From Aggregicoccus sp. 17bor-14 (GTDB taxonomy: Bacteria; Myxococcota; Myxococcia; Myxococcales; Myxococcaceae), in assembly GCF_009659535.1 (NCBI RefSeq), contig NZ_VJZZ01000007.1:1-64000 (forward strand): a DNA stretch of 64,000 nucleotides. The letters run 5' to 3'. Below the pieces are notes generated by a model, which saw only the letters and a program-made list of their open reading frames with translations, did no database searches and was not told the DNA's origin. Positions 1 to 64,000 of this stretch are shown here, piece by piece. Every line of letters begins with the position of its first letter. The first letter of the stretch is position 1. Made by a program: the position numbers and the translations under genes.

Positions 1-1
1 C

Positions 2-118
2 CTCGGCGGACACCTCAAGCGCAACGGCCCCCCCGGCTGGCAGACGCTGGCCCGCGGCCACGAAGCCCTCACCGCCGCTCTCGTCGGCTTCCGCGCCGCA
101 ACATGTGATCAATCTTGA
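2..118 (+). CDS. C-terminal end of an IS4/Tn5-like transposase (5' end outside window)
   Basis: The window opens inside a reading frame that ends in TGA after 38 codons. The peptide begins LGGHLKRNGPPGW and continues LARGHEAL. This Gly-Gly-His-Leu...Pro-Gly-Trp...Leu-x-Arg-Gly pattern is what I know from the dimerisation tail of IS4/Tn5-family DDE transposases. The catalytic DDE part lies upstream and is not visible, so I cannot tell whether the element is intact. The 136 bases between this stop and the next gene show no further coding sequence and no obvious terminal inverted repeat, so the right end of the element could not be placed. Confidence 0.6.
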   Translation, partial: LGGHLKRNGPPGWQTLARGHEALTAALVGFRAATCDQS

Positions 119-254
119 GGAACATTTCGTCCAGGGACTCGCGCGCCCCCGGAGCGCAGCGCAGGCCGACGCCCCGCCGCGCTGGGCACCCGCGGAAGGA
201 GACCGTCCCCCCGGCTCCTCCTCAGAGCGCAGGTGTCCCCGGAGCTCTATCGCC

Positions 255-878
255 TCACCCTGCGTCGCCCGCGTCGCTCGCGCCCCGTGCGACGCGGAAG
301 CGAAACGGGTAGGTGACGGTGACGGAGCCGCCGCGCGGCGCCGGGAACTGCGCGTCCTCCAGCGCGTCGATGAAGCACGCGAGGAGGAAGGGGTCCTGGA
401 TGCTCGTCTCCGCCACCTCCGGGTTGCGCATCCGGCCCGCCCCCCCGTTGCCCTCGAGCGTGAAGCGCAGGCGCACCTGCTGCGGTCCGGGGTAGCGCTC
501 CGTCACGTCCATGAAGCACTCGCGGATGAGCGGACGCACCGCCTCCACCGCGGCCCGCAGCGCGTCGCGGTCCACCGTGCCCGTGGGCCCTGCGTCTCCG
601 GGGTCCACCTGGGCCTCGGCGAGCGCACCGGGGGTGAGCGGGTCCTCTTGCGTCGGGGGCGCCGCCGCCGCCAGGGCCGTCTCGGTCGGCGTCGCCGCGG
701 GGGCCGCCGCCGCCGCGGTGCTCGGCGCCACGGGGCTCGGCTCCGGGCGCGCAGGCAAGGGCGCGGGTGCGGCGGATACCACCGGCGTCGGCGTACCTCC
801 GCGGGTGAGCCACAGCGCCACGCCGCACAGCAGCAGGAAGGGGAGGGCGACCCAGATCAGGAGCGACTTGCCGGACAT
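255..878 (-). CDS. Membrane-anchored protein with AgmX/PglI-type C-terminal domain
   Basis: A 207-residue protein. Residues 4-24 form one hydrophobic segment (LLIWVALPFLLLCGVALWL), followed by a Pro/Ala-rich linker to about residue 85. The folded C-terminal part has VRPLIRECF near residue 115, RLRFTLEGNG, and then a Val-rich strand ending VTVTYPFRF. This resembles the AgmX/PglI C-terminal domain of myxobacterial gliding and envelope proteins, a TonB-like fold that follows a periplasmic linker. The anchor at the N-terminus implies a periplasmic location. The gene lies downstream of gluQRS on the same strand, about 80 bases away. The domain assignment is by resemblance, and its role in motility or elsewhere is not shown. 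Confidence 0.72.
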   Translation of the reverse strand: MSGKSLLIWVALPFLLLCGVALWLTRGGTPTPVVSAAPAPLPARPEPSPVAPSTAAAAAPAATPTETALAAAAPPTQEDPLTPGALAEAQVDPGDAGPTGTVDRDALRAAVEAVRPLIRECFMDVTERYPGPQQVRLRFTLEGNGGAGRMRNPEVAETSIQDPFLLACFIDALEDAQFPAPRGGSVTVTYPFRFRVARGASDAGDAG

Positions 879-956
879 GGCCTCAACTTAGTGCCGCGCA
901 GCAGCCGTGCGCGTGTCCTCTGGACGCAGAGGTCGGCCGCCCACCGGGCAGGACGC

Positions 957-1910
957 TCAGTCCCAGCCGAGGGCCGCCTCGAGCTGCGCCTGCAGCGCGG
1001 TGACGGGGGCGCGCGGCAGGCGCTCGAGGGAGAAGCGCTCGACGAGCTCGGCGGCGCTGACGGGGCTGCCGTCGCCCAGCCCGCTCCAGAGGGCGAGCAG
1101 CCCGAGCGCCCGCTCGGGAGGGAGCCCCCGCGCGCGCAGGTCCGCGAGCGCGAAGGCCCCCTCGCGCTTGGCGAGCCGCTTGCCGTCCTCGCCCAGCACG
1201 AGCGGCACGTGCGCATACGCGGGCGGAGGCGCGTGGCCGAGCGCTTCGAACAGCAGCAGCTGGCGCGGGGTGGAGCCGAGCAGATCGTCGCCGCGCAGCA
1301 CGTGGGTGATGCCGCTCGCCGCATCGTCCGCCACCACGGCGAGCTGGTAGCTGGCCACCCCGTCGTTGCGCCGCACCACGAAGTCCCCTACCGCCTGGGC
1401 GACGTCCTGCTCCACCGCGCCGTGCACGCCGTCCACGAAGCGCACCCGCGTTCCCTCCGGCACGCGGAAGCGCAGCGCGGGAGCGCGCGTGCGGGCGCGC
1501 GCTTCGGCCTGCGCCGTGGACAGGTGCGCGCAGGTGCCGGGGTAGCGGGGCCCGTCGTCGAAGGGGCCGTGCGGAGCGCTCGCCGCGCGCGCGACCTCGG
1601 CCCGCGTGCAGAAGCAGGGGTAGATGCGCCCCTCGCGCGAGAGCCGCTCGAGCGCCTCGCGGTACGCGCCTGCCTCCTCGCGCGCACTCTGGAAGAGGGG
1701 CGGCTCGTCCCAGTCCAGGCCCAGCCACCGCAGGTCCTCCCACAGCACCTGCACGTGCTCGGGGCGGCAGCGGGCGCGGTCCAGGTCCTCCACGCGCACG
1801 AGGAAGCGTCCGCCGGCGGCGCGCGCCTGCAGCCAGCCCAGCAGCGCGCTGCGGGCGTTGCCCAGGTGCATCCTGCCGGTGGGGCTGGGAGCGAAGCGGC
1901 CGCGCATCAT
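957..1910 (-). CDS. gluQ: Glutamyl-Q tRNA(Asp) synthetase
   Basis: GluQRS is a truncated glutamyl-tRNA synthetase without the anticodon-binding domain. It attaches glutamate to queuosine at position 34 of tRNA(Asp). The 317-residue length fits this and is too short for GltX. The class I signature is at residues 5-20 (RFAPSPTGRMHLGNA). The zinc site typical of the family is seen as Cys99, Cys101, Tyr123 and Cys127. A KMSKS-like loop is KRLAKR at 244-249. The protein starts Met-Met, so either ATG could be used. The start diverges from the metallophosphoesterase gene across a short shared promoter region. Confidence 0.93.
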   Translation of the reverse strand: MMRGRFAPSPTGRMHLGNARSALLGWLQARAAGGRFLVRVEDLDRARCRPEHVQVLWEDLRWLGLDWDEPPLFQSAREEAGAYREALERLSREGRIYPCFCTRAEVARAASAPHGPFDDGPRYPGTCAHLSTAQAEARARTRAPALRFRVPEGTRVRFVDGVHGAVEQDVAQAVGDFVVRRNDGVASYQLAVVADDAASGITHVLRGDDLLGSTPRQLLLFEALGHAPPPAYAHVPLVLGEDGKRLAKREGAFALADLRARGLPPERALGLLALWSGLGDGSPVSAAELVERFSLERLPRAPVTALQAQLEAALGWD

Positions 1911-1984
1911 GACGTGGCGCGCACCCTAACGGAGTGCACCGGAGGCTGCACGGGCCGCGAGCCGTGGGCATAGTGCGCGGCGAC

Positions 1985-2842
1985 ATGCGCTTCGTTCACT
2001 GCTCCGACGTGCACATCACCGGCGACTACTTCCGCAGCCCCCTGCGCCTCGGCTGGCGCCGGTGGGTGGCGCTGCTCGAGCTCACGGCGGGCGGCCGCGC
2101 GCGCGCCTTCCGCGAGGCGCCCGCCACGCTCGCGGCCATCTCCGGGGCGGCCGAGCGCGAGGGCGCCCACCTCGTCGTCTCCGGCGACCTCACGGCGTAC
2201 GCGCTCGAGGAGGAGTTCGAGGGCGCCCGGCGCGCCCTGGGCGCCCCGGCCGGGGACCCGCGCCGCTGCACCGTGGTGCCGGGCAACCACGACACCTTCA
2301 CCCGCGGCAGCGTGCGCTCGCAGCGCTTCCAGCGCCACTTCGGCCACCTGCTGCACAGCGACCTGCCCGAGCACCAGCGCGAGGGCGCCTTCCCCTTCGT
2401 GCGCCTGCTGGGCGAGGGCGAGGACCGCGTGGCGGTGGTGGGCCTGTGCAGCGCCCGCCTGCCGCCCATGCCGGGGCTCTCCTACGGGCGCATCGGCGCC
2501 GCGCAGCTCGAGGGGCTCTCCGCGCTGCTCGCCGACCCGCGCCTCGAGGGCCGCGCCGTCCTGGTGGTGGTGCACCACGCGCCGCTCACCCGCCTGCAGC
2601 GCGCCGACCGCGCCCACCATGGGCTCGTGGACGCCTCCGCCCTGCTCGCCCTGCTGCAGGGCCCCCGCTTCGCCGTGCTCCACGGCCACATCCACCAGCG
2701 CTACCACCACCCGGCCACGGCCACCCGCCCCCACCTCTTCGGCGCCGGCTCCTCCACCCAGGCGGGCCACCAGGGCTACTGGGTCATCGAGACGCAGCGC
2801 GGCATGGTCCTGGGCGGCAAGTCCGAGGCTCCCGTTCACTAG
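1985..2842 (+). CDS. Calcineurin-like metallophosphoesterase
   Basis: A 285-residue phosphoesterase with the full set of dimetal motifs: CSDVHIT at residues 6-12 (Asp and His ligands), SGDLTAY, PGNHDTF, VVVHHAP and LHGHIHQ near the C-terminus. The family cleaves phosphomonoesters or diesters such as cyclic nucleotides. The substrate cannot be inferred here. I chose the ATG that places the first metal-binding strand RFVHCSD directly at the N-terminus. An upstream in-frame ATG at 1934 would add 17 residues with no recognisable content. No signal peptide is seen, so it is probably cytoplasmic. It is divergent from gluQ. Confidence 0.88.
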   Translation: MRFVHCSDVHITGDYFRSPLRLGWRRWVALLELTAGGRARAFREAPATLAAISGAAEREGAHLVVSGDLTAYALEEEFEGARRALGAPAGDPRRCTVVPGNHDTFTRGSVRSQRFQRHFGHLLHSDLPEHQREGAFPFVRLLGEGEDRVAVVGLCSARLPPMPGLSYGRIGAAQLEGLSALLADPRLEGRAVLVVVHHAPLTRLQRADRAHHGLVDASALLALLQGPRFAVLHGHIHQRYHHPATATRPHLFGAGSSTQAGHQGYWVIETQRGMVLGGKSEAPVH

Positions 2843-2989
2843 CACGCAAGGACGAGGACCAGGCGAGCGAGGCCATTTCACGCGGTGTGTACCTTGGCAC
2901 GCGGGCCCGGTGACCCAAACCTCTCCTCACCGAAACAACCAACCACGCGGGGGACGCAGGGCCGGACCCGCGGACGAGGACCGACAACT

Positions 2990-3661
2990 ATGAAGGCACG
3001 CAAGGTGGGAACCCTGGCTGTGGTCGCGGCAACGCTGGGGCTGGCGGGGACCGCGGCGGCGCAGACGACCACGGGCGAGGGCTCGCAGACGACCACGCAG
3101 ACCACGACCACGACCCAGGGCAGCGACGCCACCACGTACGACACCACGAACCACGCGGGCCCGGACCGCTCCGGCGTCTACGTGCTGCTGGGCGGCGGCA
3201 TCCAGGGCTACACGGGTGACCTCGGCGATGCGATCTCCGTCGGCCCCGAGGCCGGCGTGTACCTCGGCCTGCAGCCCTTCCCGCTCATCGGCCTCGAGCT
3301 CGGCTACACGGGCGGCCTGCACAACTTCAAGACCAACCTGCGTGACGGCCCCGACTTCATCCGCCACGGCGCCCAGGCGGCCGTGACTCTCGGCGCGCCG
3401 CTGGGCGCCGTGAAGCCCTACGCGCTGGCCGGCATCGGCGTGGACTTCAGCACCATCCGCTCCACCGCGCTGACCAACAGCAACACCGACACCGGCGGCT
3501 TCGTCCCGCTGGGGGCGGGCCTCAACTTCGCCGTGGGCAACTTCGACATCGACGCGCGCTTCACCTACCACGTCCTCTTCGACAAGGCGTCCTTCAACGC
3601 CAACCAGGAGACGGGCGGCGGGCGCTACCAGGCGCAGCTGAGCCTGGGCTTCACGCTCTAG
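2990..3661 (+). CDS. Exported outer-membrane beta-barrel protein
   Basis: A 223-residue protein. The signal peptide runs to about residue 25 (LAVVAATLGLAGTAAAQT), followed by a Thr/Gln-rich linker. The rest alternates hydrophobic and Gly-rich strands (VYVLLGGGIQGYTGDL, VGPEAGVYLGLQPFPLIGLE, LGYTGGL) and ends in a strand closing SLGFTL, as expected of an eight-stranded OmpA/OmpX-like barrel. The start chosen is the ATG immediately before the Lys/Arg-rich n-region. The longer reading frame upstream is not signal-like. Function is unknown. The stop codon shares the tetranucleotide CTAG with the stop of the convergent crotonase gene. Confidence 0.82.
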   Translation: MKARKVGTLAVVAATLGLAGTAAAQTTTGEGSQTTTQTTTTTQGSDATTYDTTNHAGPDRSGVYVLLGGGIQGYTGDLGDAISVGPEAGVYLGLQPFPLIGLELGYTGGLHNFKTNLRDGPDFIRHGAQAAVTLGAPLGAVKPYALAGIGVDFSTIRSTALTNSNTDTGGFVPLGAGLNFAVGNFDIDARFTYHVLFDKASFNANQETGGGRYQAQLSLGFTL

Positions 3662-4431
3662 TCAGCGCCTGAGTCGAACTGGCCGTGGCGGCCGGCGCCC
3701 TGCGCAAAGCGCTGGGCGCCGGGCACCGCCTCGGCCTGCAGCACCTCGGTGCCGCGCACGAACTCCGCGCGCAGCGCCTCCTGCAGCGCGAGCCCCTCGC
3801 CCTCGTACGCCGAGAGGCGGTCCGCGCGCAGGCAGGCCTGGGGAAAGGCCGCGAGCTCGCGCGCCAGCTGCTCGGCCGCGCTGCGCCCCTCGCCCCGCGC
3901 CACCACCCGGTTCACCAGCCCCATCGCGAGCGCCTCGGGGGCCCCCACGGGCCGCCCGGTGAGGATGAGGTCCAGCGCGCGCGAGAGCCCGATGAGCCGG
4001 GGCAGGCGCACCGTGCCCCCGTCGATGAGCGGCACGCCCCAGCGCCGGCAGAACACCCCCAGCACCGCGTCCTCCTCCGCCACCCGCAGGTCGCACCAGA
4101 GCGCGAGCTCCAGGCCCCCGGCCACCGCGTGCCCCGAGAGCGCCGCCACCACCGGCTTGCTCAAGAGCATGCGGGAGGGCCCCATGGGGCCGTCGCCCTC
4201 GGGAGCGAGGTGCGGCATGCGCCCCCCGGCCACCGCCTTGAGGTCCGCCCCGGCGCAGAAGGTGCCGCCCTCGCCCCAGAGCACGCCCACGCGCGCGTCC
4301 GGGTCCGCGTCGAAGGCGCGGAAGGCCTCCGCCAGCGCCTCGGCGGTCGCGCGGTCCACGGCGTTGCGCACCCCGGGCCGCTGCAGGATGACGGTGGTGA
4401 CGGGGCCGCTCTTCTCGACGCGCACGCTCAT
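3658..4431 (-). CDS. Enoyl-CoA hydratase/isomerase (crotonase) family protein
   Basis: A 257-residue crotonase-fold protein that acts on acyl-CoA thioesters. The oxyanion-hole segments are visible: TFCAGADLKA at about 57-66 and ALSGHAVAGGLELAL at 97-111. The region that normally supplies the first catalytic Glu of enoyl-CoA hydratase reads VFCRRWGVPLIDGG (126-139) and has no Glu there. Standard hydratase chemistry is therefore doubtful, and an isomerase, hydrolase or other crotonase activity is possible. It lies 39 bases downstream of a HAD phosphatase gene on the same strand and may be co-transcribed with it. Confidence 0.88.
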   Translation of the reverse strand: MSVRVEKSGPVTTVILQRPGVRNAVDRATAEALAEAFRAFDADPDARVGVLWGEGGTFCAGADLKAVAGGRMPHLAPEGDGPMGPSRMLLSKPVVAALSGHAVAGGLELALWCDLRVAEEDAVLGVFCRRWGVPLIDGGTVRLPRLIGLSRALDLILTGRPVGAPEALAMGLVNRVVARGEGRSAAEQLARELAAFPQACLRADRLSAYEGEGLALQEALRAEFVRGTEVLQAEAVPGAQRFAQGAGRHGQFDSGAD

Positions 4432-4470
4432 CGGAGGCTCCAGGGAGGAGGCCGCAGCCTCGCACAGCGC

Positions 4471-5136
4471 TCAGCCCAGCGGGGGAAGCCGCGCGAGCAG
4501 CGCCCCGAGGTCCGGCTCCAGCAGGTCCGGCTCCGCCGTGCGCAAGAGCTCCTTCGGGTGGGTGCCCCAGGTGAGCGCGTAGGTGCGCAGGCCCGCCGCG
4601 CGCCCCGCCCCCATGTCCAGCGTGGTGTCCCCCACCATCCACAAGCCCTGCGTGCCGAGCGCCGCGAGCGCGCGCAGGACGACATCCGGCGCCGGCTTGT
4701 GCGCGAAGCCGTCCGTGCCCTGCACGTGGTGCAGCAGGGGCGAGAGCCCCATCGCCTCCACGAAGCGGCGCGCCATGTCGGTGCGCTTCGTGGTGGCCAC
4801 GGCGAGCAGGTAGCCGCGCTCGCGCAGCGTCGTGAGCGCCTCCACCACGCCGGGGAAGGGGCGCGAGTGGTCCGTGAAGTGGCGCGGGTAGTACTCGCGG
4901 TAGTGCGCGCACAGCGCCGCCACGTGCTCCCCGGGCGCGAGCTCGGCGTACATCGCCTCGAGCGGCTCGCCGATGAGCGCGCGCACCTGCTCGGCGCCCG
5001 GCGAGGGCAACCCCAGCGCCTCGAAGCCGTGCAGGAAGCTGGAGATGATGTCCGGCAGCGAGTCCACCAGCGTGCCGTCGAGGTCGAAGACGATGCCGCG
5101 GGCGGCGCGAGAGGGGAGGGAGGAGTCGGGGCTCAA
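4471..5136 (-). CDS. HAD-family hydrolase, phosphoglycolate-phosphatase-like
   Basis: Motif I is GIVFDLDGTLVDS close to the N-terminus. Motif II is AVATTKRTDM, the lysine region is HKPAPDVV, and motif III/IV is MVGDTTLDMGAGRAAG. The helical cap between motifs I and II is the size of the PGP/Gph group. The natural substrate could be 2-phosphoglycolate or another small phosphate ester. The start is uncertain. The TTG used here gives 221 residues, typical of the family. An in-frame GTG at 5181 would add 15 residues. A farther upstream ATG would overlap the start of the divergent cyclase gene. It is likely co-transcribed with the downstream crotonase gene. Confidence 0.85.
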   Translation of the reverse strand: MSPDSSLPSRAARGIVFDLDGTLVDSLPDIISSFLHGFEALGLPSPGAEQVRALIGEPLEAMYAELAPGEHVAALCAHYREYYPRHFTDHSRPFPGVVEALTTLRERGYLLAVATTKRTDMARRFVEAMGLSPLLHHVQGTDGFAHKPAPDVVLRALAALGTQGLWMVGDTTLDMGAGRAAGLRTYALTWGTHPKELLRTAEPDLLEPDLGALLARLPPLG

Positions 5137-5230
5137 GGTGCGCGAGACATAACCCGCATCCCGGGCGCCGCGCGCGCTCACAGCCGCCCACCCTGACAAG
5201 CTGCGCGCAACGGCGCTACAACCTGAGGGC

Positions 5231-6847
5231 ATGGACGCCGAGCCCTCCGCCGAGCCTTCCCTGGAAGAGCTGCGCCTGCTGCGCACCCTGCACCGCACGG
5301 TGGACGACCTGCTCGAGGAGAGCCTCAAGGCGCGCGAGACGCTGGCGCAGACCTTCCGCCGCCTCTTTCCCCCGCTGCTGCAGCTGCTCGGCGCGCGCGC
5401 CGTCGCCGTGAGCACCCGCAACGAGGAGCTGAGCGAGCAGACCTTCCACGCGGGCGACTGGGGCGGCCAGCACCCGGGCGCGCTGCTGCTCGCCGCGCCC
5501 GGCGCGCGGCGCCACGGGCCCGACACCCTCTACACGCAGGCGCTGGACGTGGTGGGCACCGCGGTGGGCAGCATCGGCGTGCTCTTCCCCGGAGACCACG
5601 AGGCCCCGCTCGCCGCCGCGCGCCTCGCGCGCGCCGTGGACACGGTGGCCGAGCAGCTGGACACCGTGCTGTGCCTCGTGCACACCGCGAGCGAGAAGCA
5701 CCAGCTCATCCTCGAGTGCAACGCGCACCTGGGAAACCCCGTGTTCGAGGCGGGCATGGACCAGGCGGTGCTCGCCCTCAGCCAGCGCGTGAACCTGCCC
5801 GGCTTCCTCTTGCTCTACCGCGACGCGGTGCGCCCGGGGCTCCTGCACTACCGCACGTACCGCCGCGGCCACCTCGAGCACGAGAGCGGCGAGCGCCCCT
5901 CGCAGGCCCTCGAGCGCGCCATCGCCGCGCGAGGGCCCGAGCTCATCGGGCGCGCGGCGTCCGCGGGCAGCGGCCTGCGCGAGGTGCTGGGCCCGGTGCG
6001 CACCACCGAGGCGGTGCTCATCTCGGGCGCGGCGAACGCGAGCTACGACCCCCTGGGCAAGATCGTGGTCTGGAGCGACGAGGGCTTCAGCGCTTACACC
6101 CTGGACCTCATCCGCGTGCTGGCCTCCACGCTGAGCCAGCGCCTGCTGGACTACAACCGCGAGCGCATCCACCTCTCGCAGTTCTTCAGCGCGGGCGTCA
6201 TCGACCAGCTGCTCGCCGACCCCGACTACGCCCAGCTCCTGCGCGCGCAGGACCAGGAGGTGGGCATCCTCTTCGCGGACATCAACGGCTTCACCCGCAT
6301 GTGCGAGCAGGGCTTCGAGAGCCCCAAGAGCATCGGGCGCTTCGTGGACGAGTGGAGCGCGCGCGCGGTGGACTGCATCTGGGCCCACGGCGGCGTGTTC
6401 GACAAGATGGTGGGCGACTGCGTCATCGGGCTCTTCGGCCCGCCCTTCTTCAAGGGCAGCCGGCTCGAGCGCGCGGAGGGCGCGGTGCGCGCGGCGCAGG
6501 ACATCGCCCGCTATACGGAGACCCTCAGCGCCCGCGAGGAGGTGGCGCGCATCTGCCGCGGCGTGGGGCTGCCGGGGCTCGGCGTGGCCATCGGGGTGAA
6601 CCTCGCGCACGCGCACTGCGGCCTCTACGGCCCCAACCAGCAGTACACCGCCTTCAGCAGCGGGATGAACCAGACCGCGCGCCTGCAGAGCCTCGGCGGC
6701 TTTCGCGAGACGCTGCTGATGGCGAGCGTGAGGGAGGTGCTCGCGGGCTCCGAGGACCCCGCGCTGCGCGCGCTGCGCTTCGGCCCGCTCACCGAGACGC
6801 CGGTGAAGAACGTGGCGCAGCCGCTGCGCCACTACCGGCTGCTCTAG
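5231..6847 (+). CDS. Adenylate/guanylate cyclase domain protein with GAF-like N-terminus
   Basis: A 538-residue cytoplasmic class III cyclase. The C-terminal catalytic domain (about residues 350-500) has metal Asp in LFADINGFTRM, the second Asp in KMVGDCVIGLFG, and Asn/Arg of the transition-state site in GMNQTARLQ. The Lys before the second Asp is a base-recognising residue of adenylate cyclases. The partner position, usually Asp or Thr, appears to be Ser in YTAFSSGMN, so substrate preference is unclear. The N-terminal 330 residues begin with a coiled segment and include a GAF-like region (VLALSQRVNLPGFLLLYRD), suggesting small-molecule control. No membrane segments are seen. It converts NTP to a cyclic nucleotide second messenger. 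Confidence 0.88.
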   Translation: MDAEPSAEPSLEELRLLRTLHRTVDDLLEESLKARETLAQTFRRLFPPLLQLLGARAVAVSTRNEELSEQTFHAGDWGGQHPGALLLAAPGARRHGPDTLYTQALDVVGTAVGSIGVLFPGDHEAPLAAARLARAVDTVAEQLDTVLCLVHTASEKHQLILECNAHLGNPVFEAGMDQAVLALSQRVNLPGFLLLYRDAVRPGLLHYRTYRRGHLEHESGERPSQALERAIAARGPELIGRAASAGSGLREVLGPVRTTEAVLISGAANASYDPLGKIVVWSDEGFSAYTLDLIRVLASTLSQRLLDYNRERIHLSQFFSAGVIDQLLADPDYAQLLRAQDQEVGILFADINGFTRMCEQGFESPKSIGRFVDEWSARAVDCIWAHGGVFDKMVGDCVIGLFGPPFFKGSRLERAEGAVRAAQDIARYTETLSAREEVARICRGVGLPGLGVAIGVNLAHAHCGLYGPNQQYTAFSSGMNQTARLQSLGGFRETLLMASVREVLAGSEDPALRALRFGPLTETPVKNVAQPLRHYRLL

Positions 6848-6859
6848 GGCTGGGAAACG

Positions 6860-7252
6860 CTAGCCCTGCAGCGCGCCGCCCACGTAGGGGCGCATGAAGT
6901 GGATCCACTTGCGCGAGTCCACCTCCACCTGCCACTCGGTGTTGGGCACCAGGCGCAGGCGCTCCCTCAGGAAGGTCTCCAGGTGATCCGCCGCGGCCAC
7001 CGGAGTGAGGCCGGGCGCGCGAAAGCCCACCCGCAGCAGCACCTCGAGCGAGGTGGGGGAGACGTCCACGGAGGCGCAGATCCGCAAGGGCCCCACGCGC
7101 CGCTGGTAGGCCGCGTCGTCCACCGGGCGCAGGGTCGAGTCCTCCTCGCCCTCGGGCTCCTCGAGCGGTATCCAGTTGTGCGGCGCGAGGACGAAATCGA
7201 GCAGGTCCGCGCTGGCCTCTTCGACGGTCGCGTTCTCGTGGACGGAGAGCAT
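6860..7252 (-). CDS. Conserved hypothetical protein, 130 aa
   Basis: A soluble 130-residue protein that I do not recognise. It begins MLSVHENATVEEA and contains an acidic stretch EEPEGEED and a C-terminal TEWQVEVDSRKWIHFMRPY. The start is supported by a good ribosome-binding site, GAAGGAGG, about six bases upstream of the ATG. In-frame extension farther upstream has no coding character. It converges on the cyclase gene, with 12 bases between the stops. No signal peptide or membrane segment is seen. Confidence 0.68.
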   Translation of the reverse strand: MLSVHENATVEEASADLLDFVLAPHNWIPLEEPEGEEDSTLRPVDDAAYQRRVGPLRICASVDVSPTSLEVLLRVGFRAPGLTPVAAADHLETFLRERLRLVPNTEWQVEVDSRKWIHFMRPYVGGALQG

Positions 7253-7358
7253 CTGCACCTCCTTCACTTCGGGCCGTGTCTCCAGAATGTGCCCACGGCC
7301 TCGGGCGGCGCAAGGGGCCCCCCCACCCACCCTGTGCGCGCGCTCGGGGCAGGTGCCC

Positions 7359-8036
7359 CTAGCGCTCGCGCTTGCCGATGAACAGGGTGTGGCGCGGCCC
7401 CTTGGTGGCGCCCGCGCGCGCCGGCGGGCTCGTCACCTGCGCCGCGAAGCCCGCCTGGCCCATGCGCTTGAGGAAGGCCGGGTCCGGCGCCGCGCTCCAC
7501 ACGCCCAGCAGCCCCCCGGGCCGCAGCGCGCCGTACGCCATGGCGAGCCCGGTGAGGCTGTAGAGCCCGAAGTTGTCGTCCTGCGTCAGGGCGCGCGGGC
7601 CGTTGTCCACGTCCAGCAGGATGGCGTCGAAGGTGCCCGCGTGGCGGCCCATGAGGCTGCTCACGTCCCCCTCCACCACGGTCACGCGCGGGTCCTCGAG
7701 CGGGCGCCCCGCGAGCTCCGCGAGCAGGGTGCGGTTCCACGCCACCACCGCCGGCATCAGCTCCGCCACGGTGACGCGCGCATCGCGCGCGAGGTGCGCG
7801 AGCGCCGCGCGCACCGTGTAGCCGAAGCCCAGGCCCCCCACGAGCACGCGCGCCTTGGGGCGCCCCTCCAGGGGCGCGCAGGTGGCGTGCGCGAGCGCCT
7901 CCTCGCTGCCGTGCACGCGGCTGCTCATGAGCAGGTGCCCGCCCACGCGCAGCACGTACTCGTCCCCGCGCCGCGCGAGCACCAGCTCGGCTCCTTCCGG
8001 GGTGTGGGCCTTCTCCAGCGTCTCCCAGGGCTTCAT
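7359..8036 (-). CDS. Spermidine-synthase-like methyltransferase-fold protein
   Basis: A 225-residue Rossmann-fold protein. The nucleotide-binding loop is VLVGGLGFGYTVRAAL (about 64-79), the acidic strand is VTVAELMP, then VVEGDVSS, and AILLDVDNGP lies where spermidine-synthase-like proteins carry the catalytic Asp. It lacks the N-terminal beta-hairpin domain of full-length SpeE, so I would not call it a polyamine synthase; substrate and activity are open. The ATG overlaps the stop of pdxH by four bases (ATGA), which makes translational coupling to pdxH very likely. Confidence 0.78.
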   Translation of the reverse strand: MKPWETLEKAHTPEGAELVLARRGDEYVLRVGGHLLMSSRVHGSEEALAHATCAPLEGRPKARVLVGGLGFGYTVRAALAHLARDARVTVAELMPAVVAWNRTLLAELAGRPLEDPRVTVVEGDVSSLMGRHAGTFDAILLDVDNGPRALTQDDNFGLYSLTGLAMAYGALRPGGLLGVWSAAPDPAFLKRMGQAGFAAQVTSPPARAGATKGPRHTLFIGKRER

Positions 8037-8623
8037 GGGTTGAGCATCTCGGTGTGCCAGGGGCTACCCACGCCGTCTCGCGCGTAGACGAGGCGCTCGT
8101 GCAGGCGGCTCGCGCGCGCGTGCCAGAACTCGATGCGCCGGGGCACCACGCGAAAGCCCGACCAGTGGGGCGGGCGCGGGATGGGCTTGCCCTCGTACTG
8201 GCGGGTGAGCGCCTCCACGCGCTGCTCGAGCTCCTCGCGCGACTTGAGCGGCCGGCTCTGGGCGCTCGCCCACGCGCCCACCTGGCTGCCGCGCGGGCGG
8301 CTCTGGAAGTACGCGTCCGCCTCCTCGGGGCTCACCGGCTCCACGCCCCCCTCGATGCGCACCTGCCGCTCGAGCGGGGCCCAGTGCAGCACCAGCGCCG
8401 CCTTCGGGTGCGCGAGCAGCTCCTCGCCCTTGCGGCTCTCGTAGTTCGTGTAGAAGACGAAGCCGCGCGCGTCGAACTCCTTGAGCAGCACCACGCGCGC
8501 CGAGGGCTGTCCGTCCGGGCCCACCGTGGCGACCACCATCGCGTTGGGGTCCACGGGGATGGCCGCCCGGGCCTGGGCGTACAGGGCAGCGAAGCGCTCG
8601 AAGGGATCGTGCGGGAGGTCCAC
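8033..8623 (-). CDS. pdxH: Pyridoxine/pyridoxamine 5'-phosphate oxidase
   Basis: An FMN-dependent enzyme that oxidises pyridoxine-P or pyridoxamine-P to pyridoxal 5'-phosphate, the last step of vitamin B6 synthesis and salvage. The 196 residues carry the family landmarks: MVVATVGPDGQPSARVVLLK (residues 28-47), FYTNYESRKGEEL, ALVLHWAPLERQVRIEG, SRPRGSQVGAWAS, and the C-terminal dimer and active-site strand RIEFWHARASRLHERLVY. It starts at GTG, diverging from glgA, and is the first gene of a two-gene operon with the spermidine-synthase-like protein. Confidence 0.95.
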   Translation of the reverse strand: MDLPHDPFERFAALYAQARAAIPVDPNAMVVATVGPDGQPSARVVLLKEFDARGFVFYTNYESRKGEELLAHPKAALVLHWAPLERQVRIEGGVEPVSPEEADAYFQSRPRGSQVGAWASAQSRPLKSREELEQRVEALTRQYEGKPIPRPPHWSGFRVVPRRIEFWHARASRLHERLVYARDGVGSPWHTEMLNP

Positions 8624-8703
8624 GCCGCATAGATAGCAGCCGCCCCCGCCCGTGCCATTCCCAATTGACTTGCGGGGCCCGGGCGCCCAAGGGTGCGCAC
8701 CCC

Positions 8704-10158
8704 ATGAAGGTCCTCTTCCTCTCCTCCGAGGTCCACCCCTTCTCCAAGACCGGAGGGCTCGCGGACGTGGCGGGCGCGCTGCCGGCGGCGCTGGCTGCCC
8801 TCGGCCACGACGTGAAGGTGGTCACCCCGCGCTACCTGGAGGTGCGCGACCCGCGCCTCCAGCCCACCGGGCACGTGCTGCAGCTGCGCTTTCCCTTCGG
8901 GCCGCTCGGCGGCCCGCTGCTCTCGGTGAAGCTCTCGGCGCGCCACGAGGTGCTCTTCCTGGACTGCCCCGCGCTCTACGGGCGCCCCGGGCTCTACGGC
9001 GACGGGCACAGCGAGTTCGCGGACAACGCGCGCCGCTTCGCCTACCTGTGCGCGGGCGCGCTGCAGGCCGCGCAGCGCGTGGGCTTCGCGCCGGACATCG
9101 TGCACCTCAACGACTGGCAGACGGGGCTCGCCGCGGTGGCGCTGCGCACCGGCTTCCGGCAGGGGGCGCTGGCCCGCGCGTGCACCGTGTTCACGGTGCA
9201 CAACCTCGCCTACCAGGGGCACTTCCCCAAGGGCGTGATGGACGAGCTGGGGCTGCCCTGGAGCCTCTTTCGCGCGGAGGGCGGGCTCGAGTTCTACGAC
9301 GGCATCAACCTGCTCAAGGCGGGGCTCGTCTTCTCCGACGCGCTCACCACCGTGTCGCCCACGTACGCGAAGGAGATCCAGACCCCCGAGCAGGGCTACG
9401 GGCTGGACGGGCTCCTGCGCGAGCGCGCGGAGGACCTGCACGGCATCGTCAACGGCATCGACGTGGGGGAGTGGGACCCGCGCACGGACCCGCACCTGCC
9501 CCAGCGCTTCGGCCCCGGAGACCTCGCGGGCAAGGCCGCCTGCAAGCGCGCGCTGCTCGAGCGCTTCGAGCTGCCCGCGCAGGGCGCCGCGGGCGAGGCC
9601 CCGCTCTTCGCCACCATCACCCGGCTCGCGCACCAGAAGGGCGTGGACCTGCTGCTCGCGGCGCTGCCGGACCTGCTCGCGCGGGGGGCGCGCTTCGTGG
9701 CCCTGGGCAACGGGGACCCGCGCTACGAGGCTGCGCTGCGGGAGCTCGCCCACGCGTGGCCGCGCCAGGTGGGCGTGCACATCGGCTTCGACGTGGCGCT
9801 GAGCCACCTCATCGAGGCCGGCGCGGACTTCTTCCTCATGCCCAGCCGCTACGAGCCCTGCGGCCTCAACCAGATGTACTCGCAGGCCTACGCCACGCTG
9901 CCCGTGGTGCGCGCCACCGGAGGCCTCGCGGACACGGTGGACGCGGGGCCCGAGGGGACCGGCATCGCCTTCGGCCCCTTCGAGCCCGAGGCGCTGCAGG
10001 GCGCGCTCGACCAGGCGCTCGCGCTCTACGCGGACGCGCCCCGCCTCGCGCGCTTTCGCGAGCGCGCGCTCGCCCGCGACTTCTCCTGGGCCGCGAGCGC
10101 GCGCCAGTACGAGGCGCTCTACCGCACGCTGCTCGCCGCGCCGTCCGGCGCACGCTAG
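8704..10158 (+). CDS. glgA: Glycogen synthase (ADP-glucose type)
   Basis: A GT5 glycosyltransferase that extends alpha-1,4-glucan from ADP-glucose. The 484 residues begin with the canonical MKVLFLSSEVHPFSKTGG, in which Lys15-Thr-Gly-Gly binds the nucleotide sugar. The donor-site segment RYEPCGLNQMY has Glu384, followed by ATGGLADTV. The start is set by the invariant N-terminal strand. The 39-base upstream extension in frame has no homology value. It is followed 12 bases later by a LEA14-type lipoprotein gene on the same strand, although no metabolic link is evident. No other glycogen genes lie in this window. Confidence 0.96.
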   Translation: MKVLFLSSEVHPFSKTGGLADVAGALPAALAALGHDVKVVTPRYLEVRDPRLQPTGHVLQLRFPFGPLGGPLLSVKLSARHEVLFLDCPALYGRPGLYGDGHSEFADNARRFAYLCAGALQAAQRVGFAPDIVHLNDWQTGLAAVALRTGFRQGALARACTVFTVHNLAYQGHFPKGVMDELGLPWSLFRAEGGLEFYDGINLLKAGLVFSDALTTVSPTYAKEIQTPEQGYGLDGLLRERAEDLHGIVNGIDVGEWDPRTDPHLPQRFGPGDLAGKAACKRALLERFELPAQGAAGEAPLFATITRLAHQKGVDLLLAALPDLLARGARFVALGNGDPRYEAALRELAHAWPRQVGVHIGFDVALSHLIEAGADFFLMPSRYEPCGLNQMYSQAYATLPVVRATGGLADTVDAGPEGTGIAFGPFEPEALQGALDQALALYADAPRLARFRERALARDFSWAASARQYEALYRTLLAAPSGAR

Positions 10159-10170
10159 GCTCGCTGCCCC

Positions 10171-10695
10171 GTGGCGCAGAGAGACCAGAGCACGCGAGGG
10201 CAGGGGAGGCGCGGCGCGGCGCGGGCCACGGCGCTCGCGCTGCTGCTGCTGCTGCTCCCCGGCTGCCGCTGGCTCACGCTCCGCACCGGGGACATGTCCG
10301 GCGCGGTGAAGGTGCAGGACCTCACGCTGCGCTTTCCCAGCCAGACCCAGGGCGAGCTCGCGCTGCAGCTCGTGGTGCAGAACCCCACGGGCGTCCCGGC
10401 CGAGCTGCGCGCCGCGCGCTTCGACCTCTCCTTCGAGGGCCAGCACTTCGCCACCGGCATCACCCAGCTGCAGGGCCCGCTCGCCCCCGGCGAGACGCGC
10501 TCGCTCGGGGTGCGCTTCCCGCTGGTGCTGCGCGCACCGGGCGAGGGCCGCGCGGGCGTGGGCCAGGTGCGCGCGGCGGTGCTCGGCTCGGTGCGCGTGT
10601 CCTTCGACGGCGTGGAGCGCGAGCTGCCCTTCGGGCGGGTGAAGCCGGTGCCGCGCGCGAGCGTGCCGCTGCCCCCGCTCGCGGGCGAGCAGTAG
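10171..10695 (+). CDS. LEA14-type lipoprotein
   Basis: A 174-residue exported protein starting at GTG. A basic n-region is followed by LALLLLLLPGC, a lipobox with Cys at about residue 32. The mature part reads VKVQDLTLRFPSQTQGELAL, LVVQNPTGVPAELRAARFDL and SLGVRFPLVL. This is the alternating pattern of the WHy/LEA type 2 beta-sandwich, including the characteristic V-x-NPTG turn. Such proteins are of uncertain envelope function. A longer relative of the same fold is encoded at 15023-15844. It converges on the CorC/HlyC gene with only seven bases between the stops. Confidence 0.77.
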   Translation: MAQRDQSTRGQGRRGAARATALALLLLLLPGCRWLTLRTGDMSGAVKVQDLTLRFPSQTQGELALQLVVQNPTGVPAELRAARFDLSFEGQHFATGITQLQGPLAPGETRSLGVRFPLVLRAPGEGRAGVGQVRAAVLGSVRVSFDGVERELPFGRVKPVPRASVPLPPLAGEQ

Positions 10696-10702
10696 CGGAC
10701 GC

Positions 10703-12082
10703 TCAGGCCTTCGCGGCCGGGGCCGGGTCCGTGCGGCCGGCTTCCTTCGCGCCGCCGCCCGAGCCTGCGCCCGAACCGCCCGACGTCCCGTCCCGAGGGG
10801 GCTGCGGCTTCGCGCGGGCCACGCGCACGCGGTCGATGCGGGCGCCCTCCTTCGAGTGCACGGTGAAGTGCCAGCCGTTGAAGGAGAAGCGCTCGCCCAC
10901 GTCCGGGATGCTGCCGGCGAAGGAGGAGATGAAGCCGCCCAGCGTGTCGAAGTCGCCGTCGGGCAGCGGGAAGCCGAAGCTGCGGGTGAACTCCTCGGTC
11001 TCCAGCGCCGCGTCCACGAGGAAGCTGCCGTCGGCCATCTTCTCGACGTGCTTCTCCTCCACCTCGAACTCGTCGCCGATGTCGCCGACGATCTCGCGCA
11101 GGATGTCCTCGAGCGTGACGATCCCCATGAAGCCGCCGAACTCGTCGACGACCATGGCCATGTGGATCTTCTTCTTCTGCATCTCGCGCAGCAGGTCCCC
11201 GATGGGCTTCATCCAGGGCACGAAGTTCGCCGGGCGGATGACGTCCGGCAGCACGATGAGCTCGGGGTGTTGCAGGAGCGGGATGAGGTCGCGCGCGTGC
11301 AGCACCCCCACGATGTGGTCCACGTCGTCGCGGTACACCGGGATGCGGCTGTGGTTCTCCTCGGCCAGCACGCGCAGGATCTCCGTGTTGGGCGAGGTGA
11401 TCTCCACCGTCACCACCTCGGTGCGCGGCACCATCACGTCGCGGCAGCGCTTGTCACTGAGCTCGAAGATGGAGCGGATGAGCTGCGGCGCGCTCTTGTC
11501 CACGTCCGGGTCGTTCGCCGCCTGCGCCGCGAGCAGCTTCTCCAGCTCCTCGAGCGGCGGCGGCGGCGGCTCGAAGCGCAGGCGCCGCCCCAGCGGCCGC
11601 GCCACCAGGTTGAGCGCGCCGAGCAGCAGCCGCATCGGCGGGTAGAAGAGCAGCACCAGCAGGGACACCAGCCAGCTGAGGCGCAGCGCCCAGCCCTCGG
11701 GGTTCTCCGCCGCGATGCCGCGAAAGCCCACCTCGATGAGCGTGGCGAGCACGCCCACGAAGAGCGAGCCCGCCAGCGCGCTCACCACCGCGAGCCAGGG
11801 CGCCTGGCCCAGGCGGGTGAAGTCCAGCAGCTGCGGCGGCACGAAGGCGCCGATGGCCGCCGCGAGGAAGCCGGAGAGCACCATGCCCAGCCGCAGCGCG
11901 GTCGCGCTCGCCTCCCGGTGCGTCTTGAGCCGCAGCACCCGCCCGCCCGCGCGCGGGTGCGCGAGCGAGAGCTCCTTGGCGCGCAGGTCCGACACGCCGA
12001 ACAGCGAGGAGTCCGCTGCCGCCACGAGCGCACGCGCAAAGATGAGGGCGAGACAGGCGGCCCACAGGGCCCAGGTAGGCAT
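10703..12082 (-). CDS. CNNM/CBS-domain hemolysin-family membrane protein (CorC/HlyC type)
   Basis: A 459-residue integral membrane protein. Residues 1-195 hold the DUF21/CNNM transmembrane region with about four membrane helices (LWAACLALIFARAL, LGMVLSGFLAAAIGAF, LAVVSALAGSLFVGVLATL, LSWLVSLLVLLFYPPMRLL). Paired CBS domains follow (VMVPRTEVVTV, NHSRIPVYRDDVDHIVGVL, MVVDEFGGFMGIVTLEDIL). A CorC_HlyC C-terminal domain precedes a Gly/Ser-rich tail. The family is linked to Mg2+/Co2+ efflux or homeostasis. The name hemolysin is historical. It is divergent from the secretin-N-like gene. Confidence 0.92.
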   Translation of the reverse strand: MPTWALWAACLALIFARALVAAADSSLFGVSDLRAKELSLAHPRAGGRVLRLKTHREASATALRLGMVLSGFLAAAIGAFVPPQLLDFTRLGQAPWLAVVSALAGSLFVGVLATLIEVGFRGIAAENPEGWALRLSWLVSLLVLLFYPPMRLLLGALNLVARPLGRRLRFEPPPPPLEELEKLLAAQAANDPDVDKSAPQLIRSIFELSDKRCRDVMVPRTEVVTVEITSPNTEILRVLAEENHSRIPVYRDDVDHIVGVLHARDLIPLLQHPELIVLPDVIRPANFVPWMKPIGDLLREMQKKKIHMAMVVDEFGGFMGIVTLEDILREIVGDIGDEFEVEEKHVEKMADGSFLVDAALETEEFTRSFGFPLPDGDFDTLGGFISSFAGSIPDVGERFSFNGWHFTVHSKEGARIDRVRVARAKPQPPRDGTSGGSGAGSGGGAKEAGRTDPAPAAKA

Positions 12083-12145
12083 GGGCGGGGTATTTACCCC
12101 GTGCTAAGCCCCCGTGCACCCCTTCCTGAGCGAGCCCCGTCCCGG

Positions 12146-13036
12146 ATGAACCCCTCCTGTGCGCTGCGTGTCGGCCTCGCGCTGCTCCTGCTCCTCCTCC
12201 CGGGCGCGGCAGCCGCCTGGCCCGTGGACCTCTCCGTGGACGTGGAGGCGGGGCGCGAGCGCTTCCACAAGCTCACCGTGGTGGACTGGGTACAGGTGGA
12301 GGACCCCACCGTCGCGAGCGCCGAGCTGCTGCCGGGCAGCAACGAGCTGCTGCTGAGCGGCAAGCGCGCCGGGGACACGCGGGTCCTGCTCTACGCCCAG
12401 GGCACCTTCGCCGTGTGGCGTCTCCACGTCCGCCCCCCCGCGGGGCAGGCCGCCACGCCCGAGCCGGACCCCGCGCCGCTGCTCGCCGCCGGCCGGCGCG
12501 CCTGTCCGGGCCTGGAGGCAGGGCAGGGGAGCGAGCCCTTCCTGCGCGCCACCGTGCGCGAGGGCGCCTGCCGCGAGGCGCTGCTCGCGCTGCTGCGCAC
12601 CGACGCCTTCCACGCGCGCGACCTGGAGCTCACCCTGGACCTGCCCGTGCTGCAGGCGCAGCTCGCGCAGCTCTCCCCGGGGCTCGCCGCGCTGGGGATG
12701 CGCGCGAGCTACCGCGGCGCCGGCGTGGTGCTCGAGGGGCGCGCCGCGAGCCCCGCCGCCCACGCGCGCGCGCTGTGGCTGCTGTTCCAGGGCTCGCTCG
12801 GGCGCGTCGCGCTCGAGGACCGCGTCACCGTGGAGGGGGACGGCGAGGGGGGCGACGCGGGCACGCCGCCGCCCGCAGCGGAGGCGGCGCCCGGCCGCGA
12901 CGCGGGCACCGTCGGCCCGGGCTCGCTCGACGCGGGCTCCGTCGGCCCGGCCTCGCTCGATGCGGGCTCGCTCGATGCGGGCTTCATCGAGGTGGTGCCG
13001 CCCCCGGCGCCCGCGAAGCGCCGCCGCGCACACTGA
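12146..13036 (+). CDS. Exported protein with pilus/secretin N-terminal domain and Asp-Ala-Gly tail
   Basis: A 296-residue protein. The signal peptide runs to about residue 24 (LALLLLLLPGAAAAWP). Residues 26-100 (VDLSVDVEAGRERFHKL, VEDPTVASAELL, ELLLSGKRAGDTRVLLY) match the small beta domain found at the N-terminus of T2SS/T3SS/CpaC pilus secretins. No secretin barrel follows, so this is a stand-alone domain protein. The C-terminus has repeated Asp-Ala-Gly units separated by Thr/Ser-Val-Gly-Pro, ending in a basic KRRRAH. It may be a periplasmic partner of a secretion or pilus machine, but no such genes are nearby. Confidence 0.76.
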   Translation: MNPSCALRVGLALLLLLLPGAAAAWPVDLSVDVEAGRERFHKLTVVDWVQVEDPTVASAELLPGSNELLLSGKRAGDTRVLLYAQGTFAVWRLHVRPPAGQAATPEPDPAPLLAAGRRACPGLEAGQGSEPFLRATVREGACREALLALLRTDAFHARDLELTLDLPVLQAQLAQLSPGLAALGMRASYRGAGVVLEGRAASPAAHARALWLLFQGSLGRVALEDRVTVEGDGEGGDAGTPPPAAEAAPGRDAGTVGPGSLDAGSVGPASLDAGSLDAGFIEVVPPPAPAKRRRAH

Positions 13037-13137
13037 AGACGCCGGAAGCTCCGGAAAGTGTGTGCGGGCCCCGTCCGCGCTAGGCTGCCCGCCGGGACTC
13101 TCCGGCGCCGTCCGCGGCCGCAGAGCGGGGGACATGC

Positions 13138-13752
13138 ATGGCGCAGCAGCGACTGATGTTTTCGCACGCCTTCGAGGCACTCTTCGCGCGCGCCTTTCGC
13201 GGCGAGGTCAGCGAGCGCTGCCGCGCGCGGCTGCACCAGGCGGGGCTGGACCTGGAGCGCCCGCTGCTGCCGGCCTACCCCATCGAGGTGTGGGTGGCGG
13301 CGCTCGAGATCACCGTCAGCGAGGTGTTCCCCGAGCTGCCGCGCCCGGAGGGCTACCGGCGCGTGGGCGAGCGCCTCCTGCGCGGCTACGTGCAGACCTT
13401 CATCGGGCGCGCGAACTTCAGCCTCCTGCGGCTGCTCGGCCCCGTGCGCGCGCTCGAGCGCCTCTCGGCGCACCTGCGCGCGAACAACAACTTCCAGGAG
13501 ACGCGCCTCACGCCGCTCGCGCCCGGGCAGTGGCAGCTGTGGATCAACACCGCGGTGAGCGAGCCCGCCTACTACGAGGGGCTCCTGCAGGCGGCGCTCG
13601 AGGAGGTGGGCGCGCCCACGCCCCGCGTGCACTCCGGGGTGCGCACTGATGACGGGTGCACGTACCGCATCACCTGGGGCCCGCAGCCCCTTGAAAGCCC
13701 TTCCCCCGCTTCCGCTAGTCTCTCGCTCGGACAGCCCGGGGGGGGCCGATGA
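13138..13752 (+). CDS. DUF2378 (TIGR02265) family protein, first of a tandem pair
   Basis: A 204-residue protein of the paralogous family expanded in myxobacteria. Landmarks are the opening QQRLMFSHAFEALFARAF, the segment GLDLERPLLPAYPIEVWVAA, and NNNFQETRLTPLAPGQWQLW. The family has no established function. The gene overlaps the second copy by four bases (ATGA), so the two are probably translated as a coupled pair. The two share the layout: short N-terminal helix, LLPAYP loop, LLGP segment, NN(F/Y) turn and final aromatic strand. No signal peptide or membrane segment is seen. Confidence 0.88.
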   Translation: MAQQRLMFSHAFEALFARAFRGEVSERCRARLHQAGLDLERPLLPAYPIEVWVAALEITVSEVFPELPRPEGYRRVGERLLRGYVQTFIGRANFSLLRLLGPVRALERLSAHLRANNNFQETRLTPLAPGQWQLWINTAVSEPAYYEGLLQAALEEVGAPTPRVHSGVRTDDGCTYRITWGPQPLESPSPASASLSLGQPGGGR

Positions 13753-14309
13753 CGACGGAGCAGGTGCTGTTCTCCACGGCCGTGGAGAGTCTCTACCGAC
13801 AGGCGCTCAAGGGGCGCCTGTCCGAAGTGCTGAAGCTGCGCCTGCGCCACGCGGGCCTGGATCTCACCCGGCCGCTCTTGCCGGCCTACCCGCGCCGCGT
13901 CTGGGTGCGCAGCCTGGAGCTCACCGCGGAGGAGCTCTACCCGGGGCTCGAGCGCGAGGAGGCGCTCGCGCACCTGGGCAGCGCCTTCATCGAGGGCTAC
14001 GCGCACACGCTGGTGGGCGGCGCGGTGATGTCCATGTCCCGGCTGCTCGGGCCCGGGCGCACGCTCGCGCGCCTCACGCGAAGCCTTCGCACCTCGAACA
14101 ACTACTCGGAGGCGCGCCTCACCGCGCACGCCGCCAACCGCTACGCGCTGTGGGTGAACGAGCCCGCGGACACCGAGGGCTTCATGGAGGGCGCGCTGCG
14201 CACCTCCCTGCGCATGGCGGGCGCGCGCGAGCCCCACGTGCAGCGCGTGCGCGCGGGGCCCGAGGCCTGCGAGTACGTGCTCAGCTGGGCGCTCGCCGAG
14301 GCGGCCTGA
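13749..14309 (+). CDS. DUF2378 (TIGR02265) family protein, second of a tandem pair
   Basis: A 186-residue paralogue of the preceding protein. It opens TTEQVLFSTAVESLYRQAL, then GLDLTRPLLPAYPRRVWVRS, MSRLLGPGRTLARLTRSL and SNNYSEARLTAHAANRYALW. The two copies have diverged substantially in sequence but keep the same order of motifs, which indicates an old tandem duplication. The ATG lies within the stop region of the first copy. It converges on the aat gene with four bases between the stops. Function is unknown. Confidence 0.88.
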   Translation: MTTEQVLFSTAVESLYRQALKGRLSEVLKLRLRHAGLDLTRPLLPAYPRRVWVRSLELTAEELYPGLEREEALAHLGSAFIEGYAHTLVGGAVMSMSRLLGPGRTLARLTRSLRTSNNYSEARLTAHAANRYALWVNEPADTEGFMEGALRTSLRMAGAREPHVQRVRAGPEACEYVLSWALAEAA

Positions 14310-14313
14310 GCCG

Positions 14314-15006
14314 CTAGGCCTCTTGCGTCCACGCGCCGCGGCGCGTGGGCGCGGCCGCGAGCGCTGCCCCGAGCGCCTGCAGGAAGCGCCGGCGCGGCCA
14401 GTCCTCCGCGCCGAAGCGCGCCAGGTGCTCCGTCTCCACCTGGCAGTCCACGAAGTGGAAGCCCCAGCCCGCGAAGCGCTGCACCGCCGTGGCGAAGGCC
14501 ACCTTCGAGGCGTCCGGGGCGTGGGCGAACATGCTCTCGCCGAAGAAGGCCGCGCCGAGCGACACGCCGTAGAAGCCGCCCACGAGCCTCCCCTCCTCCC
14601 ACGCCTCGCACGAGTGCGCAAAGCCCAGCCGGTGCAGCGTCACGTAGGCCGCGCGCATCTCGGGCGTGATCCACGTGCCGCTCTGACCGGGGCGCGGCGC
14701 CTCGGCGCACGCGTCGATGACGCGCTCGAAGGCCGTGTCCCAGCGCAGCTGGTACGGGGCGCGCTTGAGCGTCTTCTTCAGGCTCTTGCCCACGTGCAGC
14801 CGCGCAGGCTCCAGCACGAAGCGCGGGTCGGGCGAGTGCCAGAGCAGCGGCTGGCCCTCGCTGTACCAGGGGAAGATGCCCCGCGTGTACGCGGCGAGCA
14901 GCCGCTCGGGGCGCAGGTCCCCGCCCACCGCGAGCAGGCCGCTGCGGTCGGCGCGCTCGGGCGGCGGGAAGTCCTCGGGGTCTTCGTTGAGCAGGTAGAT
15001 GGGCAC
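14314..15006 (-). CDS. aat: Leucyl/phenylalanyl-tRNA--protein transferase
   Basis: Aat transfers Leu or Phe from tRNA to the N-terminus of proteins that begin with Arg or Lys, creating an N-degron for ClpS/ClpAP. The 230 residues match the family in length and landmarks: GLLAVGGDLRPERLLAAYTR, GIFPWYSEGQPLLWHSPDPR, GTWITPEMRAAY, and the catalytic-core run GLVGG-like segment EEGRLVGGFYGVSLGAAFFG followed by ESMFAH. It starts at GTG. It is followed on the same strand, 16 bases from the next upstream gene's end, by a lipoprotein gene transcribed in the same direction. Confidence 0.95.
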   Translation of the reverse strand: MPIYLLNEDPEDFPPPERADRSGLLAVGGDLRPERLLAAYTRGIFPWYSEGQPLLWHSPDPRFVLEPARLHVGKSLKKTLKRAPYQLRWDTAFERVIDACAEAPRPGQSGTWITPEMRAAYVTLHRLGFAHSCEAWEEGRLVGGFYGVSLGAAFFGESMFAHAPDASKVAFATAVQRFAGWGFHFVDCQVETEHLARFGAEDWPRRRFLQALGAALAAAPTRRGAWTQEA

Positions 15007-15022
15007 GTGCTGCCGCGAGAGC

Positions 15023-15844
15023 CTAGCGCGAGCCGCCGAGCTTGACCTCGCCCGCGAGCGCGTAGGGGACCTGGAAGCCCTCGCCCGAGAGCGTGCCCTT
15101 CAGTGCATAGGGCAGCGCGCCCTTGCGCGTGAGGGGGCGCACGTCCGCGCCGTAGGTCTCCTTCGTGAGGCTCGCCTCCACGTCGTAGACGCCCGTGGAG
15201 GCGGCGGCCACCGTGTCGTGCTGCAGGGCGTTGCCGTCCGCGAGCCCCTTGCCCGCCACCCCCAGCGCCCAGGTGAGCCCGCTGAGGCGCAGCGGGAAGG
15301 GGTTGGGGTTGTCCACGCCCAGGCCCACCGTGAGCGTCACCTCCTCGGGGCCGTAGCGCGCGGCGTCCAGGCGCTCCACGCGCACCGTGGGCAGGCGCGG
15401 GGTGCGCACCGCGCGGCTCGCCGCGAAGGGCAGGGGCTGCACGCTGCCGGCACTGCGCACCTGCAGCGTGCCGCGCAGCGCGAGCAGCAGCTGGCCGCTC
15501 TTCTGCGAGAGCGCCTGCAGGGCCTCGGGGCCCTGCACGTAGGTGCGCTCCACGGGGAGCGAGAACCTCGTCGCGGCGCCCGGCTTCAGCGCCACGTCCA
15601 GCTTCGTCTCGCCGCGCTGCACCACCTGGCCGTCGCTCACCAGCTCCCAGGTGGCGCTCTCCAGCACCGCCTCGCCCGGGTGCTGCACCTCGCCCTCGAG
15701 GCGCAGGGCCACCTGCGTCAGGTCCTGGCGGGCCACCTGCAGCGCCTGGCTCAGGAGCGCGGGGCTTCCCGCGGGCTTCGGCTTCGCGCCTGCACAGGCG
15801 AGGAGGGCCAGCACCGGGGCGAGCAGGAGAAGGGGAGCGCGCAT
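15023..15844 (-). CDS. LEA14/WHy-type two-domain lipoprotein
   Basis: A 273-residue lipoprotein. The signal is APLLLLAPVLALLAC with Cys at about residue 17. The mature protein contains two similar beta-sandwich halves. The first has LTQVALRLEGEVQHPGEAV, and the second has VTLTVGLGVDNPNPFPLRLS with the NPNPF turn typical of LEA type 2/WHy domains. It is about twice the length of the relative at 10171-10695. The ATG sits directly before the hydrophobic signal. It is divergent from the metallopeptidase gene. It is predicted to be an envelope lipoprotein of unknown role. Confidence 0.76.
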   Translation of the reverse strand: MRAPLLLLAPVLALLACAGAKPKPAGSPALLSQALQVARQDLTQVALRLEGEVQHPGEAVLESATWELVSDGQVVQRGETKLDVALKPGAATRFSLPVERTYVQGPEALQALSQKSGQLLLALRGTLQVRSAGSVQPLPFAASRAVRTPRLPTVRVERLDAARYGPEEVTLTVGLGVDNPNPFPLRLSGLTWALGVAGKGLADGNALQHDTVAAASTGVYDVEASLTKETYGADVRPLTRKGALPYALKGTLSGEGFQVPYALAGEVKLGGSR

Positions 15845-15913
15845 GGGTGGGCATTGTGGCGAAGAGCGCCGAGGGCGCGAAAGCGCTTTTCCGCTACAGT
15901 GCTCACTACTGCC

Positions 15914-16582
15914 GTGACGAAGCGACGCCCCAACTTCAACCTCGCCGTGCGTGCGCTCGTGCGCGACATCGCCGCGTCCATGGAGGAGTTCGGCCACGTG
16001 CGCGCCGGGCGCATCCTCGTCGTCGCGGGGGAGGCGCGCCGCGCGAGCCGCGGCACCGTGAAGCCCCTGGCCTTCCGGGGCGGCAAGAGCGTGGACGCGA
16101 ACGGGCGGCGCAAGCCCATCGTGCGGGTGAAGGGGCGGCGGATGCTCTACTGCATCACCCTGCGCCCCCTCTTCTTCCGCCTCTCGACGCCGCAGGCGCG
16201 CATCGAGACGCTGATGCACGAACTCTTCCACGTCTCGCGCCGCTTCGACGGCACGCTGCACGCGGGCCGCCGCCACGCGGCGCTGGGCAAGGACTTCTCG
16301 CGGCGGCTGCGCCCGCTCGTGCGCCGCTACTTGAAGCAGTGCCCCGCGCACCTGCGCGCCCCCTTCGCCCACCACGGCGAGGTGCGGGTGCTGCAGTGGC
16401 TCGAGCGCCCGGGCCCCGCGTACGTGCCGGGCGGCACCCGGGTGCGGCGCGTGTACAGCGAGGACCAGCTCTTCTACGGGGTGGTGCGCATGGTCACCCC
16501 GAAGACGCGCAAGGCCGCGAAGGCGGCCAAGCTCGCCAGGGCAGGGGCGAAGCCCGCCGTGAAGCCTCCGGTCGTTCCGTAG
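15914..16582 (+). CDS. Putative zinc metallopeptidase (HELFH)
   Basis: A 222-residue protein with a zinc-protease HExxH signature, LMHELFHVSRRFDG, near the middle. It opens KRRPNFNLAVRALVRDIAAS and has a basic Lys/Ala-rich tail. This resembles the short putative-metallopeptidase family also found in phages (PF18894-like), whose substrates are unknown. No signal peptide is seen. The GTG start gives a short Thr-Lys-Arg-Arg N-terminus. A later in-frame Met (MEEF) is possible. An 18-base hairpin (GGCGAGC/GCTCGCC) lies 12 bases after the stop. Confidence 0.74.
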   Translation: MTKRRPNFNLAVRALVRDIAASMEEFGHVRAGRILVVAGEARRASRGTVKPLAFRGGKSVDANGRRKPIVRVKGRRMLYCITLRPLFFRLSTPQARIETLMHELFHVSRRFDGTLHAGRRHAALGKDFSRRLRPLVRRYLKQCPAHLRAPFAHHGEVRVLQWLERPGPAYVPGGTRVRRVYSEDQLFYGVVRMVTPKTRKAAKAAKLARAGAKPAVKPPVVP

Positions 16583-16594
16583 GGCAGCCGGGCA

Positions 16595-16612
16595 GGCGAG
16601 CCCCCGCTCGCC
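16595..16612 (+). terminator. Hairpin after the HELFH metallopeptidase gene
   Basis: A perfect 7-bp stem, GGCGAGC with GCTCGCC, around a CCCC loop begins 12 bases after the stop codon. There is no following T tract, so it is a candidate transcription end or 3' stabiliser rather than a classical intrinsic terminator. Confidence 0.4.
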
Positions 16613-16663
16613 GCTCGCACCCACACGCGGCGGGCTGCTGTCCTCCCGCTCCCCGTGTCCAAG

Positions 16664-16699
16664 CTCCCTCTCCCCCTGGGAGAGGGTCGAGGTGAGGGA
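16664..16699. repeat. Interspersed palindromic repeat, copy 1
   Basis: A 36-base unit whose core CCCTCTCCCCCTGGGAGAGG folds into a hairpin, followed by a conserved GGTGAGGGA. A near-identical copy is at 18805-18840 and a shorter one at 57727-57750. It lies between genes and upstream of the start I favour for the next gene. Translating it gives LPLGEGRGEG, a typical false N-terminal extension. Confidence 0.75.
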
Positions 16700-16714
16700 A
16701 GTGGCCTCCTCACC

Positions 16715-18328
16715 GTGACCCTCGTTGCCCTGCTTCTCAGCCTGTGCGCCTGCAGCAGCGGCGCGGACCCCTGCGCGCGCACCTGCGAGGGCGTGGACTG
16801 CGCTCCGGTGCCCAGCACCTGCGTGCTCGCGCTCGCGGGCACCCCGCCCGAGGCGCCGTGCGAGGGCGTGCCGGCGCAGGGCACCTGCGCCTCCGCGCTC
16901 TCGCTGCTGCGCTGCGTGGACGGACAGCGCGTGGAGGAGGCCTGCGCCGAGGGCAGCAGCTGCGGCGAGAGCGGCGGGCTCGCCGGCTGCCGCGCGCCCT
17001 CGTGCACGGAAGGGGTGCTGCGCTGCGGGGCCTCGGGCGGCCTCGAGCGCTGCGGCGCGGGCGCGTGGACGGCCGCGCCCTGCACCGCGGGCTGCCAGGG
17101 CGACGCGGTGCTGGGCACCTGCGGGGAAGCGCCCGCGCGGCTCGAGGGCACGGTGCGCTTCGCGCGGCGCCTGCCCGCGGCGGACTACAGCGGGTGGGGC
17201 CCGGCGGAGCTCGTGCCCGGGCAGGGGCTGCTCGTCGCCTCCTACCGCGGCACGCGCCTGGTGGACCTGCGCGAGACGGACGCCGACGGGCACTTCAGCC
17301 TCCAGGTGGCCTCCCCCCTGCCGCTCACCGACGAGGACCAGGTGGTGGTGTACGCGGCGGGGCGCAGCGCGAGCGGTGCCGTGGCCTACGCGGTGGCGGA
17401 CCCGGGGCTCGCGCCGGACGCGAAGGAGCGCGCGCCCGGGGTGCTGGGCGAAGGTCCCCGCGTGTGGAGCTGGTCGCGCTCGGCGCGTGCCCTCGCGAGC
17501 GGCGCGGCCTTCACGCTCGGCGAGCGCGAGGGCGCGGGCGCCGCGCGCCTCTTCGACTCGCTGCGCCTCGCGTGGCGCGAGGGGAAGCGGCGCTACGCGG
17601 GCCGCGAGGGGCTGCCGCTCGTCGCCTGGCTCGGCTACGGCACGCGCTGGAGCTGCGGGGCCTGCTTCGCGGGCTGGAGCGTCACGGCCGCCGGGCGGCG
17701 CTGGGAGGCGCAGGCCTGGTTCAGCGCGGACGCGGACGAGGGCTACTGGTCGGACGCGGTGAGCCTGCACGAGCTGGGGCACTGGCTCATGGCGAGCTAC
17801 GGCACGGTGCCGGACGAGGGCGGCCCGCACACGCTCGGGGTGCCCACCTTCCCGGGCCAGGCCTGGAGCGAGGGCTGGGCCACCTTCTTCAGCGCGGACC
17901 TGCGCGCGAGCTCCCGCTACTACGACAAGCAGGACGGCACCATGTTCTACGTGGACCTCGCCGAGGAGGGCGCCGTCACCAGCCCCCGGCCCGACGCAGG
18001 GCTGCTGCAGCGCCTGGACGAGGCCGCGGTGAGCGCGCTGCTGCTGCGCGCTGCCCGCGCCGCGGGCGCGAGCGCCCCGCTCTACAGCGCGCTCTCCGCG
18101 CCGCAGATGAAGAAGAGCCCCTGGGGCCGCGGCTACCGCCAGCACACCTGGCGCATGGACCCGGGCGGCGCCTACGTGGACGTGGTGCAGACGGACGTGC
18201 CCGCGCCCGCGCTGCCCGACTTCCTGGATGCGCTCGCGTGCGCGGGCTTCTCGCGCACGGCGCTGGACGCCGCGACCCAGCCCACGCGCGCCTACCCCTA
18301 CCCGAGCGACAAGCCCCTGTGCCCCTGA
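16715..18328 (+). CDS. Cys-rich lipoprotein with HELGH metalloprotease motif
   Basis: A 537-residue exported protein. The GTG start yields MTLVALLLSLCACSSG, a short lipoprotein signal. The alternative GTG at 16655 would run through the interspersed repeat and is less credible. Residues about 20-150 are Cys-rich (CARTCEGVDC, SSCGESGG, CTAGCQGD). A beta-rich middle follows. The zinc-binding HELGHWLMASYG is near residue 352, and GQAWSEGWATFF about 35 residues later supplies a likely third ligand Glu, as in gluzincins. I infer a surface metalloprotease. Its substrate is unknown. It overlaps the next lipoprotein gene by ten bases. Confidence 0.75.
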   Translation: MTLVALLLSLCACSSGADPCARTCEGVDCAPVPSTCVLALAGTPPEAPCEGVPAQGTCASALSLLRCVDGQRVEEACAEGSSCGESGGLAGCRAPSCTEGVLRCGASGGLERCGAGAWTAAPCTAGCQGDAVLGTCGEAPARLEGTVRFARRLPAADYSGWGPAELVPGQGLLVASYRGTRLVDLRETDADGHFSLQVASPLPLTDEDQVVVYAAGRSASGAVAYAVADPGLAPDAKERAPGVLGEGPRVWSWSRSARALASGAAFTLGEREGAGAARLFDSLRLAWREGKRRYAGREGLPLVAWLGYGTRWSCGACFAGWSVTAAGRRWEAQAWFSADADEGYWSDAVSLHELGHWLMASYGTVPDEGGPHTLGVPTFPGQAWSEGWATFFSADLRASSRYYDKQDGTMFYVDLAEEGAVTSPRPDAGLLQRLDEAAVSALLLRAARAAGASAPLYSALSAPQMKKSPWGRGYRQHTWRMDPGGAYVDVVQTDVPAPALPDFLDALACAGFSRTALDAATQPTRAYPYPSDKPLCP

Positions 18329-18801
18329 CCCGCCGCCTCCTGCCGCCCCTGCTCGCGCTGCTCGCCACGGCCTGCGCCCCCGAGCAGCGCCCGCAGCCCA
18401 CGCACCGCGTGGGCGCGCCGCTCGCGCTCTCCTTCGCCGCGGGGGACGCCGCGCCCGTGGGCGAGCTGCGCCTCGTGCTGCGGGTGGAGGCGCGCGCGCC
18501 GCTCCCGGCGCCCGCGCAGGTGGCGCTGCAGCTACCGCGCGGCGTGCGGCTGCTCGAGGGCCCGGGCACGCTCACCAGCACGGTGCGCGCGCCGGGAGAG
18601 GTGCAGGCGCTTCCCCTCCACCTCGCGCTCGACGCGGCCCCCGCCTCGGACCTCGTCGCCGAGGCGAAGGTCGCGGCCCCCGGCTTCGGCGCGCGGGCGC
18701 GGGCTCTCTGGCGCTTCGGCGCCGCCGCGCCGCTCGAGGTGCAGCCGCGCCCCCGCGGCCCCGAGCTGCCCGCGCTCGCGATGGACGGCGCGCTGCCCTG
18801 A
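18319..18801 (+). CDS. Small lipoprotein of unknown function
   Basis: A 160-residue protein starting at a GTG inside the last codons of the metalloprotease-like gene (10-base overlap). The N-terminus TRRLLPPLLALLATACAP is a clear lipoprotein signal with Cys at about residue 18. The mature part (LRLVLRVEARAPLPAP, VALQLPRGVRLLEGPG) is beta-rich and resembles an immunoglobulin-like or CARDB-type sandwich. I do not recognise it further. The overlap argues for co-expression with the metalloprotease-like lipoprotein. Confidence 0.68.
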   Translation: MPLTRRLLPPLLALLATACAPEQRPQPTHRVGAPLALSFAAGDAAPVGELRLVLRVEARAPLPAPAQVALQLPRGVRLLEGPGTLTSTVRAPGEVQALPLHLALDAAPASDLVAEAKVAAPGFGARARALWRFGAAAPLEVQPRPRGPELPALAMDGALP

Positions 18802-18804
18802 GTG

Positions 18805-18840
18805 CTCCCTCTCCCCCTGGGAGAGGGCGGGGGTGAGGGA
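18805..18840. repeat. Interspersed palindromic repeat, copy 2
   Basis: A second copy of the 36-base CCCTCTCC...GGAGAGGG unit, differing from copy 1 by only a few bases and including the trailing GGTGAGGGA. It begins three bases after the stop of the small lipoprotein gene, where its hairpin could also act in 3'-end formation. Confidence 0.75.
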
Positions 18841-18938
18841 TGTCCGCCCCGCCGCCCCGGCACGCAGCAGGGCAGGCCGCACGGGCCCGCTCACCCCAGC
18901 TTCACCCCATGAACCCGCAGCCGCGAGAGGAGCCCGTC

Positions 18939-19031
18939 ATGGCAGAGAGCCTCGGCTGGGTCTGGGTGCTGACGCTGGCGCTGCTCATCTTCGGCGCGCG
19001 CGTCTCACGCCACCCCCACCTGCTGCACTGA
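18939..19031 (+). CDS. Candidate small single-span membrane protein, 30 aa
   Basis: The predicted peptide is a 30-residue single membrane span: a short N-terminus MAESLG, a hydrophobic stretch WVWVLTLALLIFGA, then a basic RVSRHPHLLH tail. A purine-rich GAGAGGAG lies about six bases before the ATG and supports this start. A longer in-frame ATG at 18909 would give 40 residues. The LLIFGA followed by basic residues recalls the TatA N-terminus, but the amphipathic helix of TatA is missing. Its position just before the amidohydrolase gene suggests possible co-transcription. Expression is unproven. Confidence 0.42.
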   Translation: MAESLGWVWVLTLALLIFGARVSRHPHLLH

Positions 19032-19058
19032 AGAGGGCGTGCTAGGAAGCAGGGGGCC

Positions 19059-21746
19059 ATGCGCTTCCTGCCCCTGCTCGCCCTCGTCTCCTGCGCGACC
19101 GCCTCGCAGGTCTCTCCCCACCCCGAGTCCCAGGCGGACACGGCCCCTGCCTCCGCGCCCGCGCGCACCTGGCGCCAGCCGAAGGCGGTCGTCATCCGCC
19201 ACGCCACGGTGATGCCGGCGACGGGCCCGGCCATCGCGGACGGCGCGGTGTCCTTCGCGGACGGCAAGCTGGTCGCGGTGGGGCGCAACGCGGACGTGCC
19301 CACGCCGCCGGGCGCCGAGGAGCTGGACGGACACGGCCTCTACGTGACGCCGGGCATCATCGACGCGCACAGCCACCTGGGCGTGTACGCCTCGCCGCAG
19401 AGCTTCAGCAACGACGACGGCAACGAGACGAGCGCGCCGGTGACGGCGGAGATCTCCGCCGAGCACTCCTTCTGGCCACAGGACCCGGGGCTGCGGCGCG
19501 CGGCGGCGGGCGGCGTGACGAGCCTGCTCGTGCTTCCCGGCAGCGCGAACCTCATCGGCGGGCGCGGCTTCCCGGCGAAGCTGCACTTCGGGCGCTCGGC
19601 GGCGGAGGTGCGCTTCCCGGGCGCGAAGGACTCCCTGAAGATGGCCTGCGGCGAGAACCCGCGGCGCGTGTACGGCGAGGGCAAGGGCACGGCGCCCACC
19701 ACCCGCATGGCGAACGTGGCGGGCTACCGCACCGCTTTCATCCAGGCGCGCGACTACCTCGCGAAGCTCGAGGACTACGAGAAGAAGCGCGCGAAGAAGG
19801 GCGGCAAGGAGGCGAAGGACGACTCCGAGCTCGGCCCGCCGCCCTTGCGCGACCTGAAGCTCGAGACGCTGGGCGAGGTGCTCAAGGGCAACATCCTCGT
19901 GCAGAACCACTGCTACCGCGCGGACGAGATGGAGGTGATGCTGCGGGTGGCGGACGAGTTCGGCTTCTCCGTGCGCGCCTTCCACCACGCGCTCGAGGCC
20001 TACAAGCTGCGCGAGCGCATCGCGCAGAAGGGGACCGCCGTCGCCACCTGGTCGGACTGGTGGGGCTTCAAGCTCGAGGCCTGGGACGGCATCCCCGAGA
20101 ACGCGGGCCTGCTCTCGCAGGCGGGCGTGCGCACCGTCATCCACTCGGACTCGCCCCTGGGCATCCAGCGCCTCAACCAGGAGGCGGCCAAGGCGATGTG
20201 GCGCGCGCGCGAGTCCGGCATCCCCGTCTCCGAGGAGGAGGCGCTGCGCTGGGTGACGCTGAATCCCGCGTGGGTGATGGGCGTGGACGCGCAGACCGGC
20301 TCGCTGACGCCCGGGAAGATGGCGGACGTGGTGCTATGGGATGGCCACCCTCTCTCCGTCTACGCGCGCGCCTCGCGCGTCTGGGTGGACGGCGTGGTGA
20401 CCTACGACGCGCGCACCGGCCCCGCCGAGCCCAGCGACTTCGAGGTGGACGGGCGCGAGGCGGCGCAGCTGGTGGCGAAGCCCGCGCCGCGCCCCGAAGG
20501 CCTTCCGGCCGCGTGCGACGCGGCGAAGGAGCCCGCGTGCTCCGCGCCGCTGCCCGTGAGCCGCGACGCCTGCGTCGTCCTGCGCGACGTGACGCTGCTC
20601 GAGGCAGGCCGGCTCACCGCGCACCAGCAGGTGCGGGTGCAGGACGGCAAGGTGGCCGAGGTGGGCGCGCTCGCGGCCGCTCCCGCGGGCTGCCGCACGG
20701 TGGAGGGGCAGGGGCGGCTCTTGAGCGCGGGCTTCGTGGACCCGCTCACGGGGCTGGGGCTCGCGGACGTGCTCTCGGAGGAGGCGAGCAACGATCTCTC
20801 GCCGCGCGGTGACGCCGCGAAGCAGCCGGTCCACGCTGCCCTGCGCGCGGTGGACAGCTTCAACCCGGCCTCCGCCACGCTCGAGGTGGCGCGCCTCGGC
20901 GGCGTGACGGCCGCGGGCGCCGCGCCCCAGGGCGGGCTCGTCCCCGGACAGAGCACCTTCGTGGCGCTGGACGGGCGCGTGCGGCGCGACGCGCTCGCGA
21001 TGCACGTGGTGCTGGGCAATGGCGGCCGCAGCGCGCTCTCCTCCACGCGCAGCGCCACGCTCGAGCGGCTGCGCGAGCTGCTCACGGACGCGCGCGAGTA
21101 CGGGCGGCGGCGCGCCGAGTTCGAGCGCAACCAGATGCGCGACGTGGCGGCGAGCCGCCTGGATCTCGAGGCCCTGCAGCCGGTGCTCGCGGGAACGCTG
21201 CCCGTGGTCGTCACCGCGGACCGCGCCACGGACCTGCGCGCCGCGCTCGCGCTCGCGCGCGAGTTCCGCCTGCGGCTCGTGGTGGCGGGGGCAGGGGAGG
21301 GGTGGATGGTCGCGGACGAGCTCGCGGCCGCGCACGTGCCGGTCATCCTGCAGCCGACGCAGAACCTGCCGGCCACCTTCGACAGCCTCAACAGCCGCCT
21401 GGACAACGCGGCGCTGCTCGCGAAGGCGGGCGTGCGGGTGATGATCTCCACGCTGGGAGAGCCCCACCAGGTGCGCACGCTCGCGCAGGAGGCGGGCAAT
21501 GCGGTGGCGTGGGGGCTGCCCTGGGACGAGGCGCTGCGCGCGCTCACGGTGAACGTGGCCGAGACCTTCGGGCTGCCGGGAGGCCACGTCGCCGCGGGGA
21601 GCCCCGCGGACCTGGTGCTCTGGAGCGGAGACCCGCTCGAGGCGAGCAGCCGCCCCGTGGGCATGTGGATCGCCGGCGCGCAGGTGCCCTTGCGCTCGCG
21701 CCAGGCGGCGCTCTTCGAGAAGTACCGCGCGGGCGTGCAGCCCTAG
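19059..21746 (+). CDS. Lipoprotein with two amidohydrolase barrels, second one degenerate
   Basis: An 895-residue exported protein with signal [11 protein letters not shown]. The first amidohydrolase unit (about residues 40-460) keeps metal ligands: DAHSHLG near 105, [21 protein letters not shown], and Asp in VIHSDSPLG. It ends with the usual [15 protein letters not shown] strand. A second unit (about 490-890) repeats the architecture, from a beta-sandwich start to [17 protein letters not shown]. Its HxH position reads [10 protein letters not shown], and other ligand His residues are replaced ([18 protein letters not shown]). I infer one active and one structural barrel. The substrate may be a peptide or cyclic amide. 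The stop shares CTAG with the next gene. Confidence 0.88.
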
Positions 21747-22189
21747 CGGCCCGCCCGCTTCAGCGCCTCCTCGAACTCGTCGCGGCTGCCGTAGGTGTGC
21801 ACGCGGCCGCCGATGGCGACCCCGATGATGCCGATGCCGATGGCGACGAGGCGCGAGCGGAAGAGGATGTGGCAGCTGGCGATGGCCGAGCGGTGCGCGC
21901 GAAACCACGCCACCCACCGCTCGCGCAGCGCAGGCTCGTAGCCCTCGATGTTCTCGAGGTCCGCGAACACGTGCAGCGCGCGCTCGTGGCCCAGCTGCAG
22001 GGCCATGGCCTGCGTCACCGGCCCGTAGAGCGGCTCCTCGGGGGTGCCCGTGTAGCGCCCCACCACCACGCTGGGGCGCACGAAGCCGTACTCCACGCTC
22101 CCGCGCGCCGTGGAGGCGCGAGTCATCCCGCCCGGCAGGGGCTCGAGCTGCAGCAGCGCATCGGTCGTGACGGCAGGGCTCGCGTACAT
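21743..22189 (-). CDS. Conserved hypothetical protein, SpoIIAA/STAS-like
   Basis: A 148-residue soluble protein. The C-terminal half, [20 protein letters not shown], then [20 protein letters not shown], is similar in pattern to SpoIIAA-like (STAS-fold) proteins of unknown role: acidic strand, Trp-containing helix, then a hydrophobic strand/helix ending in an aromatic [12 protein letters not shown] chose the ATG giving [10 protein letters not shown] longer frame exists but adds no recognisable sequence. It converges with the amidohydrolase gene, sharing CTAG. A GC hairpin lies 77 bases upstream of its start. Confidence 0.62.
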
Positions 22190-22265
22190 GTGGGCGACGG
22201 TACGGAGCCCCGCCCGGTCCGGATGCCCTGCCCTCCCGTGCATGTGTGCACTGCCGAACGCACGA

Positions 22266-22293
22266 CGGCCGCCCTCCCGGAGGAGAGCGGCCG
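22266..22293 (-). terminator. GC-rich hairpin between two minus-strand genes
   Basis: CGGCCGC and GCGGCCG form a perfect 7-bp outer stem, with further CCTCC/GGAGG pairing inside. It lies between the end of the propeller-like lipoprotein gene and the start of the SpoIIAA-like gene. No T tract follows in either direction, so termination is only a candidate role. Confidence 0.4.
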
Positions 22294-22323
22294 CGTCCGG
22301 GCCTGCGCTGAGGCGCCCCCGCG

Positions 22324-23919
22324 CTACGGGCCGGTGTAGATGCCCAGCGCGCCGGCCTTGCCGCCGGACTTGTCCTGCAGCGCGCCGAAGGCCGCCAGCA
22401 CCCGGCGCCCACCGCCGGTGCGGTCCACGCGGAGGCGGTACACGGGGTGGCCACCGAGCGCACCCAGGGACTGGAAGAGGTGGGTGGCGCCGCTGCCGTT
22501 GCCGCTCATGCGGCTGATGCCGCCGCCCCACCAGTAGCCCACCCACAGCGTGTCGCCGCTCGAGTCGTACGCCATCGCGGTGAGGTAGGGATTGAGCAGC
22601 TTGTCGGTGAGGTCGCCCGCGAGGTTGCCGCTCGCATTGAGCACGCGCAGGCCGTGGTTGAAGGAGCTCACGTACGCGCCGCCGTCGGGGGTCAGCGCCA
22701 TGGCGGAGACGTTGTCGTCATCGCGCATCTTCGGCGTGTAGTAGGTGGGCTCGCCGTTGGGCTGAACCTCGTAGAAGGGGTCCGGCCAGATGTCGAGCCG
22801 GTTGGCCGCGTACGGGAAGTCCTCCGTCTCGCTCGCCGCCTTCCAGTAGTTGCGGTTGCGCGAGCCGTAGAGGAACTTCACCGAGCGGTTCGCGCCGCCG
22901 AACCACACGTCCCCGTTGCCGGTGGGCGCGATGCCGAAGTAGCGGTCGGTCACGGGGCCGGGGCTCTCGCCGTTGCAGTTGCCGTTGTGGTCGCTGTCGC
23001 TGCAGCCGGCGATCGCGGGGTGGGTGTGCTCTTCGCCGCCCCAGCAGCTCATCTGGCCGTTGCAGGTGGGGTTGCCGGGGTAGTGCCCATCCCCGCGCGC
23101 GAAGCCATGGTTGGCGCCGAACCAGATGGTGTCGGTGGCCGGATCGTAGGCGAGCCGGTAGATGTTGCAGATGCGCTCGCGGCCCTGCGGCTCGCGCGCC
23201 ACCACGCCGGGGCCCGAGAAGATGTCGTAGTGCACCACCTGCAGTCCGCTCGACGTGAGCGTCACGCGGTCCGCGTCTCCGCTCTTGTAGATGCTCGGAT
23301 CCGGGTTGGGGCCGTCCCAGTTGTTCTCGCAGTCGTAGGCGCCGGCCGGCGGGGGCTTGCCCTGGTAGCCCACGAACACGGTGGCGCTGCCCGGACCTCC
23401 CTCCACCGAGATGACCTTGAGGTACTTGGTGCCCGGCGGGGCGCTGCCGTCCGGCATGTAGCCGTAGGGGCGCAGGCCGTCTGCCATGGTGAAGCGCTCG
23501 AAGCGCTCCGCGTAGCCGCTCGCCGTCTTGCGCAGCAGGAAGAGGCCGTCCTCACCGCCGGCGACCCAGAGGTTGCCGCTGCCGTCCGTCGCCACGTCCA
23601 GCATCTCGCTCGGGCCCCCGGCCTCGGGCCCGACGAAGCGCCAGCCCTCCAGCGTGGGGTAGGCCTCCGCCGGCAGCGGCTGCGGGCCTGCATCCGGAAT
23701 CCCCGAGTCAGGCGTGCCCGAATCCGGCGTCCCCGAGTCCGGCCGCCCCGCATCCGGCTGCCCCGCATCCGGCACGCTCGCGTCCGGGGTGCCCGAGTCC
23801 GGCACCACCACCGGCCGCTCGTCTGGCTCGACGTTCGCGCCCTCGCTCCCGCCGCACCCCGCCACCGCCACCGCGCCCGCCAGTGCGAGCACCACGCCCC
23901 ACGTCCCAGCCCGCCGCAT
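22324..23919 (-). CDS. Lipoprotein with PDSG linker and propeller-like domain
   Basis: A 531-residue protein. The signal has GVVLALAGAVAVAGC with Cys near residue 21. A linker at about 35-75 has repeated Pro-Asp-Ser/Ala-Gly units (for example DSGTPDSGTPDSG). The remaining 450 residues carry recurring blade-like strands such as DVATDGSGNLWVAGGEDGLF, DPATDTIWFGANHG, APTGNGDVWFGGANR and MALTPDGGAYVSSFNHGL. The [ND]-x-[IL]-W-[VF]-G pattern is typical of regulator-propeller/WD-like beta-propellers. It is probably a cell-surface sensory or binding protein. No kinase module is attached. It is divergent from a methyltransferase gene across about 250 bases. Confidence 0.78.
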   Translation of the reverse strand: MRRAGTWGVVLALAGAVAVAGCGGSEGANVEPDERPVVVPDSGTPDASVPDAGQPDAGRPDSGTPDSGTPDSGIPDAGPQPLPAEAYPTLEGWRFVGPEAGGPSEMLDVATDGSGNLWVAGGEDGLFLLRKTASGYAERFERFTMADGLRPYGYMPDGSAPPGTKYLKVISVEGGPGSATVFVGYQGKPPPAGAYDCENNWDGPNPDPSIYKSGDADRVTLTSSGLQVVHYDIFSGPGVVAREPQGRERICNIYRLAYDPATDTIWFGANHGFARGDGHYPGNPTCNGQMSCWGGEEHTHPAIAGCSDSDHNGNCNGESPGPVTDRYFGIAPTGNGDVWFGGANRSVKFLYGSRNRNYWKAASETEDFPYAANRLDIWPDPFYEVQPNGEPTYYTPKMRDDDNVSAMALTPDGGAYVSSFNHGLRVLNASGNLAGDLTDKLLNPYLTAMAYDSSGDTLWVGYWWGGGISRMSGNGSGATHLFQSLGALGGHPVYRLRVDRTGGGRRVLAAFGALQDKSGGKAGALGIYTGP

Positions 23920-24171
23920 CGCCGCCTCGCTCCCGCGTTGTGTCTTCGCGCGCACTCCCGGACCCCTGCACTCCAGGGACCCCACGCGCCGGGGCGGGTG
24001 CAGGGCAAGCGGGGTGCCAGCGCCCCTCACGCCCTGGGGGCCGGGCCTTCCGTCCACCAGTACACGCCCGGGTGGGAAGGGTTTTTCCCACTCAGGGCAG
24101 CGCGCTGCCCAGGCAGGGCACGCGCACGGCCCGCGCACGGGGGAGCCGGCCGTGATAGGCGGGGAGGCCTC

Positions 24172-24876
24172 ATGGCTGGCAACGACGCACGCGGCGGCCG
24201 CACGCCGCTCTCCCTGGTGGGACCCGAGGCGGACCTCGCCTTCTACGCGCGGCTCGCGGCCGAGCGCGCCGCGGGCGGGCCCGTGCTCGTGCTGGGCAGC
24301 GCCACGGGCCGCGTGGCGTGGGACCTGGCCGAGCGCGGCCTGAGCGTCGTGGGCGTGGACCCCAGCGAGCGCATGGTGCAGGGCGCCGAGGAGCGCCGCG
24401 CGAACGTGGGCGCCGAGGCCTCCGCGCGCGCGCGCTTCCTCGCCGCGGACGTGCGCGGCCTGCGCCTGGGGGAGCGCTTCCCGCTGGTGCTCGCCCCGCA
24501 GAATGCCCTGGGGCTGATGGCCACGCTGGAGGACCTCGAGGCCTTCCTCACCACGGTGCGCCTGCACCTGGCCCCGGGCGGCACCTTCGCCTTCGACGTG
24601 CTCAACCCCCCGCGGCCCCCCGAGCCGGACGACGACGCGGAGCCCACCGCGGGGCTCGAGCCGCAGCGCCTGCCCTTCGCCTTCCACCTGCGCGAGCGCA
24701 CCCGCGCGGGCCAGGCCGGCGGCATCCGGCGCCTGCGCCTGCAGCACTTCAGCCCCGAGGAGCTGGACCGCGCGCTCGCCGCCTGCGGCCTCACCGCCCG
24801 CGAGCGCTACGGCCGCTTCGACGGCAAGCCCTTCGACGCGGACGACCCGCGCCACATCGGCGTTGCCGGTCTCTGA
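24172..24876 (+). CDS. Class I SAM-dependent methyltransferase
   Basis: A 234-residue protein with Rossmann-type SAM motifs: GPVLVLGSATGRVAWDLAE (motif I), VVGVDPSERMV (motif II acidic residue), AADVRGLRLGERFPLVLAP and LAPGGTFAFDVLNPP. The glycine loop reads GSATGR rather than the common GxGxG, but this is seen in class I enzymes. Substrate is unknown. The ATG follows GGGGAGG by five to six bases. It converges with the next small gene, with about ten bases between the stops. Confidence 0.83.
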   Translation: MAGNDARGGRTPLSLVGPEADLAFYARLAAERAAGGPVLVLGSATGRVAWDLAERGLSVVGVDPSERMVQGAEERRANVGAEASARARFLAADVRGLRLGERFPLVLAPQNALGLMATLEDLEAFLTTVRLHLAPGGTFAFDVLNPPRPPEPDDDAEPTAGLEPQRLPFAFHLRERTRAGQAGGIRRLRLQHFSPEELDRALAACGLTARERYGRFDGKPFDADDPRHIGVAGL

Positions 24877-24886
24877 AACACGGCCT

Positions 24887-25144
24887 CTAGCTGATGACGT
24901 CCAGCTTGAACTTGTAGGGCTTGCTGTGGCTCTCGCCGGGCCCCTCGCTCTCGATGCCCAGCGCGAGCTCGAGCAGGTCCAAGAGCTGCGCCTTGGCCTC
25001 CTCGCCGTCGGGCGCGAGCATGATCAGCTCCACGGGCAGGCGGTCCTCGGGCGGCACGGGCTCCGGGTCGATCGCCTTGCCCTCGGCGTCGAGCTCCTCG
25101 ACGAGCAGGTCCCCGTCCCGGTGGATGGTGTAGCGGCGGTGCAT
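24887..25144 (-). CDS. Conserved hypothetical protein, 85 aa
   Basis: A small acidic soluble protein that opens MHRRYTIHRDGDLLVEELD and ends SKPYKFKLDVIS. An AGGAGAGA motif about ten bases before the ATG supports the start. It lies 43 bases downstream of the response-regulator gene on the same strand and may be the last gene of that operon. I do not recognise a family and no catalytic motif is visible. Confidence 0.65.
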   Translation of the reverse strand: MHRRYTIHRDGDLLVEELDAEGKAIDPEPVPPEDRLPVELIMLAPDGEEAKAQLLDLLELALGIESEGPGESHSKPYKFKLDVIS

Positions 25145-25187
25145 GGTGTGTCTCTCCTGGCTCTCTCTTCCCGAGCCTCGAGGGGTA

Positions 25188-25892
25188 TCAGCGATCGAAG
25201 CGGTAGCCCAGGCCCCGCACGGTGAGGAAGTGGCGCGGCGCCTCGGGGTCCGGCTCGAACTTGAGCCGCAGCTGGCGCATGAAGTTGTCCACGGTGCGCG
25301 CGCTGCCCTCGTAGTCGTAGCCCCACGCCGCCGCGAGGAGCTCGTCGCGGCTGAAGGTGCGCCCCGGGTGGGCGAGGAAGTGGGCGAGCAGCTTGAACTC
25401 CTGCGCGGTGAGCTCCACCGGGGCGCCGGCGCGCGTGACGGTCTTCGCCGCGAGGTCCACCTCCGCGTCCCCGAAGGTGAGCGGCGCGGGGCCCCCTTGC
25501 ATGGGGAAGCGGCGGCGCAGCACGGCCTTGATGCGCGCGAGCAGCTCCTGCAGCCCGAAGGGCTTCACCACGTAGTCGTCCGCGCCCAGGTTCAGGCCGA
25601 GGATCTTGTCGCGCTCCATCCCCTTCGCCGTGAGCATCACCACCGCGGTGTCCCGGCCGCGCTCGCGCAGCTCGCGCAGCACCTCGTAGCCGTTGAGCTG
25701 CGGCAGCATCACGTCCAGCACCACCAGGTCCGGGGCCTCGTCCAGCGCGCGCGCGAGGCCCGTGCGCCCGTCCTGCGCCTGCAGCACCTCGTAGCCCTCG
25801 AACTTCAGGTTCATCGACAGCCCGGTGAGGATGGACAGGTCGTCCTCGACCACCAGGATGCGCCGCGCGCTCTCGCTGCTGCTGGTGCTCAT
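25188..25892 (-). CDS. OmpR/PhoB-type response regulator
   Basis: A 234-residue two-component DNA-binding regulator. The receiver domain (about 12-125) has acidic Asp17-Asp18, phospho-acceptor Asp60 in LVVLDVMLP, and Lys110 in YVVKPFG. The C-terminal winged helix (about 140-234) has ELTAQEFKLLAHFLAHPGR and the recognition and wing segments SARTVDNFMRQLRLK and HFLTVRGLGYRFDR. The ATG overlaps the histidine-kinase stop by four bases, so partner and regulator are coupled. The target genes are unknown. Confidence 0.95.
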   Translation of the reverse strand: MSTSSSESARRILVVEDDLSILTGLSMNLKFEGYEVLQAQDGRTGLARALDEAPDLVVLDVMLPQLNGYEVLRELRERGRDTAVVMLTAKGMERDKILGLNLGADDYVVKPFGLQELLARIKAVLRRRFPMQGGPAPLTFGDAEVDLAAKTVTRAGAPVELTAQEFKLLAHFLAHPGRTFSRDELLAAAWGYDYEGSARTVDNFMRQLRLKFEPDPEAPRHFLTVRGLGYRFDR

Positions 25893-27418
25893 GCCTTGCC
25901 TGCCGGTAGCTGGATGGTGAAGCGGCTGCCCTCGCCCACGACACTGTGCACGGAGATCTTGCCACCGTGCGCCTCCACGATGCGCTTGGCGATGGCGAGC
26001 CCCAGTCCGCTGCCCTCCGTCTTGCGGGTGAGCAGGTTGTCCACCCGATAGAAGCGGTCGAAGATGCGCCGCCGGTCGCGCGGGCTGATGCCCGCCCCGT
26101 GGTCCTGCACGCTGAAGGACACCCAGCGCCCCTCGCCCTTCACCTCCAGCTCGATGCGCTTGGGGTCCGCGTCCCCGCCGTACTTGAAGGCGTTCTGCAG
26201 CAGGTTGAGCAGGGCGCCGGCCAGCGCGTCCCGGTCCACGTTCACCGGGGGGAGCACCGGGGGCACGTCCAGCCGGAGGTCCACCTCGCGGTCGAAGCGC
26301 TGCGCGCGGAAGGCCTCCACCGCCGCGTCCACCAGCGCCCCCACCGGCACCACCTCGCGCTGGTACGCCTTGCGCCCGCTCTCGATGCGCGCCCAGTCCA
26401 GCACCCGCTCGATGAGCGCGCTCAGCCGCTCCGTCTCGCGCGTCAGCAGCCCCAGCACCTCCTGCGTCTGCCGCTCGTCCTTCACCCGGCCCAGCGCCAG
26501 CATCTCGATGAACATCCGGATGCTGGTGAGCGGCGTGCGCAGCTCGTGGCTCACCAGCGAGACGAAGTCCGTCTTGAGGCGGCTGAGCTTCGCCTGGCGG
26601 TAGAGCGTGCGCGCCGTGTAGACCACGCCGAAGGTGAGCGTGAGGTAGAAGAGCCCCAGCAGCACGCCGTAGATGATGCGGTTGCGGAAGCTGTCGCGCG
26701 CCACCGGGTCCTCGCCCGTGGGCTGCACCACGAGCCGGAAGTCCTGCAGGGGAGGGGACAGCACGCGCTCGGCGAGCGGCGTGCCCACCAGGGCGCTCTC
26801 GCGCGCTTGGGCCACCTCGTTCACGAGCTTGCCCACCAGCCCCTCGCTTCCCTCCGGGTGCCGCAGGGGCTGCAGCACGAAGCGCACCGGCTCCGACGAG
26901 GCCACGTAGCGGCTGGCGAGGTCCGCGAGCAGCTCCTCCACCGCCTGCCGGCTGAGGCGCACCCCGCGCACCCTGCCGTCCGGCCCGCGCTCGGTGGCGA
27001 GCAGCAGCGGCCCCGCGGGCGTCTGCGCCGAGAACACCGCGAGCCGCCCCTGCGGCAGCGCGCCCACCGCCGGCACCAGCGCGCTCAGCGCCCCGGCCAG
27101 CGCCGGGTCGTCCGACCTCACGGCGCCGCCATCCCAGCTGAAGTCCGACTCGGAGAGCACCTGGCCGCCCGGACTCGCCAGCGCGAGGTGGCTGCCCACC
27201 TGCACGAAGTGCGCGGCGCGCAGCGCCTCGGGCAGGGTCTCGCTCAGGCCCTCGAGCGTGCCCGTCCACGCCGTCTCGAGCCGCTTCTCCACCGCGGCGC
27301 GCTCGTTGATGATCGCGACCACGCCGAAGCCCGAGAGCCCCGCGCTGGGCACGACGACGAGCAGCAGCAGCAGCGCGAAGGTACGGCGGAAGCTGTTGAT
27401 GGTGGGAGTGCGGGCCAC
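25889..27418 (-). CDS. Membrane sensor histidine kinase
   Basis: A 509-residue kinase partnered with the OmpR-type regulator. The first membrane helix is at about 13-35 (FALLLLLVVVPSAGLSGFGVV), followed by an extracytoplasmic sensor region to about 255. A second helix follows (IIYGVLLGLFYLTLTFGVVY), and then HisKA with phospho-acceptor His291 in VSHELRTPL. The HATPase domain has NLLQNAFKYGG (N box), HGAGISPRDR (G1) and SGLGLAIAKRIVEAHGG (G2). It starts at GTG. The extracytoplasmic part has no recognised ligand domain, so the signal is unknown. Confidence 0.94.
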   Translation of the reverse strand: MARTPTINSFRRTFALLLLLVVVPSAGLSGFGVVAIINERAAVEKRLETAWTGTLEGLSETLPEALRAAHFVQVGSHLALASPGGQVLSESDFSWDGGAVRSDDPALAGALSALVPAVGALPQGRLAVFSAQTPAGPLLLATERGPDGRVRGVRLSRQAVEELLADLASRYVASSEPVRFVLQPLRHPEGSEGLVGKLVNEVAQARESALVGTPLAERVLSPPLQDFRLVVQPTGEDPVARDSFRNRIIYGVLLGLFYLTLTFGVVYTARTLYRQAKLSRLKTDFVSLVSHELRTPLTSIRMFIEMLALGRVKDERQTQEVLGLLTRETERLSALIERVLDWARIESGRKAYQREVVPVGALVDAAVEAFRAQRFDREVDLRLDVPPVLPPVNVDRDALAGALLNLLQNAFKYGGDADPKRIELEVKGEGRWVSFSVQDHGAGISPRDRRRIFDRFYRVDNLLTRKTEGSGLGLAIAKRIVEAHGGKISVHSVVGEGSRFTIQLPAGKA

Positions 27419-27617
27419 GGCAGTCTCCCTTCTACCGCCCGGCGCGCCCCCGCGCTCGTCTCACGTGCAGCCAAAGGGGCGAGGCGCTCCCGGAGCCGCT
27501 GCGGCGGAGGCCTGGCAGTGCAGGAGCACCCGGCGTCGGGTGAGGCAGCGGGGGTGGGAAGCGGGCGCCGCCAGCGGAGCCGCCGCGAGGAGTGCCCCCG
27601 CCTGGCACGGTCCAGGC

Positions 27618-28538
27618 TCAGGCGCCGGCGTCTGCAGAGCCTGCAGGCGAGCTGCTCGCGCCGGGCGGAGCAGGGCGGGGCGCGGCCGCCGCGGTGCCGC
27701 CGGCATCGGGCGCGACCTGGGGCGCCGCCGCGGGCGCGCCGTTCGCCGGAGGCGCGGCCGCCCCGTCCACGGCCCGCGGCGCAGCGGGGGTACCCGGGGC
27801 GGGCAGCGCCGCACCGCCCTGCGCCTCTCCCGTGCCGCCATCGAGCGCGGTGGGAGGCCGCGGCCGCGGCCTCGGGCGCAGCGCGCCAGCATCGGGCAGG
27901 GCCGCTGGCAGCGGGGGCGCGCCTGCATCCGGCGAGGGCTCCGCGCCCGCATCTGCCGAACCGGAGTCACCCCCGTCGGGCGTGCCCGCGTCGTCCTGCA
28001 GGAACAGCAGGGGAGGCGGCGGTGCGATGCCGCGAACGCTGTCGGGGGTCGCGGCGTGCAGCGCCGCGCGCGCGAGCTCCAGGGCGCGCTCGGGCGAGGC
28101 GCCCAGCCAGGTGGTCACCAGGCTGCAGGGCGTGTCGTCGTCGAAGGTGACCACCTGCAGCACGCCGGGGGCAGGAGAGGCGCGCGCCGCGGCGCGGCCG
28201 AGCACCGGCACCTCCTCGCCCCCTGCGCGCAGCGTGGGCTCCAGGAGCTTCAGGTAGTCCGTCTCGGTGCGCGGCTCGCAGTCGTAGGCCACCGAGGCGA
28301 GCGTCTCGGGCGGGCCCGACACGCGCAGCGTGCACACCGGCCCGCAGGTGGGGCAGGGACTGTCCTGGGTGAGCCGGGCGCCGGGCAGCAGCTGCTCGCG
28401 CAGCTCGGAGGGCAGCAGCAGCTCACACTTGAGGCCGCTCACCGGCACCTCGAGCGGCTTCGGCCCCGAGGGCTCCGAACGGCAGCCCCCCAGCGCGAGC
28501 AGCGCTCCCACGGCGATCGGACCTGCAGCCCGCTTCAT
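27618..28538 (-). CDS. Lipoprotein with disordered Ala/Pro/Asp tail
   Basis: A 306-residue exported protein. The signal KRAAGPIAVGALLALGGC has its lipobox Cys at about residue 19. The folded part (about 30-165) contains paired cysteines: CELLLPSEL, SPCPTCGPVCTLRV, VAYDCEPR and DTPCSLVTT. The rest is a low-complexity tail rich in Ala, Pro and Asp-Ala-Gly units. I used the ATG; an in-frame GTG nine bases upstream is also possible. Function is unknown. The conserved cysteines suggest disulfides in the periplasm or at the surface. Confidence 0.72.
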   Translation of the reverse strand: MKRAAGPIAVGALLALGGCRSEPSGPKPLEVPVSGLKCELLLPSELREQLLPGARLTQDSPCPTCGPVCTLRVSGPPETLASVAYDCEPRTETDYLKLLEPTLRAGGEEVPVLGRAAARASPAPGVLQVVTFDDDTPCSLVTTWLGASPERALELARAALHAATPDSVRGIAPPPPLLFLQDDAGTPDGGDSGSADAGAEPSPDAGAPPLPAALPDAGALRPRPRPRPPTALDGGTGEAQGGAALPAPGTPAAPRAVDGAAAPPANGAPAAAPQVAPDAGGTAAAAPRPAPPGASSSPAGSADAGA

Positions 28539-28696
28539 CGCGCGCACACTAGACGAAGCGCGCTCGGGGGCAAGGGCGAGCGTGGGCGAGCGCCCGCTCC
28601 AACGTGCGCGACCGCACGCAAGCGGCCGTGCGAGCGGGCCGGGGGCTGAACTACAGTGGCCTGAGTGCCCGCCGCTGCGGCACCAGGGAGACTCCC

Positions 28697-29695
28697 ATGC
28701 GCGCCACCGTCATCGGCTCCGGTTCCTTCGGCACGGCCCTCGCCAACGTGCTCGCCACCAACTGCAGCCAGGTGCAGATGTGGGCGCGCGAGCCCGAGCT
28801 CGTCCAGGCCATCAACACCCGCCACGAGAACCCCACCTATCTTCCCGGCATCCCCATCGCCTCCAACGTGCGCGCCTCGCACTCGCTGCAGGAGGCGCTC
28901 GCGGGGGCGGACCTCGTGGTGGCCGCCACCCCCAGCCACGCCACCCGCGACGTGATGGGCCAGGCGCTGCCCCACCTGCCGCAGGGGGTTCCCATCATCA
29001 CGGTGGCCAAGGGCATCGAGAACGACACCCTGCTCACCATGACGGAGGTGCTCGAGGACTGCCTGCCGGACGCCTACCACCCGTACATCGCGGTGCTCTC
29101 CGGGCCCTCGTTCGCCAAGGAGCTCGCGCAGCGGCTGCCCACGGTGGTCACCATCGCGAGCCACTGGGACAAGGTGGCGCAGCGCTGCCAGCGCGCCTTC
29201 CAGACGGAGACCTTCCGCTCCTACACCTCGAGCGACGTGGTCGGCGTCCAGTACGGCGGCGCGCTCAAGAACGTCATCGCGATCGCCGCGGGCATCGCGG
29301 ACGGCATCGGCATGGGTCACAACGCGCGCTCGGCGCTCATCACCCGCGGGCTCGCCGAGATCGCCCGCATCGCAGTGAGCCGCGGCGCAAACCCCCTCAC
29401 GCTCTCGGGCCTCAGCGGCATGGGGGACCTGGTGCTCACCTGCACCGGCGAGCTCAGCCGCAACCGCAAGGTGGGCATGGAGCTGGGCCGCGGGCGCCCC
29501 CTCGCCGAGGTGCTCGGGGACATGAACCAGGTCGCCGAGGGCGTGAAGACCGCCAAGAGCGCCCGCGACCTCTCGGTGCGGACCGGCGTGGAGCTGCCCA
29601 TCTGCAACCAGGTCTACGCCATCGCGTACGAGGGCAAGAGCCCCAAGGCGGCGGTGGTCGAGCTGATGACCCGCCAGCCCAAGAGCGAGCTGTAG
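28697..29695 (+). CDS. gpsA: NAD(P)-dependent glycerol-3-phosphate dehydrogenase
   Basis: GpsA reduces dihydroxyacetone phosphate to sn-glycerol 3-phosphate, the backbone for phospholipids. The 332 residues start with the Rossmann loop TVIGSGSFGTALANVL. VAKGIENDT and LSGPSFAKELA follow. The catalytic lysine segment is GGALKNVIAIAAG, and then NARSALITRGLAEI and LSGMGDLVLTCTGELSRNR. The ATG follows AGGGAG by about six bases. The opposite strand stays open across the whole gene, in frame with the neighbouring TetR-type gene. The gpsA reading is clearly the real one here. Confidence 0.96.
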   Translation: MRATVIGSGSFGTALANVLATNCSQVQMWAREPELVQAINTRHENPTYLPGIPIASNVRASHSLQEALAGADLVVAATPSHATRDVMGQALPHLPQGVPIITVAKGIENDTLLTMTEVLEDCLPDAYHPYIAVLSGPSFAKELAQRLPTVVTIASHWDKVAQRCQRAFQTETFRSYTSSDVVGVQYGGALKNVIAIAAGIADGIGMGHNARSALITRGLAEIARIAVSRGANPLTLSGLSGMGDLVLTCTGELSRNRKVGMELGRGRPLAEVLGDMNQVAEGVKTAKSARDLSVRTGVELPICNQVYAIAYEGKSPKAAVVELMTRQPKSEL

Positions 29696-29800
29696 TCGCG
29701 CAGGCGAGGCGCGGCGCCAGCGTCCCTCGGACCTGCGCCTCGCGCCGCGGGCCGCACTCCGGGGCTGCGCCCGCGCGGCCACGGGCAGTGCCTCCGCGCG

Positions 29801-30853
29801 GCAGCGCATGACCGCCGCGGGCTCCGCGCCTGCCGTGGGCGGCGGCGCTGCGAGGCCGCGCAGGGCCGCTGCGGGCTCCGCGCCTGCCGTGGCCGGTGGC
29901 GCTGCGAGGCAGCGCAGGGCCGCTGCGGGCTCCGCGCCTGCCGTGGGCGGCGCGCTCGGCGCGGGCGAAGCGTCCTTCGAGCCACCGGACGGCCCCGCAG
30001 GCCCCGCCGCGGAGGACGTTGCCTTCGGCCCTCCAGACGGCCCCGCTGGCCCCGGCGCCGCAGGGGCCTCGCAGCGCAGGGACTCCCAGACCGCAGCGGC
30101 GACCCGCGCCAGGTCGGCATCCATGCGTGAGAGAGCGTCGCCTTCGGGCGGGGCCGACGCTGGACTGTCGTCCGAGGGGACATCGTCCTCGGGTGACGGG
30201 GACTCATCTTCGGGCCGAGCCGACTTCGGGCTGTCGTCCGAGGGGGCATCGTCCTCTGCTTCCGAAGCGCGAAACTGGGTTGCGAGGACCTCGCGCACGA
30301 GAGCGACGAGCGGCCCCCACGTGAGCGCGCGGAGGATAACCAGCGGGGCGCGCCTCACCGCTCCCTCGTCGATGCCTCGGCGCAACACGCGCTCGAGCCA
30401 CACACGGGGCACTTCGATCTCTTCCAGGCCGTGTTCCCTGCGCACCCACGGATCGGTGGGAAGCCTGCGCTCGCCCACCCGCCGCGAGGCCTGCGCCTGC
30501 CGCGCCCGGCCCGTCATCGGAGTCAGGTAGGTGAAGCCGAAGAACTCCGGGTCGAGGATGGCCCACCGAGCCATGGCCTGCCACATCTCGAGGAAGGCCT
30601 CGCGATACGCGGCGCCATCCTCGAGCGCCCATTCGAACGCGCGCAGCGCGCACTGCTGCAGGGCCGCATGGGTCTCCCACCGCATCGATTCGGCGAGGCC
30701 ACCCTTGCTCCCGTGCCAGCGGTACAGCGACCCCAGCGACACCCGCATCGCACGGGCAATCTCCTCTGCGCGCACGTGCTCGTAGCCGTGCTCCACGAAC
30801 AGGACCGCCGCCCGCCGACGCCCGTCCCGCCAGTGCTCCTCGACGTCCCACAT
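29801..30853 (-). CDS. TetR-type regulator with tandem repeats and unresolved 3' end
   Basis: Residues 1-60 are a TetR helix-turn-helix: RRAAVLFVEHGYEHVRAEEI, then VSLGSLYRWHGSKGGLAES. A helical ligand domain runs to about 195. It is interrupted by two 22-residue acidic repeats (197-240; EDDxPSDDSPxSA). The terminal helix LSRMDADLARVAAAVW resumes at 241. Then come two 16-residue repeats (269-300, PAGPSGG) and two and a half 18-residue repeats (306-351, GAEPAAALR). All repeat periods are multiples of three bases and stay in frame. The end given is the last repeat residue, not a stop. No stop occurs in this frame until 28535, antisense to gpsA. A frameshift, a missed stop or a real overlap are all possible. 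Confidence 0.7.
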
Positions 30854-30887
30854 GCCCGCCCCCCTCCCGCCCCAAGGTCTCGCGTGA

Positions 30888-30901
30888 AAGCAACGTTGCT
30901 T
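30888..30901. promoter_or_regulatory. Perfect 14-base palindrome, candidate TetR operator
   Basis: AAGCAACGTTGCTT is exactly self-complementary and is centred about 41 bases upstream of the TetR-type start codon. TetR-family regulators commonly bind such short palindromes over their own promoter. This is inference from position and symmetry. No second copy was noticed elsewhere in the window. Confidence 0.55.
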
Positions 30902-31084
30902 CTACGAGGCACCCTCGTCGTAGCAGGGGTGGCTGACGTCGCAGGCGCGGTGCCCCGGAGGGCGAGGAGCGCGCCAATGCGAGGCGCTGCGACCTGCGCT
31001 CGATGGGCGCTCGGCGGGTGGTGCGCCGGGCTGCGGGCATCTGCTTCCACCCGTGCTCGGGCGCAGCTTCGAGCACACGGGAGC

Positions 31085-31440
31085 GGGCTTCGACGAACAG
31101 GATGCTGCGCTCGCCCTCTCCGCGCGGCCCCGGACTTCGGCGGGCGTGCCGCACGAACGGCATGGTGAGATCCAATGCATCGCGGCCTCTGCCTTCGGGC
31201 GCAGCCTTGGGCGTCCGCAGGGCGTGCCTGCACGAGCGGCATGCTGCGCTCTCTCCACCGTGCTGCCCTCGCCTTCGAACGCAGCGTCGGTCGCGCGTGG
31301 GGGCGTGCTTGCCCAGACGGCATTCTGCGCTCTCCACTGCCCGGCTTCCCCGCCTTGGGGTGCATCGGAAATCCCGCAGGTAGGCGTGCCCGGAGGAGCG
31401 GAATGCTGCGTCCCACGACACCGCGCGGCCTCGCGTGAGA
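31085..31440. repeat. Degenerate 81-base tandem repeat array, about 4.5 units
   Basis: Units begin with GGCGTGC at 31143, 31221, 31302 and 31383, spaced 78, 81 and 81 bases, with a partial unit at about 31085. The best-kept core is GGCGTGCCTGCACGAGCGGC followed by ATGCTGCGCTCTCC. The remainder of each unit is much less conserved. Spacing and decay suggest an old tandem duplication or the remnant of a repetitive coding region. Confidence 0.6.
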
Positions 31441-31486
31441 CCGCGCGGGTGAACGTGCGGAGCGAGCAGCGCGCGCGTGATGCCTC

Positions 31487-32638
31487 TCAGTGCTCCGCGT
31501 CCGTGAGCCGCTCGAGCACGCGCTCGAGGCCGCGCACGACGGTGGCAAGCCTCGCGAAGTCGAGCTGCTCCACGCGCTCGTCCGCGCGCCAGGTGCTCAT
31601 CGGGAAGACCTCCGTGACGCGCACTGCCGGCAGTCCCTGCCGCCAGAAGGCACCGGGGTCCGAGGCGCCCACGCCAGGCAGCGTGCCGGGGACGAACGCC
31701 GCACGGCCTCTCACGTCGCCCTGCCCGAGCGCCCACGTCACCGTGCGCGCGAGCCTGCGGGAGGCGAGGTTGCTCACCACCATCAGCGGCTCCGTGCGGG
31801 CGCCGCGCGCGCTGCGCCCCAGGGCCTCGAGACAGAGCACGCCGCGCACGCGCGTGCCGTGCTCTCGCAGGTGCGCTGCGTACACGCGGGATGCGGGCAG
31901 CGGCGTGAGCGGTCCCGAGGGCAGTGCCACGAAGCGCACCGTCAATGCGGCGGTGCGGTCGGCAGAGGCCCAGCGCTCCGCGAGCGCGAGCAGGGCGGCC
32001 ACGCCCGTCGCATTGTCGTTCACGCCGGCGCTGCCCGCCGGGGAGTCGTAGCGCGCCGCCACCACCACCACGTCGTCGGCAGCGCGGGCGCCGGGCAGCT
32101 CCGCCTCGAGGGTTCGCACGCCCTGCGCGCCCACCCGGAACGAGCGCCGGGTCGGGCGCAGGCCCCGCGCGGCCAGGGAGGCGCCCAGCGCGTGCTCGAT
32201 GCGCGTCGCAGCGCGCTCGAGGTGGAAGAAGCGGGGCGCGTCGCGCACGTTGCGCTCCCCGAGCTGCTCCGCGAGCGCGCGCACCTCGCGCTCCAGTCTT
32301 GCGCCGAGGAGGTCCGCGGACCGTTGCTCGGCAGCGCCGTCCCGCTGCGCGCCGAGAGGCTCTGCGAATGGCTGCTCTGCGTTTCGCTCGCTCTGCGCGC
32401 CGGGAGGCTCTGCGAATGCCTGCTCTGTGTTTCGCTCTCTCTGCGCGCGGGCCCCGCGCTCGTCACGCTGCTGAGGAGAGTCCAGGGCCCGTCCCCGGGG
32501 GCCGCGGGCGTCGCGCTCCAGCGGTGCGCTGCGAGCCGCTCCGGACAGAGCAGCCTCACGCGCGCGCGTGGGCTCCGGTGAGGGGGCACTGCCGATGGAG
32601 GGCTCCTGGCCGGGCTGCGGCGCTGCTCGCTCTGCCAT
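31487..32638 (-). CDS. M28-family peptidase-like protein, probably catalytically dead
   Basis: A 383-residue protein. The C-terminal part (about 185-383) has the zinc-aminopeptidase M28 fold pattern: VVVVAARYDSPAGSAGVNDN, FVALPSGPLTPLPASRVYAA, LCLEALGR, SDPGAFWRQGLPAV, and FARLATVVRGL. Expected metal ligands are mostly absent. The first His is Arg197, the Glu-Glu pair is missing from 238-247, the SDH His is Pro328, and the late HxT segment is WRADE. Only Asp208 and Glu271 remain. Residues 66-129 are four 16-residue repeats (QRERNTEQAFAEPPGA type), possibly helical. There is no signal peptide. The ATG is preferred over an in-frame GTG 36 bases upstream. Confidence 0.75.
   Translation of the reverse strand: MAERAAPQPGQEPSIGSAPSPEPTRAREAALSGAARSAPLERDARGPRGRALDSPQQRDERGARAQRERNTEQAFAEPPGAQSERNAEQPFAEPLGAQRDGAAEQRSADLLGARLEREVRALAEQLGERNVRDAPRFFHLERAATRIEHALGASLAARGLRPTRRSFRVGAQGVRTLEAELPGARAADDVVVVAARYDSPAGSAGVNDNATGVAALLALAERWASADRTAALTVRFVALPSGPLTPLPASRVYAAHLREHGTRVRGVLCLEALGRSARGARTEPLMVVSNLASRRLARTVTWALGQGDVRGRAAFVPGTLPGVGASDPGAFWRQGLPAVRVTEVFPMSTWRADERVEQLDFARLATVVRGLERVLERLTDAEH
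32300..32443 (-). repeat. 48-base in-frame tandem repeat, three clear units
   Basis: This encodes three consecutive 16-residue units (QRERNTEQAFAEPPGA, QSERNAEQPFAEPLGA, QRDGAAEQRSADLLGA) in the N-terminal part of the M28-like protein, with a fourth weaker unit after it. The first two are nearly identical at DNA level (CTGCGCGCCG...GCTCTGCGAATG), indicating recent duplication. Confidence 0.8.
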
Positions 32639-32716
32639 GGGGGCAGGATGCGCACGCTGCCCCGCGGCCTGCACGAGGGCTGGCCGTGGGGCAGGGGAGC
32701 GAGGGACCTTCTGCGG

Positions 32717-34486
32717 CTACATGCCCACCATGGCAGCGCTGGCGCCCTCGGCGAACAGCGTCGTGTCCGCCTTGGCCAGCAGCGTGGCGAGCCCCTCGCG
32801 GGTCTGCGCGCTGATCGCCACGCCGCCGTGCGTGCGCAGCAGGGCCTCCACCTCGTCCGGAGGGAGCAGGTCCGCCTTGTTCCAGACCATCAGGCGCGGC
32901 TTGTCCGTCAGCTCGAGGCTCTCGAGGATGCCCTCCACGGCCTCCACCTGCTCGTCGCGCGCGGGGTCTGCCGCGTCCACCACGTGCAGGAGCAGGCTCG
33001 CGTCCGCGAGCTCCTCGAGCGTGGCGCGGAACGCGTTGACCAGGTCCTTGGGCAGGTCGCGGATGAAGCCCACCGTGTCGGTGATGATCACCTCGCGCTC
33101 CTGCGGGAAGCGCAGGCGGCGGCTGGTGGGGTCCAGCGTGGCGAAGAGCTTGTTCTCCGCGAGCACCTCGGCGTTGGTGATGGCGTTGAGCAGCGTGCTC
33201 TTGCCCGCGTTGGTGTAGCCCACGATGGAGATGACCGGCAGGTCGCGCCGGTTGCGCTGCGCGCGGCGCACCTGGCGCTCGCGGGACAGCCCCTCGATTC
33301 GCTTCTCCAGGTGGTTGATGCGGTCGCGCACGCGGCGGCGGTCGATCTCGAGCTTCGTCTCACCGGGGCCTCGCCCGCCGATGCCGCCGGCGAGCCGGCT
33401 CAGGCCCTCGTCCGCCTGGGAGAGGCGCGGCAGCCGGTACTTCAGCTGCGCGAGCTCCACCTGCAGCTTGCCGTCCGCGCTCTGCGCGCGCTGGGCGAAG
33501 ATGTCCAGGATGAGCTGGGTGCGGTCGAGCACCTTGAGGCTGGTGTCCTCGGCGATGTGCCGCCCCTGCGAGGGGGTGAGGTCCTTGTCGAAGACGAGCA
33601 CGTCCGCCATGGCCTGCATGCTGCGCAGGTTGAGCTCCTCGAGCTTGCCGCGCCCGATGAGGTAGCGCGGGTCCGGCTCGCGGCGCATCTGCAGCACGCG
33701 GTCGATGACCTCCACCCCCGCGGTGCGCGAGAGCTCCTCGAGCTCGGCGAGGCTGGCCTCGGCGCGCGCGCGGTTGCCGTCCAGGCACACGGCGACGAGG
33801 ATGGCGCGCTCGCGCCCGCTCACCTTGCGCGCGGCCGCCGTGCGGTTGAGCTCGGCCTCCAGCGCGGTGAGGGTGGCCTGCACGTCGGGCTGATCGCCGT
33901 GCACGGAGGGCAGGGACTCGGTGCGCCACAGCGCCGCGCTGCTGTCGTCCGCGGGCACCAGGTGCGCCCAGTGCAGCACGCCAGGCAGCCCCTCGGGCCC
34001 CACGCCGATGGCGGCCACCAGGTCCAGGCGCAGCAGCGCGAGGTCGGTGAGGTCGTCCTTGGTCAGCGGCTCGCTCTTGAGGTGCGTGTGCACCAGGCGC
34101 AGGCCGCGCAGACGCACCTGGCCCGCGCGGGCGCGGCCGATGTCCGGCAGCTCCAGCTGGTGCGCGTCGCCCACCAGGACGTGCTCGATCTCGCCCTTGC
34201 GGTTGATGAGCACTCCCACCTGGCGGTGGGTCTCGCGCGACAGCTCGGTGAGGTGGCGAGCGAGCTCCGGGGAGACGATCTCCTGGGGGGAGATGCGGCG
34301 CCGGTAGGTGTTCTGCAGCTTCTGCTGCTCGCTGGACTTCAAACCTGAGGTGTTGCCGAAGATCTCTCTCAAATCCGTGTCGTCTCTTTCCGTGAGGGGT
34401 GCTCCAGCCCAGTTATAGGGGCTGCCCAGCGGGGATTCACGCCCGGCGGAGGCCGGGGTTGCGCGCGGCCGGACTGGTGAGAACAC
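32717..34486 (-). CDS. hflX: Ribosome-associated GTPase HflX
   Basis: HflX is a GTPase that binds the 50S subunit and splits or rescues stalled ribosomes. The 589 residues include the HflX N-terminal domain with GRGKLEELNLRSMQ, DLTPSQGRHI and GGRGPGETKLEIDRRRVR. The G domain has G1 GYTNAGKST, G3 DTVGFIRDLP and G4 NKADLLP. The C-terminal extension ends SAQTREGLATLL. The GTG start is favoured because the conserved leader EIFGNTSGLK lies upstream of the only nearer alternative, a TTG at 34342. It starts about 100 bases from the next upstream gene. Confidence 0.95.
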   Translation of the reverse strand: MFSPVRPRATPASAGRESPLGSPYNWAGAPLTERDDTDLREIFGNTSGLKSSEQQKLQNTYRRRISPQEIVSPELARHLTELSRETHRQVGVLINRKGEIEHVLVGDAHQLELPDIGRARAGQVRLRGLRLVHTHLKSEPLTKDDLTDLALLRLDLVAAIGVGPEGLPGVLHWAHLVPADDSSAALWRTESLPSVHGDQPDVQATLTALEAELNRTAAARKVSGRERAILVAVCLDGNRARAEASLAELEELSRTAGVEVIDRVLQMRREPDPRYLIGRGKLEELNLRSMQAMADVLVFDKDLTPSQGRHIAEDTSLKVLDRTQLILDIFAQRAQSADGKLQVELAQLKYRLPRLSQADEGLSRLAGGIGGRGPGETKLEIDRRRVRDRINHLEKRIEGLSRERQVRRAQRNRRDLPVISIVGYTNAGKSTLLNAITNAEVLAENKLFATLDPTSRRLRFPQEREVIITDTVGFIRDLPKDLVNAFRATLEELADASLLLHVVDAADPARDEQVEAVEGILESLELTDKPRLMVWNKADLLPPDEVEALLRTHGGVAISAQTREGLATLLAKADTTLFAEGASAAMVGM

Positions 34487-34591
34487 TGCTCCGGCCCCGG
34501 CGCTTCCTGTCCCAGACGCGGGAATACGCGCCCCGGATCCGGGACGCCTCCGCGCTGCACTGACTGCAGGAAAGTGGGATGCGCGGGCTGC

Positions 34592-35074
34592 TCAGATGTT
34601 GCAGCTGCGGCAGGCCTCGCGCGCGGCGGCGTCCTTGGCGCCCAGGTCCATCAGGGCCTTGAACTCGGGCGAGTCCACCTTCATCACCAGGAGCGACACC
34701 TCGAGCTCCCCCGGCACGCGCCCCAGCTGCAGCTTGCGCTGCTCGCCGTGCAGCAGGGACAGCTCGCCGTGGCCCTGCTGCCCCTCGGGCAGCGCCACGT
34801 CCAGCTCCACCTGGAAGCTCTCCTTGCCCCCGGCGGACGGGGTGAGCACCAGCCGGTAGTCCGGCTGGGCCGCCCCGGGCTGGCGCCGCTCGGCGCGCAC
34901 CGTGCGGCCCGTCTCGCCCAGGAGCTTGGGCTGGGCCACGAGCCTTCCGGCGCGCCGCACCTCGAGCGCGAAGTAGAGCGGCTCGGCGTGGGCCTTCGCG
35001 GGCGCGAGGGCGAGCGCCGTCCCCGAGAGCATCGTGCCGACCAGGAACATCCGGATGATGAAGGAGCGGGCCAT
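34592..35074 (-). CDS. Exported protein of unknown function ending in CxxC
   Basis: A 160-residue protein. The signal peptide is about 1-31 (SFIIRMFLVGTMLSGTALAL, then AKAHA). The mature beta-rich part includes FALEVRRAGRLVAQPKLLGE and FQVELDVALPEGQQGHGEL, and ends EACRSCNI. A C-x-x-C pair three residues from the C-terminus is unusual and could be redox-active or a metal/heme-type ligand pair, which is speculation. The ATG is set by the signal peptide. A 7-bp hairpin lies in the untranslated leader just upstream. Confidence 0.72.
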   Translation of the reverse strand: MARSFIIRMFLVGTMLSGTALALAPAKAHAEPLYFALEVRRAGRLVAQPKLLGETGRTVRAERRQPGAAQPDYRLVLTPSAGGKESFQVELDVALPEGQQGHGELSLLHGEQRKLQLGRVPGELEVSLLVMKVDSPEFKALMDLGAKDAAAREACRSCNI

Positions 35075-35098
35075 GGTCAGTCCTCGGTAGCAACCCTT

Positions 35099-35117
35099 GC
35101 GCCAGGGAACGCTGGCG
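35099..35117. other. Leader hairpin upstream of the CxxC exported protein
   Basis: GCGCCAG and CTGGCGC form a perfect 7-bp stem around a six-base loop, 25 bases before the minus-strand start codon. It could be part of a 5' untranslated leader. Its function is unknown. Confidence 0.4.
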
Positions 35118-35156
35118 CCCCCTGCGACATACCGGGCCGGGCCGGCTCCCCGCCAT

Positions 35157-35178
35157 GGGCCCCCTCCACCGGGGGCCC
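35157..35178. other. Strong GC hairpin in a divergent intergenic region
   Basis: GGGCCCCC and GGGGGCCC form a perfect 8-bp stem around TCCACC. It lies in the 284-base region between the divergent CxxC-protein and Sel1-protein genes. It could separate the two transcription units or belong to the leader of the minus-strand gene. Confidence 0.4.
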
Positions 35179-35358
35179 TGCGCTGGACACAACGTCCCGG
35201 GGCGGGGGCGATTGCGGCCATTGTGACACGGGGCTCGCGGCGGCCCAAACCCCGCCCCCGTGGCCGGCTGGACACCCCGGCGCAGGCCCGCAAAACGGGG
35301 CAGATATGCATTGACGGGGCGGGCGTTGGCCGCGTGTCACCTGCCACAGGAGCTCCCG

Positions 35359-36441
35359 ATGCCCGTCGCCCTCCTCGTTGCGCTCGCCGTGCTCTCCCCC
35401 TCGCCGGACGCCCGCCCCGCTCCCGAGGGCTTGCTGCCCCCCACCCGGCGCGCCACCGCGCTGCTCGCCGGCACGCCCGTGACCGAGGAGCGGGCGGTGC
35501 GCCCGCTGTGGAAAGGGCTCGAGGGCGAGCGTGGCCTCCGGGCCTACCGGCTCGTGAGGGAGTGCGAGTCCCGGTCCCCCAGCCCTTGCGCGGTCATGGC
35601 GGGCAAGTACGTGAGGGGTGCCGGCGTGGCGAAGGACGAGTGGATCGCCGCGGCCCTGCTGGAGAGCGCGTGCAAGGTGAAGGAGAACGAGGGCAGGGAC
35701 TACAAGGCCTGCTCGGCGCTGGGGATCCTGCTGGCCACCGGGGCCGGAGGGCTGCCGCGCGATCTCACCTGGGCGCTCGAGCTGCAGCGCTGGGCCTGCT
35801 CGAGCTCGGAGACCATCGGGTGCGCGGCGCTCGGCGACCTGCTGCTGCCCGCGCAGCCCGAGCCCACGAAGGACGCGGAGGTGGTGGCGCTCTACCGCCG
35901 CGGCTGTGACGCGGACTACAGCGCGGCCTGCAACAACCTCGGCTGGATGCTCGAGCGCGGGCGGGGCGCCGCGCGAGACCTCGCCCAGGCGCGCGCGCTC
36001 TACGAGCGCAGCTGCAAGGCGAAGCTCGCCGTCGGGTGCAAGAACCTGGGCGTGGTGTACGCGGCGAGCACCCGCCCGGAGGAGCTCGCCGAGGCGGCGC
36101 GCTACCTCGAGCCCTTCTGCAGCGCGGCGGAGCCGGCCACCTGCAGCGTGCTGGGCAGCGTGGAGGAGCGCCGCGGCGAGCGCCAGCGCGCGCTCGCCGC
36201 CTACGGGCGCGGCTGCAGCGCGGGCCACCTGCGCAGCTGCAACAACCAGGGCTTCCTGCTCGGGCTCAGCCACACCCCCGAGGACGAGGCGCGCGCACTC
36301 TCCCTCTTCGAGCGGGCTTGCGACGCGGGCGTGGGCCTCGCCTGCGCGAACGCGGCCACGCTGGTGGCCCCGGACCGGGCCCGCACCTTCAATGCGCGCG
36401 CCTGTGCACTGGGCGTGCAGGGCATCTGCGAGCCGCAGTAG
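35359..36441 (+). CDS. Exported Cys-rich Sel1-repeat protein
   Basis: A 360-residue protein with a short hydrophobic N-terminus (PVALLVALAVLSPSP) and a run of Sel1-like helical repeats, each carrying a Cys pair. Examples are YKACSALGILLATGAGGL, GCAALGDLLLP, AACNNLGWMLERGRGAARD and GCKNLGVVYAAS. Helix pairs with C...C recall HcpA/Sel1 proteins, where disulfides lock the repeats outside the cytoplasm. These are protein-interaction scaffolds. AGGAG sits seven bases before the ATG. A relative is encoded at 47043-48188. Confidence 0.82.
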   Translation: MPVALLVALAVLSPSPDARPAPEGLLPPTRRATALLAGTPVTEERAVRPLWKGLEGERGLRAYRLVRECESRSPSPCAVMAGKYVRGAGVAKDEWIAAALLESACKVKENEGRDYKACSALGILLATGAGGLPRDLTWALELQRWACSSSETIGCAALGDLLLPAQPEPTKDAEVVALYRRGCDADYSAACNNLGWMLERGRGAARDLAQARALYERSCKAKLAVGCKNLGVVYAASTRPEELAEAARYLEPFCSAAEPATCSVLGSVEERRGERQRALAAYGRGCSAGHLRSCNNQGFLLGLSHTPEDEARALSLFERACDAGVGLACANAATLVAPDRARTFNARACALGVQGICEPQ

Positions 36442-36584
36442 AAGGACACGCGCGCTGGAAAAAGCGGCGGGAGCTGCGTGTTCTCTCCTGAATTCCCCGC
36501 GCGCGCGCCTTGACCCTCGCGGGGGCTTTGCACATTGTCCCCGCCCGCGCTTCCTTCAGCGCGCGAGCCCGGGCCCCTGCCGCC

Positions 36585-37613
36585 ATGGAACGCACCGAAC
36601 GCCTCCTCGATCTCGTCGCCCTCCTGCTCGACGCGCGCGAGCCCGTTTCCTGGGCGGAGCTGCGCGAGCACTTCCCGGCCGACTACGGCGCCATCTCGGA
36701 CGACGCCGCGGAGCGCAAGTTCGAGCGCGACAAGGCGGAGCTGCTCGAGCTGGGCCTGCCGCTCACGTACATCCAGGGCGACGACGAGCGCAAAGACGGC
36801 TACGTCGTCGAGCGCGACGCGTACTACCTGCCCGAGGTGGGCCTGACGAAGGAGGAGCTCGCGGTGCTCTACGCCGCGGGGAGCGCCGCGCTCGCCTCCG
36901 AGGCCTTCCCCGGCCGCCAGGATCTCGCGCACGCGATGCGCAAGATGGGCTTCTTCGCCGGCGAGCAGCTTCCCACCCCGCGCGTGCGCATGGAGCTGGG
37001 CGCGGTGCAGGCGGACCAGGACCTGGGCGAGCGGCTGGAGACGCTCTGGGAGGCCTGCGCCGCGCGCAAGTGGGTGCAGATGACCTACCAGTCCCCCAAG
37101 TACGCGGAGCTCATCGAGCGGCGCGTGGACCCCTACGGGCTCGCGCTGCGGCGCGGGGTGTGGACGCTGGTGGGCTACTGCCACCTGCGCCAGGGGCTGC
37201 GCACCTTCCACGTGCACCGCATCCGCAGCCTGAAGATGAACAGCGCGAAGCCGCGTACCCCGGACTTCGAGGTGCCCGCGGACTTCTCACTCGACGCGCA
37301 CGTGGCGCACTACCCGTGGCAGCACCGCTTCCACCCGCCGGTGGACGTGGAGCTGCAGCTCGGCGGAGAGCTCGCGCCCCGCGCCGAGAGCCTGCTGCCC
37401 GGCGCGCCCGTGACGCGCGGCGAGGACGGGGTCGCGCACGTGCGCGTGGCGGCCACCTTCATGGACGGGCTTTTGCGCTTCTGCCTCGCGCTGGGGCCCG
37501 AGTGCCGGGTGCTCGCGCCCGAGAGCGCCCGCGCCCGCGTGCGCGAGATGGCCGAGCGCGTGCTGCAGCGCCATGCCCCGCAGGACCCGCAGGCCCAGGA
37601 GGTGCGCCCGTGA
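36585..37613 (+). CDS. WYL-domain transcriptional regulator, PafB-like
   Basis: A 342-residue regulator. The N-terminal winged helix has RTERLLDLVALLLDAREPVS, and FERDKAELLELGLPLTYIQG follows. The central WYL domain has WVQMTYQSPK, RRVDPYGLALRRGVWTLVGY and TFHVHRIRSLKM. The name-giving Trp-Tyr-Leu reads Trp-Thr-Leu here. A WCX-type C-terminal extension follows. It forms a pair with the next gene, whose GTG overlaps this stop (GTGA), as in actinobacterial pafBC, which activates DNA-damage genes. The same role here is inference. Confidence 0.87.
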   Translation: MERTERLLDLVALLLDAREPVSWAELREHFPADYGAISDDAAERKFERDKAELLELGLPLTYIQGDDERKDGYVVERDAYYLPEVGLTKEELAVLYAAGSAALASEAFPGRQDLAHAMRKMGFFAGEQLPTPRVRMELGAVQADQDLGERLETLWEACAARKWVQMTYQSPKYAELIERRVDPYGLALRRGVWTLVGYCHLRQGLRTFHVHRIRSLKMNSAKPRTPDFEVPADFSLDAHVAHYPWQHRFHPPVDVELQLGGELAPRAESLLPGAPVTRGEDGVAHVRVAATFMDGLLRFCLALGPECRVLAPESARARVREMAERVLQRHAPQDPQAQEVRP

Positions 37614-38533
37614 GCGACGTGCACGAGCGGCTGCGCCGCCTGCTCTTCCTCGTCCCCTACGTGTCCAAGCACCCGGGCGTGAGCGTGGACGCGCTCGCGC
37701 AGGCGCTGGGCGTGGGGCGCGAGGACCTGCTCGAGGAGCTGGACCTGCTCGCGTGCGTGGGCCGGCCCCCCTTCAACCCGGACGACTACATCGACATCTA
37801 CGTGGACAACGACCGCGTCTACGTGGACCTGGACCAGCGCCTGAGCGCCCCGCCGCGCCTCACCGCGGCGGAGGCCGCCGCCCTCAGCGCCGCCGCGGAG
37901 CTGCTGCGCCCGGCCGCGGGCGACGCGCTCGCCAGCGCGCTGCAGAAGCTCGAGCGCGTGCTGCCGCCGGCCGCGCGCAACCGCGCCCGGGAGATGGGCC
38001 GCAAGATCGACGCGACGCTCGATGCCCCCGAGGCGCTCGCGCCCCTCACCCGCGCCATCCTCGAGCGGCGCGAGGTGACCTTCCTCTACGCGAGCCCCGG
38101 CCACGCGCCCGAGACGCGAAGGGTGCGCCCCTTCGAGCTGCTCAGCCACCGCGGCCAGTGGTACCTGCAGGGCTACGATCACGTGCGCGCCGCGGACCGC
38201 CTCTTCCGCGTGGACCGCATGGACTCGCTCGCGCTCACGGACGCGACCTTCGAGCCGCCCGCGGACGCGCACGCGCGCGTGCCCAATCCCGCGCGCGGCC
38301 GCACCGACGTGCGCGTGCGCTTCAGCCGCACCGCGGCCCCCTACGTGCGCGAGCGCTTCGGCGAGGATGCGCGCCTGCTCGCGGACGGCGGCGTGGAGGT
38401 GCGGGTCGCGGGGGACAGCGAGCGCTGGCTCACGCAGTGGGTGCTCTCGTTCGGAGGCGAGGCCGAGGTGCTCGAGCCCGCCTGGGCCCGGGAGGCGGTT
38501 GCCCGCGCGGCCCGCGCCTCGCTAGAACTGTAG
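37610..38533 (+). CDS. WYL-domain transcriptional regulator, PafC-like
   Basis: A 307-residue partner of the preceding protein. The N-terminal HTH has RLRRLLFLVPYVSKHPGVSV, and LLEELDLLACVGRPPFNPDD is characteristic of PafC. The WYL domain has VTFLYASPGH, RRVRPFELLSHRGQWYLQGY and RLFRVDRMDSL. WYL domains bind oligonucleotides or single-stranded nucleic acid to switch activity. GGAGG lies about seven bases before the GTG start, which sits in the stop of the first gene, so translation is coupled. The FHA protein gene follows after five bases. Confidence 0.9.
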   Translation: MSDVHERLRRLLFLVPYVSKHPGVSVDALAQALGVGREDLLEELDLLACVGRPPFNPDDYIDIYVDNDRVYVDLDQRLSAPPRLTAAEAAALSAAAELLRPAAGDALASALQKLERVLPPAARNRAREMGRKIDATLDAPEALAPLTRAILERREVTFLYASPGHAPETRRVRPFELLSHRGQWYLQGYDHVRAADRLFRVDRMDSLALTDATFEPPADAHARVPNPARGRTDVRVRFSRTAAPYVRERFGEDARLLADGGVEVRVAGDSERWLTQWVLSFGGEAEVLEPAWAREAVARAARASLEL

Positions 38534-38538
38534 CCCGC

Positions 38539-40275
38539 ATGGGCTTCCAGCTGACGATCGCCGAGGGGCAGGACGCAGGCCGGGAGCTGCACTTCGACCA
38601 GGACGAGGTCCTGCTCGGCCGCGCGGACACCTGCGACGTGGTGCTGCACGACGCGGGCGTGAGCCGGCGCCACTGCCGCATCGCGCGCGAGCCGGGCGCG
38701 GGGCACTGGTCCGTCGAGGACCTGGGCAGCGCCAACGGCACCCTGCTCAACGGCGAGCCGGTGCAGGGCAGGCGCGCGCTCACCGCCGGCGACGAGCTCG
38801 CGCTCGGAGACGCCGCCTTCCTCTTCGCGCCGCAGCCGGCGTCCGCTGCGCCCAGCGCCCCGGCCGAGCCGCCCGCCGACCCGGACAGCACCCGCATCGT
38901 CGCCCCGCCGCCCGCAGCGTCGCGCCGCGCGAGCCCCGCCGCGCGCGTCGAGCCCTCCTCCGCTGCAGCTCCCGCGCGCAGCGCCGTCCCGCTCGCCTCG
39001 GCTGCCTCGCCGGGCAGCGCGAGTCCCCGGAGTGCCAGCGCGCCGCCGCGGGCGGCCGGCGCGGGTCCTTCCGCTCCCGGGGCCTCCGCGGCGAAGGCGC
39101 ACGCCGCGGGGCCGTCTGCCGCTGCGGGCCGTCCCGCCGCGGCCGGCGCGCTCGCTTCCCCCTCGCGCGGGCCCGCGCGCCCGGCCACCGCGCGTGCCGC
39201 GCTGCCCGAGCGGAGCGAGGACGCGGCGCCCGGCGCCGCGCTCGCCGCCGTGAGCGAGGAGGCGCCGGCCGCGCTCGCCGTGCCCCCGCCGCGCCCCGCC
39301 CCCCGGGCACGCCCCGCCCCCGGCCAGCGCCTCACCGCGGCCGAGCGCGCGCGCCTGCGCCGCACGCTGCCCCCGCTCCTCGCCCGCGCGCGCCTCTTCT
39401 GGGCCGAGGCGCGGCCCCCCGTGCGCCGCGGGCTCCTCGCGGGGGCGGGTGCCCTGGGCGCGGGCCTCGTCGCGCTGCTCTTCTGGGCGGTGCTGGGGTC
39501 GAGCGCGAGCGGGGAGCGCGGCGCGGAGCCCGCGGTGCTCTCGGCGCGCCCGCTCGCGGACTCCTTCGGCCTGGGCGAGGGCGTGACGTGGGAGCGCCCG
39601 GACATGAAGGTCTTCACCTGGGAGTACACCGCGGCCACGCGCGCCGTCGTCCTGCTGCACCTGCAGGCGCAGGGCCTGAGTCAGGGCGAGGTGATGGTCA
39701 CGGTGAACGGTGCGGACGTGGGCGCGCTGCCCGCGGACCGGCTCAACAGCCAGGAGCGGGCGCTCGAGGTGCGCGTGCCGCCGGAGCTGCTCAAGAAGGG
39801 GCAGCCCAACCGCATCACCTTCGACAACACCCACAACCCGCCGGGCGAGGACCCCTGGCGCATCTGGAACCTCTGGGTGGAGACGGCGCTCCTGCCGGAG
39901 ATGCCCTCCGAGCAGCTGGTGGCCGCGGCGCGCGAGGCGTACGCGCGCGGCGAGAAGAACCTGCAGGCGAAGGACATCGGCGCGGGCAACCGCTACGCCG
40001 CGTGGCGCGCCTTCCGCGAGGCGTGGCTGCTGCTCGAGGCCCACCCCGAGCCCCGCCCCGCGCTGCACCTCGAGGCGCGCGACCGGGTGCGGGAGGCCCA
40101 GGCGGAGCTGGACCGCACCTGCTCGCGGCTGCTGCTCGAGGTGGAGGGGGACGCGAACCGCCGCGACTGGAAGGCGGTGGCGGCGGGGTTGGATCAGTTC
40201 AAGGAGTACTTCCCCGCCTCCGATCAGCCCTGCCGCGCCCGCGCCGAGCGCAAGCGCGCGGGCTACGGGCTCTAG
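38539..40275 (+). CDS. FHA-domain membrane protein with Ala/Pro linker
   Basis: A 578-residue protein. The N-terminal FHA domain (about 1-95) has phosphothreonine-binding motifs LLGRADTCDVVL, VSRRHCRI and LGSANGTLLNGEPV. A 190-residue Ala/Pro/Ser linker follows. One membrane helix (GLLAGAGALGAGLVALLFWAVL) lies near 305-326. A C-terminal exported domain has a jelly-roll-like DSFGLGEGVTWERPDMKVFT and a helical end. FHA domains read Ser/Thr-kinase phosphorylation, common in myxobacteria. It begins five bases after the PafC-like gene, so the three genes are probably one operon. Confidence 0.87.
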   Translation: MGFQLTIAEGQDAGRELHFDQDEVLLGRADTCDVVLHDAGVSRRHCRIAREPGAGHWSVEDLGSANGTLLNGEPVQGRRALTAGDELALGDAAFLFAPQPASAAPSAPAEPPADPDSTRIVAPPPAASRRASPAARVEPSSAAAPARSAVPLASAASPGSASPRSASAPPRAAGAGPSAPGASAAKAHAAGPSAAAGRPAAAGALASPSRGPARPATARAALPERSEDAAPGAALAAVSEEAPAALAVPPPRPAPRARPAPGQRLTAAERARLRRTLPPLLARARLFWAEARPPVRRGLLAGAGALGAGLVALLFWAVLGSSASGERGAEPAVLSARPLADSFGLGEGVTWERPDMKVFTWEYTAATRAVVLLHLQAQGLSQGEVMVTVNGADVGALPADRLNSQERALEVRVPPELLKKGQPNRITFDNTHNPPGEDPWRIWNLWVETALLPEMPSEQLVAAAREAYARGEKNLQAKDIGAGNRYAAWRAFREAWLLLEAHPEPRPALHLEARDRVREAQAELDRTCSRLLLEVEGDANRRDWKAVAAGLDQFKEYFPASDQPCRARAERKRAGYGL

Positions 40276-40399
40276 AGCGCCCCCGGCGCCTTCTGGCCAA
40301 GCCTGCCTGGCCGCCCTGCCTGCGCGGACCTCCACACTGCAACCCCGCGAGGCCTCTCGGCCGCTTGCCCAACCGGCCTCCCATCCGCACCGTTGGGGG

Positions 40400-41683
40400 G
40401 TGAATCACGAGGCGGAGGCACGCGAGGAAGGCCGCAAGAGCGGGGGACTGCAGGGGCGCGAGGAGCGTGGCTCGGGAGATCGCGGCTCGGGAACCCGCGT
40501 CCCACCGGAGCACGCGCCCGCCTGGGGGCCGGGCGTGTCCAACGCGCGGCTCGCGCGCCACTACCTGCCCGCGCGCCACCCCGTGCTGGACGGCAACGCC
40601 GCCCGGCTCCTGCGCGACGGGGTGGAGGCCTACCCCGAGATGCTGCAGGCGATCCGCTCCGCGCGCCGCTACGTGCACCTGGAGACGTACATGTTCCTCA
40701 CCGATGCGGTGGGGGAGCTGTTCGGCGAGGCGCTGGCGGAGGCGGCCGAGCGCGGCGTGCGGGTGAAGGTGCTCTACGACGCGGTGGGCAGCTGGACGGC
40801 CCGGCGCAGCTTCTTCACGGGCCTGCGCGCGCGCGGCGTGGACATCCGCCCCTTCAAGCCCTTCAGCCTCAGCCGCGGCCTGCAGCACCTGCTCAAGCGC
40901 GACCACCGCAAGATCCTCGTCGTGGACGGCGCGGTGGCCTTCACCGGCGGGGTGAACATCGCGGCGCACTGGGCGCCCGAGGGGCAGGGGGCCAACTGGC
41001 GCGACGACGTGCTGCGCATCGAGGGCCCCGCGGTGCACGCGCTCGAGCGGCGCTTCGTGGCCACCTGGCGCATGGCGTTTCGCCACCGCTTCCGCACCTG
41101 GGCCGCCCAGCTGCGCCACCGCCAGGCGGTGCGCGCGCGCTCGCGCGGCAACGTGAGCCTCGCGGTGCTCAGCAGCCGGCGCGGCATCCACAAGGCCTAC
41201 CTGCACGCCATCGGGCGCGCCCGCACCAGCGTGCTGGTGGCCGCGAGCTACTTCATCCCGGACCGCAAGATGGTGGCCGCCCTGCGCGACGCCGCCCGGC
41301 GCGGCGTGGAGGTCAGCCTCATCCTCAACGGCCGCTCGGACCACCCCTTCCTCGAGTACTGCACCCGCGCCTTCTACGAGCGGCTGCTGGGGGCAGGCGT
41401 GCGCATCTTCGAGTGGCAGCGCGGGGTGCTGCACGCCAAGACGGCCGTGGTGGACGGGGTCTGGGGGACGGTGGGCTCCTTCAACCTCGAGCGCCTCAGC
41501 CTGGGCATGAACCACGAGGTGAACGCGGTCTTCGCCGACCCGGGCCTGGGCCGCGCCCTCGAGGAGAGCTTCCGCACCGACTGCGGCAGCTGCCACGAGG
41601 TGAAGCTGGAGGCCTTCCGCCGCCGCCCCACCTGGCAGAAGCTGCTCGAACGGCTGCTCTTCCTATTCCGAAAAGTGCTCTGA
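40400..41683 (+). CDS. Phospholipase-D-fold protein, cardiolipin-synthase-like
   Basis: A 427-residue PLD-superfamily protein. Two HKD catalytic motifs are present: HRKILVVDGAVAFTGG and HAKTAVVDGVWGTVGSFN. The flanking segments YVHLETYMFLTDAVG, KVLYDAVGSWTAR and GMNHEVNAVF are typical of bacterial ClsB-type cardiolipin synthases, which join two phospholipids or use glycerol. No membrane helices are seen at the N-terminus. The first 40 residues are charged and low complexity, so a GTG at 40535 (382 residues) is an alternative start. It lies 83 bases upstream of acnA on the same strand. Confidence 0.86.
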   Translation: MNHEAEAREEGRKSGGLQGREERGSGDRGSGTRVPPEHAPAWGPGVSNARLARHYLPARHPVLDGNAARLLRDGVEAYPEMLQAIRSARRYVHLETYMFLTDAVGELFGEALAEAAERGVRVKVLYDAVGSWTARRSFFTGLRARGVDIRPFKPFSLSRGLQHLLKRDHRKILVVDGAVAFTGGVNIAAHWAPEGQGANWRDDVLRIEGPAVHALERRFVATWRMAFRHRFRTWAAQLRHRQAVRARSRGNVSLAVLSSRRGIHKAYLHAIGRARTSVLVAASYFIPDRKMVAALRDAARRGVEVSLILNGRSDHPFLEYCTRAFYERLLGAGVRIFEWQRGVLHAKTAVVDGVWGTVGSFNLERLSLGMNHEVNAVFADPGLGRALEESFRTDCGSCHEVKLEAFRRRPTWQKLLERLLFLFRKVL

Positions 41684-41766
41684 ACGAACCCTTTGCATGC
41701 CCGCCCCGAGCGCCCTAGAAGACCCGGGCGCACGCAGCGGAAGAAAGCACGCGAAGGGACACGCAC

Positions 41767-44502
41767 ATGACGGACAGCTTCAAGGCGAAGAGCCAGCTCA
41801 AGGTGGGCTCGGCCACCCATGACATCTACAGCCTCGCGACGGTGGCCAAGGCCCACCCGGCGGTCAATCGCCTGCCGTTCTCGCTGAAGGTGCTGCTCGA
41901 GAACCTCCTGCGCCACGAGGACGGCCGGGTGGTGAAGAAGGAGCACGTGGACAAGATGCTCGCCTGGGATCCCAAGGCGACGCCGGACACCGAGATCTCC
42001 TTCCACCCCGCGCGCGTGCTGCTGCAGGACTTCACCGGCGTTCCGGCCGTGGTGGACCTCGCCGCCATGCGCGAGGCGCTCGCCGCGATGGGCGGCGACC
42101 CCGCGAAGATCAACCCGCGCAACCCCGCGGACCTGGTCATCGACCACTCCTTCCAGGTGGACAGCTTCGGCACCAGCGCCGCGCTGCAGGAGAACGCGGA
42201 GCTCGAGTTCGAGCGCAACCAGGAGCGCTACGCGTTCCTGCGCTGGGGCCAGGACGCGTTCAAGAACTTCAGCGTGGTGCCGCCGGACACCGGCATCTGC
42301 CACCAGGTGAACCTCGAGTTCCTCGCGCGCGTCGTGTTCAAGCAGGACGGCGTGGTGTTCCCGGACACCCTGGTGGGCACCGACAGCCACACCACCATGA
42401 TCAACGGCCTGGGCGTGGTGGGCTGGGGCGTGGGCGGCATCGAGGCGGAGGCCGTGCTGCTCGGCCAGCCCATCACGATGCTCATTCCCCAGGTGGTGGG
42501 CTTCAAGCTCAAGGGCAGCCTGCCCGCGGGCGCGACCGCGACCGACCTGGTGCTGACCATCACCCAGATGCTGCGCAAGAAGGGCGTGGTGGGGAAGTTC
42601 GTCGAGTACTACGGCCCGGGCCTCGCCTCCCTCAGCCTGCCGGACCGCGCCACCATCGCGAACATGGCGCCCGAGTACGGCGCCACCGTGGGCTTCTTCC
42701 CGGTGGACGACGAGGCGCTCGCGTACATGCGCTTCAGCGGCCGCTCCGAGGAGCAGGTGGCCCTCACCGAGGCCTACTGCAAGGCGCAGGGCCTCTTCCA
42801 CACCAAGGACGCGGCAGACCCCGTCTTCAGCGACACGCTGGAGCTGGACCTCTCCACCGTGGTGCCCAGCCTCGCCGGCCCCAAGCGCCCGCAGGACCGC
42901 GTGCCGCTCAGCGACATGAAGCCCGCCTACCAGAAGGCGCTGGTGGAGATGCTCGCGGCCGGCAAGAGCAAGGGTGAGGACGAGGAGGGCGGCGGCAAGG
43001 GCGCGAAGGCGGCTCCGGCCGAGGTCCCGGCCGAGCGCCTCAACCAGACCGTCACGGTGAAGCAGGGCAACCAGAGCTACCAGCTGGGCCACGGCGCGGT
43101 GGTCATCGCCTCCATCACCTCGTGCACCAACACGAGCAACCCGGCGGTGCTCATCGGCGCGGGCCTGCTGGCCAAGCGCGCGGTGGAGAAGGGCCTCGTC
43201 GCGAAGCCCTGGGTGAAGACCAGCCTCGCGCCGGGCAGCAAGGTCGTGACCGAGTACCTGCGCGACGCGGGCCTGCAGCCCTATCTCGATGCGCTGGGCT
43301 TCCACACCGTGGGCTACGGCTGCGCCACCTGCATCGGCAACTCGGGCCCCCTGCCCGAGCAGGTCTCCAACGCGGTCGTGGACGGCGACCTCGTGGTGGC
43401 CGCGGTGCTCAGCGGCAACCGCAACTTCGAGGGCCGCATCAACCCGCACGTGCGCATGAACTACCTGGCGAGCCCCCCGCTCGTCGTCGCCTACGCGCTG
43501 GTGGGCGAGGTGGGCCGCGACCTCGACAAGGAGCCGCTGGGCCTGGACCGCAACGGCAAGCCCGTCTTCCTCAAGGACATCTGGCCCACCACCGAGGAGA
43601 TCCAGGCGGTCATCCGCTCCGCGGTGAAGCCGAGCCAGTTCCGCGACCAGTACGCGCACGCGATGGAGGGCGACAAGCTGTGGCAGGGGCTGAAGGTACC
43701 CAAGAGCAGCACCTTCAAGTGGGACCCGAAGAGCACCTACGTGCGCAACCCGCCCTTCTTCCAGAACATCCCGAAGGAGCCGGCGGCCCTCAAGGACATC
43801 TCGGGCGCGCGCGTGCTCGCGCTGCTGGGTGACTCCGTGACCACGGACCACATCAGCCCCGCGGGCAACATCGCGAAGACGAGCCCCGCGGCGAAGTACC
43901 TCATGGAGCAGGGCGTGGAGCCGAAGGACTTCAACTCCTACGGCGCGCGCCGCGGCAACCACGAGGTGATGATGCGCGGCACCTTCGCGAACATCCGCCT
44001 CAAGAACCTGCTCGTCCCCGGCGTCGAGGGCGGCGTCACCGTGCACATCCCCACCCGCGAGCGGATGAGCATCTACGACGCCTCCATGAAGTACCAGGCC
44101 GAGGGCACCCCGCTCGTGGTCCTCGCGGGCGCCGAGTACGGCACGGGCTCGAGCCGCGACTGGGCGGCGAAGGGCACCATGCTGCTGGGCGTGAAGGCGG
44201 TCATCGCCAAGAGCTTCGAGCGCATCCACCGCTCGAACCTCGTGGGCATGGGCGTGCTCCCGCTGCAGTTCCAGGAGGGCGAGGACGCGCAGAGCCTCGG
44301 CCTCAGCGGCCAGGAGACCTTCGAGGTGAAGGGGGTCGCGGAGGGCCTCAGCCCGATGAAGAAGCTCACCGTGAAGGCCACGGGCGAGAAGGGCACGAAG
44401 GAGTTCACCGTCACCGCCCGCATCGACACGCCGAACGAGCTCGACTACTACCGCCACGGCGGCATCCTCACCTACGTGCTGCGCAGCCTCGCGAAGGCCT
44501 GA
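41767..44502 (+). CDS. acnA: Aconitate hydratase A
   Basis: A TCA-cycle [4Fe-4S] enzyme interconverting citrate and isocitrate. The 911 residues carry [20 protein letters not shown], the cluster cysteines in SCTNTSN and [36 protein letters not shown] and [14 protein letters not shown] in the swivelling domain. A charged Lys/Glu/Gly-rich insert at about residues 398-420 precedes the first cysteine and is probably a surface loop. A very stable symmetric hairpin follows 30 bases after the stop. Confidence 0.97.
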
Positions 44503-44531
44503 GCCGCTTCCGCAGCGCCGCAGCCCCACGC

Positions 44532-44563
44532 CGGCCCGGGGTGCCCCACGGCACGCCGGGCCG
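44532..44563 (+). terminator. Strong hairpin terminator after acnA
   Basis: A near-perfect hairpin: CGGCCCGG then GTGCC, a CCAC loop, then GGCAC and CCGGGCCG, with one symmetric G/G internal mismatch. Thirteen base pairs of nearly pure GC begin 30 bases after the acnA stop. It is followed by CTGTGCTTTC, a weak T-rich stretch. Confidence 0.7.
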
Positions 44564-44640
44564 CTGTGCTTTCGGGGAGGCGGGCTCCACGCTCCGGGTC
44601 CGCGCCTTGCCACGCCCCCCTCCTGCGTTACCGGTAGGGG

Positions 44641-44841
44641 ATGGCACAGACGACGACGATGACGACCCCGCGGGACTTCACCCTGCCCGAGGGCTGCGTG
44701 GTGTGCGGGGCAGACCTGCCCGTGCGGGTGAGTGACGCGGGGGCGCGAGCCGCCTGCGTGCGCTGCGGCTGGATGGGCCGGCCGCAGGTGGAGGTGACGC
44801 ACCGGGGCCTCCGCATCCGCACCCCGGGGGCGAGCGCCTGA
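44641..44841 (+). CDS. Small zinc-ribbon-like protein, 66 aa
   Basis: A 66-residue protein with two C-x-x-C pairs, EGCVVCGADLPV and AACVRCGWMG, 21 residues apart, spaced as in a zinc ribbon. The rest is short and basic, ending TPGASA. It may bind zinc and nucleic acid or protein. No family name could be given. It sits alone between the acnA terminator and the next lipoprotein gene, 47 bases before it. Confidence 0.62.
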   Translation: MAQTTTMTTPRDFTLPEGCVVCGADLPVRVSDAGARAACVRCGWMGRPQVEVTHRGLRIRTPGASA

Positions 44842-44888
44842 CCCTGGCGCCTCGCGGCCTACATCGGCCCCGGGCTAGAAGCGGGGCC

Positions 44889-45521
44889 ATGAACCGTCCC
44901 ACCTCCCTCCTGGCAGTACTTGGCCTCACCACCTTCCTCGCCGCCGGCGTGCTCGGCTGCGGCAGCGACAACGTGAGCTCGGACGAGCAGGCGGAGCTCG
45001 CCTACCTCGGGCTGGATCAGGCCGTGGAGAAGTCGCTCGCGCTCGGCTTCGCCGGCTTCAACACCGCGAGCAGCGCGAACATCTCCGCGCAGAACGGCAC
45101 CGGCGCCGCCACCGGCGCGCTCATCGTCACCGGCCAGGTGGATCAGGGCAGCTCGAGCAACAAGGGCATGCGCCTGCGCGTCGGCATGACCGACTACTCG
45201 GACGGCCCCGTGCGCCTGCCCGAGGATGGCGACAAGAGCACGCCCTACTCCATCTCCTACGCCACGAGCACGGACACCACCGCGCAGCCGGAGCTCACGC
45301 TGAGCCTGCGCAACTTCCCCACCGGTACCTTCACCGGCACGCTCATCGGCGCCTTCCACATGCAGGGCGAGCTCGAGGGCGACGTGGCCCTCGACCTCAC
45401 GATGTCCGGCGAGCTCGAGAGCGACGGCAGCGGCGGCACCCGCCGCAAGGCCGGCACCACGCACGTGACCGGCACCGCCGTCTCGGGCGAGGGCGAGTAC
45501 CACGTGGACGTGACGATCTAG
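44889..45521 (+). CDS. Lipoprotein of unknown function, 210 aa
   Basis: The lipoprotein signal is SLLAVLGLTTFLAAGVLGCG with Cys at about residue 24. The mature protein is rich in Ser, Thr, Gly and Asp and beta-rich: GALIVTGQVDQGSSSNKGMR, PELTLSLRNFPTGTFTGTL, and ending VSGEGEYHVDVTI. The pattern suggests one or two beta-sandwich domains. I do not recognise a family. It converges on the release-factor-like gene, with a hairpin between them. Confidence 0.72.
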   Translation: MNRPTSLLAVLGLTTFLAAGVLGCGSDNVSSDEQAELAYLGLDQAVEKSLALGFAGFNTASSANISAQNGTGAATGALIVTGQVDQGSSSNKGMRLRVGMTDYSDGPVRLPEDGDKSTPYSISYATSTDTTAQPELTLSLRNFPTGTFTGTLIGAFHMQGELEGDVALDLTMSGELESDGSGGTRRKAGTTHVTGTAVSGEGEYHVDVTI

Positions 45522-45526
45522 CCGCA

Positions 45527-45543
45527 CCCCGGGCCTGCCGGGG
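45527..45543. terminator. Hairpin between convergent genes
   Basis: CCCCGG and CCGGGG form a perfect 6-bp stem around a five-base loop, six bases after the lipoprotein stop and 34 bases before the release-factor-like stop. The placement suits a bidirectional transcription end. No T tract is present. Confidence 0.45.
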
Positions 45544-45576
45544 CGCGCGCGTGCTGCGCGCTCCGCGGGCTCGGCT

Positions 45577-45954
45577 TCACCAGAAGGTCTTCTTGGAGCG
45601 CATGGCCTTCTTCTCGCCGGTGCGCTTCTTCCCCTCGATGCGCCGCTTCTGACTGCCCTTGGTGGGCTTGGTCGCGCGGCGTACCTTGGGCACGAAGGTG
45701 AGGGCCTTCAGCCCCTCGCGCAGCCGCTCCAGCGCCACGCCCTTGTTCTGCACCTGGCTGCGGCGCTCGGTGGCCGTGACGGAGAGCTCGGTGGGCGGGT
45801 GCGTGAGGCGCACGCCGCTCGCGGTGGTGTTGCGGTGCTGGCCGCCGGGGCCCGAGGCGATGAAGAACTCCACCTCGCACGCCTTGAGCAGCGCCTCGTC
45901 GTCGAGGGCGAGGGCGGCGTGGGCGGCCTGGCGGCGGGCAGGGGAGGCGGTCAT
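45577..45954 (-). CDS. GGQ-domain release-factor-like protein (ArfB/PrfH type)
   Basis: A 125-residue protein with the peptidyl-tRNA hydrolysis loop SGPGGQHRNTTASGVRL (GGQ at 37-39), a conserved EFFIAS strand before it and a Lys/Arg-rich C-terminal tail (KGSQKRRIEGKKRTGEKK). It lacks the codon-recognition domains of RF1/RF2. This layout is that of ArfB (YaeJ)-like ribosome-rescue factors, whose basic tail enters the empty mRNA channel of a stalled ribosome. The exact subfamily is uncertain. Confidence 0.85.
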   Translation of the reverse strand: MTASPARRQAAHAALALDDEALLKACEVEFFIASGPGGQHRNTTASGVRLTHPPTELSVTATERRSQVQNKGVALERLREGLKALTFVPKVRRATKPTKGSQKRRIEGKKRTGEKKAMRSKKTFW

Positions 45955-46034
45955 GGCGGGAACAACCTAGATCAGCCCCGCGGCGCTAGGGACCCTCCGT
46001 GTCGCGCCGGCCGTCCGCACGCCGACAGGAGCGC

Positions 46035-46934
46035 TCAGCCGTAGCGCTCGCGCGCCACCTCGTAGGTGCCTACGTGCGCCTCGAGCGTGGCGTCGAGGGG
46101 CTTCGCGTAGCCGCCGCCCAGCGTGAGCACTACGGGCAGCCCGCGGTGCCACGCGGCCTCGAGCACGCTCCGGTCGCGCTCGCGCAGGCCCGCGTGGCTG
46201 AGCGAGAGGCGGCCCAGCGCGTCCTCGGCGAGCGCGTCCACGCCCGCCTGGTAGAAGAGGAGCTCCGCTCCGGCTGCCTCGAGCACCTCGGGCAGGTGGC
46301 GCGCGAGTGCCTCGAGGTAGTCCGCATCCCCGGTGCCGTCCGGCAGGCCCACGTCGCGGCTGGAGCGCTGCTTGCGGAAGGGGAAGTTGTGCTCCCCGTG
46401 CATGCTGAAGGTGAAGACGCGCGCGTCGCCCTCGAACACGGCCGCCGTCCCGTTGCCCTGGTGCACGTCCAGGTCCACCACCACGGCGCGCTCGAGCGCG
46501 CCCTCGGCCTGCAGCGCGCGGATGGCCACCGCGATGTCGTTGAAGACGCAGTAGCCCTCGCCGTGGCCCGGGAAGGCGTGGTGGGTGCCGCCCGCGAGGT
46601 TTCCCGCCACGCCCTCCTGCAGCGCGGCGCGCGCCGCCGCGAGCGTGCCGCCCACGCTCGCGCGCGAGCGCAGGAGCAGCGCCTCGGACCAGGGAAAGCC
46701 GAGCCGGCGCAGCTCCGCCTCGCTCAAGCGGCCTTCGAAGAGCGCGTCGAGGTAGCCCGGCGTGTGCACGCGCGCGAGCACCTCGCGCGCCACGGGCTCG
46801 GACGGGTGCAGCTCCCCGGGCCGCAGCACGCCGCGCGCGAGCAGCCGCTCGCGCAGCAGGCGGTACTTGCCCATGGGGAAGCGGTGCCCCTCGGGCAGCG
46901 GCACCTCGTACCCGTCGCAGGAGAAGACGTGCAT
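46035..46934 (-). CDS. Histone-deacetylase-family (arginase/deacetylase fold) hydrolase
   Basis: A 299-residue zinc amidohydrolase of the HDAC/AcuC/acetylpolyamine amidohydrolase superfamily. Visible active-site residues are the His118-His119 dyad in GGTHHAFPGHGEGYCVFND, zinc ligands in VVVDLDVHQGNGT (Asp156, His158), a later Asp in AGVDALAEDALGR, and the closing LTLGGGYAKP. The tyrosine used in catalysis by many HDACs is plausibly the Tyr of GGGY. It removes acetyl groups from protein lysines or small amines. The true substrate is unknown. It is divergent from a Sel1-protein gene. Confidence 0.9.
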   Translation of the reverse strand: MHVFSCDGYEVPLPEGHRFPMGKYRLLRERLLARGVLRPGELHPSEPVAREVLARVHTPGYLDALFEGRLSEAELRRLGFPWSEALLLRSRASVGGTLAAARAALQEGVAGNLAGGTHHAFPGHGEGYCVFNDIAVAIRALQAEGALERAVVVDLDVHQGNGTAAVFEGDARVFTFSMHGEHNFPFRKQRSSRDVGLPDGTGDADYLEALARHLPEVLEAAGAELLFYQAGVDALAEDALGRLSLSHAGLRERDRSVLEAAWHRGLPVVLTLGGGYAKPLDATLEAHVGTYEVARERYG

Positions 46935-47042
46935 GCCCCCGAGCCACTAGGCCAGGGCCGCCCCGGGAGCAACCCTCGCGCAGCGCGAGGCCGGTATGGC
47001 GGGCGGGGGGCGGGCGTTCAGCCCACGTTCCCGGGAGGCCAC

Positions 47043-48188
47043 ATGCAGCGCATGCGTCGGGTGCAGGCAGCGGTGGGGATCGCGGTGGCAGCAGGGCTCC
47101 TCTGCGCGTGCGCCGGCGCGCCCCCTCCCGCACGCGCTCCGGCCGCGGGAGAGCTCGCCGCACCCCCTGCGCTCCCGGACCCGCAGGGGCTGCGGGCGCA
47201 GCTGCAGGGCCGCGCCCCCGGGGGCGTGCTCTCGGAGCTGCCACCCGAGCGCGCCGAGCAGGCGCGCCTCGAGCGCGACGCCTGCGCCGGGACGAAGAGC
47301 GTCCGGGGGCGCTCTGCCTGCGCGCTGCGCGCGGAGCAGTACGCGCGGGGCGAGGGCGCGGTGGCCGTGGACGAGGGGCTCGCGGCCGCGCTCCACGAGC
47401 AGGCCTGTGCCCTGGGGCACTGGCAGTCCTGCGCGCAGCTGGGGCTCACCTACGCCGAGGGCACGGGCGTGCGCGCGAGCCCCGAGCGCAGCGCGCAGCT
47501 GTACTGGCTCGCCTGCGCGAACGGCCCCATCCCGGCCGCCTGCCTCAACCTGGGCCTGCAGTACGCAGAGGGACAGGGCGTGGCGCAGAGCGACGCGGTG
47601 GCCGAGGCCTACTACGCGCGCGCCTGCGAGGAGCACCTGCCGCAGGGCTGCCGCAACCTCGAGGCACTGCGCGAGGCGCGGCGCGAGGCGGCGCTCGCCC
47701 CGGAGCGCGCCGCCCAGGTGCCCAACGCCTCCTTCCGCGCGCTGCCGCCGGACAAGGCCGCGCGCGTGCGCCCCGAGCTGCTCAAGTGCTTCGACACCTT
47801 CTCGCGCACGCACTGCAACGACCTCGGCGTGGACTACGCGCGGGGGCTGGAGGTCGCGCGCGACGAGGCCATCGCCGCCGCCTTCTTCGAGCAGGCCTGT
47901 CACCTGGGCGAGAGCGCCGCCTGCACCAACCTCACCAGCGCGGCGCTCGCGGCCCGGGCGCACGCGCGGCCGCTCGCGAGCGCCGAGCGCGTGCTCTCCG
48001 AGGCCTGTGACGCGGGGCAGGCCGTGGCCTGCAGCGAGCTGGGCGCCCAGGCGCTGGTCTCCGCGCGCGCCGCCGAGCTGCTGCAGGGCACGGATGCGCA
48101 CTACGACGCGGTGCACGTGCGGGCGCTCTTCGGGCGCGCGTGCACCCTGGGGCTCAGCTCGGCCTGTGCGCAGCAGCAGGCCCGCTGA
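47043..48188 (+). CDS. Cys-rich Sel1-repeat lipoprotein
   Basis: A 381-residue lipoprotein with signal VQAAVGIAVAAGLLCAC. Sel1-like repeats follow with internal cysteines: ACALGHWQSCAQLGLTYAEG, ACLNLGLQYAEGQGVAQSD, HCNDLGVDYARGLEVARDE and AVACSELGAQAL. It is related in plan to the protein at 35359-36441 but has a clear lipobox and a central linker. GGGAGG lies about six bases before the ATG. It is probably an envelope protein-interaction scaffold stabilised by disulfides. Confidence 0.83.
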   Translation: MQRMRRVQAAVGIAVAAGLLCACAGAPPPARAPAAGELAAPPALPDPQGLRAQLQGRAPGGVLSELPPERAEQARLERDACAGTKSVRGRSACALRAEQYARGEGAVAVDEGLAAALHEQACALGHWQSCAQLGLTYAEGTGVRASPERSAQLYWLACANGPIPAACLNLGLQYAEGQGVAQSDAVAEAYYARACEEHLPQGCRNLEALREARREAALAPERAAQVPNASFRALPPDKAARVRPELLKCFDTFSRTHCNDLGVDYARGLEVARDEAIAAAFFEQACHLGESAACTNLTSAALAARAHARPLASAERVLSEACDAGQAVACSELGAQALVSARAAELLQGTDAHYDAVHVRALFGRACTLGLSSACAQQQAR

Positions 48189-48209
48189 GGGCGCCCCCGC
48201 TGCGTCTGC

Positions 48210-48587
48210 TCAGTGCATGAGCGAGGCTTCGGGCATGCCGACGATCTGCTGCACCGTGGCGCGCACCTTGTCCAGGTCCACCGGCTTGGAGATGTAGCCC
48301 GCCGCGCCCACCAGCTCCGCCTCCCACTCGAAGCCGTAGCCCGAGATGATGATGATCGGCAGGCCGCGCGCGCGCGGCATCTTCTTGAGCGCATCGAGCA
48401 GGCCCCAGCCGCTCATCACGGGCATGCGCAGGTCGAGCAGCACGGCGCTGGGGAGCTCGCCTTCGAGCAGGTCCAGCGCCTCGCGGCCGTTGGCCGCCTG
48501 GGTGGTGCGGTAGCCCATCTCCTCGAGGGCGTCGCAGATGAGCGTGCGGTGGCTCGCGTCATCGTCCACAACCAGAATGTGAGACAT
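48210..48587 (-). CDS. Stand-alone CheY-like response regulator
   Basis: A 125-residue receiver domain without an output domain. Asp8/Asp9 (LVVDDD), phospho-acceptor Asp52 in AVLLDLRMP, Thr/Ser switch in IIISGYG, and Lys101 in YISKPVD are all present. It probably passes a phosphoryl signal to a protein partner. No histidine kinase gene is adjacent. It converges with the Sel1 lipoprotein gene. Confidence 0.93.
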   Translation of the reverse strand: MSHILVVDDDASHRTLICDALEEMGYRTTQAANGREALDLLEGELPSAVLLDLRMPVMSGWGLLDALKKMPRARGLPIIIISGYGFEWEAELVGAAGYISKPVDLDKVRATVQQIVGMPEASLMH

Positions 48588-48701
48588 GGGAAAGGCCTCG
48601 GAAAGTGCCGTGGGGCGTCAAAACCGCTTCGGAGCCGAAGATGGGAACGGATCCGGGAATGGGGAAGGGGGCGACCTCATAATGGACATTCCGGTGCCCG
48701 C

Positions 48702-49730
48702 TCAGGGTAGCCCTGGACCCAGGGCCCCGGGGCGCTTCAGGGCTCCCGTCAGGACCCCAGGCCCCGCGAGCTCGGGCGCATAGAGGCGCAGCGCGTTCTG
48801 CCCGAGCACCCCGGCGAGGCTCTCCTCGTCCAGGCCCAGGCGGGTGAGCACCCGGATTTCCCGGTCCCAGGCGTAGGGGAGGTTGGGGAAGTCGGTGCCG
48901 TAGAGCACCCGCTCCGGCCGCGTCCGCAGCGCGCGCAGGGGGCGGGGGATGGGGAAGTAGTCGGCGAGCGCCATGGTGGTGTCGAGCCACAGCGTGTCGT
49001 AGCGCTCCAGCAGGCGCGCGTACCCGTCGAACTCGTCCGCGCCCAGGTGCGGCACGCACAGCTTCAGCGTGGGGTGCGCCTGCAGCACCCGCTCCACCCG
49101 GTCCACGGCGCACAGCGCGTGGGTGTCGCACTTGTAGTGGGGGCTGGAGGGCTCGCGCCCCGCGTGCATGACGATGGGCTTTCCCGCCCGCGCGCACGCC
49201 GCGTACACCTCGTGCAGCTCCGGGGCGTCCGGCGCGAAGCACTGCACGTGGCAGTGCAGCTTCACGCCCCGCAGGCCCTGCGCGAAGGCCTCCTCCAGGA
49301 TGCTCACCGCCCCGGGCTCTCCGGGCAGCACCGTGGCGAGCGCGAGCACCCGCGGCTCCTCGCGCTGCACCGCGGCCGCGTACGCGTTCAGCATGCGCGC
49401 CATGCCCGGCTTGTGCGCGTAGTGCAGCGCCACCACGTGGCCCACCCCGCGCGAGAAGAGGAACTGGAGCACCTGGGGGGTGTGGAGCGGGTAGCGGATG
49501 GGCCAGCCGTACTGCTCGAACCAGCGCCACACCGCCTCGAACACCCGGTCCGGGAACACGTGCACGTGCGCGTCCACCACCGGCGGCAGGCCCTCGGGCA
49601 GGCGCGCCCCTTCCGCGTCCTGCAGCCCGGGCCGCGGCAGGCTCATCCCGCTCGCCCAGGGCCCTGCGGCCATGCCGAGGCAGGCGGGCACGGCGTCCGG
49701 CGCCGGCAAGTCTCCGGCGCCCGTGCTCAC
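48702..49730 (-). CDS. Amidohydrolase-2 (ACMSD-like) family protein
   Basis: A 342-residue TIM-barrel metal hydrolase. The metal-binding HxH is in PPVVDAHVHVFPDRVF, then LRGVKLHCHVQCF, IVMHAGREPSSP, CVPHLGADEFDGYARLL, and the catalytic Asp is in VLYGTDFPNLPY. The family includes decarboxylases and hydrolases of aromatic acids. No substrate is evident. The GTG start lies in the stop of the upstream 85-residue gene (GTGA), suggesting coupling. Later Met codons (49673, 49646) are possible starts because the first 45 residues carry no domain. Confidence 0.87.
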   Translation of the reverse strand: MSTGAGDLPAPDAVPACLGMAAGPWASGMSLPRPGLQDAEGARLPEGLPPVVDAHVHVFPDRVFEAVWRWFEQYGWPIRYPLHTPQVLQFLFSRGVGHVVALHYAHKPGMARMLNAYAAAVQREEPRVLALATVLPGEPGAVSILEEAFAQGLRGVKLHCHVQCFAPDAPELHEVYAACARAGKPIVMHAGREPSSPHYKCDTHALCAVDRVERVLQAHPTLKLCVPHLGADEFDGYARLLERYDTLWLDTTMALADYFPIPRPLRALRTRPERVLYGTDFPNLPYAWDREIRVLTRLGLDEESLAGVLGQNALRLYAPELAGPGVLTGALKRPGALGPGLP

Positions 49731-49984
49731 CGGGCCTTCTTCCCCGCGCCCTCTCCCTCGGCGCTGCCCGCGGGCGGCCGTGGGGTGTCCAGGCGGCGCA
49801 GCAGCACGTTCTGGCTCTCGTAGCCGGCGCGCTGCAGGCGCTGCGCCTCGATGAGGTCCGCCACCTTGGAGGCGGTCTGGCTCAGCAGGCGCAGCGACTC
49901 GGCGAGGAGCTTCTCGACCTGGTCCTGGGCGTCCGCGGCCTTGATGACGCCGCGGTCGCGGCGGAAGAGCAGTGGCAACTTCAT
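49727..49984 (-). CDS. Small hypothetical protein, 85 aa
   Basis: An 85-residue soluble protein starting MKLPLLFRRDRGVIKAADAQ. A long helical segment follows (VEKLLAESLRLLSQTASKVA, then DLIEAQRLQRA) that could form a coiled coil, and then a charged GEGAGKKAR tail. The ATG chosen sits directly before the hydrophobic MKLPLLF. A longer upstream frame looks non-coding. It is coupled by a 4-base overlap to the amidohydrolase gene and is divergent from the dehydrogenase gene. Family not recognised. Confidence 0.62.
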   Translation of the reverse strand: MKLPLLFRRDRGVIKAADAQDQVEKLLAESLRLLSQTASKVADLIEAQRLQRAGYESQNVLLRRLDTPRPPAGSAEGEGAGKKAR

Positions 49985-50067
49985 CCGCGTCAATCTAAGG
50001 GAAGCCCTCGCCAGGTGCCACCGGGCAGGCGGGCAGGCGGCACGCACACACCAAAGGAGCCTTCACA

Positions 50068-50994
50068 GTGAGCACGAGCGCAGGACGCAGCGTCGGATTC
50101 CTCGGGATGGGCCTCATGGGCAGCCGCATGGCGCTCACCCTCGCGCGCAAGGGCTTCAGCGTCACGGTGTGGAACCGCACGCCTGCGCGCGCCGAGGAGG
50201 TGGTCCGCCAAGCCGCGGCCCAGCCGGGCGGCGCGCCCATCCGCGCGGCCGCGAGCCCCGCCGAGGTCGCCCGCAGCGTGGACGTGGTGTGCAGTTGCGT
50301 GGCGGACCCGGGGGCGCTGCACCAGGTGTACGCGGGGAAGGACGGGGCGCTCGCGGGCGCGCGCAAGGGCCAGCTCTTCATCGACTTCTCCACCGTGGCC
50401 CCCGAGGACACGCTCGCGCTGGAGGCGGCCTGCCGCGCGGCCGGGGTGGACTTCGTGGAGAGCCCCGTCACCGGCAGCCGCGCGGGCGCGGAGAAGGGCA
50501 CGCTGCTGCTCATGGTGGGGGCGAGCGAGGCCGCGCTCGCGCGCGCCCAGCCCGTGCTCGGCGCGGTGGGCGAGCGCCAGGTGCACTGCGGCCCGGTGGG
50601 CGCGGGCTCCCAGGTGAAGCTCGCGGGCAACGCCCTGCTCGCCATGATGCTCGAGGGGCTCAGCGAGGCGATGCTCGTCACCCAGCGCGCCGGCATCGAC
50701 CCGCGCGTCTTCCTCGAGGTGGTGCAGGCCAGCGGCTACCGCTCGCCCTACTACGACTTCAAGGGCAAGGCCCTGCTCGCCCGCGACTGGGACACCCACT
50801 TCGCCGTGGACCTGATGTTCAAGGACCTCTCGCTCTTCCAGGCGAGCGCCGCGCGCCTCAAGACCCCCACCCCCGCGGTGGGCGCCGTGCGCGAGGTCTA
50901 CGCGCTCGCGCGCGCCCAGGGGCAGGGCGACAAGGACATCACCGCCGTGGTCACCGCCCTGGAGGGCACGGGGAAGGGCATCGGCCAGTCCTGA
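50068..50994 (+). CDS. Beta-hydroxyacid dehydrogenase family NAD(P)-dependent oxidoreductase
   Basis: A 308-residue enzyme of the 3-hydroxyisobutyrate/glyoxylate reductase family. The Rossmann loop is VGFLGMGLMGSRMALTLAR (residues 9-27). The substrate-binding segment is DFVESPVTGSRAGAEKGTL. The catalytic-lysine motif is GSQVKLAGNALLAMM (GxxxKxxxN), and the C-terminal helical segment is DLMFKDLSLF. Likely reactions are reduction of glyoxylate or succinic semialdehyde, or oxidation of a beta-hydroxyacid. It starts at GTG. Confidence 0.92.
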   Translation: MSTSAGRSVGFLGMGLMGSRMALTLARKGFSVTVWNRTPARAEEVVRQAAAQPGGAPIRAAASPAEVARSVDVVCSCVADPGALHQVYAGKDGALAGARKGQLFIDFSTVAPEDTLALEAACRAAGVDFVESPVTGSRAGAEKGTLLLMVGASEAALARAQPVLGAVGERQVHCGPVGAGSQVKLAGNALLAMMLEGLSEAMLVTQRAGIDPRVFLEVVQASGYRSPYYDFKGKALLARDWDTHFAVDLMFKDLSLFQASAARLKTPTPAVGAVREVYALARAQGQGDKDITAVVTALEGTGKGIGQS

Positions 50995-51275
50995 TCCAGG
51001 GCCCACCCCCCGCGCCGGCCTCCCCCGGCGCAACGCGCGGCGCGTCATTCCGCCCGCGCTGGACTGACGCGGGGCGGCACCTACGGTAAACCACTTCACC
51101 GCCTTGTGAATTTACAGGTGCAACCCCGTCCCGCCGTACAAGATCTGTTGAGCGGTGTATGCATGCCCGCAAACGCCCGCCAGCCAACAGGTTTCACGAA
51201 TTTTCAGGGAGGGGGATGACGCGCGGTTAATTTGATGCTTTATCTCGCCGCATCTTTCTTTGACGCGGGGGGCCC
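50995..51275. other. AT-richer intergenic region with partial palindromes
   Basis: This 281-base region is noticeably richer in A and T than its surroundings from about 51085 on. It contains TGTGAATTTACA at 51105-51116, an inverted repeat with one central mismatch, and further AT blocks (CACGAATTTTCAGG, GGTTAATTTGATGC, CATCTTTCTTTGACGC) before the 91-residue gene. Promoter and regulator sites are likely here. I could not assign exact -35/-10 boxes. Confidence 0.5.
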
Positions 51276-51551
51276 ATGGCCTACGACGGCGAGCTGGTGA
51301 AGATGCAGAATGGTCGTTGGGCGCGCTTCCAGCGCTGCCAGGTGTACCGCCCGGGTGTCGAGGACGCCGGCGAGACGATGCTCCTGATCGCAGTGGAGCT
51401 CGAGGAGCGCTACCAGCGGCTGCTGGACGAGGCCTCCGACTCGCTCGCGCGCTTCCGCCACCAGGGCATCGCGGTCCAGGCCGAGCTCGGCCAGGACGCG
51501 CAGGGCCAGGAGCGCCTCACGCTCCAGCCCGAGGCCGCCCAGCTGCACTGA
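51276..51551 (+). CDS. Small hypothetical protein, 91 aa
   Basis: A 91-residue soluble protein: MAYDGELVKMQNGRWARFQR, then MLLIAVELEERYQRLLDEAS, ending QPEAAQLH. The first 40 residues look like a small beta domain, followed by a helix. No family is recognised. It is the only gene after an unusually AT-rich leader region, which suggests dedicated regulation. A strong hairpin follows 21 bases after the stop. Confidence 0.66.
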   Translation: MAYDGELVKMQNGRWARFQRCQVYRPGVEDAGETMLLIAVELEERYQRLLDEASDSLARFRHQGIAVQAELGQDAQGQERLTLQPEAAQLH

Positions 51552-51571
51552 CGGCGCCTGCAGTCCCCACG

Positions 51572-51611
51572 CGGGCCCGCCTGTCGGAGCGACTCCGGCT
51601 GAGCGGGCCCG
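51572..51611. terminator. Long hairpin between convergent genes
   Basis: CGGGCCCGC and GCGGGCCCG form a perfect 9-bp outer stem, and CGGAG/CTCCG pairs inside it. It lies between the stops of the 91-residue gene and the TatD-like gene, with TCGTGTTTCC after it on the plus strand. It is likely a bidirectional terminator. Confidence 0.65.
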
Positions 51612-51637
51612 TCGTGTTTCCAGCGCCGGGACGCCGC

Positions 51638-52429
51638 TCAGCGCGGGCGGTAGAAGCGCTCGGCGTTCTCGCTCGCCACGCGCCGCACGATGGGCAGGCT
51701 GAGGCGCGCCTTGGCGAGCAGGTTCGCCAGGCGCGCGAGCCCCAGGATGTCACCTGCGCCGTCGCCGGCGTCCGAGTTGAGCACGAGCCGCTCGCTGCCG
51801 AGCCGGCGCACCAGCGCGACCGCGCGCTCGGCCGCGAGCTGCTCGGGGTGCAGGGTGAGCCCCGCCCAGTGGCCGCACCCGAGGATGGGGCGCACCGTCT
51901 TGCTGCTCGCGTGGTCCACCAGCACGCGCGCGGGCGCCACGCCCGAGGCCTGCAGGAGCGTGAGGATGCGCCGCGTGTGGCGCTCCTTGTCCTGCCCCGG
52001 GGTGTGCACCACCACGCGCAGCTTGAGGCGGCGCGCGAGCGCGAGCTGCTCCCCGAAGGCCTCCTCCTCCAGCTCGCCGCCCTCGTGCAGCCCCGTCTCC
52101 CCCAGCGCCACCACCCGCCCGCCGCCGAAGTAGTCCGGCAGGGAGGCGATGACCTCGGAGAGGCCGCGGCGCGGGATGCAGCGCGGGTGCACCCCGAGCG
52201 CCGCCCAGGCCCGGATGCCGAAGCGCTCGAGCCGCGGCAGCTCGCGCGCCACCAGCCGGTCGAAGTGCTGGCGCAGCGTCTTCGCGGTAGGCGAGGGGAA
52301 GTGGTGCGCCACCACCAGCGCCCGCGTCACCCCGAAGAAGCGCATGGACTCGAGGTCCTGATCGCTCAGCGCCTCCGCGTGCAGGTGCGCGTCGAACAGC
52401 TCGGGCAGCTCTCGCGCCTCGCCGGCCAT
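51638..52429 (-). CDS. TatD-family metal-dependent hydrolase
   Basis: A 263-residue TIM-barrel hydrolase. Metal ligands appear in order: ELFDAHLHAEAL (HxH), VALGETGLHEGG (Glu), VVVHTPGQD (His), VLVDHASSK (His) and LVLNSDAGDG (Asp). TatD-like enzymes are often DNases or exonucleases, but this group also includes hydrolases of unknown substrate. The C-terminus ends VASENAERFYRPR, like the closing helix of the family. It starts four bases from the end of the gamma-glutamyltransferase gene, so the two are probably co-transcribed. Confidence 0.85.
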   Translation of the reverse strand: MAGEARELPELFDAHLHAEALSDQDLESMRFFGVTRALVVAHHFPSPTAKTLRQHFDRLVARELPRLERFGIRAWAALGVHPRCIPRRGLSEVIASLPDYFGGGRVVALGETGLHEGGELEEEAFGEQLALARRLKLRVVVHTPGQDKERHTRRILTLLQASGVAPARVLVDHASSKTVRPILGCGHWAGLTLHPEQLAAERAVALVRRLGSERLVLNSDAGDGAGDILGLARLANLLAKARLSLPIVRRVASENAERFYRPR

Positions 52430-52433
52430 GCCG

Positions 52434-54209
52434 CTAGTCCGCCCCCAGCCCGGCGCCCTCGTTGCGCGGGTCGCTCGCGGCGTAGAAGAGGCCGTTCTTC
52501 GGGTCCCAGAGCACCGCCTCCGCGTCGCCCCAGGCCTCGCGGCGCACCACCTTGTGGCCGCGCGCCTCGAGCGCCGCCACCGTCGCGGGCTCGAGCCCCC
52601 AGCGGTCCACCCACAGCTCGTCCGGCAGGTACTGGTGGTGCACGCGCCCCGCGCCCACCGCGCGCGTCACGTCCATCCCTGCGTCCACCACGTTGCTGAT
52701 GACCTGGATGACGGTGGTGGGGATGGTGGAGCCGCCGGGGCTGCCCACCGCGAGCATGACGCGCTTGGGGTCCTCCTTCGAGAACACCAGCGTGGGGCTC
52801 ATGGAGGAGAGCGGCACCTTGCCCGGCGCGATGGCGTTGGGCTCGCCCGTCACGAGCCCGTACGCGTTGGGCACGCCCGGCATCGCCGCGAAGTCGTCCA
52901 TCTCGTCGTTGAGCAGCACGCCCGTCCCCTTCGCCACGAGGCAGGAGCCGAAGCCGTAGTTCACCGTGGTGGTCATCACCACCGCGTTGCCCTTCGCGTC
53001 GATGACGGAGATGTGCGTGGTGTTCTTCTTCTCCGTCTTCTCGACTGGAGCCTGCCCCTTCCCGGAGGGCAGGGTGCTCTGCGGCGCGCCCTCGCGCGCG
53101 GGCAGCAGGCTCACGCTGGGGGTCGCGCGCTGCGGGTCGATGGTGGAGGCGAGCTGGGCGATGTACGCGTCCGAGCGGAAGCGCTCGAGCGGGATGTCCA
53201 CGAAGGCGGGGTCCCCGAGGAACTTCGCGCGGTCCACGTAGGCGCGGCGCACGGCCTCCGCGTACAGGTGCACCGCGAGCGGGTCGCGCCAGCTCATCTT
53301 CGGCTGCAGGCGCTCGAGCATGCCCAGCACCTGCACCACCGCGAGCCCGCCCGCGCTGGGCGGGGGCATGGTGAGCAGGCGGTGGCCGCGGTAGTGCCCC
53401 TCGAGCGGCGCGTGGGGCCTCGTCTTGAAGCCGCTCAGGTCCTCCTGCGTGAGCAGGCCGCCGCCCGCCCTCACCGCCGCCACCAGCTGCCCGGCGATGC
53501 GCCCCGCGTAGAAGGCCTTCTCGCCCCTCGCGGCGATCGCCTCCAGCGTGGCGGCGAGCTCCGGCTGGCGCAGCAAATAGCCCACCTCCGGCACCGCGGG
53601 CGCGCCGTCCGGCCCCTTCACGAGGAAGAGGCGGGTGGCCTCGGGGTCCTTCGCGAGGCACTCCAGGCGCCCCTCGGCCATCTGCTGGTACTTGGGCGTG
53701 ACGTAGAAGCCCTCGCGCGCCGCCTTGATCGCCGGCGCGAGCACCACGCGCCGCGGGAGGCTCCCGTGGCGCTCGAGCAGCTCGAGGTAGCCCTTCACCG
53801 CGCCGGGCACCGCCACGCTCAGCGCGCCGTCCGTGGAGAGCCCGGGCACCACCCGGCCCTCCTTCACGTACATGTCCCGGGTGGCGCCCCGCGGCGCCAC
53901 CTCGCGGAAGTCCAGCGCCTGCGTCTCGCCCGTCTTCGCGTCGTGGGTGAGCGCGAAGCCGCCGCCGCCCAGGCCCGAGTGGTAGGGGCCCACCACCGCG
54001 AGCGTGAAGGCGGCCGCCACCGCCGCGTCCGTGGCGTTGCCCCCGCGCCGCAGCATCTGCAGCGCGGCCTCGCTCGCCAGCGGGTGCGCGCTCGCCACCG
54101 CGCCGCGGCGGAAGGGGCGCGCCGCGTGCGCGGGCAGCGCGAGCGCGAGCAGCAGCAGCACGACGAGGCCAGGTGTGGCCTGGAGGACGCTTCGGCGACG
54201 GATGTCCAC
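52434..54209 (-). CDS. ggt: Gamma-glutamyltransferase
   Basis: GGT cleaves and transfers the gamma-glutamyl group of glutathione in the periplasm or outside the cell. The 591-residue precursor has a signal peptide at about 5-27 (LVVLLLLALALPAHAARP), NATDAAVAAAFTLAVVGPYH, GLGGGGFAL, and the autoprocessing/nucleophile motif KNTTHISVID with Thr397 expected to be the new N-terminus of the small subunit. GSPGGSTIPTTVIQVI lies in that subunit. The GTG start follows AGGAG by about ten bases and begins the signal peptide. A longer in-frame extension upstream is not signal-like. Confidence 0.93.
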   Translation of the reverse strand: MDIRRRSVLQATPGLVVLLLLALALPAHAARPFRRGAVASAHPLASEAALQMLRRGGNATDAAVAAAFTLAVVGPYHSGLGGGGFALTHDAKTGETQALDFREVAPRGATRDMYVKEGRVVPGLSTDGALSVAVPGAVKGYLELLERHGSLPRRVVLAPAIKAAREGFYVTPKYQQMAEGRLECLAKDPEATRLFLVKGPDGAPAVPEVGYLLRQPELAATLEAIAARGEKAFYAGRIAGQLVAAVRAGGGLLTQEDLSGFKTRPHAPLEGHYRGHRLLTMPPPSAGGLAVVQVLGMLERLQPKMSWRDPLAVHLYAEAVRRAYVDRAKFLGDPAFVDIPLERFRSDAYIAQLASTIDPQRATPSVSLLPAREGAPQSTLPSGKGQAPVEKTEKKNTTHISVIDAKGNAVVMTTTVNYGFGSCLVAKGTGVLLNDEMDDFAAMPGVPNAYGLVTGEPNAIAPGKVPLSSMSPTLVFSKEDPKRVMLAVGSPGGSTIPTTVIQVISNVVDAGMDVTRAVGAGRVHHQYLPDELWVDRWGLEPATVAALEARGHKVVRREAWGDAEAVLWDPKNGLFYAASDPRNEGAGLGAD

Positions 54210-54360
54210 GGCGGGGGGCTCTCCTGAAGAGGGGGCGCGGGAGCCCCGAAGGTAGCGGGGAGCGGCGCCGGGGGCCCGCCAAAGTGATCGTCTGGCACAG
54301 GGCCCCCGTCGACCAACGCACGGTTGACGATCCGGCCCCTGGTCCCTAAATCCTGGCCCC

Positions 54361-55773
54361 ATGTCAGCTCCGATCGCGGCCGTGGTGTTGTGCGCAGGCA
54401 AGGGCACCCGGATGAAGTCCAAGAAGCCCAAGGTGCTCCACACCATCCTGGGCAAGCCCCTGTGCGCCTATCCGCTGATGCGCGCCCGGGACCTGGGCGC
54501 GAGCCCCCTGGTCCCCGTGGTGGGCCACGGCGCCGAGCAGGTGCAGCGCACGCTCGAGGCGCTCTTCCCCACCGAGAACCTGCGCTTCGCGCTGCAGAAG
54601 GAGCAGCGCGGCACCGCGGACGCGGTGAAGGCCGCGGCGGACGCGCTCAAGGACTTCCAGGGCCGCGTGCTCATCCTCTCCGGGGACGTGCCCCTGCTGC
54701 GCAAGGAGACCCTGCAGCGCCTGCTCGAGGCGCACGAGCAGGGCAAGGCGCTGCTCAGCCTCGTCTCCATGAGCCCCGCGGACCCCACGGGCTACGGGCG
54801 CGTGGTGCGGGAGAACGGCAAGGTTGCGCGCATCGTGGAGCACAAGGACGCGACGCCCGAGCAGCGCACTGTCCGCGAGTGCAACGCGGGCATCTACGTG
54901 GTGGAGAGCCGCTTCCTCTGGCCCGCGCTCGGCCGCATCCGCACCCAGAACGCCCAGGGCGAGTACTACCTCACGGACCTCGTGGAGATGGCGGCCGCCG
55001 AGGGCGGGGTGGTGGCCGTGGATACGGACTTCGACGAGACGGCCGGCGTGAACGACCGCGTGGAGCTCGCGGCGCGCGCCCGCGCGATGCAGGAGCGCAT
55101 CAACACCGGGCACATGCGCGCCGGCGTGAGCCTGCAGGACCCCGCGACCACCTACATCGAAGAGGAGGTCGTCATCGGCGCGGACACGGAGCTCGCCCCC
55201 GGGGTGAGCCTCCAGGGTCGTACCGTGGTCGGACAGGACGTCTTCATCGGGCAGGGCAGTGTCCTGGTGGCCTCGAGCGTGGCCGACGGGACGCACATCA
55301 AGCCCTACTCCGTGCTCGAGGAGGCCCAGGTGGGCGAGCGCTGCCACATCGGTCCCTTCAGCAGGTTGCGCCCGGGTACAGAGTTGGCCGAAGACGTGCA
55401 TCTGGGCAACTTCGTGGAGACGAAGAAGGCCCGCATCGGGGCCGGGACCAAGGCCGGACACCTCAGTTATCTGGGGGATGCGCGCATCGGGCGCGGCGTG
55501 AACGTGGGCGCGGGCACGATCACCTGTAATTACGACGGGGTGAACAAGCACCTGACCGAGCTGGGGGACGGCGTCTTCATCGGCTCGGACACGCAGCTGG
55601 TGGCTCCCGTGAAGCTGGGGGACGGCGCCTATGTCGGCGCCGGCACCACGGTGACGAAGGACGTTCCCGCGGGGGCGCTCGCCGTGTCGCGCACCCCGCA
55701 GGACAACAAGGAGGGCTGGGTCGCGCGCAAGCAGGCGCGCCAGTCCTCCAAGAAGAAGACCCAGGCGGGGTAG
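54361..55773 (+). CDS. glmU: Bifunctional GlcN-1-P acetyltransferase / GlcNAc-1-P uridyltransferase
   Basis: GlmU makes UDP-GlcNAc from glucosamine-1-P, acetyl-CoA and UTP. The 470 residues contain the N-terminal pyrophosphorylase loop [31 protein letters not shown] and ILSGDVPLL. From about 265 there is a left-handed beta-helix ([60 protein letters not shown]). GlmS follows 108 bases downstream on the same strand, so consecutive steps of amino-sugar synthesis are encoded together. Confidence 0.96.
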
Positions 55774-55881
55774 GGGCAGAGTGGAGTGGGGGGGCTTGCT
55801 GGCTGCCCGGCCGGTGAGCATCCAGGGAATCGGGCCCGCGGATTTGATCCAGCGGGTTGGGGCGTGAGAGAGGATCGCGGC

Positions 55882-57717
<1,836 letters not shown>

Positions 57718-57726
57718 TGCTGCGTC

Positions 57727-57750
57727 CTCCCTCTCCCTCTGGGTGAGGGA
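57727..57750. repeat. Interspersed palindromic repeat, short copy 3
   Basis: CTCCCTCTCCCTCTGGGTGA followed by GGGA is a shortened version of the units at 16664 and 18805, lacking the second stem arm GAGAGGG. It lies ten bases after the glmS stop, again intergenic. Confidence 0.6.
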
Positions 57751-57768
57751 AGTGCCTTACCCACCGAG

Positions 57769-57809
57769 GCCCGGTGTCTCCCCAAAGGAGACCCGGGCTT
57801 CGTCATTTT
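57769..57809 (+). terminator. Intrinsic terminator of glmS
   Basis: The stem GCCCGG...GTCTCC pairs with GGAGAC...CCGGGC (12 bp with one bulged T) around a CCAAA loop, followed by TTCGTCATTTT. This is the most classical Rho-independent terminator in the window and ends the glmU-glmS unit. Confidence 0.82.
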
Positions 57810-57850
57810 CGGCGTCCGCTGAAGGCGCGTGGGTGCCACCATGCAGCCGC

Positions 57851-58363
57851 ATGGAGAACGTGACGCAGCGGATGATGAAGTACCGGGAGGCCGCCCGGCA
57901 TCTCTGGAACACGTTCCTCCGCGAGGAGCAGACCTTCTCGCCGCAGCGTCTGCCGTCCGACGAGGTGCTCGATGACTGGGAGGCGCTGCAGCCCCTGCTG
58001 TTCAGGGCGCTGGTGCTGCGCCACACCGGGAATGAAGCACACGCGGCGGCGCGACTCTCGAGCGGGCGGCGCAGCGAGCCGCTTCCCTTCCTCCGCGTCG
58101 TCCCCACGAGCGACCGTGTCCCGGCAATGGTGAGCAGAGGCAAGCCCGCGAAGACCTACTGGGACCATCCCGTGAACCGCCTCGGTCCAGAAGACGATCT
58201 CCGGTTCATCGACTTCTTCGACTGGGACAGCAGCCGCTTCCTGGACTTCGCGTACTACCGCGTCGAGATCCGCGCCTGCGCGCGTGAGCCGGGGCTCGTG
58301 GGCCACGAGGCTTTGCTCGAGGTGCAATACGCGGACGTCTTCGTCGATGGGGCTGCCCGATGA
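57851..58363 (+). CDS. Hypothetical protein, 170 aa
   Basis: A soluble 170-residue protein opening MENVTQRMMKYREAARHLWN. Its core has FSPQRLPSDEVLDDWEALQP and it ends VQYADVFVDGAAR. The aromatic and charged middle (RFIDFFDWDSSRFLDFAYYR) is distinctive, but I do not recognise a family. Codon use appears less GC3-biased than in its neighbours, so acquisition by transfer is possible. It overlaps the HAD gene by four bases (ATGA). Confidence 0.68.
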   Translation: MENVTQRMMKYREAARHLWNTFLREEQTFSPQRLPSDEVLDDWEALQPLLFRALVLRHTGNEAHAAARLSSGRRSEPLPFLRVVPTSDRVPAMVSRGKPAKTYWDHPVNRLGPEDDLRFIDFFDWDSSRFLDFAYYRVEIRACAREPGLVGHEALLEVQYADVFVDGAAR

Positions 58364-58974
58364 GCCGCGCAAGTACACCCCGCGCCGTGCTCTTCGACCT
58401 CGACGGCGTGCTCGCGCACAGCGAGGAGGCGTGGTTCCGCACGCTGGAGGCCGCAGGGCTGCGCTTTCGCGGCCGCGCCGTCACCCGCGGGGAGTTCGCG
58501 CCCACCTTCGGGCAGAGCTCGGCGGAGAACTGCCGCGTGTTCGGCTTCGGCTGCAGTCCCGCGGAGCTGGACGCCTTCTTCGTCGAGACCTTCCCGCGCT
58601 TCGCCTCCGAAGCGCGCACGGAGCCCGCAGCGCCGGCCGTGCTCGATGCGCTCGGCGCGCGCGGCGTGCTGCGCGCCGTGGTGACCAACGCCATGCGCCC
58701 CATCGCCGAGGCGGCACTCGCGGCCGGAGGGCTCACGCCCCGGCTCGAGTACGTGGCCTGCGCGGGCGGCGCTCTTCGCGCCAAGCCTTCGCCGGACCTG
58801 CTCGTGCACGCGCTCGAAGCGCTCGGGGTGCCGGCCGCGTCCGCGTGGATGGTGGGCGACAGCCGCTTCGACCGCGAGGCGGCCGCAGCGGCCGGTGTGT
58901 ACTTCGTGGGGCTGCGCATGCCGGGAGACGTGCGGCTCGAGCGCCTCCAGGCGCTCCCCGCGCTGCTCGGCTGA
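58360..58974 (+). CDS. HAD-family hydrolase, beta-phosphoglucomutase-like
   Basis: A 204-residue HAD phosphatase: motif I AVLFDLDGVLAHSEEAW, motif II AVVTNAMRPIAEAAL, Lys in LRAKPSPDLL, motif III/IV MVGDSRFDREAAAAAGVYFV. The helical cap and the FDLDGV-x-x-x-S opening match the group containing beta-phosphoglucomutase and sugar-phosphatases. No substrate can be assigned. It is translationally coupled to the preceding 170-residue gene. Confidence 0.88.
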   Translation: MSRASTPRAVLFDLDGVLAHSEEAWFRTLEAAGLRFRGRAVTRGEFAPTFGQSSAENCRVFGFGCSPAELDAFFVETFPRFASEARTEPAAPAVLDALGARGVLRAVVTNAMRPIAEAALAAGGLTPRLEYVACAGGALRAKPSPDLLVHALEALGVPAASAWMVGDSRFDREAAAAAGVYFVGLRMPGDVRLERLQALPALLG

Positions 58975-59052
58975 GGCGCGGAGTTCACTGCCCGGCACTG
59001 CAACCGCGGGGGAGACTTCCTCGTCCGGCCCCACGTCCCCAATTCGCAGGGG

Positions 59053-60093
59053 ATGGCCTCCTGGCTCACCCACCTGCAGTTGCTCCTGCGCAGAGGCGCG
59101 CTCCTCTGCACTGCGGGCCTCCTCGCGTGCGCGGGCGGGCAGGGGACTCCGCTGCCCCCGCCGCAGCCTGCGCCCGGGGCGGACGCGGGCGTGCCGGATG
59201 CGGGCAGCCCGGACACGGCGGATGCCGTGCACCCGGGGCCGGGCTACCCCGGCCCGGTCATCGAGGGCTGCGCGGTGTTCCCGCTCGACAACGCGTGGAA
59301 CCAGGACGTGTCGCGCTTGCCCGTGCACCCGGACTCCGAGCGCTTCATCGAGGCGATGGGCGCTGACGGCGAGCTCGTCGCGGCCTGGGGCCAGCTCGCC
59401 GAGCAGTACGGCGTGCCCATCACGGTGGTGCGCGGCACGCAGCCGCGCGTGCCGGTGGAATTCCGCTACGAGGCGCACAGCGACCCCGGGCCCTATCCCA
59501 TCCCGGACGACGTGCTGCGCGAGGCCGACAAGGACCCGGATGCGGACCACCACGCCATCGTGCTCGACCGCGACCGCTGCTGGGCCTACGAGCTCTACGA
59601 CCTGCGCCGCAAGGCGGACGGCGGCTGGTTCGCGCAGTCCGGCGCGCTCTGGCACCTGGGGGTGAACTGGACGCGGCCCGAGGGCTACACCTCCGCGGAC
59701 GCCGCGGGCCTGCCCATCCTCCCCGGGCTCGTGCGCTACGAGGAGACGGAGGGCGAGCTGCGCCACGCCATCCGCATCACCTCTCACGCCACGCAGGCGG
59801 GCTACATCGCGCCCGCGAGCCACTTCTCCGCCACCTCGAGCAGCCCCTTCGCTCCGCCCATGGGGCTGCGGCTGCGGCTCAAGGCGAGCGTGGACCTCTC
59901 CGGCTATGCGCCGCGCATGCGGGTGCTGCTGCGCGCGCTGCAGCGCTACGGCGCCATCGTGGCGGACAACGGCAACAGCTGGCGCATCGGCGGCACCTCG
60001 GATCCGCGCTGGAGCATCCCCGAGCTGCACTCGCTCGCGGGCATCCACGGCTCGGACTTCGAGGTGGTGCAGACCGGGCCCATCCAGCGCTGA
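59053..60093 (+). CDS. Conserved exported protein of unknown function
   Basis: A 346-residue lipoprotein with signal RRGALLCTAGLLACAG. A short Asp-Ala-Gly linker (GADAGVPDAGSPD) follows. The rest is one conserved domain: FPLDNAWNQDVSRLPVHPDS, then DHHAIVLDRDRCWAYELYD, LPILPGLVRYEE, HAIRITSHATQAGYIAPASH and a run MGLRLRLKASVDLSGYAPRM. I know this arrangement from uncharacterised secreted proteins of bacteria and fungi. Conserved His, Asp and aromatic residues suggest an enzyme or carbohydrate-binding role, but this is not established. It converges on the 5'-nucleotidase gene with seven bases between stops. Confidence 0.77.
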   Translation: MASWLTHLQLLLRRGALLCTAGLLACAGGQGTPLPPPQPAPGADAGVPDAGSPDTADAVHPGPGYPGPVIEGCAVFPLDNAWNQDVSRLPVHPDSERFIEAMGADGELVAAWGQLAEQYGVPITVVRGTQPRVPVEFRYEAHSDPGPYPIPDDVLREADKDPDADHHAIVLDRDRCWAYELYDLRRKADGGWFAQSGALWHLGVNWTRPEGYTSADAAGLPILPGLVRYEETEGELRHAIRITSHATQAGYIAPASHFSATSSSPFAPPMGLRLRLKASVDLSGYAPRMRVLLRALQRYGAIVADNGNSWRIGGTSDPRWSIPELHSLAGIHGSDFEVVQTGPIQR

Positions 60094-60100
60094 AGCGGGC

Positions 60101-61789
60101 TCAGGGCACGCGGTGGACGCGGTCGAGCGGCGGGGGCACGAGCGGGTTGTGCGCGTGCAGGTAGGCCTGCAGCGCGTCCAGGTCCAGCACGCCGCCCACG
60201 CGCTCGCCCGCCGCGGGCAGGACGCTGAAGCCGTCGCCGCCGGCCGCGATGAAGCTGTTCACGGTGACGCGGTAGCGCTTCGCGGGATCCACGGGCACGC
60301 CGTCCAGCCGCATCGAGGCGGGGTCCACCTTCGAGCCCTCGGGCGCCGAGGTGCTCCAGGTGAACGTGAAGTTGCGCGAAGGCGAGAGGATGCGCACGCG
60401 GCTGCCGAGCCACTGCTGCTCGAGCAGCTGGTGCAGCTCGCGGCCGGTGAGCGTGAGCGTCACCATCGTGTTGCCGAAGGGATGCACCGTGAAGATCTCG
60501 CCGTAGGTCACCTCGCCGGCGTCGATGTCGGCGCGGATTCCTCCCGGGTTCATGAACGAGAGCTGCGCGCCCTGGGCCCGCGTGGCCTCCAGCTGTGCGT
60601 CCGCGATCACGTCGCCGATGCTGCTCTCGCCCGTATCGGTGGGACCCAGCACCCCGGGCGCCTGGCGCAGGGGGGCCTGGAGGAAGCCCACCGGGCGCTT
60701 CTCGAGCGGCGCGCTCAGCGCCTTGTAGTGCGCGACGAGCGCCTGCTCCTCGGGCACGGGCGGCACGTCGCGCGTGACCACCTCCTGGCGGGCCTTCACC
60801 TCGAGCACCTTGCCGCTCGCGCGGTCCAGCGAGAGGTCCAGCACCGTGAGCAGGCGGCCCACGTTCGCGGCGCTGGTCACCCGCTTGCCGGAGAGCACAC
60901 AGTTGTACGCCTGATGCGTGTGCGCGCTGTGGATGACGCTCACCGCGGGGGACATCCCGCGCGCGATGTCCACGATGGGCCCGGTGAGGCGGGTGCACCC
61001 GTCGTAGCGGCTGCCGGGCGCCTGCTCGCCGCCCTCGTGCAGCAGGACGACGATGGCCTGCACGCCCTCGGCCTGGAGCTTGGGCACCAGCGCGTTCACG
61101 GTCTCCACCTCGTCGGTGAAGTGCAGCCCCGCGATGCCCGTGGGGGTGACGAGCGTGGCCATGCCCTCCAGCGTCATCCCGATGAAGCCCACCTTCACGC
61201 CCTCGAAGCTGCGCACCTCGTAGGCGGGGAACAGCGTGTGGCCGCTCGCGTCCTTCACGTTGGCCGCGAGGTAGTGGAAGCGCGCGCCCGGGAAGGGCGT
61301 GCCGTCCTGGCAGCCGTCCTCGGGGTGGCAGCCGCCGCGCTGCATGCGCAGCAGCTCGGTGCTGCCCTCGTCGAACTCGTGGTTGCCCACGGCGGCGAGG
61401 TCCAGGCCCAGCAGGTTCATCGCCTCGATGGTGGGCTCGTCGTGGAAGAGCGCGGAGACGAGCGGGCTCGCGCCGATGAGGTCTCCCGAGGAGACGACGA
61501 GCGTGTTCGGGTTCTGTGCGCGCAGCTGCGCCACGTGGCGCGCGAAGAAGGCGACGCCGCCCGCGTCCACGCGCTCGGGCTTGCCGCTCGCGTCCGGGCC
61601 GAGCGTGAAGGGCGTTGCAGGCGGCTCCAGCTGCCCGTGGAAGTCGTTGAACGCGATCAGCTGCACGTGCACGGGCGTGGCCTGCGCGGCCGCGCGCGGA
61701 GCGGGGGCCGCGGTGCGGCACGAGGCGAGGAGCGTCGCCGCACAGAGAAGCGCGGCGCGGAGGACGGGGGCAGGGCGCGAGGAGGACAT
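60101..61789 (-). CDS. Exported 5'-nucleotidase / 2',3'-cyclic phosphodiesterase family protein
   Basis: A 562-residue UshA/CpdB-type lipoprotein. The signal is VLRAALLCAATLLASC. The N-terminal metallophosphatase domain has LIAFNDFHGQLEP, VVSSGDLIGASPL, AVGNHEFDEGS, VVLLHEGGEQ, and HSAHTHQAYNC near 250. The C-terminal substrate domain (about 360-562) has FMNPGGIRADIDAGEVTYGE, VHPFGNTMVTLTLTGRELHQ and VNSFIAAGGDGFSVL. It hydrolyses extracellular nucleotides for phosphate or nucleoside uptake. Confidence 0.92.
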   Translation of the reverse strand: MSSSRPAPVLRAALLCAATLLASCRTAAPAPRAAAQATPVHVQLIAFNDFHGQLEPPATPFTLGPDASGKPERVDAGGVAFFARHVAQLRAQNPNTLVVSSGDLIGASPLVSALFHDEPTIEAMNLLGLDLAAVGNHEFDEGSTELLRMQRGGCHPEDGCQDGTPFPGARFHYLAANVKDASGHTLFPAYEVRSFEGVKVGFIGMTLEGMATLVTPTGIAGLHFTDEVETVNALVPKLQAEGVQAIVVLLHEGGEQAPGSRYDGCTRLTGPIVDIARGMSPAVSVIHSAHTHQAYNCVLSGKRVTSAANVGRLLTVLDLSLDRASGKVLEVKARQEVVTRDVPPVPEEQALVAHYKALSAPLEKRPVGFLQAPLRQAPGVLGPTDTGESSIGDVIADAQLEATRAQGAQLSFMNPGGIRADIDAGEVTYGEIFTVHPFGNTMVTLTLTGRELHQLLEQQWLGSRVRILSPSRNFTFTWSTSAPEGSKVDPASMRLDGVPVDPAKRYRVTVNSFIAAGGDGFSVLPAAGERVGGVLDLDALQAYLHAHNPLVPPPLDRVHRVP

Positions 61790-61839
61790 GCGCGCCCGGT
61801 CTTAGCGGCTCGGGGCCGCGCTGGCCAGAAGCGCGAGGG

Positions 61840-62118
61840 CTACTCGGGGTCGCGGCTGAGCTCGAGCATCAGCTCCAGGTCCTCGGCGCTCTGCACCTCG
61901 TCCAGGTGCTCGAGCAGCTCGAGGTTCTCCACCACCTCGCGGTCCTCGTCCTTCGCCTCCTGCGCCGCCCCGGCGTCCTTGGGTTCCCCGGACGAGGGCT
62001 GGGGCGCAGGCTTCTTTTCCTTCGCCCCGCGCGGCGCGGGCGCAGGCTGCGCGGCGGGCTTCTGCGGGGGCTGGGCGGGGGCCGCTGCGAGCGCGGCGAG
62101 CAGCAGCAGCGCCGTCAC
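61840..62118 (-). CDS. Small exported acidic protein, last gene of the ECF sigma module
   Basis: A 92-residue protein. The hydrophobic N-terminus TALLLLAALAAAPAQPP is a probable signal peptide, followed by a Pro/Ala/Lys linker. The acidic C-terminus has EVVENLELLEHLDEV and SAEDLELMLEL. That end resembles the tail of the anti-sigma factor two genes upstream (pattern EVxxN[LM]EL...D.V...S.EDLE). The GTG overlaps the stop of the DUF3106-type gene by four bases. Function is unknown. The shared motif suggests a common partner or regulation between the two proteins. Confidence 0.66.
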   Translation of the reverse strand: MTALLLLAALAAAPAQPPQKPAAQPAPAPRGAKEKKPAPQPSSGEPKDAGAAQEAKDEDREVVENLELLEHLDEVQSAEDLELMLELSRDPE

Positions 62119-62666
62119 TGCCCGCGCCTCTCGCGCAGACGCTGGCGCAGCTGCTGGCGCTCCTCCGGAGTCATCTGCCGCCAGCGGCGCAGGTTCTCCA
62201 TCATCTCCTCGCGCCGCTCGGGGTGGGCGCGCAGGTAGGCGCGCATGCGCTGGCGCAGCTCGGCGCGCCGCTCGGCCTTGAGGCCGCGGAACTCCCGGAA
62301 GTGCTCGCGCAGCGCGCGCCGCTCCTCGGGCGGGAGGCGCTTGAAGTCGGCCAGGTTCTGGCGCAGCCGCTGCTTCTCCTCGGGGGGCAGGGCGCGGAAG
62401 CGGCGCAGGTTCTCGCGCACGCGCGCCCGCTCCTCCGGCGGCAGCGCCTTGAACTCGCGCAGCCGCTCGCGCAGCCGCTCCTTCTCCTCGGGGCTCATCT
62501 TCTCGAAGCGCTCGAGCGCCGCGCGCCGGTCAGCATCGGAGGCGGCCCCGGCGGCCGGGCTCGCGGCCTCCGGCGGCGGCGCGGGCTGGGGCGCCGTCTG
62601 CGCGAGCGCCGGCAGCGACAGCGCCAGCACGAGCGCCGCGAGGCGGGGAAGGGGAAAGCGCATCAT
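62115..62666 (-). CDS. Exported DUF3106-type Arg/Glu-rich helical-repeat protein
   Basis: A 183-residue exported protein. The signal peptide is about 1-22 (LPRLAALVLALSLPALAQTA). A Pro/Ala linker follows, then about six units near 20 residues each with the pattern LPPEERxxLRxxLxxFR, for example FKALPPEERARVRENLRRFR and FKRLPPEERRALREHFREFR. This is the DUF3106 arrangement: amphipathic helices joined at PEE turns, strongly charged. Its position after an ECF sigma/anti-sigma pair suggests a periplasmic accessory to envelope-stress signalling, which is inference. The ATG overlaps the anti-sigma stop (ATGA). Confidence 0.82.
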   Translation of the reverse strand: MMRFPLPRLAALVLALSLPALAQTAPQPAPPPEAASPAAGAASDADRRAALERFEKMSPEEKERLRERLREFKALPPEERARVRENLRRFRALPPEEKQRLRQNLADFKRLPPEERRALREHFREFRGLKAERRAELRQRMRAYLRAHPERREEMMENLRRWRQMTPEERQQLRQRLRERRGQ

Positions 62667-63160
62667 CGCTGCCGCTCCAGGGTGTGGAGGTTCGCGATGA
62701 CCTCCAGGTCTTCGGGGCTGTCGAGCCCCACCACGTCGTAGTCCTCGGCGAGCTCCATGTTGCTCGCCACCTCGAACGCCACGGGGTCCGCCGTCTCGGG
62801 CAGCAGCAGCGACCCGACGCTCGGCTCCTGCTGCGCCTGCAGCAGCACCACGGCGAGCGCCACCGCGGCGAGCCCCGGCACGAGCAGCACCGGGCGCAGC
62901 AGCGGCTTGAAGGCAGCACCCAGGCGCTCGGACAGGGGCCGCGGAAGGGCCTCCACGCGCGCGAGCACCGCGCGGCGCGTGTGCGGAGAGAGCGCGGGCT
63001 CGGGCAGCTCGGGGAGGCGCGCGAGCGTGTGGCGCAGGAGCCCCTCCGTGCGCCGGCACGCGGCGCAGCCCGCCAGGTGCGCCTGCACCTCGCGCGCGCG
63101 CGGCGCCTCCAGCTCTCCATCGATGTAGGCGGTCAGCTCTTCCTCGTACGTGCAGCTCAT
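62663..63160 (-). CDS. Zinc-finger anti-sigma factor (transmembrane)
   Basis: A 165-residue anti-sigma factor. The N-terminal zf-HC2/ZAS domain has CTYEEELTAYIDGEL and HLAGCAACRR, giving the HxxxCxxC site, and binds the ECF sigma factor. One membrane helix (PVLLVPGLAAVALAVVLLQA) lies near residues 92-111. The outer tail has SNMELAEDYDVVGLDSPEDL, the motif echoed in the small exported protein at the end of the operon. It overlaps the sigma gene by four bases. It should hold the sigma factor inactive at the membrane until an envelope signal arrives. Confidence 0.9.
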   Translation of the reverse strand: MSCTYEEELTAYIDGELEAPRAREVQAHLAGCAACRRTEGLLRHTLARLPELPEPALSPHTRRAVLARVEALPRPLSERLGAAFKPLLRPVLLVPGLAAVALAVVLLQAQQEPSVGSLLLPETADPVAFEVASNMELAEDYDVVGLDSPEDLEVIANLHTLERQR

Positions 63161-63756
63161 GCCCGACTCCTCGCGGGCGGCAGCGCGCCGCCGCCCGACT
63201 GCAGCTCCTCCACCGCCCGCGCCACCGCGAGGGTGGCGCGGTGGATGAGGCTCTTCACCGCGGCCTCGCTCGCCTCCAGCGCCTCGGCGATGTCGCGGTA
63301 CGCCATGCCCTCGAAGCGGCACATGGTGAAGGCCGCCCGCTCGCGCTCGCTCATCCCGGCGAGCGCGCGCGACACCGCCCGCTCCAGCTCCCGCCCCGCC
63401 AGCGCCTGCTCCGGGCCCTCGGACGCCGGTCCCGCCATCTCCACTCCCGCCTCCTCTTCCACCGTGTGCTCCACCTGGTACTCGCCGCGGCGCACCTCGT
63501 TGAGGCAGTGGTTCGTCGCCACCCGGAAGAGGAAGGTCTTGAAGCGCGCGCTCGGGCGGTAGGCCTTCGCGTGCCGGTACAGCTTCACGAAGATGTCCTG
63601 CGTCAGCTCCTCGGCGCGGGCCCGGTCCCCCACGAAGCGCAGCGCGAAGCGCGCGACGCTCGGGTGGTAGCGGTCGAACAGCTGCGCGAACGCCTGCCGG
63701 TCGCCCGCCGCCACCCTCAGCATTGCCTGTGCGTCCGGGTCGAGGTCTGCCGTCAC
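63157..63756 (-). CDS. ECF RNA polymerase sigma factor (RpoE-like)
   Basis: A 199-residue sigma factor. Region 2 has FDRYHPSVARFALRFVGD, ELTQDIFVKLYRHAKAY and FKTFLFRVATNHCLNEVRR. Region 4 has LAGMSERERAAFTMCRFEGM and YRDIAEALEASEAAVKSLIH. The GTG start precedes TADLDPDAQAML. It heads a four-gene module with overlapping starts and stops (anti-sigma, DUF3106-type and acidic protein). An ECF-like promoter pattern just upstream suggests autoregulation. Confidence 0.95.
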   Translation of the reverse strand: MTADLDPDAQAMLRVAAGDRQAFAQLFDRYHPSVARFALRFVGDRARAEELTQDIFVKLYRHAKAYRPSARFKTFLFRVATNHCLNEVRRGEYQVEHTVEEEAGVEMAGPASEGPEQALAGRELERAVSRALAGMSERERAAFTMCRFEGMAYRDIAEALEASEAAVKSLIHRATLAVARAVEELQSGGGALPPARSRA

Positions 63757-63763
63757 GGGAAGG

Positions 63764-63791
63764 TTGAACCCAGGGGTGGGGGAAAAGTTGC
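63764..63791 (-). promoter_or_regulatory. Candidate ECF-type promoter for the sigma operon
   Basis: On the minus strand, GCAACTT is followed after 16 bases by TTCAA, resembling the sigma-E pattern GGAACTT-N16-TCAAA. The -10-like element lies only eight bases from the GTG, which would imply an almost leaderless message. This weakens the case. Confidence 0.35.
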
Positions 63792-63848
63792 GGGAGGCCC
63801 GGAGAGCCTAGCGCCCGGCAGAGCGGGGAGGGCGTAAGGTCCCACGCC

Positions 63849-64000
63849 GTGGCCCCGCCCTCCACCCCGCCCTCGCTCGACGCGCTGCTCCCCCGGGTCG
63901 CCCGGGCCCGGGGCGCCCGCGAGCGCCGGCGCCTCGCCCGGGCGCTGCTGGAGGCCCTTGGCGAAGGCGGAGCCGGGGGCCCGCCTCCCGCGGCCCTGCA
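63849..64000 (+). CDS. 5' part of an unidentified gene cut by the window edge
   Basis: A frame opening with GTG and running without a stop to the end of the window (50 codons). It reads APPSTPPSLDALLPRVARAR, then a probably helical segment GARERRRLARALLEALGEGG. It is divergent from the sigma-factor operon, 92 bases from its start. Too little is visible for a functional call. The start codon is a guess. Confidence 0.45.
   Translation, partial: MAPPSTPPSLDALLPRVARARGARERRRLARALLEALGEGGAGGPPPAAL

Follow-up and report, generated by a model that had tools for sequence, protein, structure and literature searches.

Regulators of the TetR/AcrR type (PF00440; PDB 4me9, 3pas and 3vpr) combine a helix-turn-helix (HTH) with a helical ligand-type domain, have a palindrome just upstream of their own gene, and ordinarily end at about residue 190-230. 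The gene family described here has the same HTH, helical domain and palindrome, but its reading frame runs on without a stop for another 165 codons or more, and an arbitrary tail together with dispersed near-identical copies sets it apart from ordinary members. SlmA, a TetR-family nucleoid occlusion factor (PMC4117426, PMC3573117), likewise combines the TetR fold with many dispersed chromosomal sites, whereas in the present family the sites often lie in arrays, the gene is multicopy and the open tail is long. In the case of REP palindromes and RAYT (PMC3733652), dispersed extragenic palindromes co-occur with one protein family, as they do here, but the protein here is of the TetR type and the sites are operator-like. 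A functional mRNA without a stop codon and a tail-to-tail neighbour with 3' overlap are found in arfA, which lies tail-to-tail with mscL (PMC10070815) and whose nonstop state is made by RNase III cutting, ArfA being a rescue factor (PMC10107115, PMC10070815). In contrast to arfA, stops are absent from at least about 500 nt of DNA in the present family, and the product is a regulator rather than a rescue factor.

The locus lies in a 64,000-nt stretch of DNA from Aggregicoccus sp. 17bor-14, which was analysed as a whole (the window). An ORF check of the window gave a minus-strand frame of 772 aa that starts at the ATG at 30853 and has no stop before 28535, as in the preliminary description, which had also offered, as one of two alternatives, a tail far longer than those of known TetR proteins; with 508 codons past the domain, this was borne out. 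The features of the frame and its neighbour are as follows.

30062..30853, minus strand: TetR-type domain, residues 1-264, with the HTH at residues 15-56 and the last helix at 237-259
30120..30251, minus strand: 66-nt in-frame repeat in two copies, 74% identical, giving a 22-residue repeat before the last helix
29957..30052, minus strand: 48-nt in-frame repeat in two copies in the tail, 75% identical
29796..29956 (copies compared within 29778-29956), minus strand: 54-nt in-frame repeat in three copies in the tail, 79-91% identical (TRF score 266, 89% matches)
28538..30061, minus strand: tail without stops, 508 codons past the domain, with the first stop at 28535-28537
28694-29695, plus strand: gpsA (Pfam E 4e-55), the convergent neighbour, antisense to the TetR tail

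The TetR ORF spans gpsA entirely in antisense, and the codon blocks of the two frames are in step, with TetR position 1 opposite gpsA position 3. Across gpsA, G/C makes up 94-100% of the first codon positions in the TetR frame, so that TNN stop codons are nearly impossible antisense to this gene. The coding-type G/C periodicity of the TetR frame stops near 30060, which is the end of the last TetR helix, and a scan of the minus strand from 30200 to 29617 found zero stops in any frame. For this single locus, an artefact, be it a frameshift, an assembly error or the chance openness of a G+C-rich frame, has points in its favour: the open antisense run across gpsA is by itself unsurprising, codon bias alone accounting for it, and a 127-codon stop-free intergenic stretch is not rare at the G+C of the locus. 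The window locus on its own could be chance. What is beyond chance is the identical open-frame condition in every copy of the TetR family.

The N-terminal HTH of the window protein matched PF00440 (TetR_N) with an E-value of 4.7e-7, above the gathering score, and the match was present in 9 of 10 aligned family members. An all-helical TetR fold was predicted by an AlphaFold model (pLDDT 79.5) built from a 13-sequence alignment, the single-sequence fold being poor; the best PDB matches were TetR proteins (Foldseek E 2e-6, TMt 0.77), and the profile matched PDB TetRs across profile residues 9-192. The domain match and the modelled fold both uphold the earlier assignment as a TetR-type regulator. 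The SlmA model was matched weakly by one of 10 family members (E 1.4e-4), none qualifying as an SlmA equivalog, and we know of no FtsZ link for this family, unlike SlmA. As for a Y1 transposase of the REP/RAYT type, the co-occurring protein matched TetR models and no transposase model at the cut-off.

In the AlphaFold model, helices 171-201 and 237-259 were well modelled, and residues 202-236 between them were a low-confidence loop. The 22-residue repeat, which had been placed inside the last helices, falls within this loop instead, and at this site homologous copies have different insertions or none. All three kinds of in-frame repeat that had been described (66, 48 and 54 nt) are present, although only the 54-nt array is strong by TRF. 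In-frame tandem repeats are present in many family tails and differ from copy to copy, between paralogues and between species; they would be the expected way of lengthening a tail without breaking its frame. Nothing speaks for the phase variation within a strain that the preliminary description had considered. Large repeat-rich insertions were also observed in the TetR ligand domain of L117, L118, L132, L150 and L151, elsewhere than the 22-residue repeats of the window. Apart from the TetR gene, the window contains 48-bp tandem repeats with ERNTEQAFAEPPGAQ-like units at 32325-32472, in the N-terminal part of an M28-peptidase-like gene (31487-32674, minus strand) just upstream of the TetR gene, and a strong 54/108-bp tandem repeat at 62281-62493 (TRF score 268).

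Distant paralogues of the domain were found in the window's own genome at C6:242134 and on contigs C20 and C26, the latter two cut off at contig starts, and all are long open frames. A search of genome contigs with the single protein gave no matches; an alignment query then yielded loci in Myxococcus and Pyxidicoccus. By profile search, members were present in 17 of 96 genomes of the same bacterial family, at 1-19 copies per genome and in two genera, the second being Myxococcus, including Pyxidicoccus. Copies within one genome are typically 85-97% identical across 0.6-1.3 kb, with more divergent subfamilies at about 70%, and they adjoin unrelated genes. The near-identical stretch begins at, or some way before, the shared promoter/operator region, and many copies lie at contig ends, as repeats do. 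Nothing clear was seen of target-site duplications or terminal repeats at the inspected junctions. Judged from the assemblies, from which all results were computed, the window gene is one member of a dispersed, multicopy TetR-type family in Myxococcaceae. An open-access literature search returned nothing relevant on stopless TetR genes or on intergenic palindromes of Myxococcus.

For 82 complete copies from 14 genomes, closed genomes included, the domain end was placed by HMM and the flanks were fetched. The first 150 codons of the 82 tails, 12,300 codons in all, contain 0 in-frame stops, while frames +1 and +2 contain 130 and 299, respectively. The TetR/AcrR trait of a protein that ends near its last domain helix is thus absent, since all 82 copies remain free of stops for 164 codons; the earliest first stop lies 165 codons past the last helix (median 342, range 165-1024). 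Stops return from about 200 codons on and reach the general level of about 1.2% per codon by 400-500 codons. By contrast, an unrelated ORF of TetR type in L138 ends 6 codons past its match, and most ordinary TetRs of the window genome are in open frames of 200-290 codons. Once related tails were removed, 40 non-redundant tails were left, and their first 150 codons hold 0 stops where position-specific composition predicts 85 (Poisson P ~1e-37), whereas their two other frames hold 67 and 136 stops. At seven orthologous loci, the net indels in the tail are in-frame only (3, 9, 45, 111, 264 and 32+4 nt), and indels of 1-2 nt occur solely beyond the start codon of the neighbour.

Against these counts from 82 copies, an artefact is exceedingly improbable and is refuted at the family level, and the proposal that a frameshift or assembly error had removed the stop is rejected as a general explanation. 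The preliminary description had further raised homologues that lack the repeats and end at about residue 262; homologues without the repeats exist, and their domain ends at the equivalent point, but no stop follows there and all 82 stay open. Its suggestion that repeat periods in multiples of three point to selection for an open frame agrees with the family-wide exclusion of stops, and the open frame itself is very probably under selection. To our knowledge, no comparable stop-exclusion rule has been described for any regulator family.

With the neighbouring genes called by a simple rule based on the G/C content of each codon position, the next gene was convergent in 65 of the 79 copies with a called neighbour. 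Where the convergent gene is less than 450 nt away, the TetR codons coincide with the neighbour codons in antisense in 34 of 36 copies, and this register is the only stop-poor one. It was found in 8 of 12 copies at gaps of 450-600 nt and in 4 of 17, equal to chance, at gaps above 600 nt; the five register exceptions in a 37-copy set all have gaps of at least 434 nt. Where the next gene is co-directional, as in 14 copies, the frame likewise runs for at least 186 codons without a stop. Both the convergence and the locked register at short distance would suit a translated antisense RNA, in which ribosomes on the open frame shield the transcript from Rho and read-through silences the convergent neighbour, here gpsA. 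However, the neighbours are diverse, distant neighbours show the register no more often than chance and copies with co-directional neighbours are equally open. Such silencing is quite improbable overall, and as the main cause of the open frame it is ruled out by the gap-dependence of the register. Because the register falls to chance at a distance and the co-directional copies are open, what is selected is an open tail of about 165-200 codons and not antisense reading as such. The tail is kept open through in-frame repeats, through intergenic DNA and, with a near convergent gene, through its stop-poor antisense register.

To what extent the encoded peptide matters can be seen from substitution rates and composition. 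The domain, with dN/dS values of 0.17-0.42, is under purifying selection. The values are 0.47-0.58 over the first 25 codons of the tail and 0.7-1.1 further on, and past its first ~75 codons the tail is close to neutral at the amino-acid level. At the start of the tail, up to codon 75, the residues P, G, A, S, D and E are abundant in frame 0 and K/R are scarce relative to the other two frames of the same DNA (K+R 0.06-0.07 against 0.21-0.25), a bias that largely fades from codon 75. The composition bias of frame 0 argues for a translated tail. Considering that it differs strongly only in the first ~75 codons, the start of the tail seems to be translated and shaped as an acidic linker of the disordered type, and the rest need only be open. 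The lack of a selected composition past codon ~75 fits a role in the translation process as well as one for polypeptide length.

The main rival reading is control through nonstop mRNA, where transcripts would end within the open tail, trans-translation or another rescue system would tag and destroy the protein, and the regulator would build up only under rescue overload, as with ArfA. Such control would explain why the absence of stops is all that counts, the peptide sequence beyond ~75 codons being indifferent. On the other hand, an intrinsic terminator pattern was not found to any notable extent (2 weak matches in 82 tails), real stops follow at 165-1024 codons without a sign of an earlier transcript end, and selection has acted on the composition of the first 75 residues. 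We regard nonstop control as unlikely, and tentatively favour over it and the other rivals a reading in which the length of the polypeptide is what matters. The tail would then really be translated and be needed for its length, irrespective of its sequence: as a flexible, bulky appendage of the DNA-bound TetR, it may help the protein to cluster or act locally on its arrays. We think it rather probable that the function of this TetR family requires translation to continue without termination over ~165-200 codons beyond the folded domain, regardless of what the following DNA encodes, each dispersed copy conscripting the antisense strand of unrelated neighbours as a coding tail, and that this is paired with dispersed operator arrays.

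The candidate sites upstream of the window gene are as follows.

30887..30902, minus strand: palindromic candidate operator GAAGCAACGTTGCTTT (window form also given as AAGCAACGTTGCTT and AGAAGCAACGTTGCTTTC), with its centre some 50 nt ahead of the start codon (for AGAAGCAACGTTGCTTTC, 53 nt ahead of the domain start) and placed as GGAAGGAACGTTCCTTCC in relatives
30917..30938, minus strand: CGTCAGCCACCCCTGCTACGAC, by upstream comparison the counterpart of the TGTCAGNCCCACCCGGTAG box upstream of family copies

Most copies with sufficient upstream sequence carry a palindrome, in the main GGAAGGAACGTTCCTTCC, at 50-70 nt from the gene or, in some cases, at about 105-110 nt. Three Myxococcus genomes contain 47, 176 and 186 such sites when up to one mismatch is allowed, against 0 for the reversed control. 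Among 27 genomes of this genus, the exact palindrome is present in all 16 that carry the TetR family (2-132 each) and in 0 of the other 11, with 0 for the reversed-pattern control, a co-occurrence that is confounded by phylogeny as the species share ancestry and are not 27 independent points. Many of the sites are grouped in arrays that repeat every 50-92 nt or so and frequently begin 50-120 nt past a gene end. In the window genome, a related form is enriched (18 places versus 2 in the control), and the window's own candidate operator has one other near-exact site, C13:169051, which has a short gene on one side and a convergent mntP-like gene on the other.

Several further repeats were observed. 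About 20 operator-like palindromes with a ~56 bp period lie beside an MFS transporter gene at G022:C1:8938248-8939379 (L159 4248-5362), and similar arrays elsewhere have periods of 71, 77 and 91 bp. Between the TetR and M28 genes of the window, 31081-31415 holds four diverged 34-nt units, three of them at 81-bp spacing, with the imperfect palindrome GAGCGGCATGCTGCGCTC; this spaced repeat was rejected as an operator array, its core being near background genome-wide (75 and 73 versus 47 and 34 in the control). At L172, L174 and L175 of the window genome (G000), a recurrent intergenic stretch, CTCCTGTTCTGAGATGTCGGGGG and AACCTCGGGA...TCCCGAGGTT, accompanies palindromes and resembles a further dispersed repeat or terminator.

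Based on the position, palindromy and co-occurrence of the sites and on established TetR biology, a dimer of the protein would bind the palindromes, and from TetR biology and site position the DNA-bound TetR would repress its own promoter and occupy the palindrome arrays. As many as 19 paralogues have nearly the same operator, and yet none of the family matches from the 96 genomes is interrupted by a stop within the domain, as if each mattered locally. This, along with the indifference of the tail sequence, would agree with co-translational action in cis, whereby the long open tail tethers the nascent TetR to its own gene and each near-identical paralogue acts mainly on its own promoter. The minimum of ~165 codons, however, exceeds the need for emergence from the ribosome, and truncated copies exist (L098, L133 and L146), so that we hold action in cis to be improbable. 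The data set antisense silencing apart from the readings by polypeptide length, nonstop mRNA and action in cis, but not those three from one another. Taken all together, the sequence comparisons make it fairly likely that the family encodes a TetR that regulates its own gene, binds arrays and must have a long tail, the sequence of which is arbitrary.

If true, the family would be a clear natural case of selection on the absence of stop codons rather than on the peptide, at dozens of independent sites and with antisense registers recruited. It would bear on the origin of new C-termini and overlapping genes, and on ribosome rescue or the function of disordered tails in regulators. The annotation of these genes and their neighbours by gene finders is probably wrong, and the dispersed palindrome arrays of Myxococcus would gain a likely protein partner.
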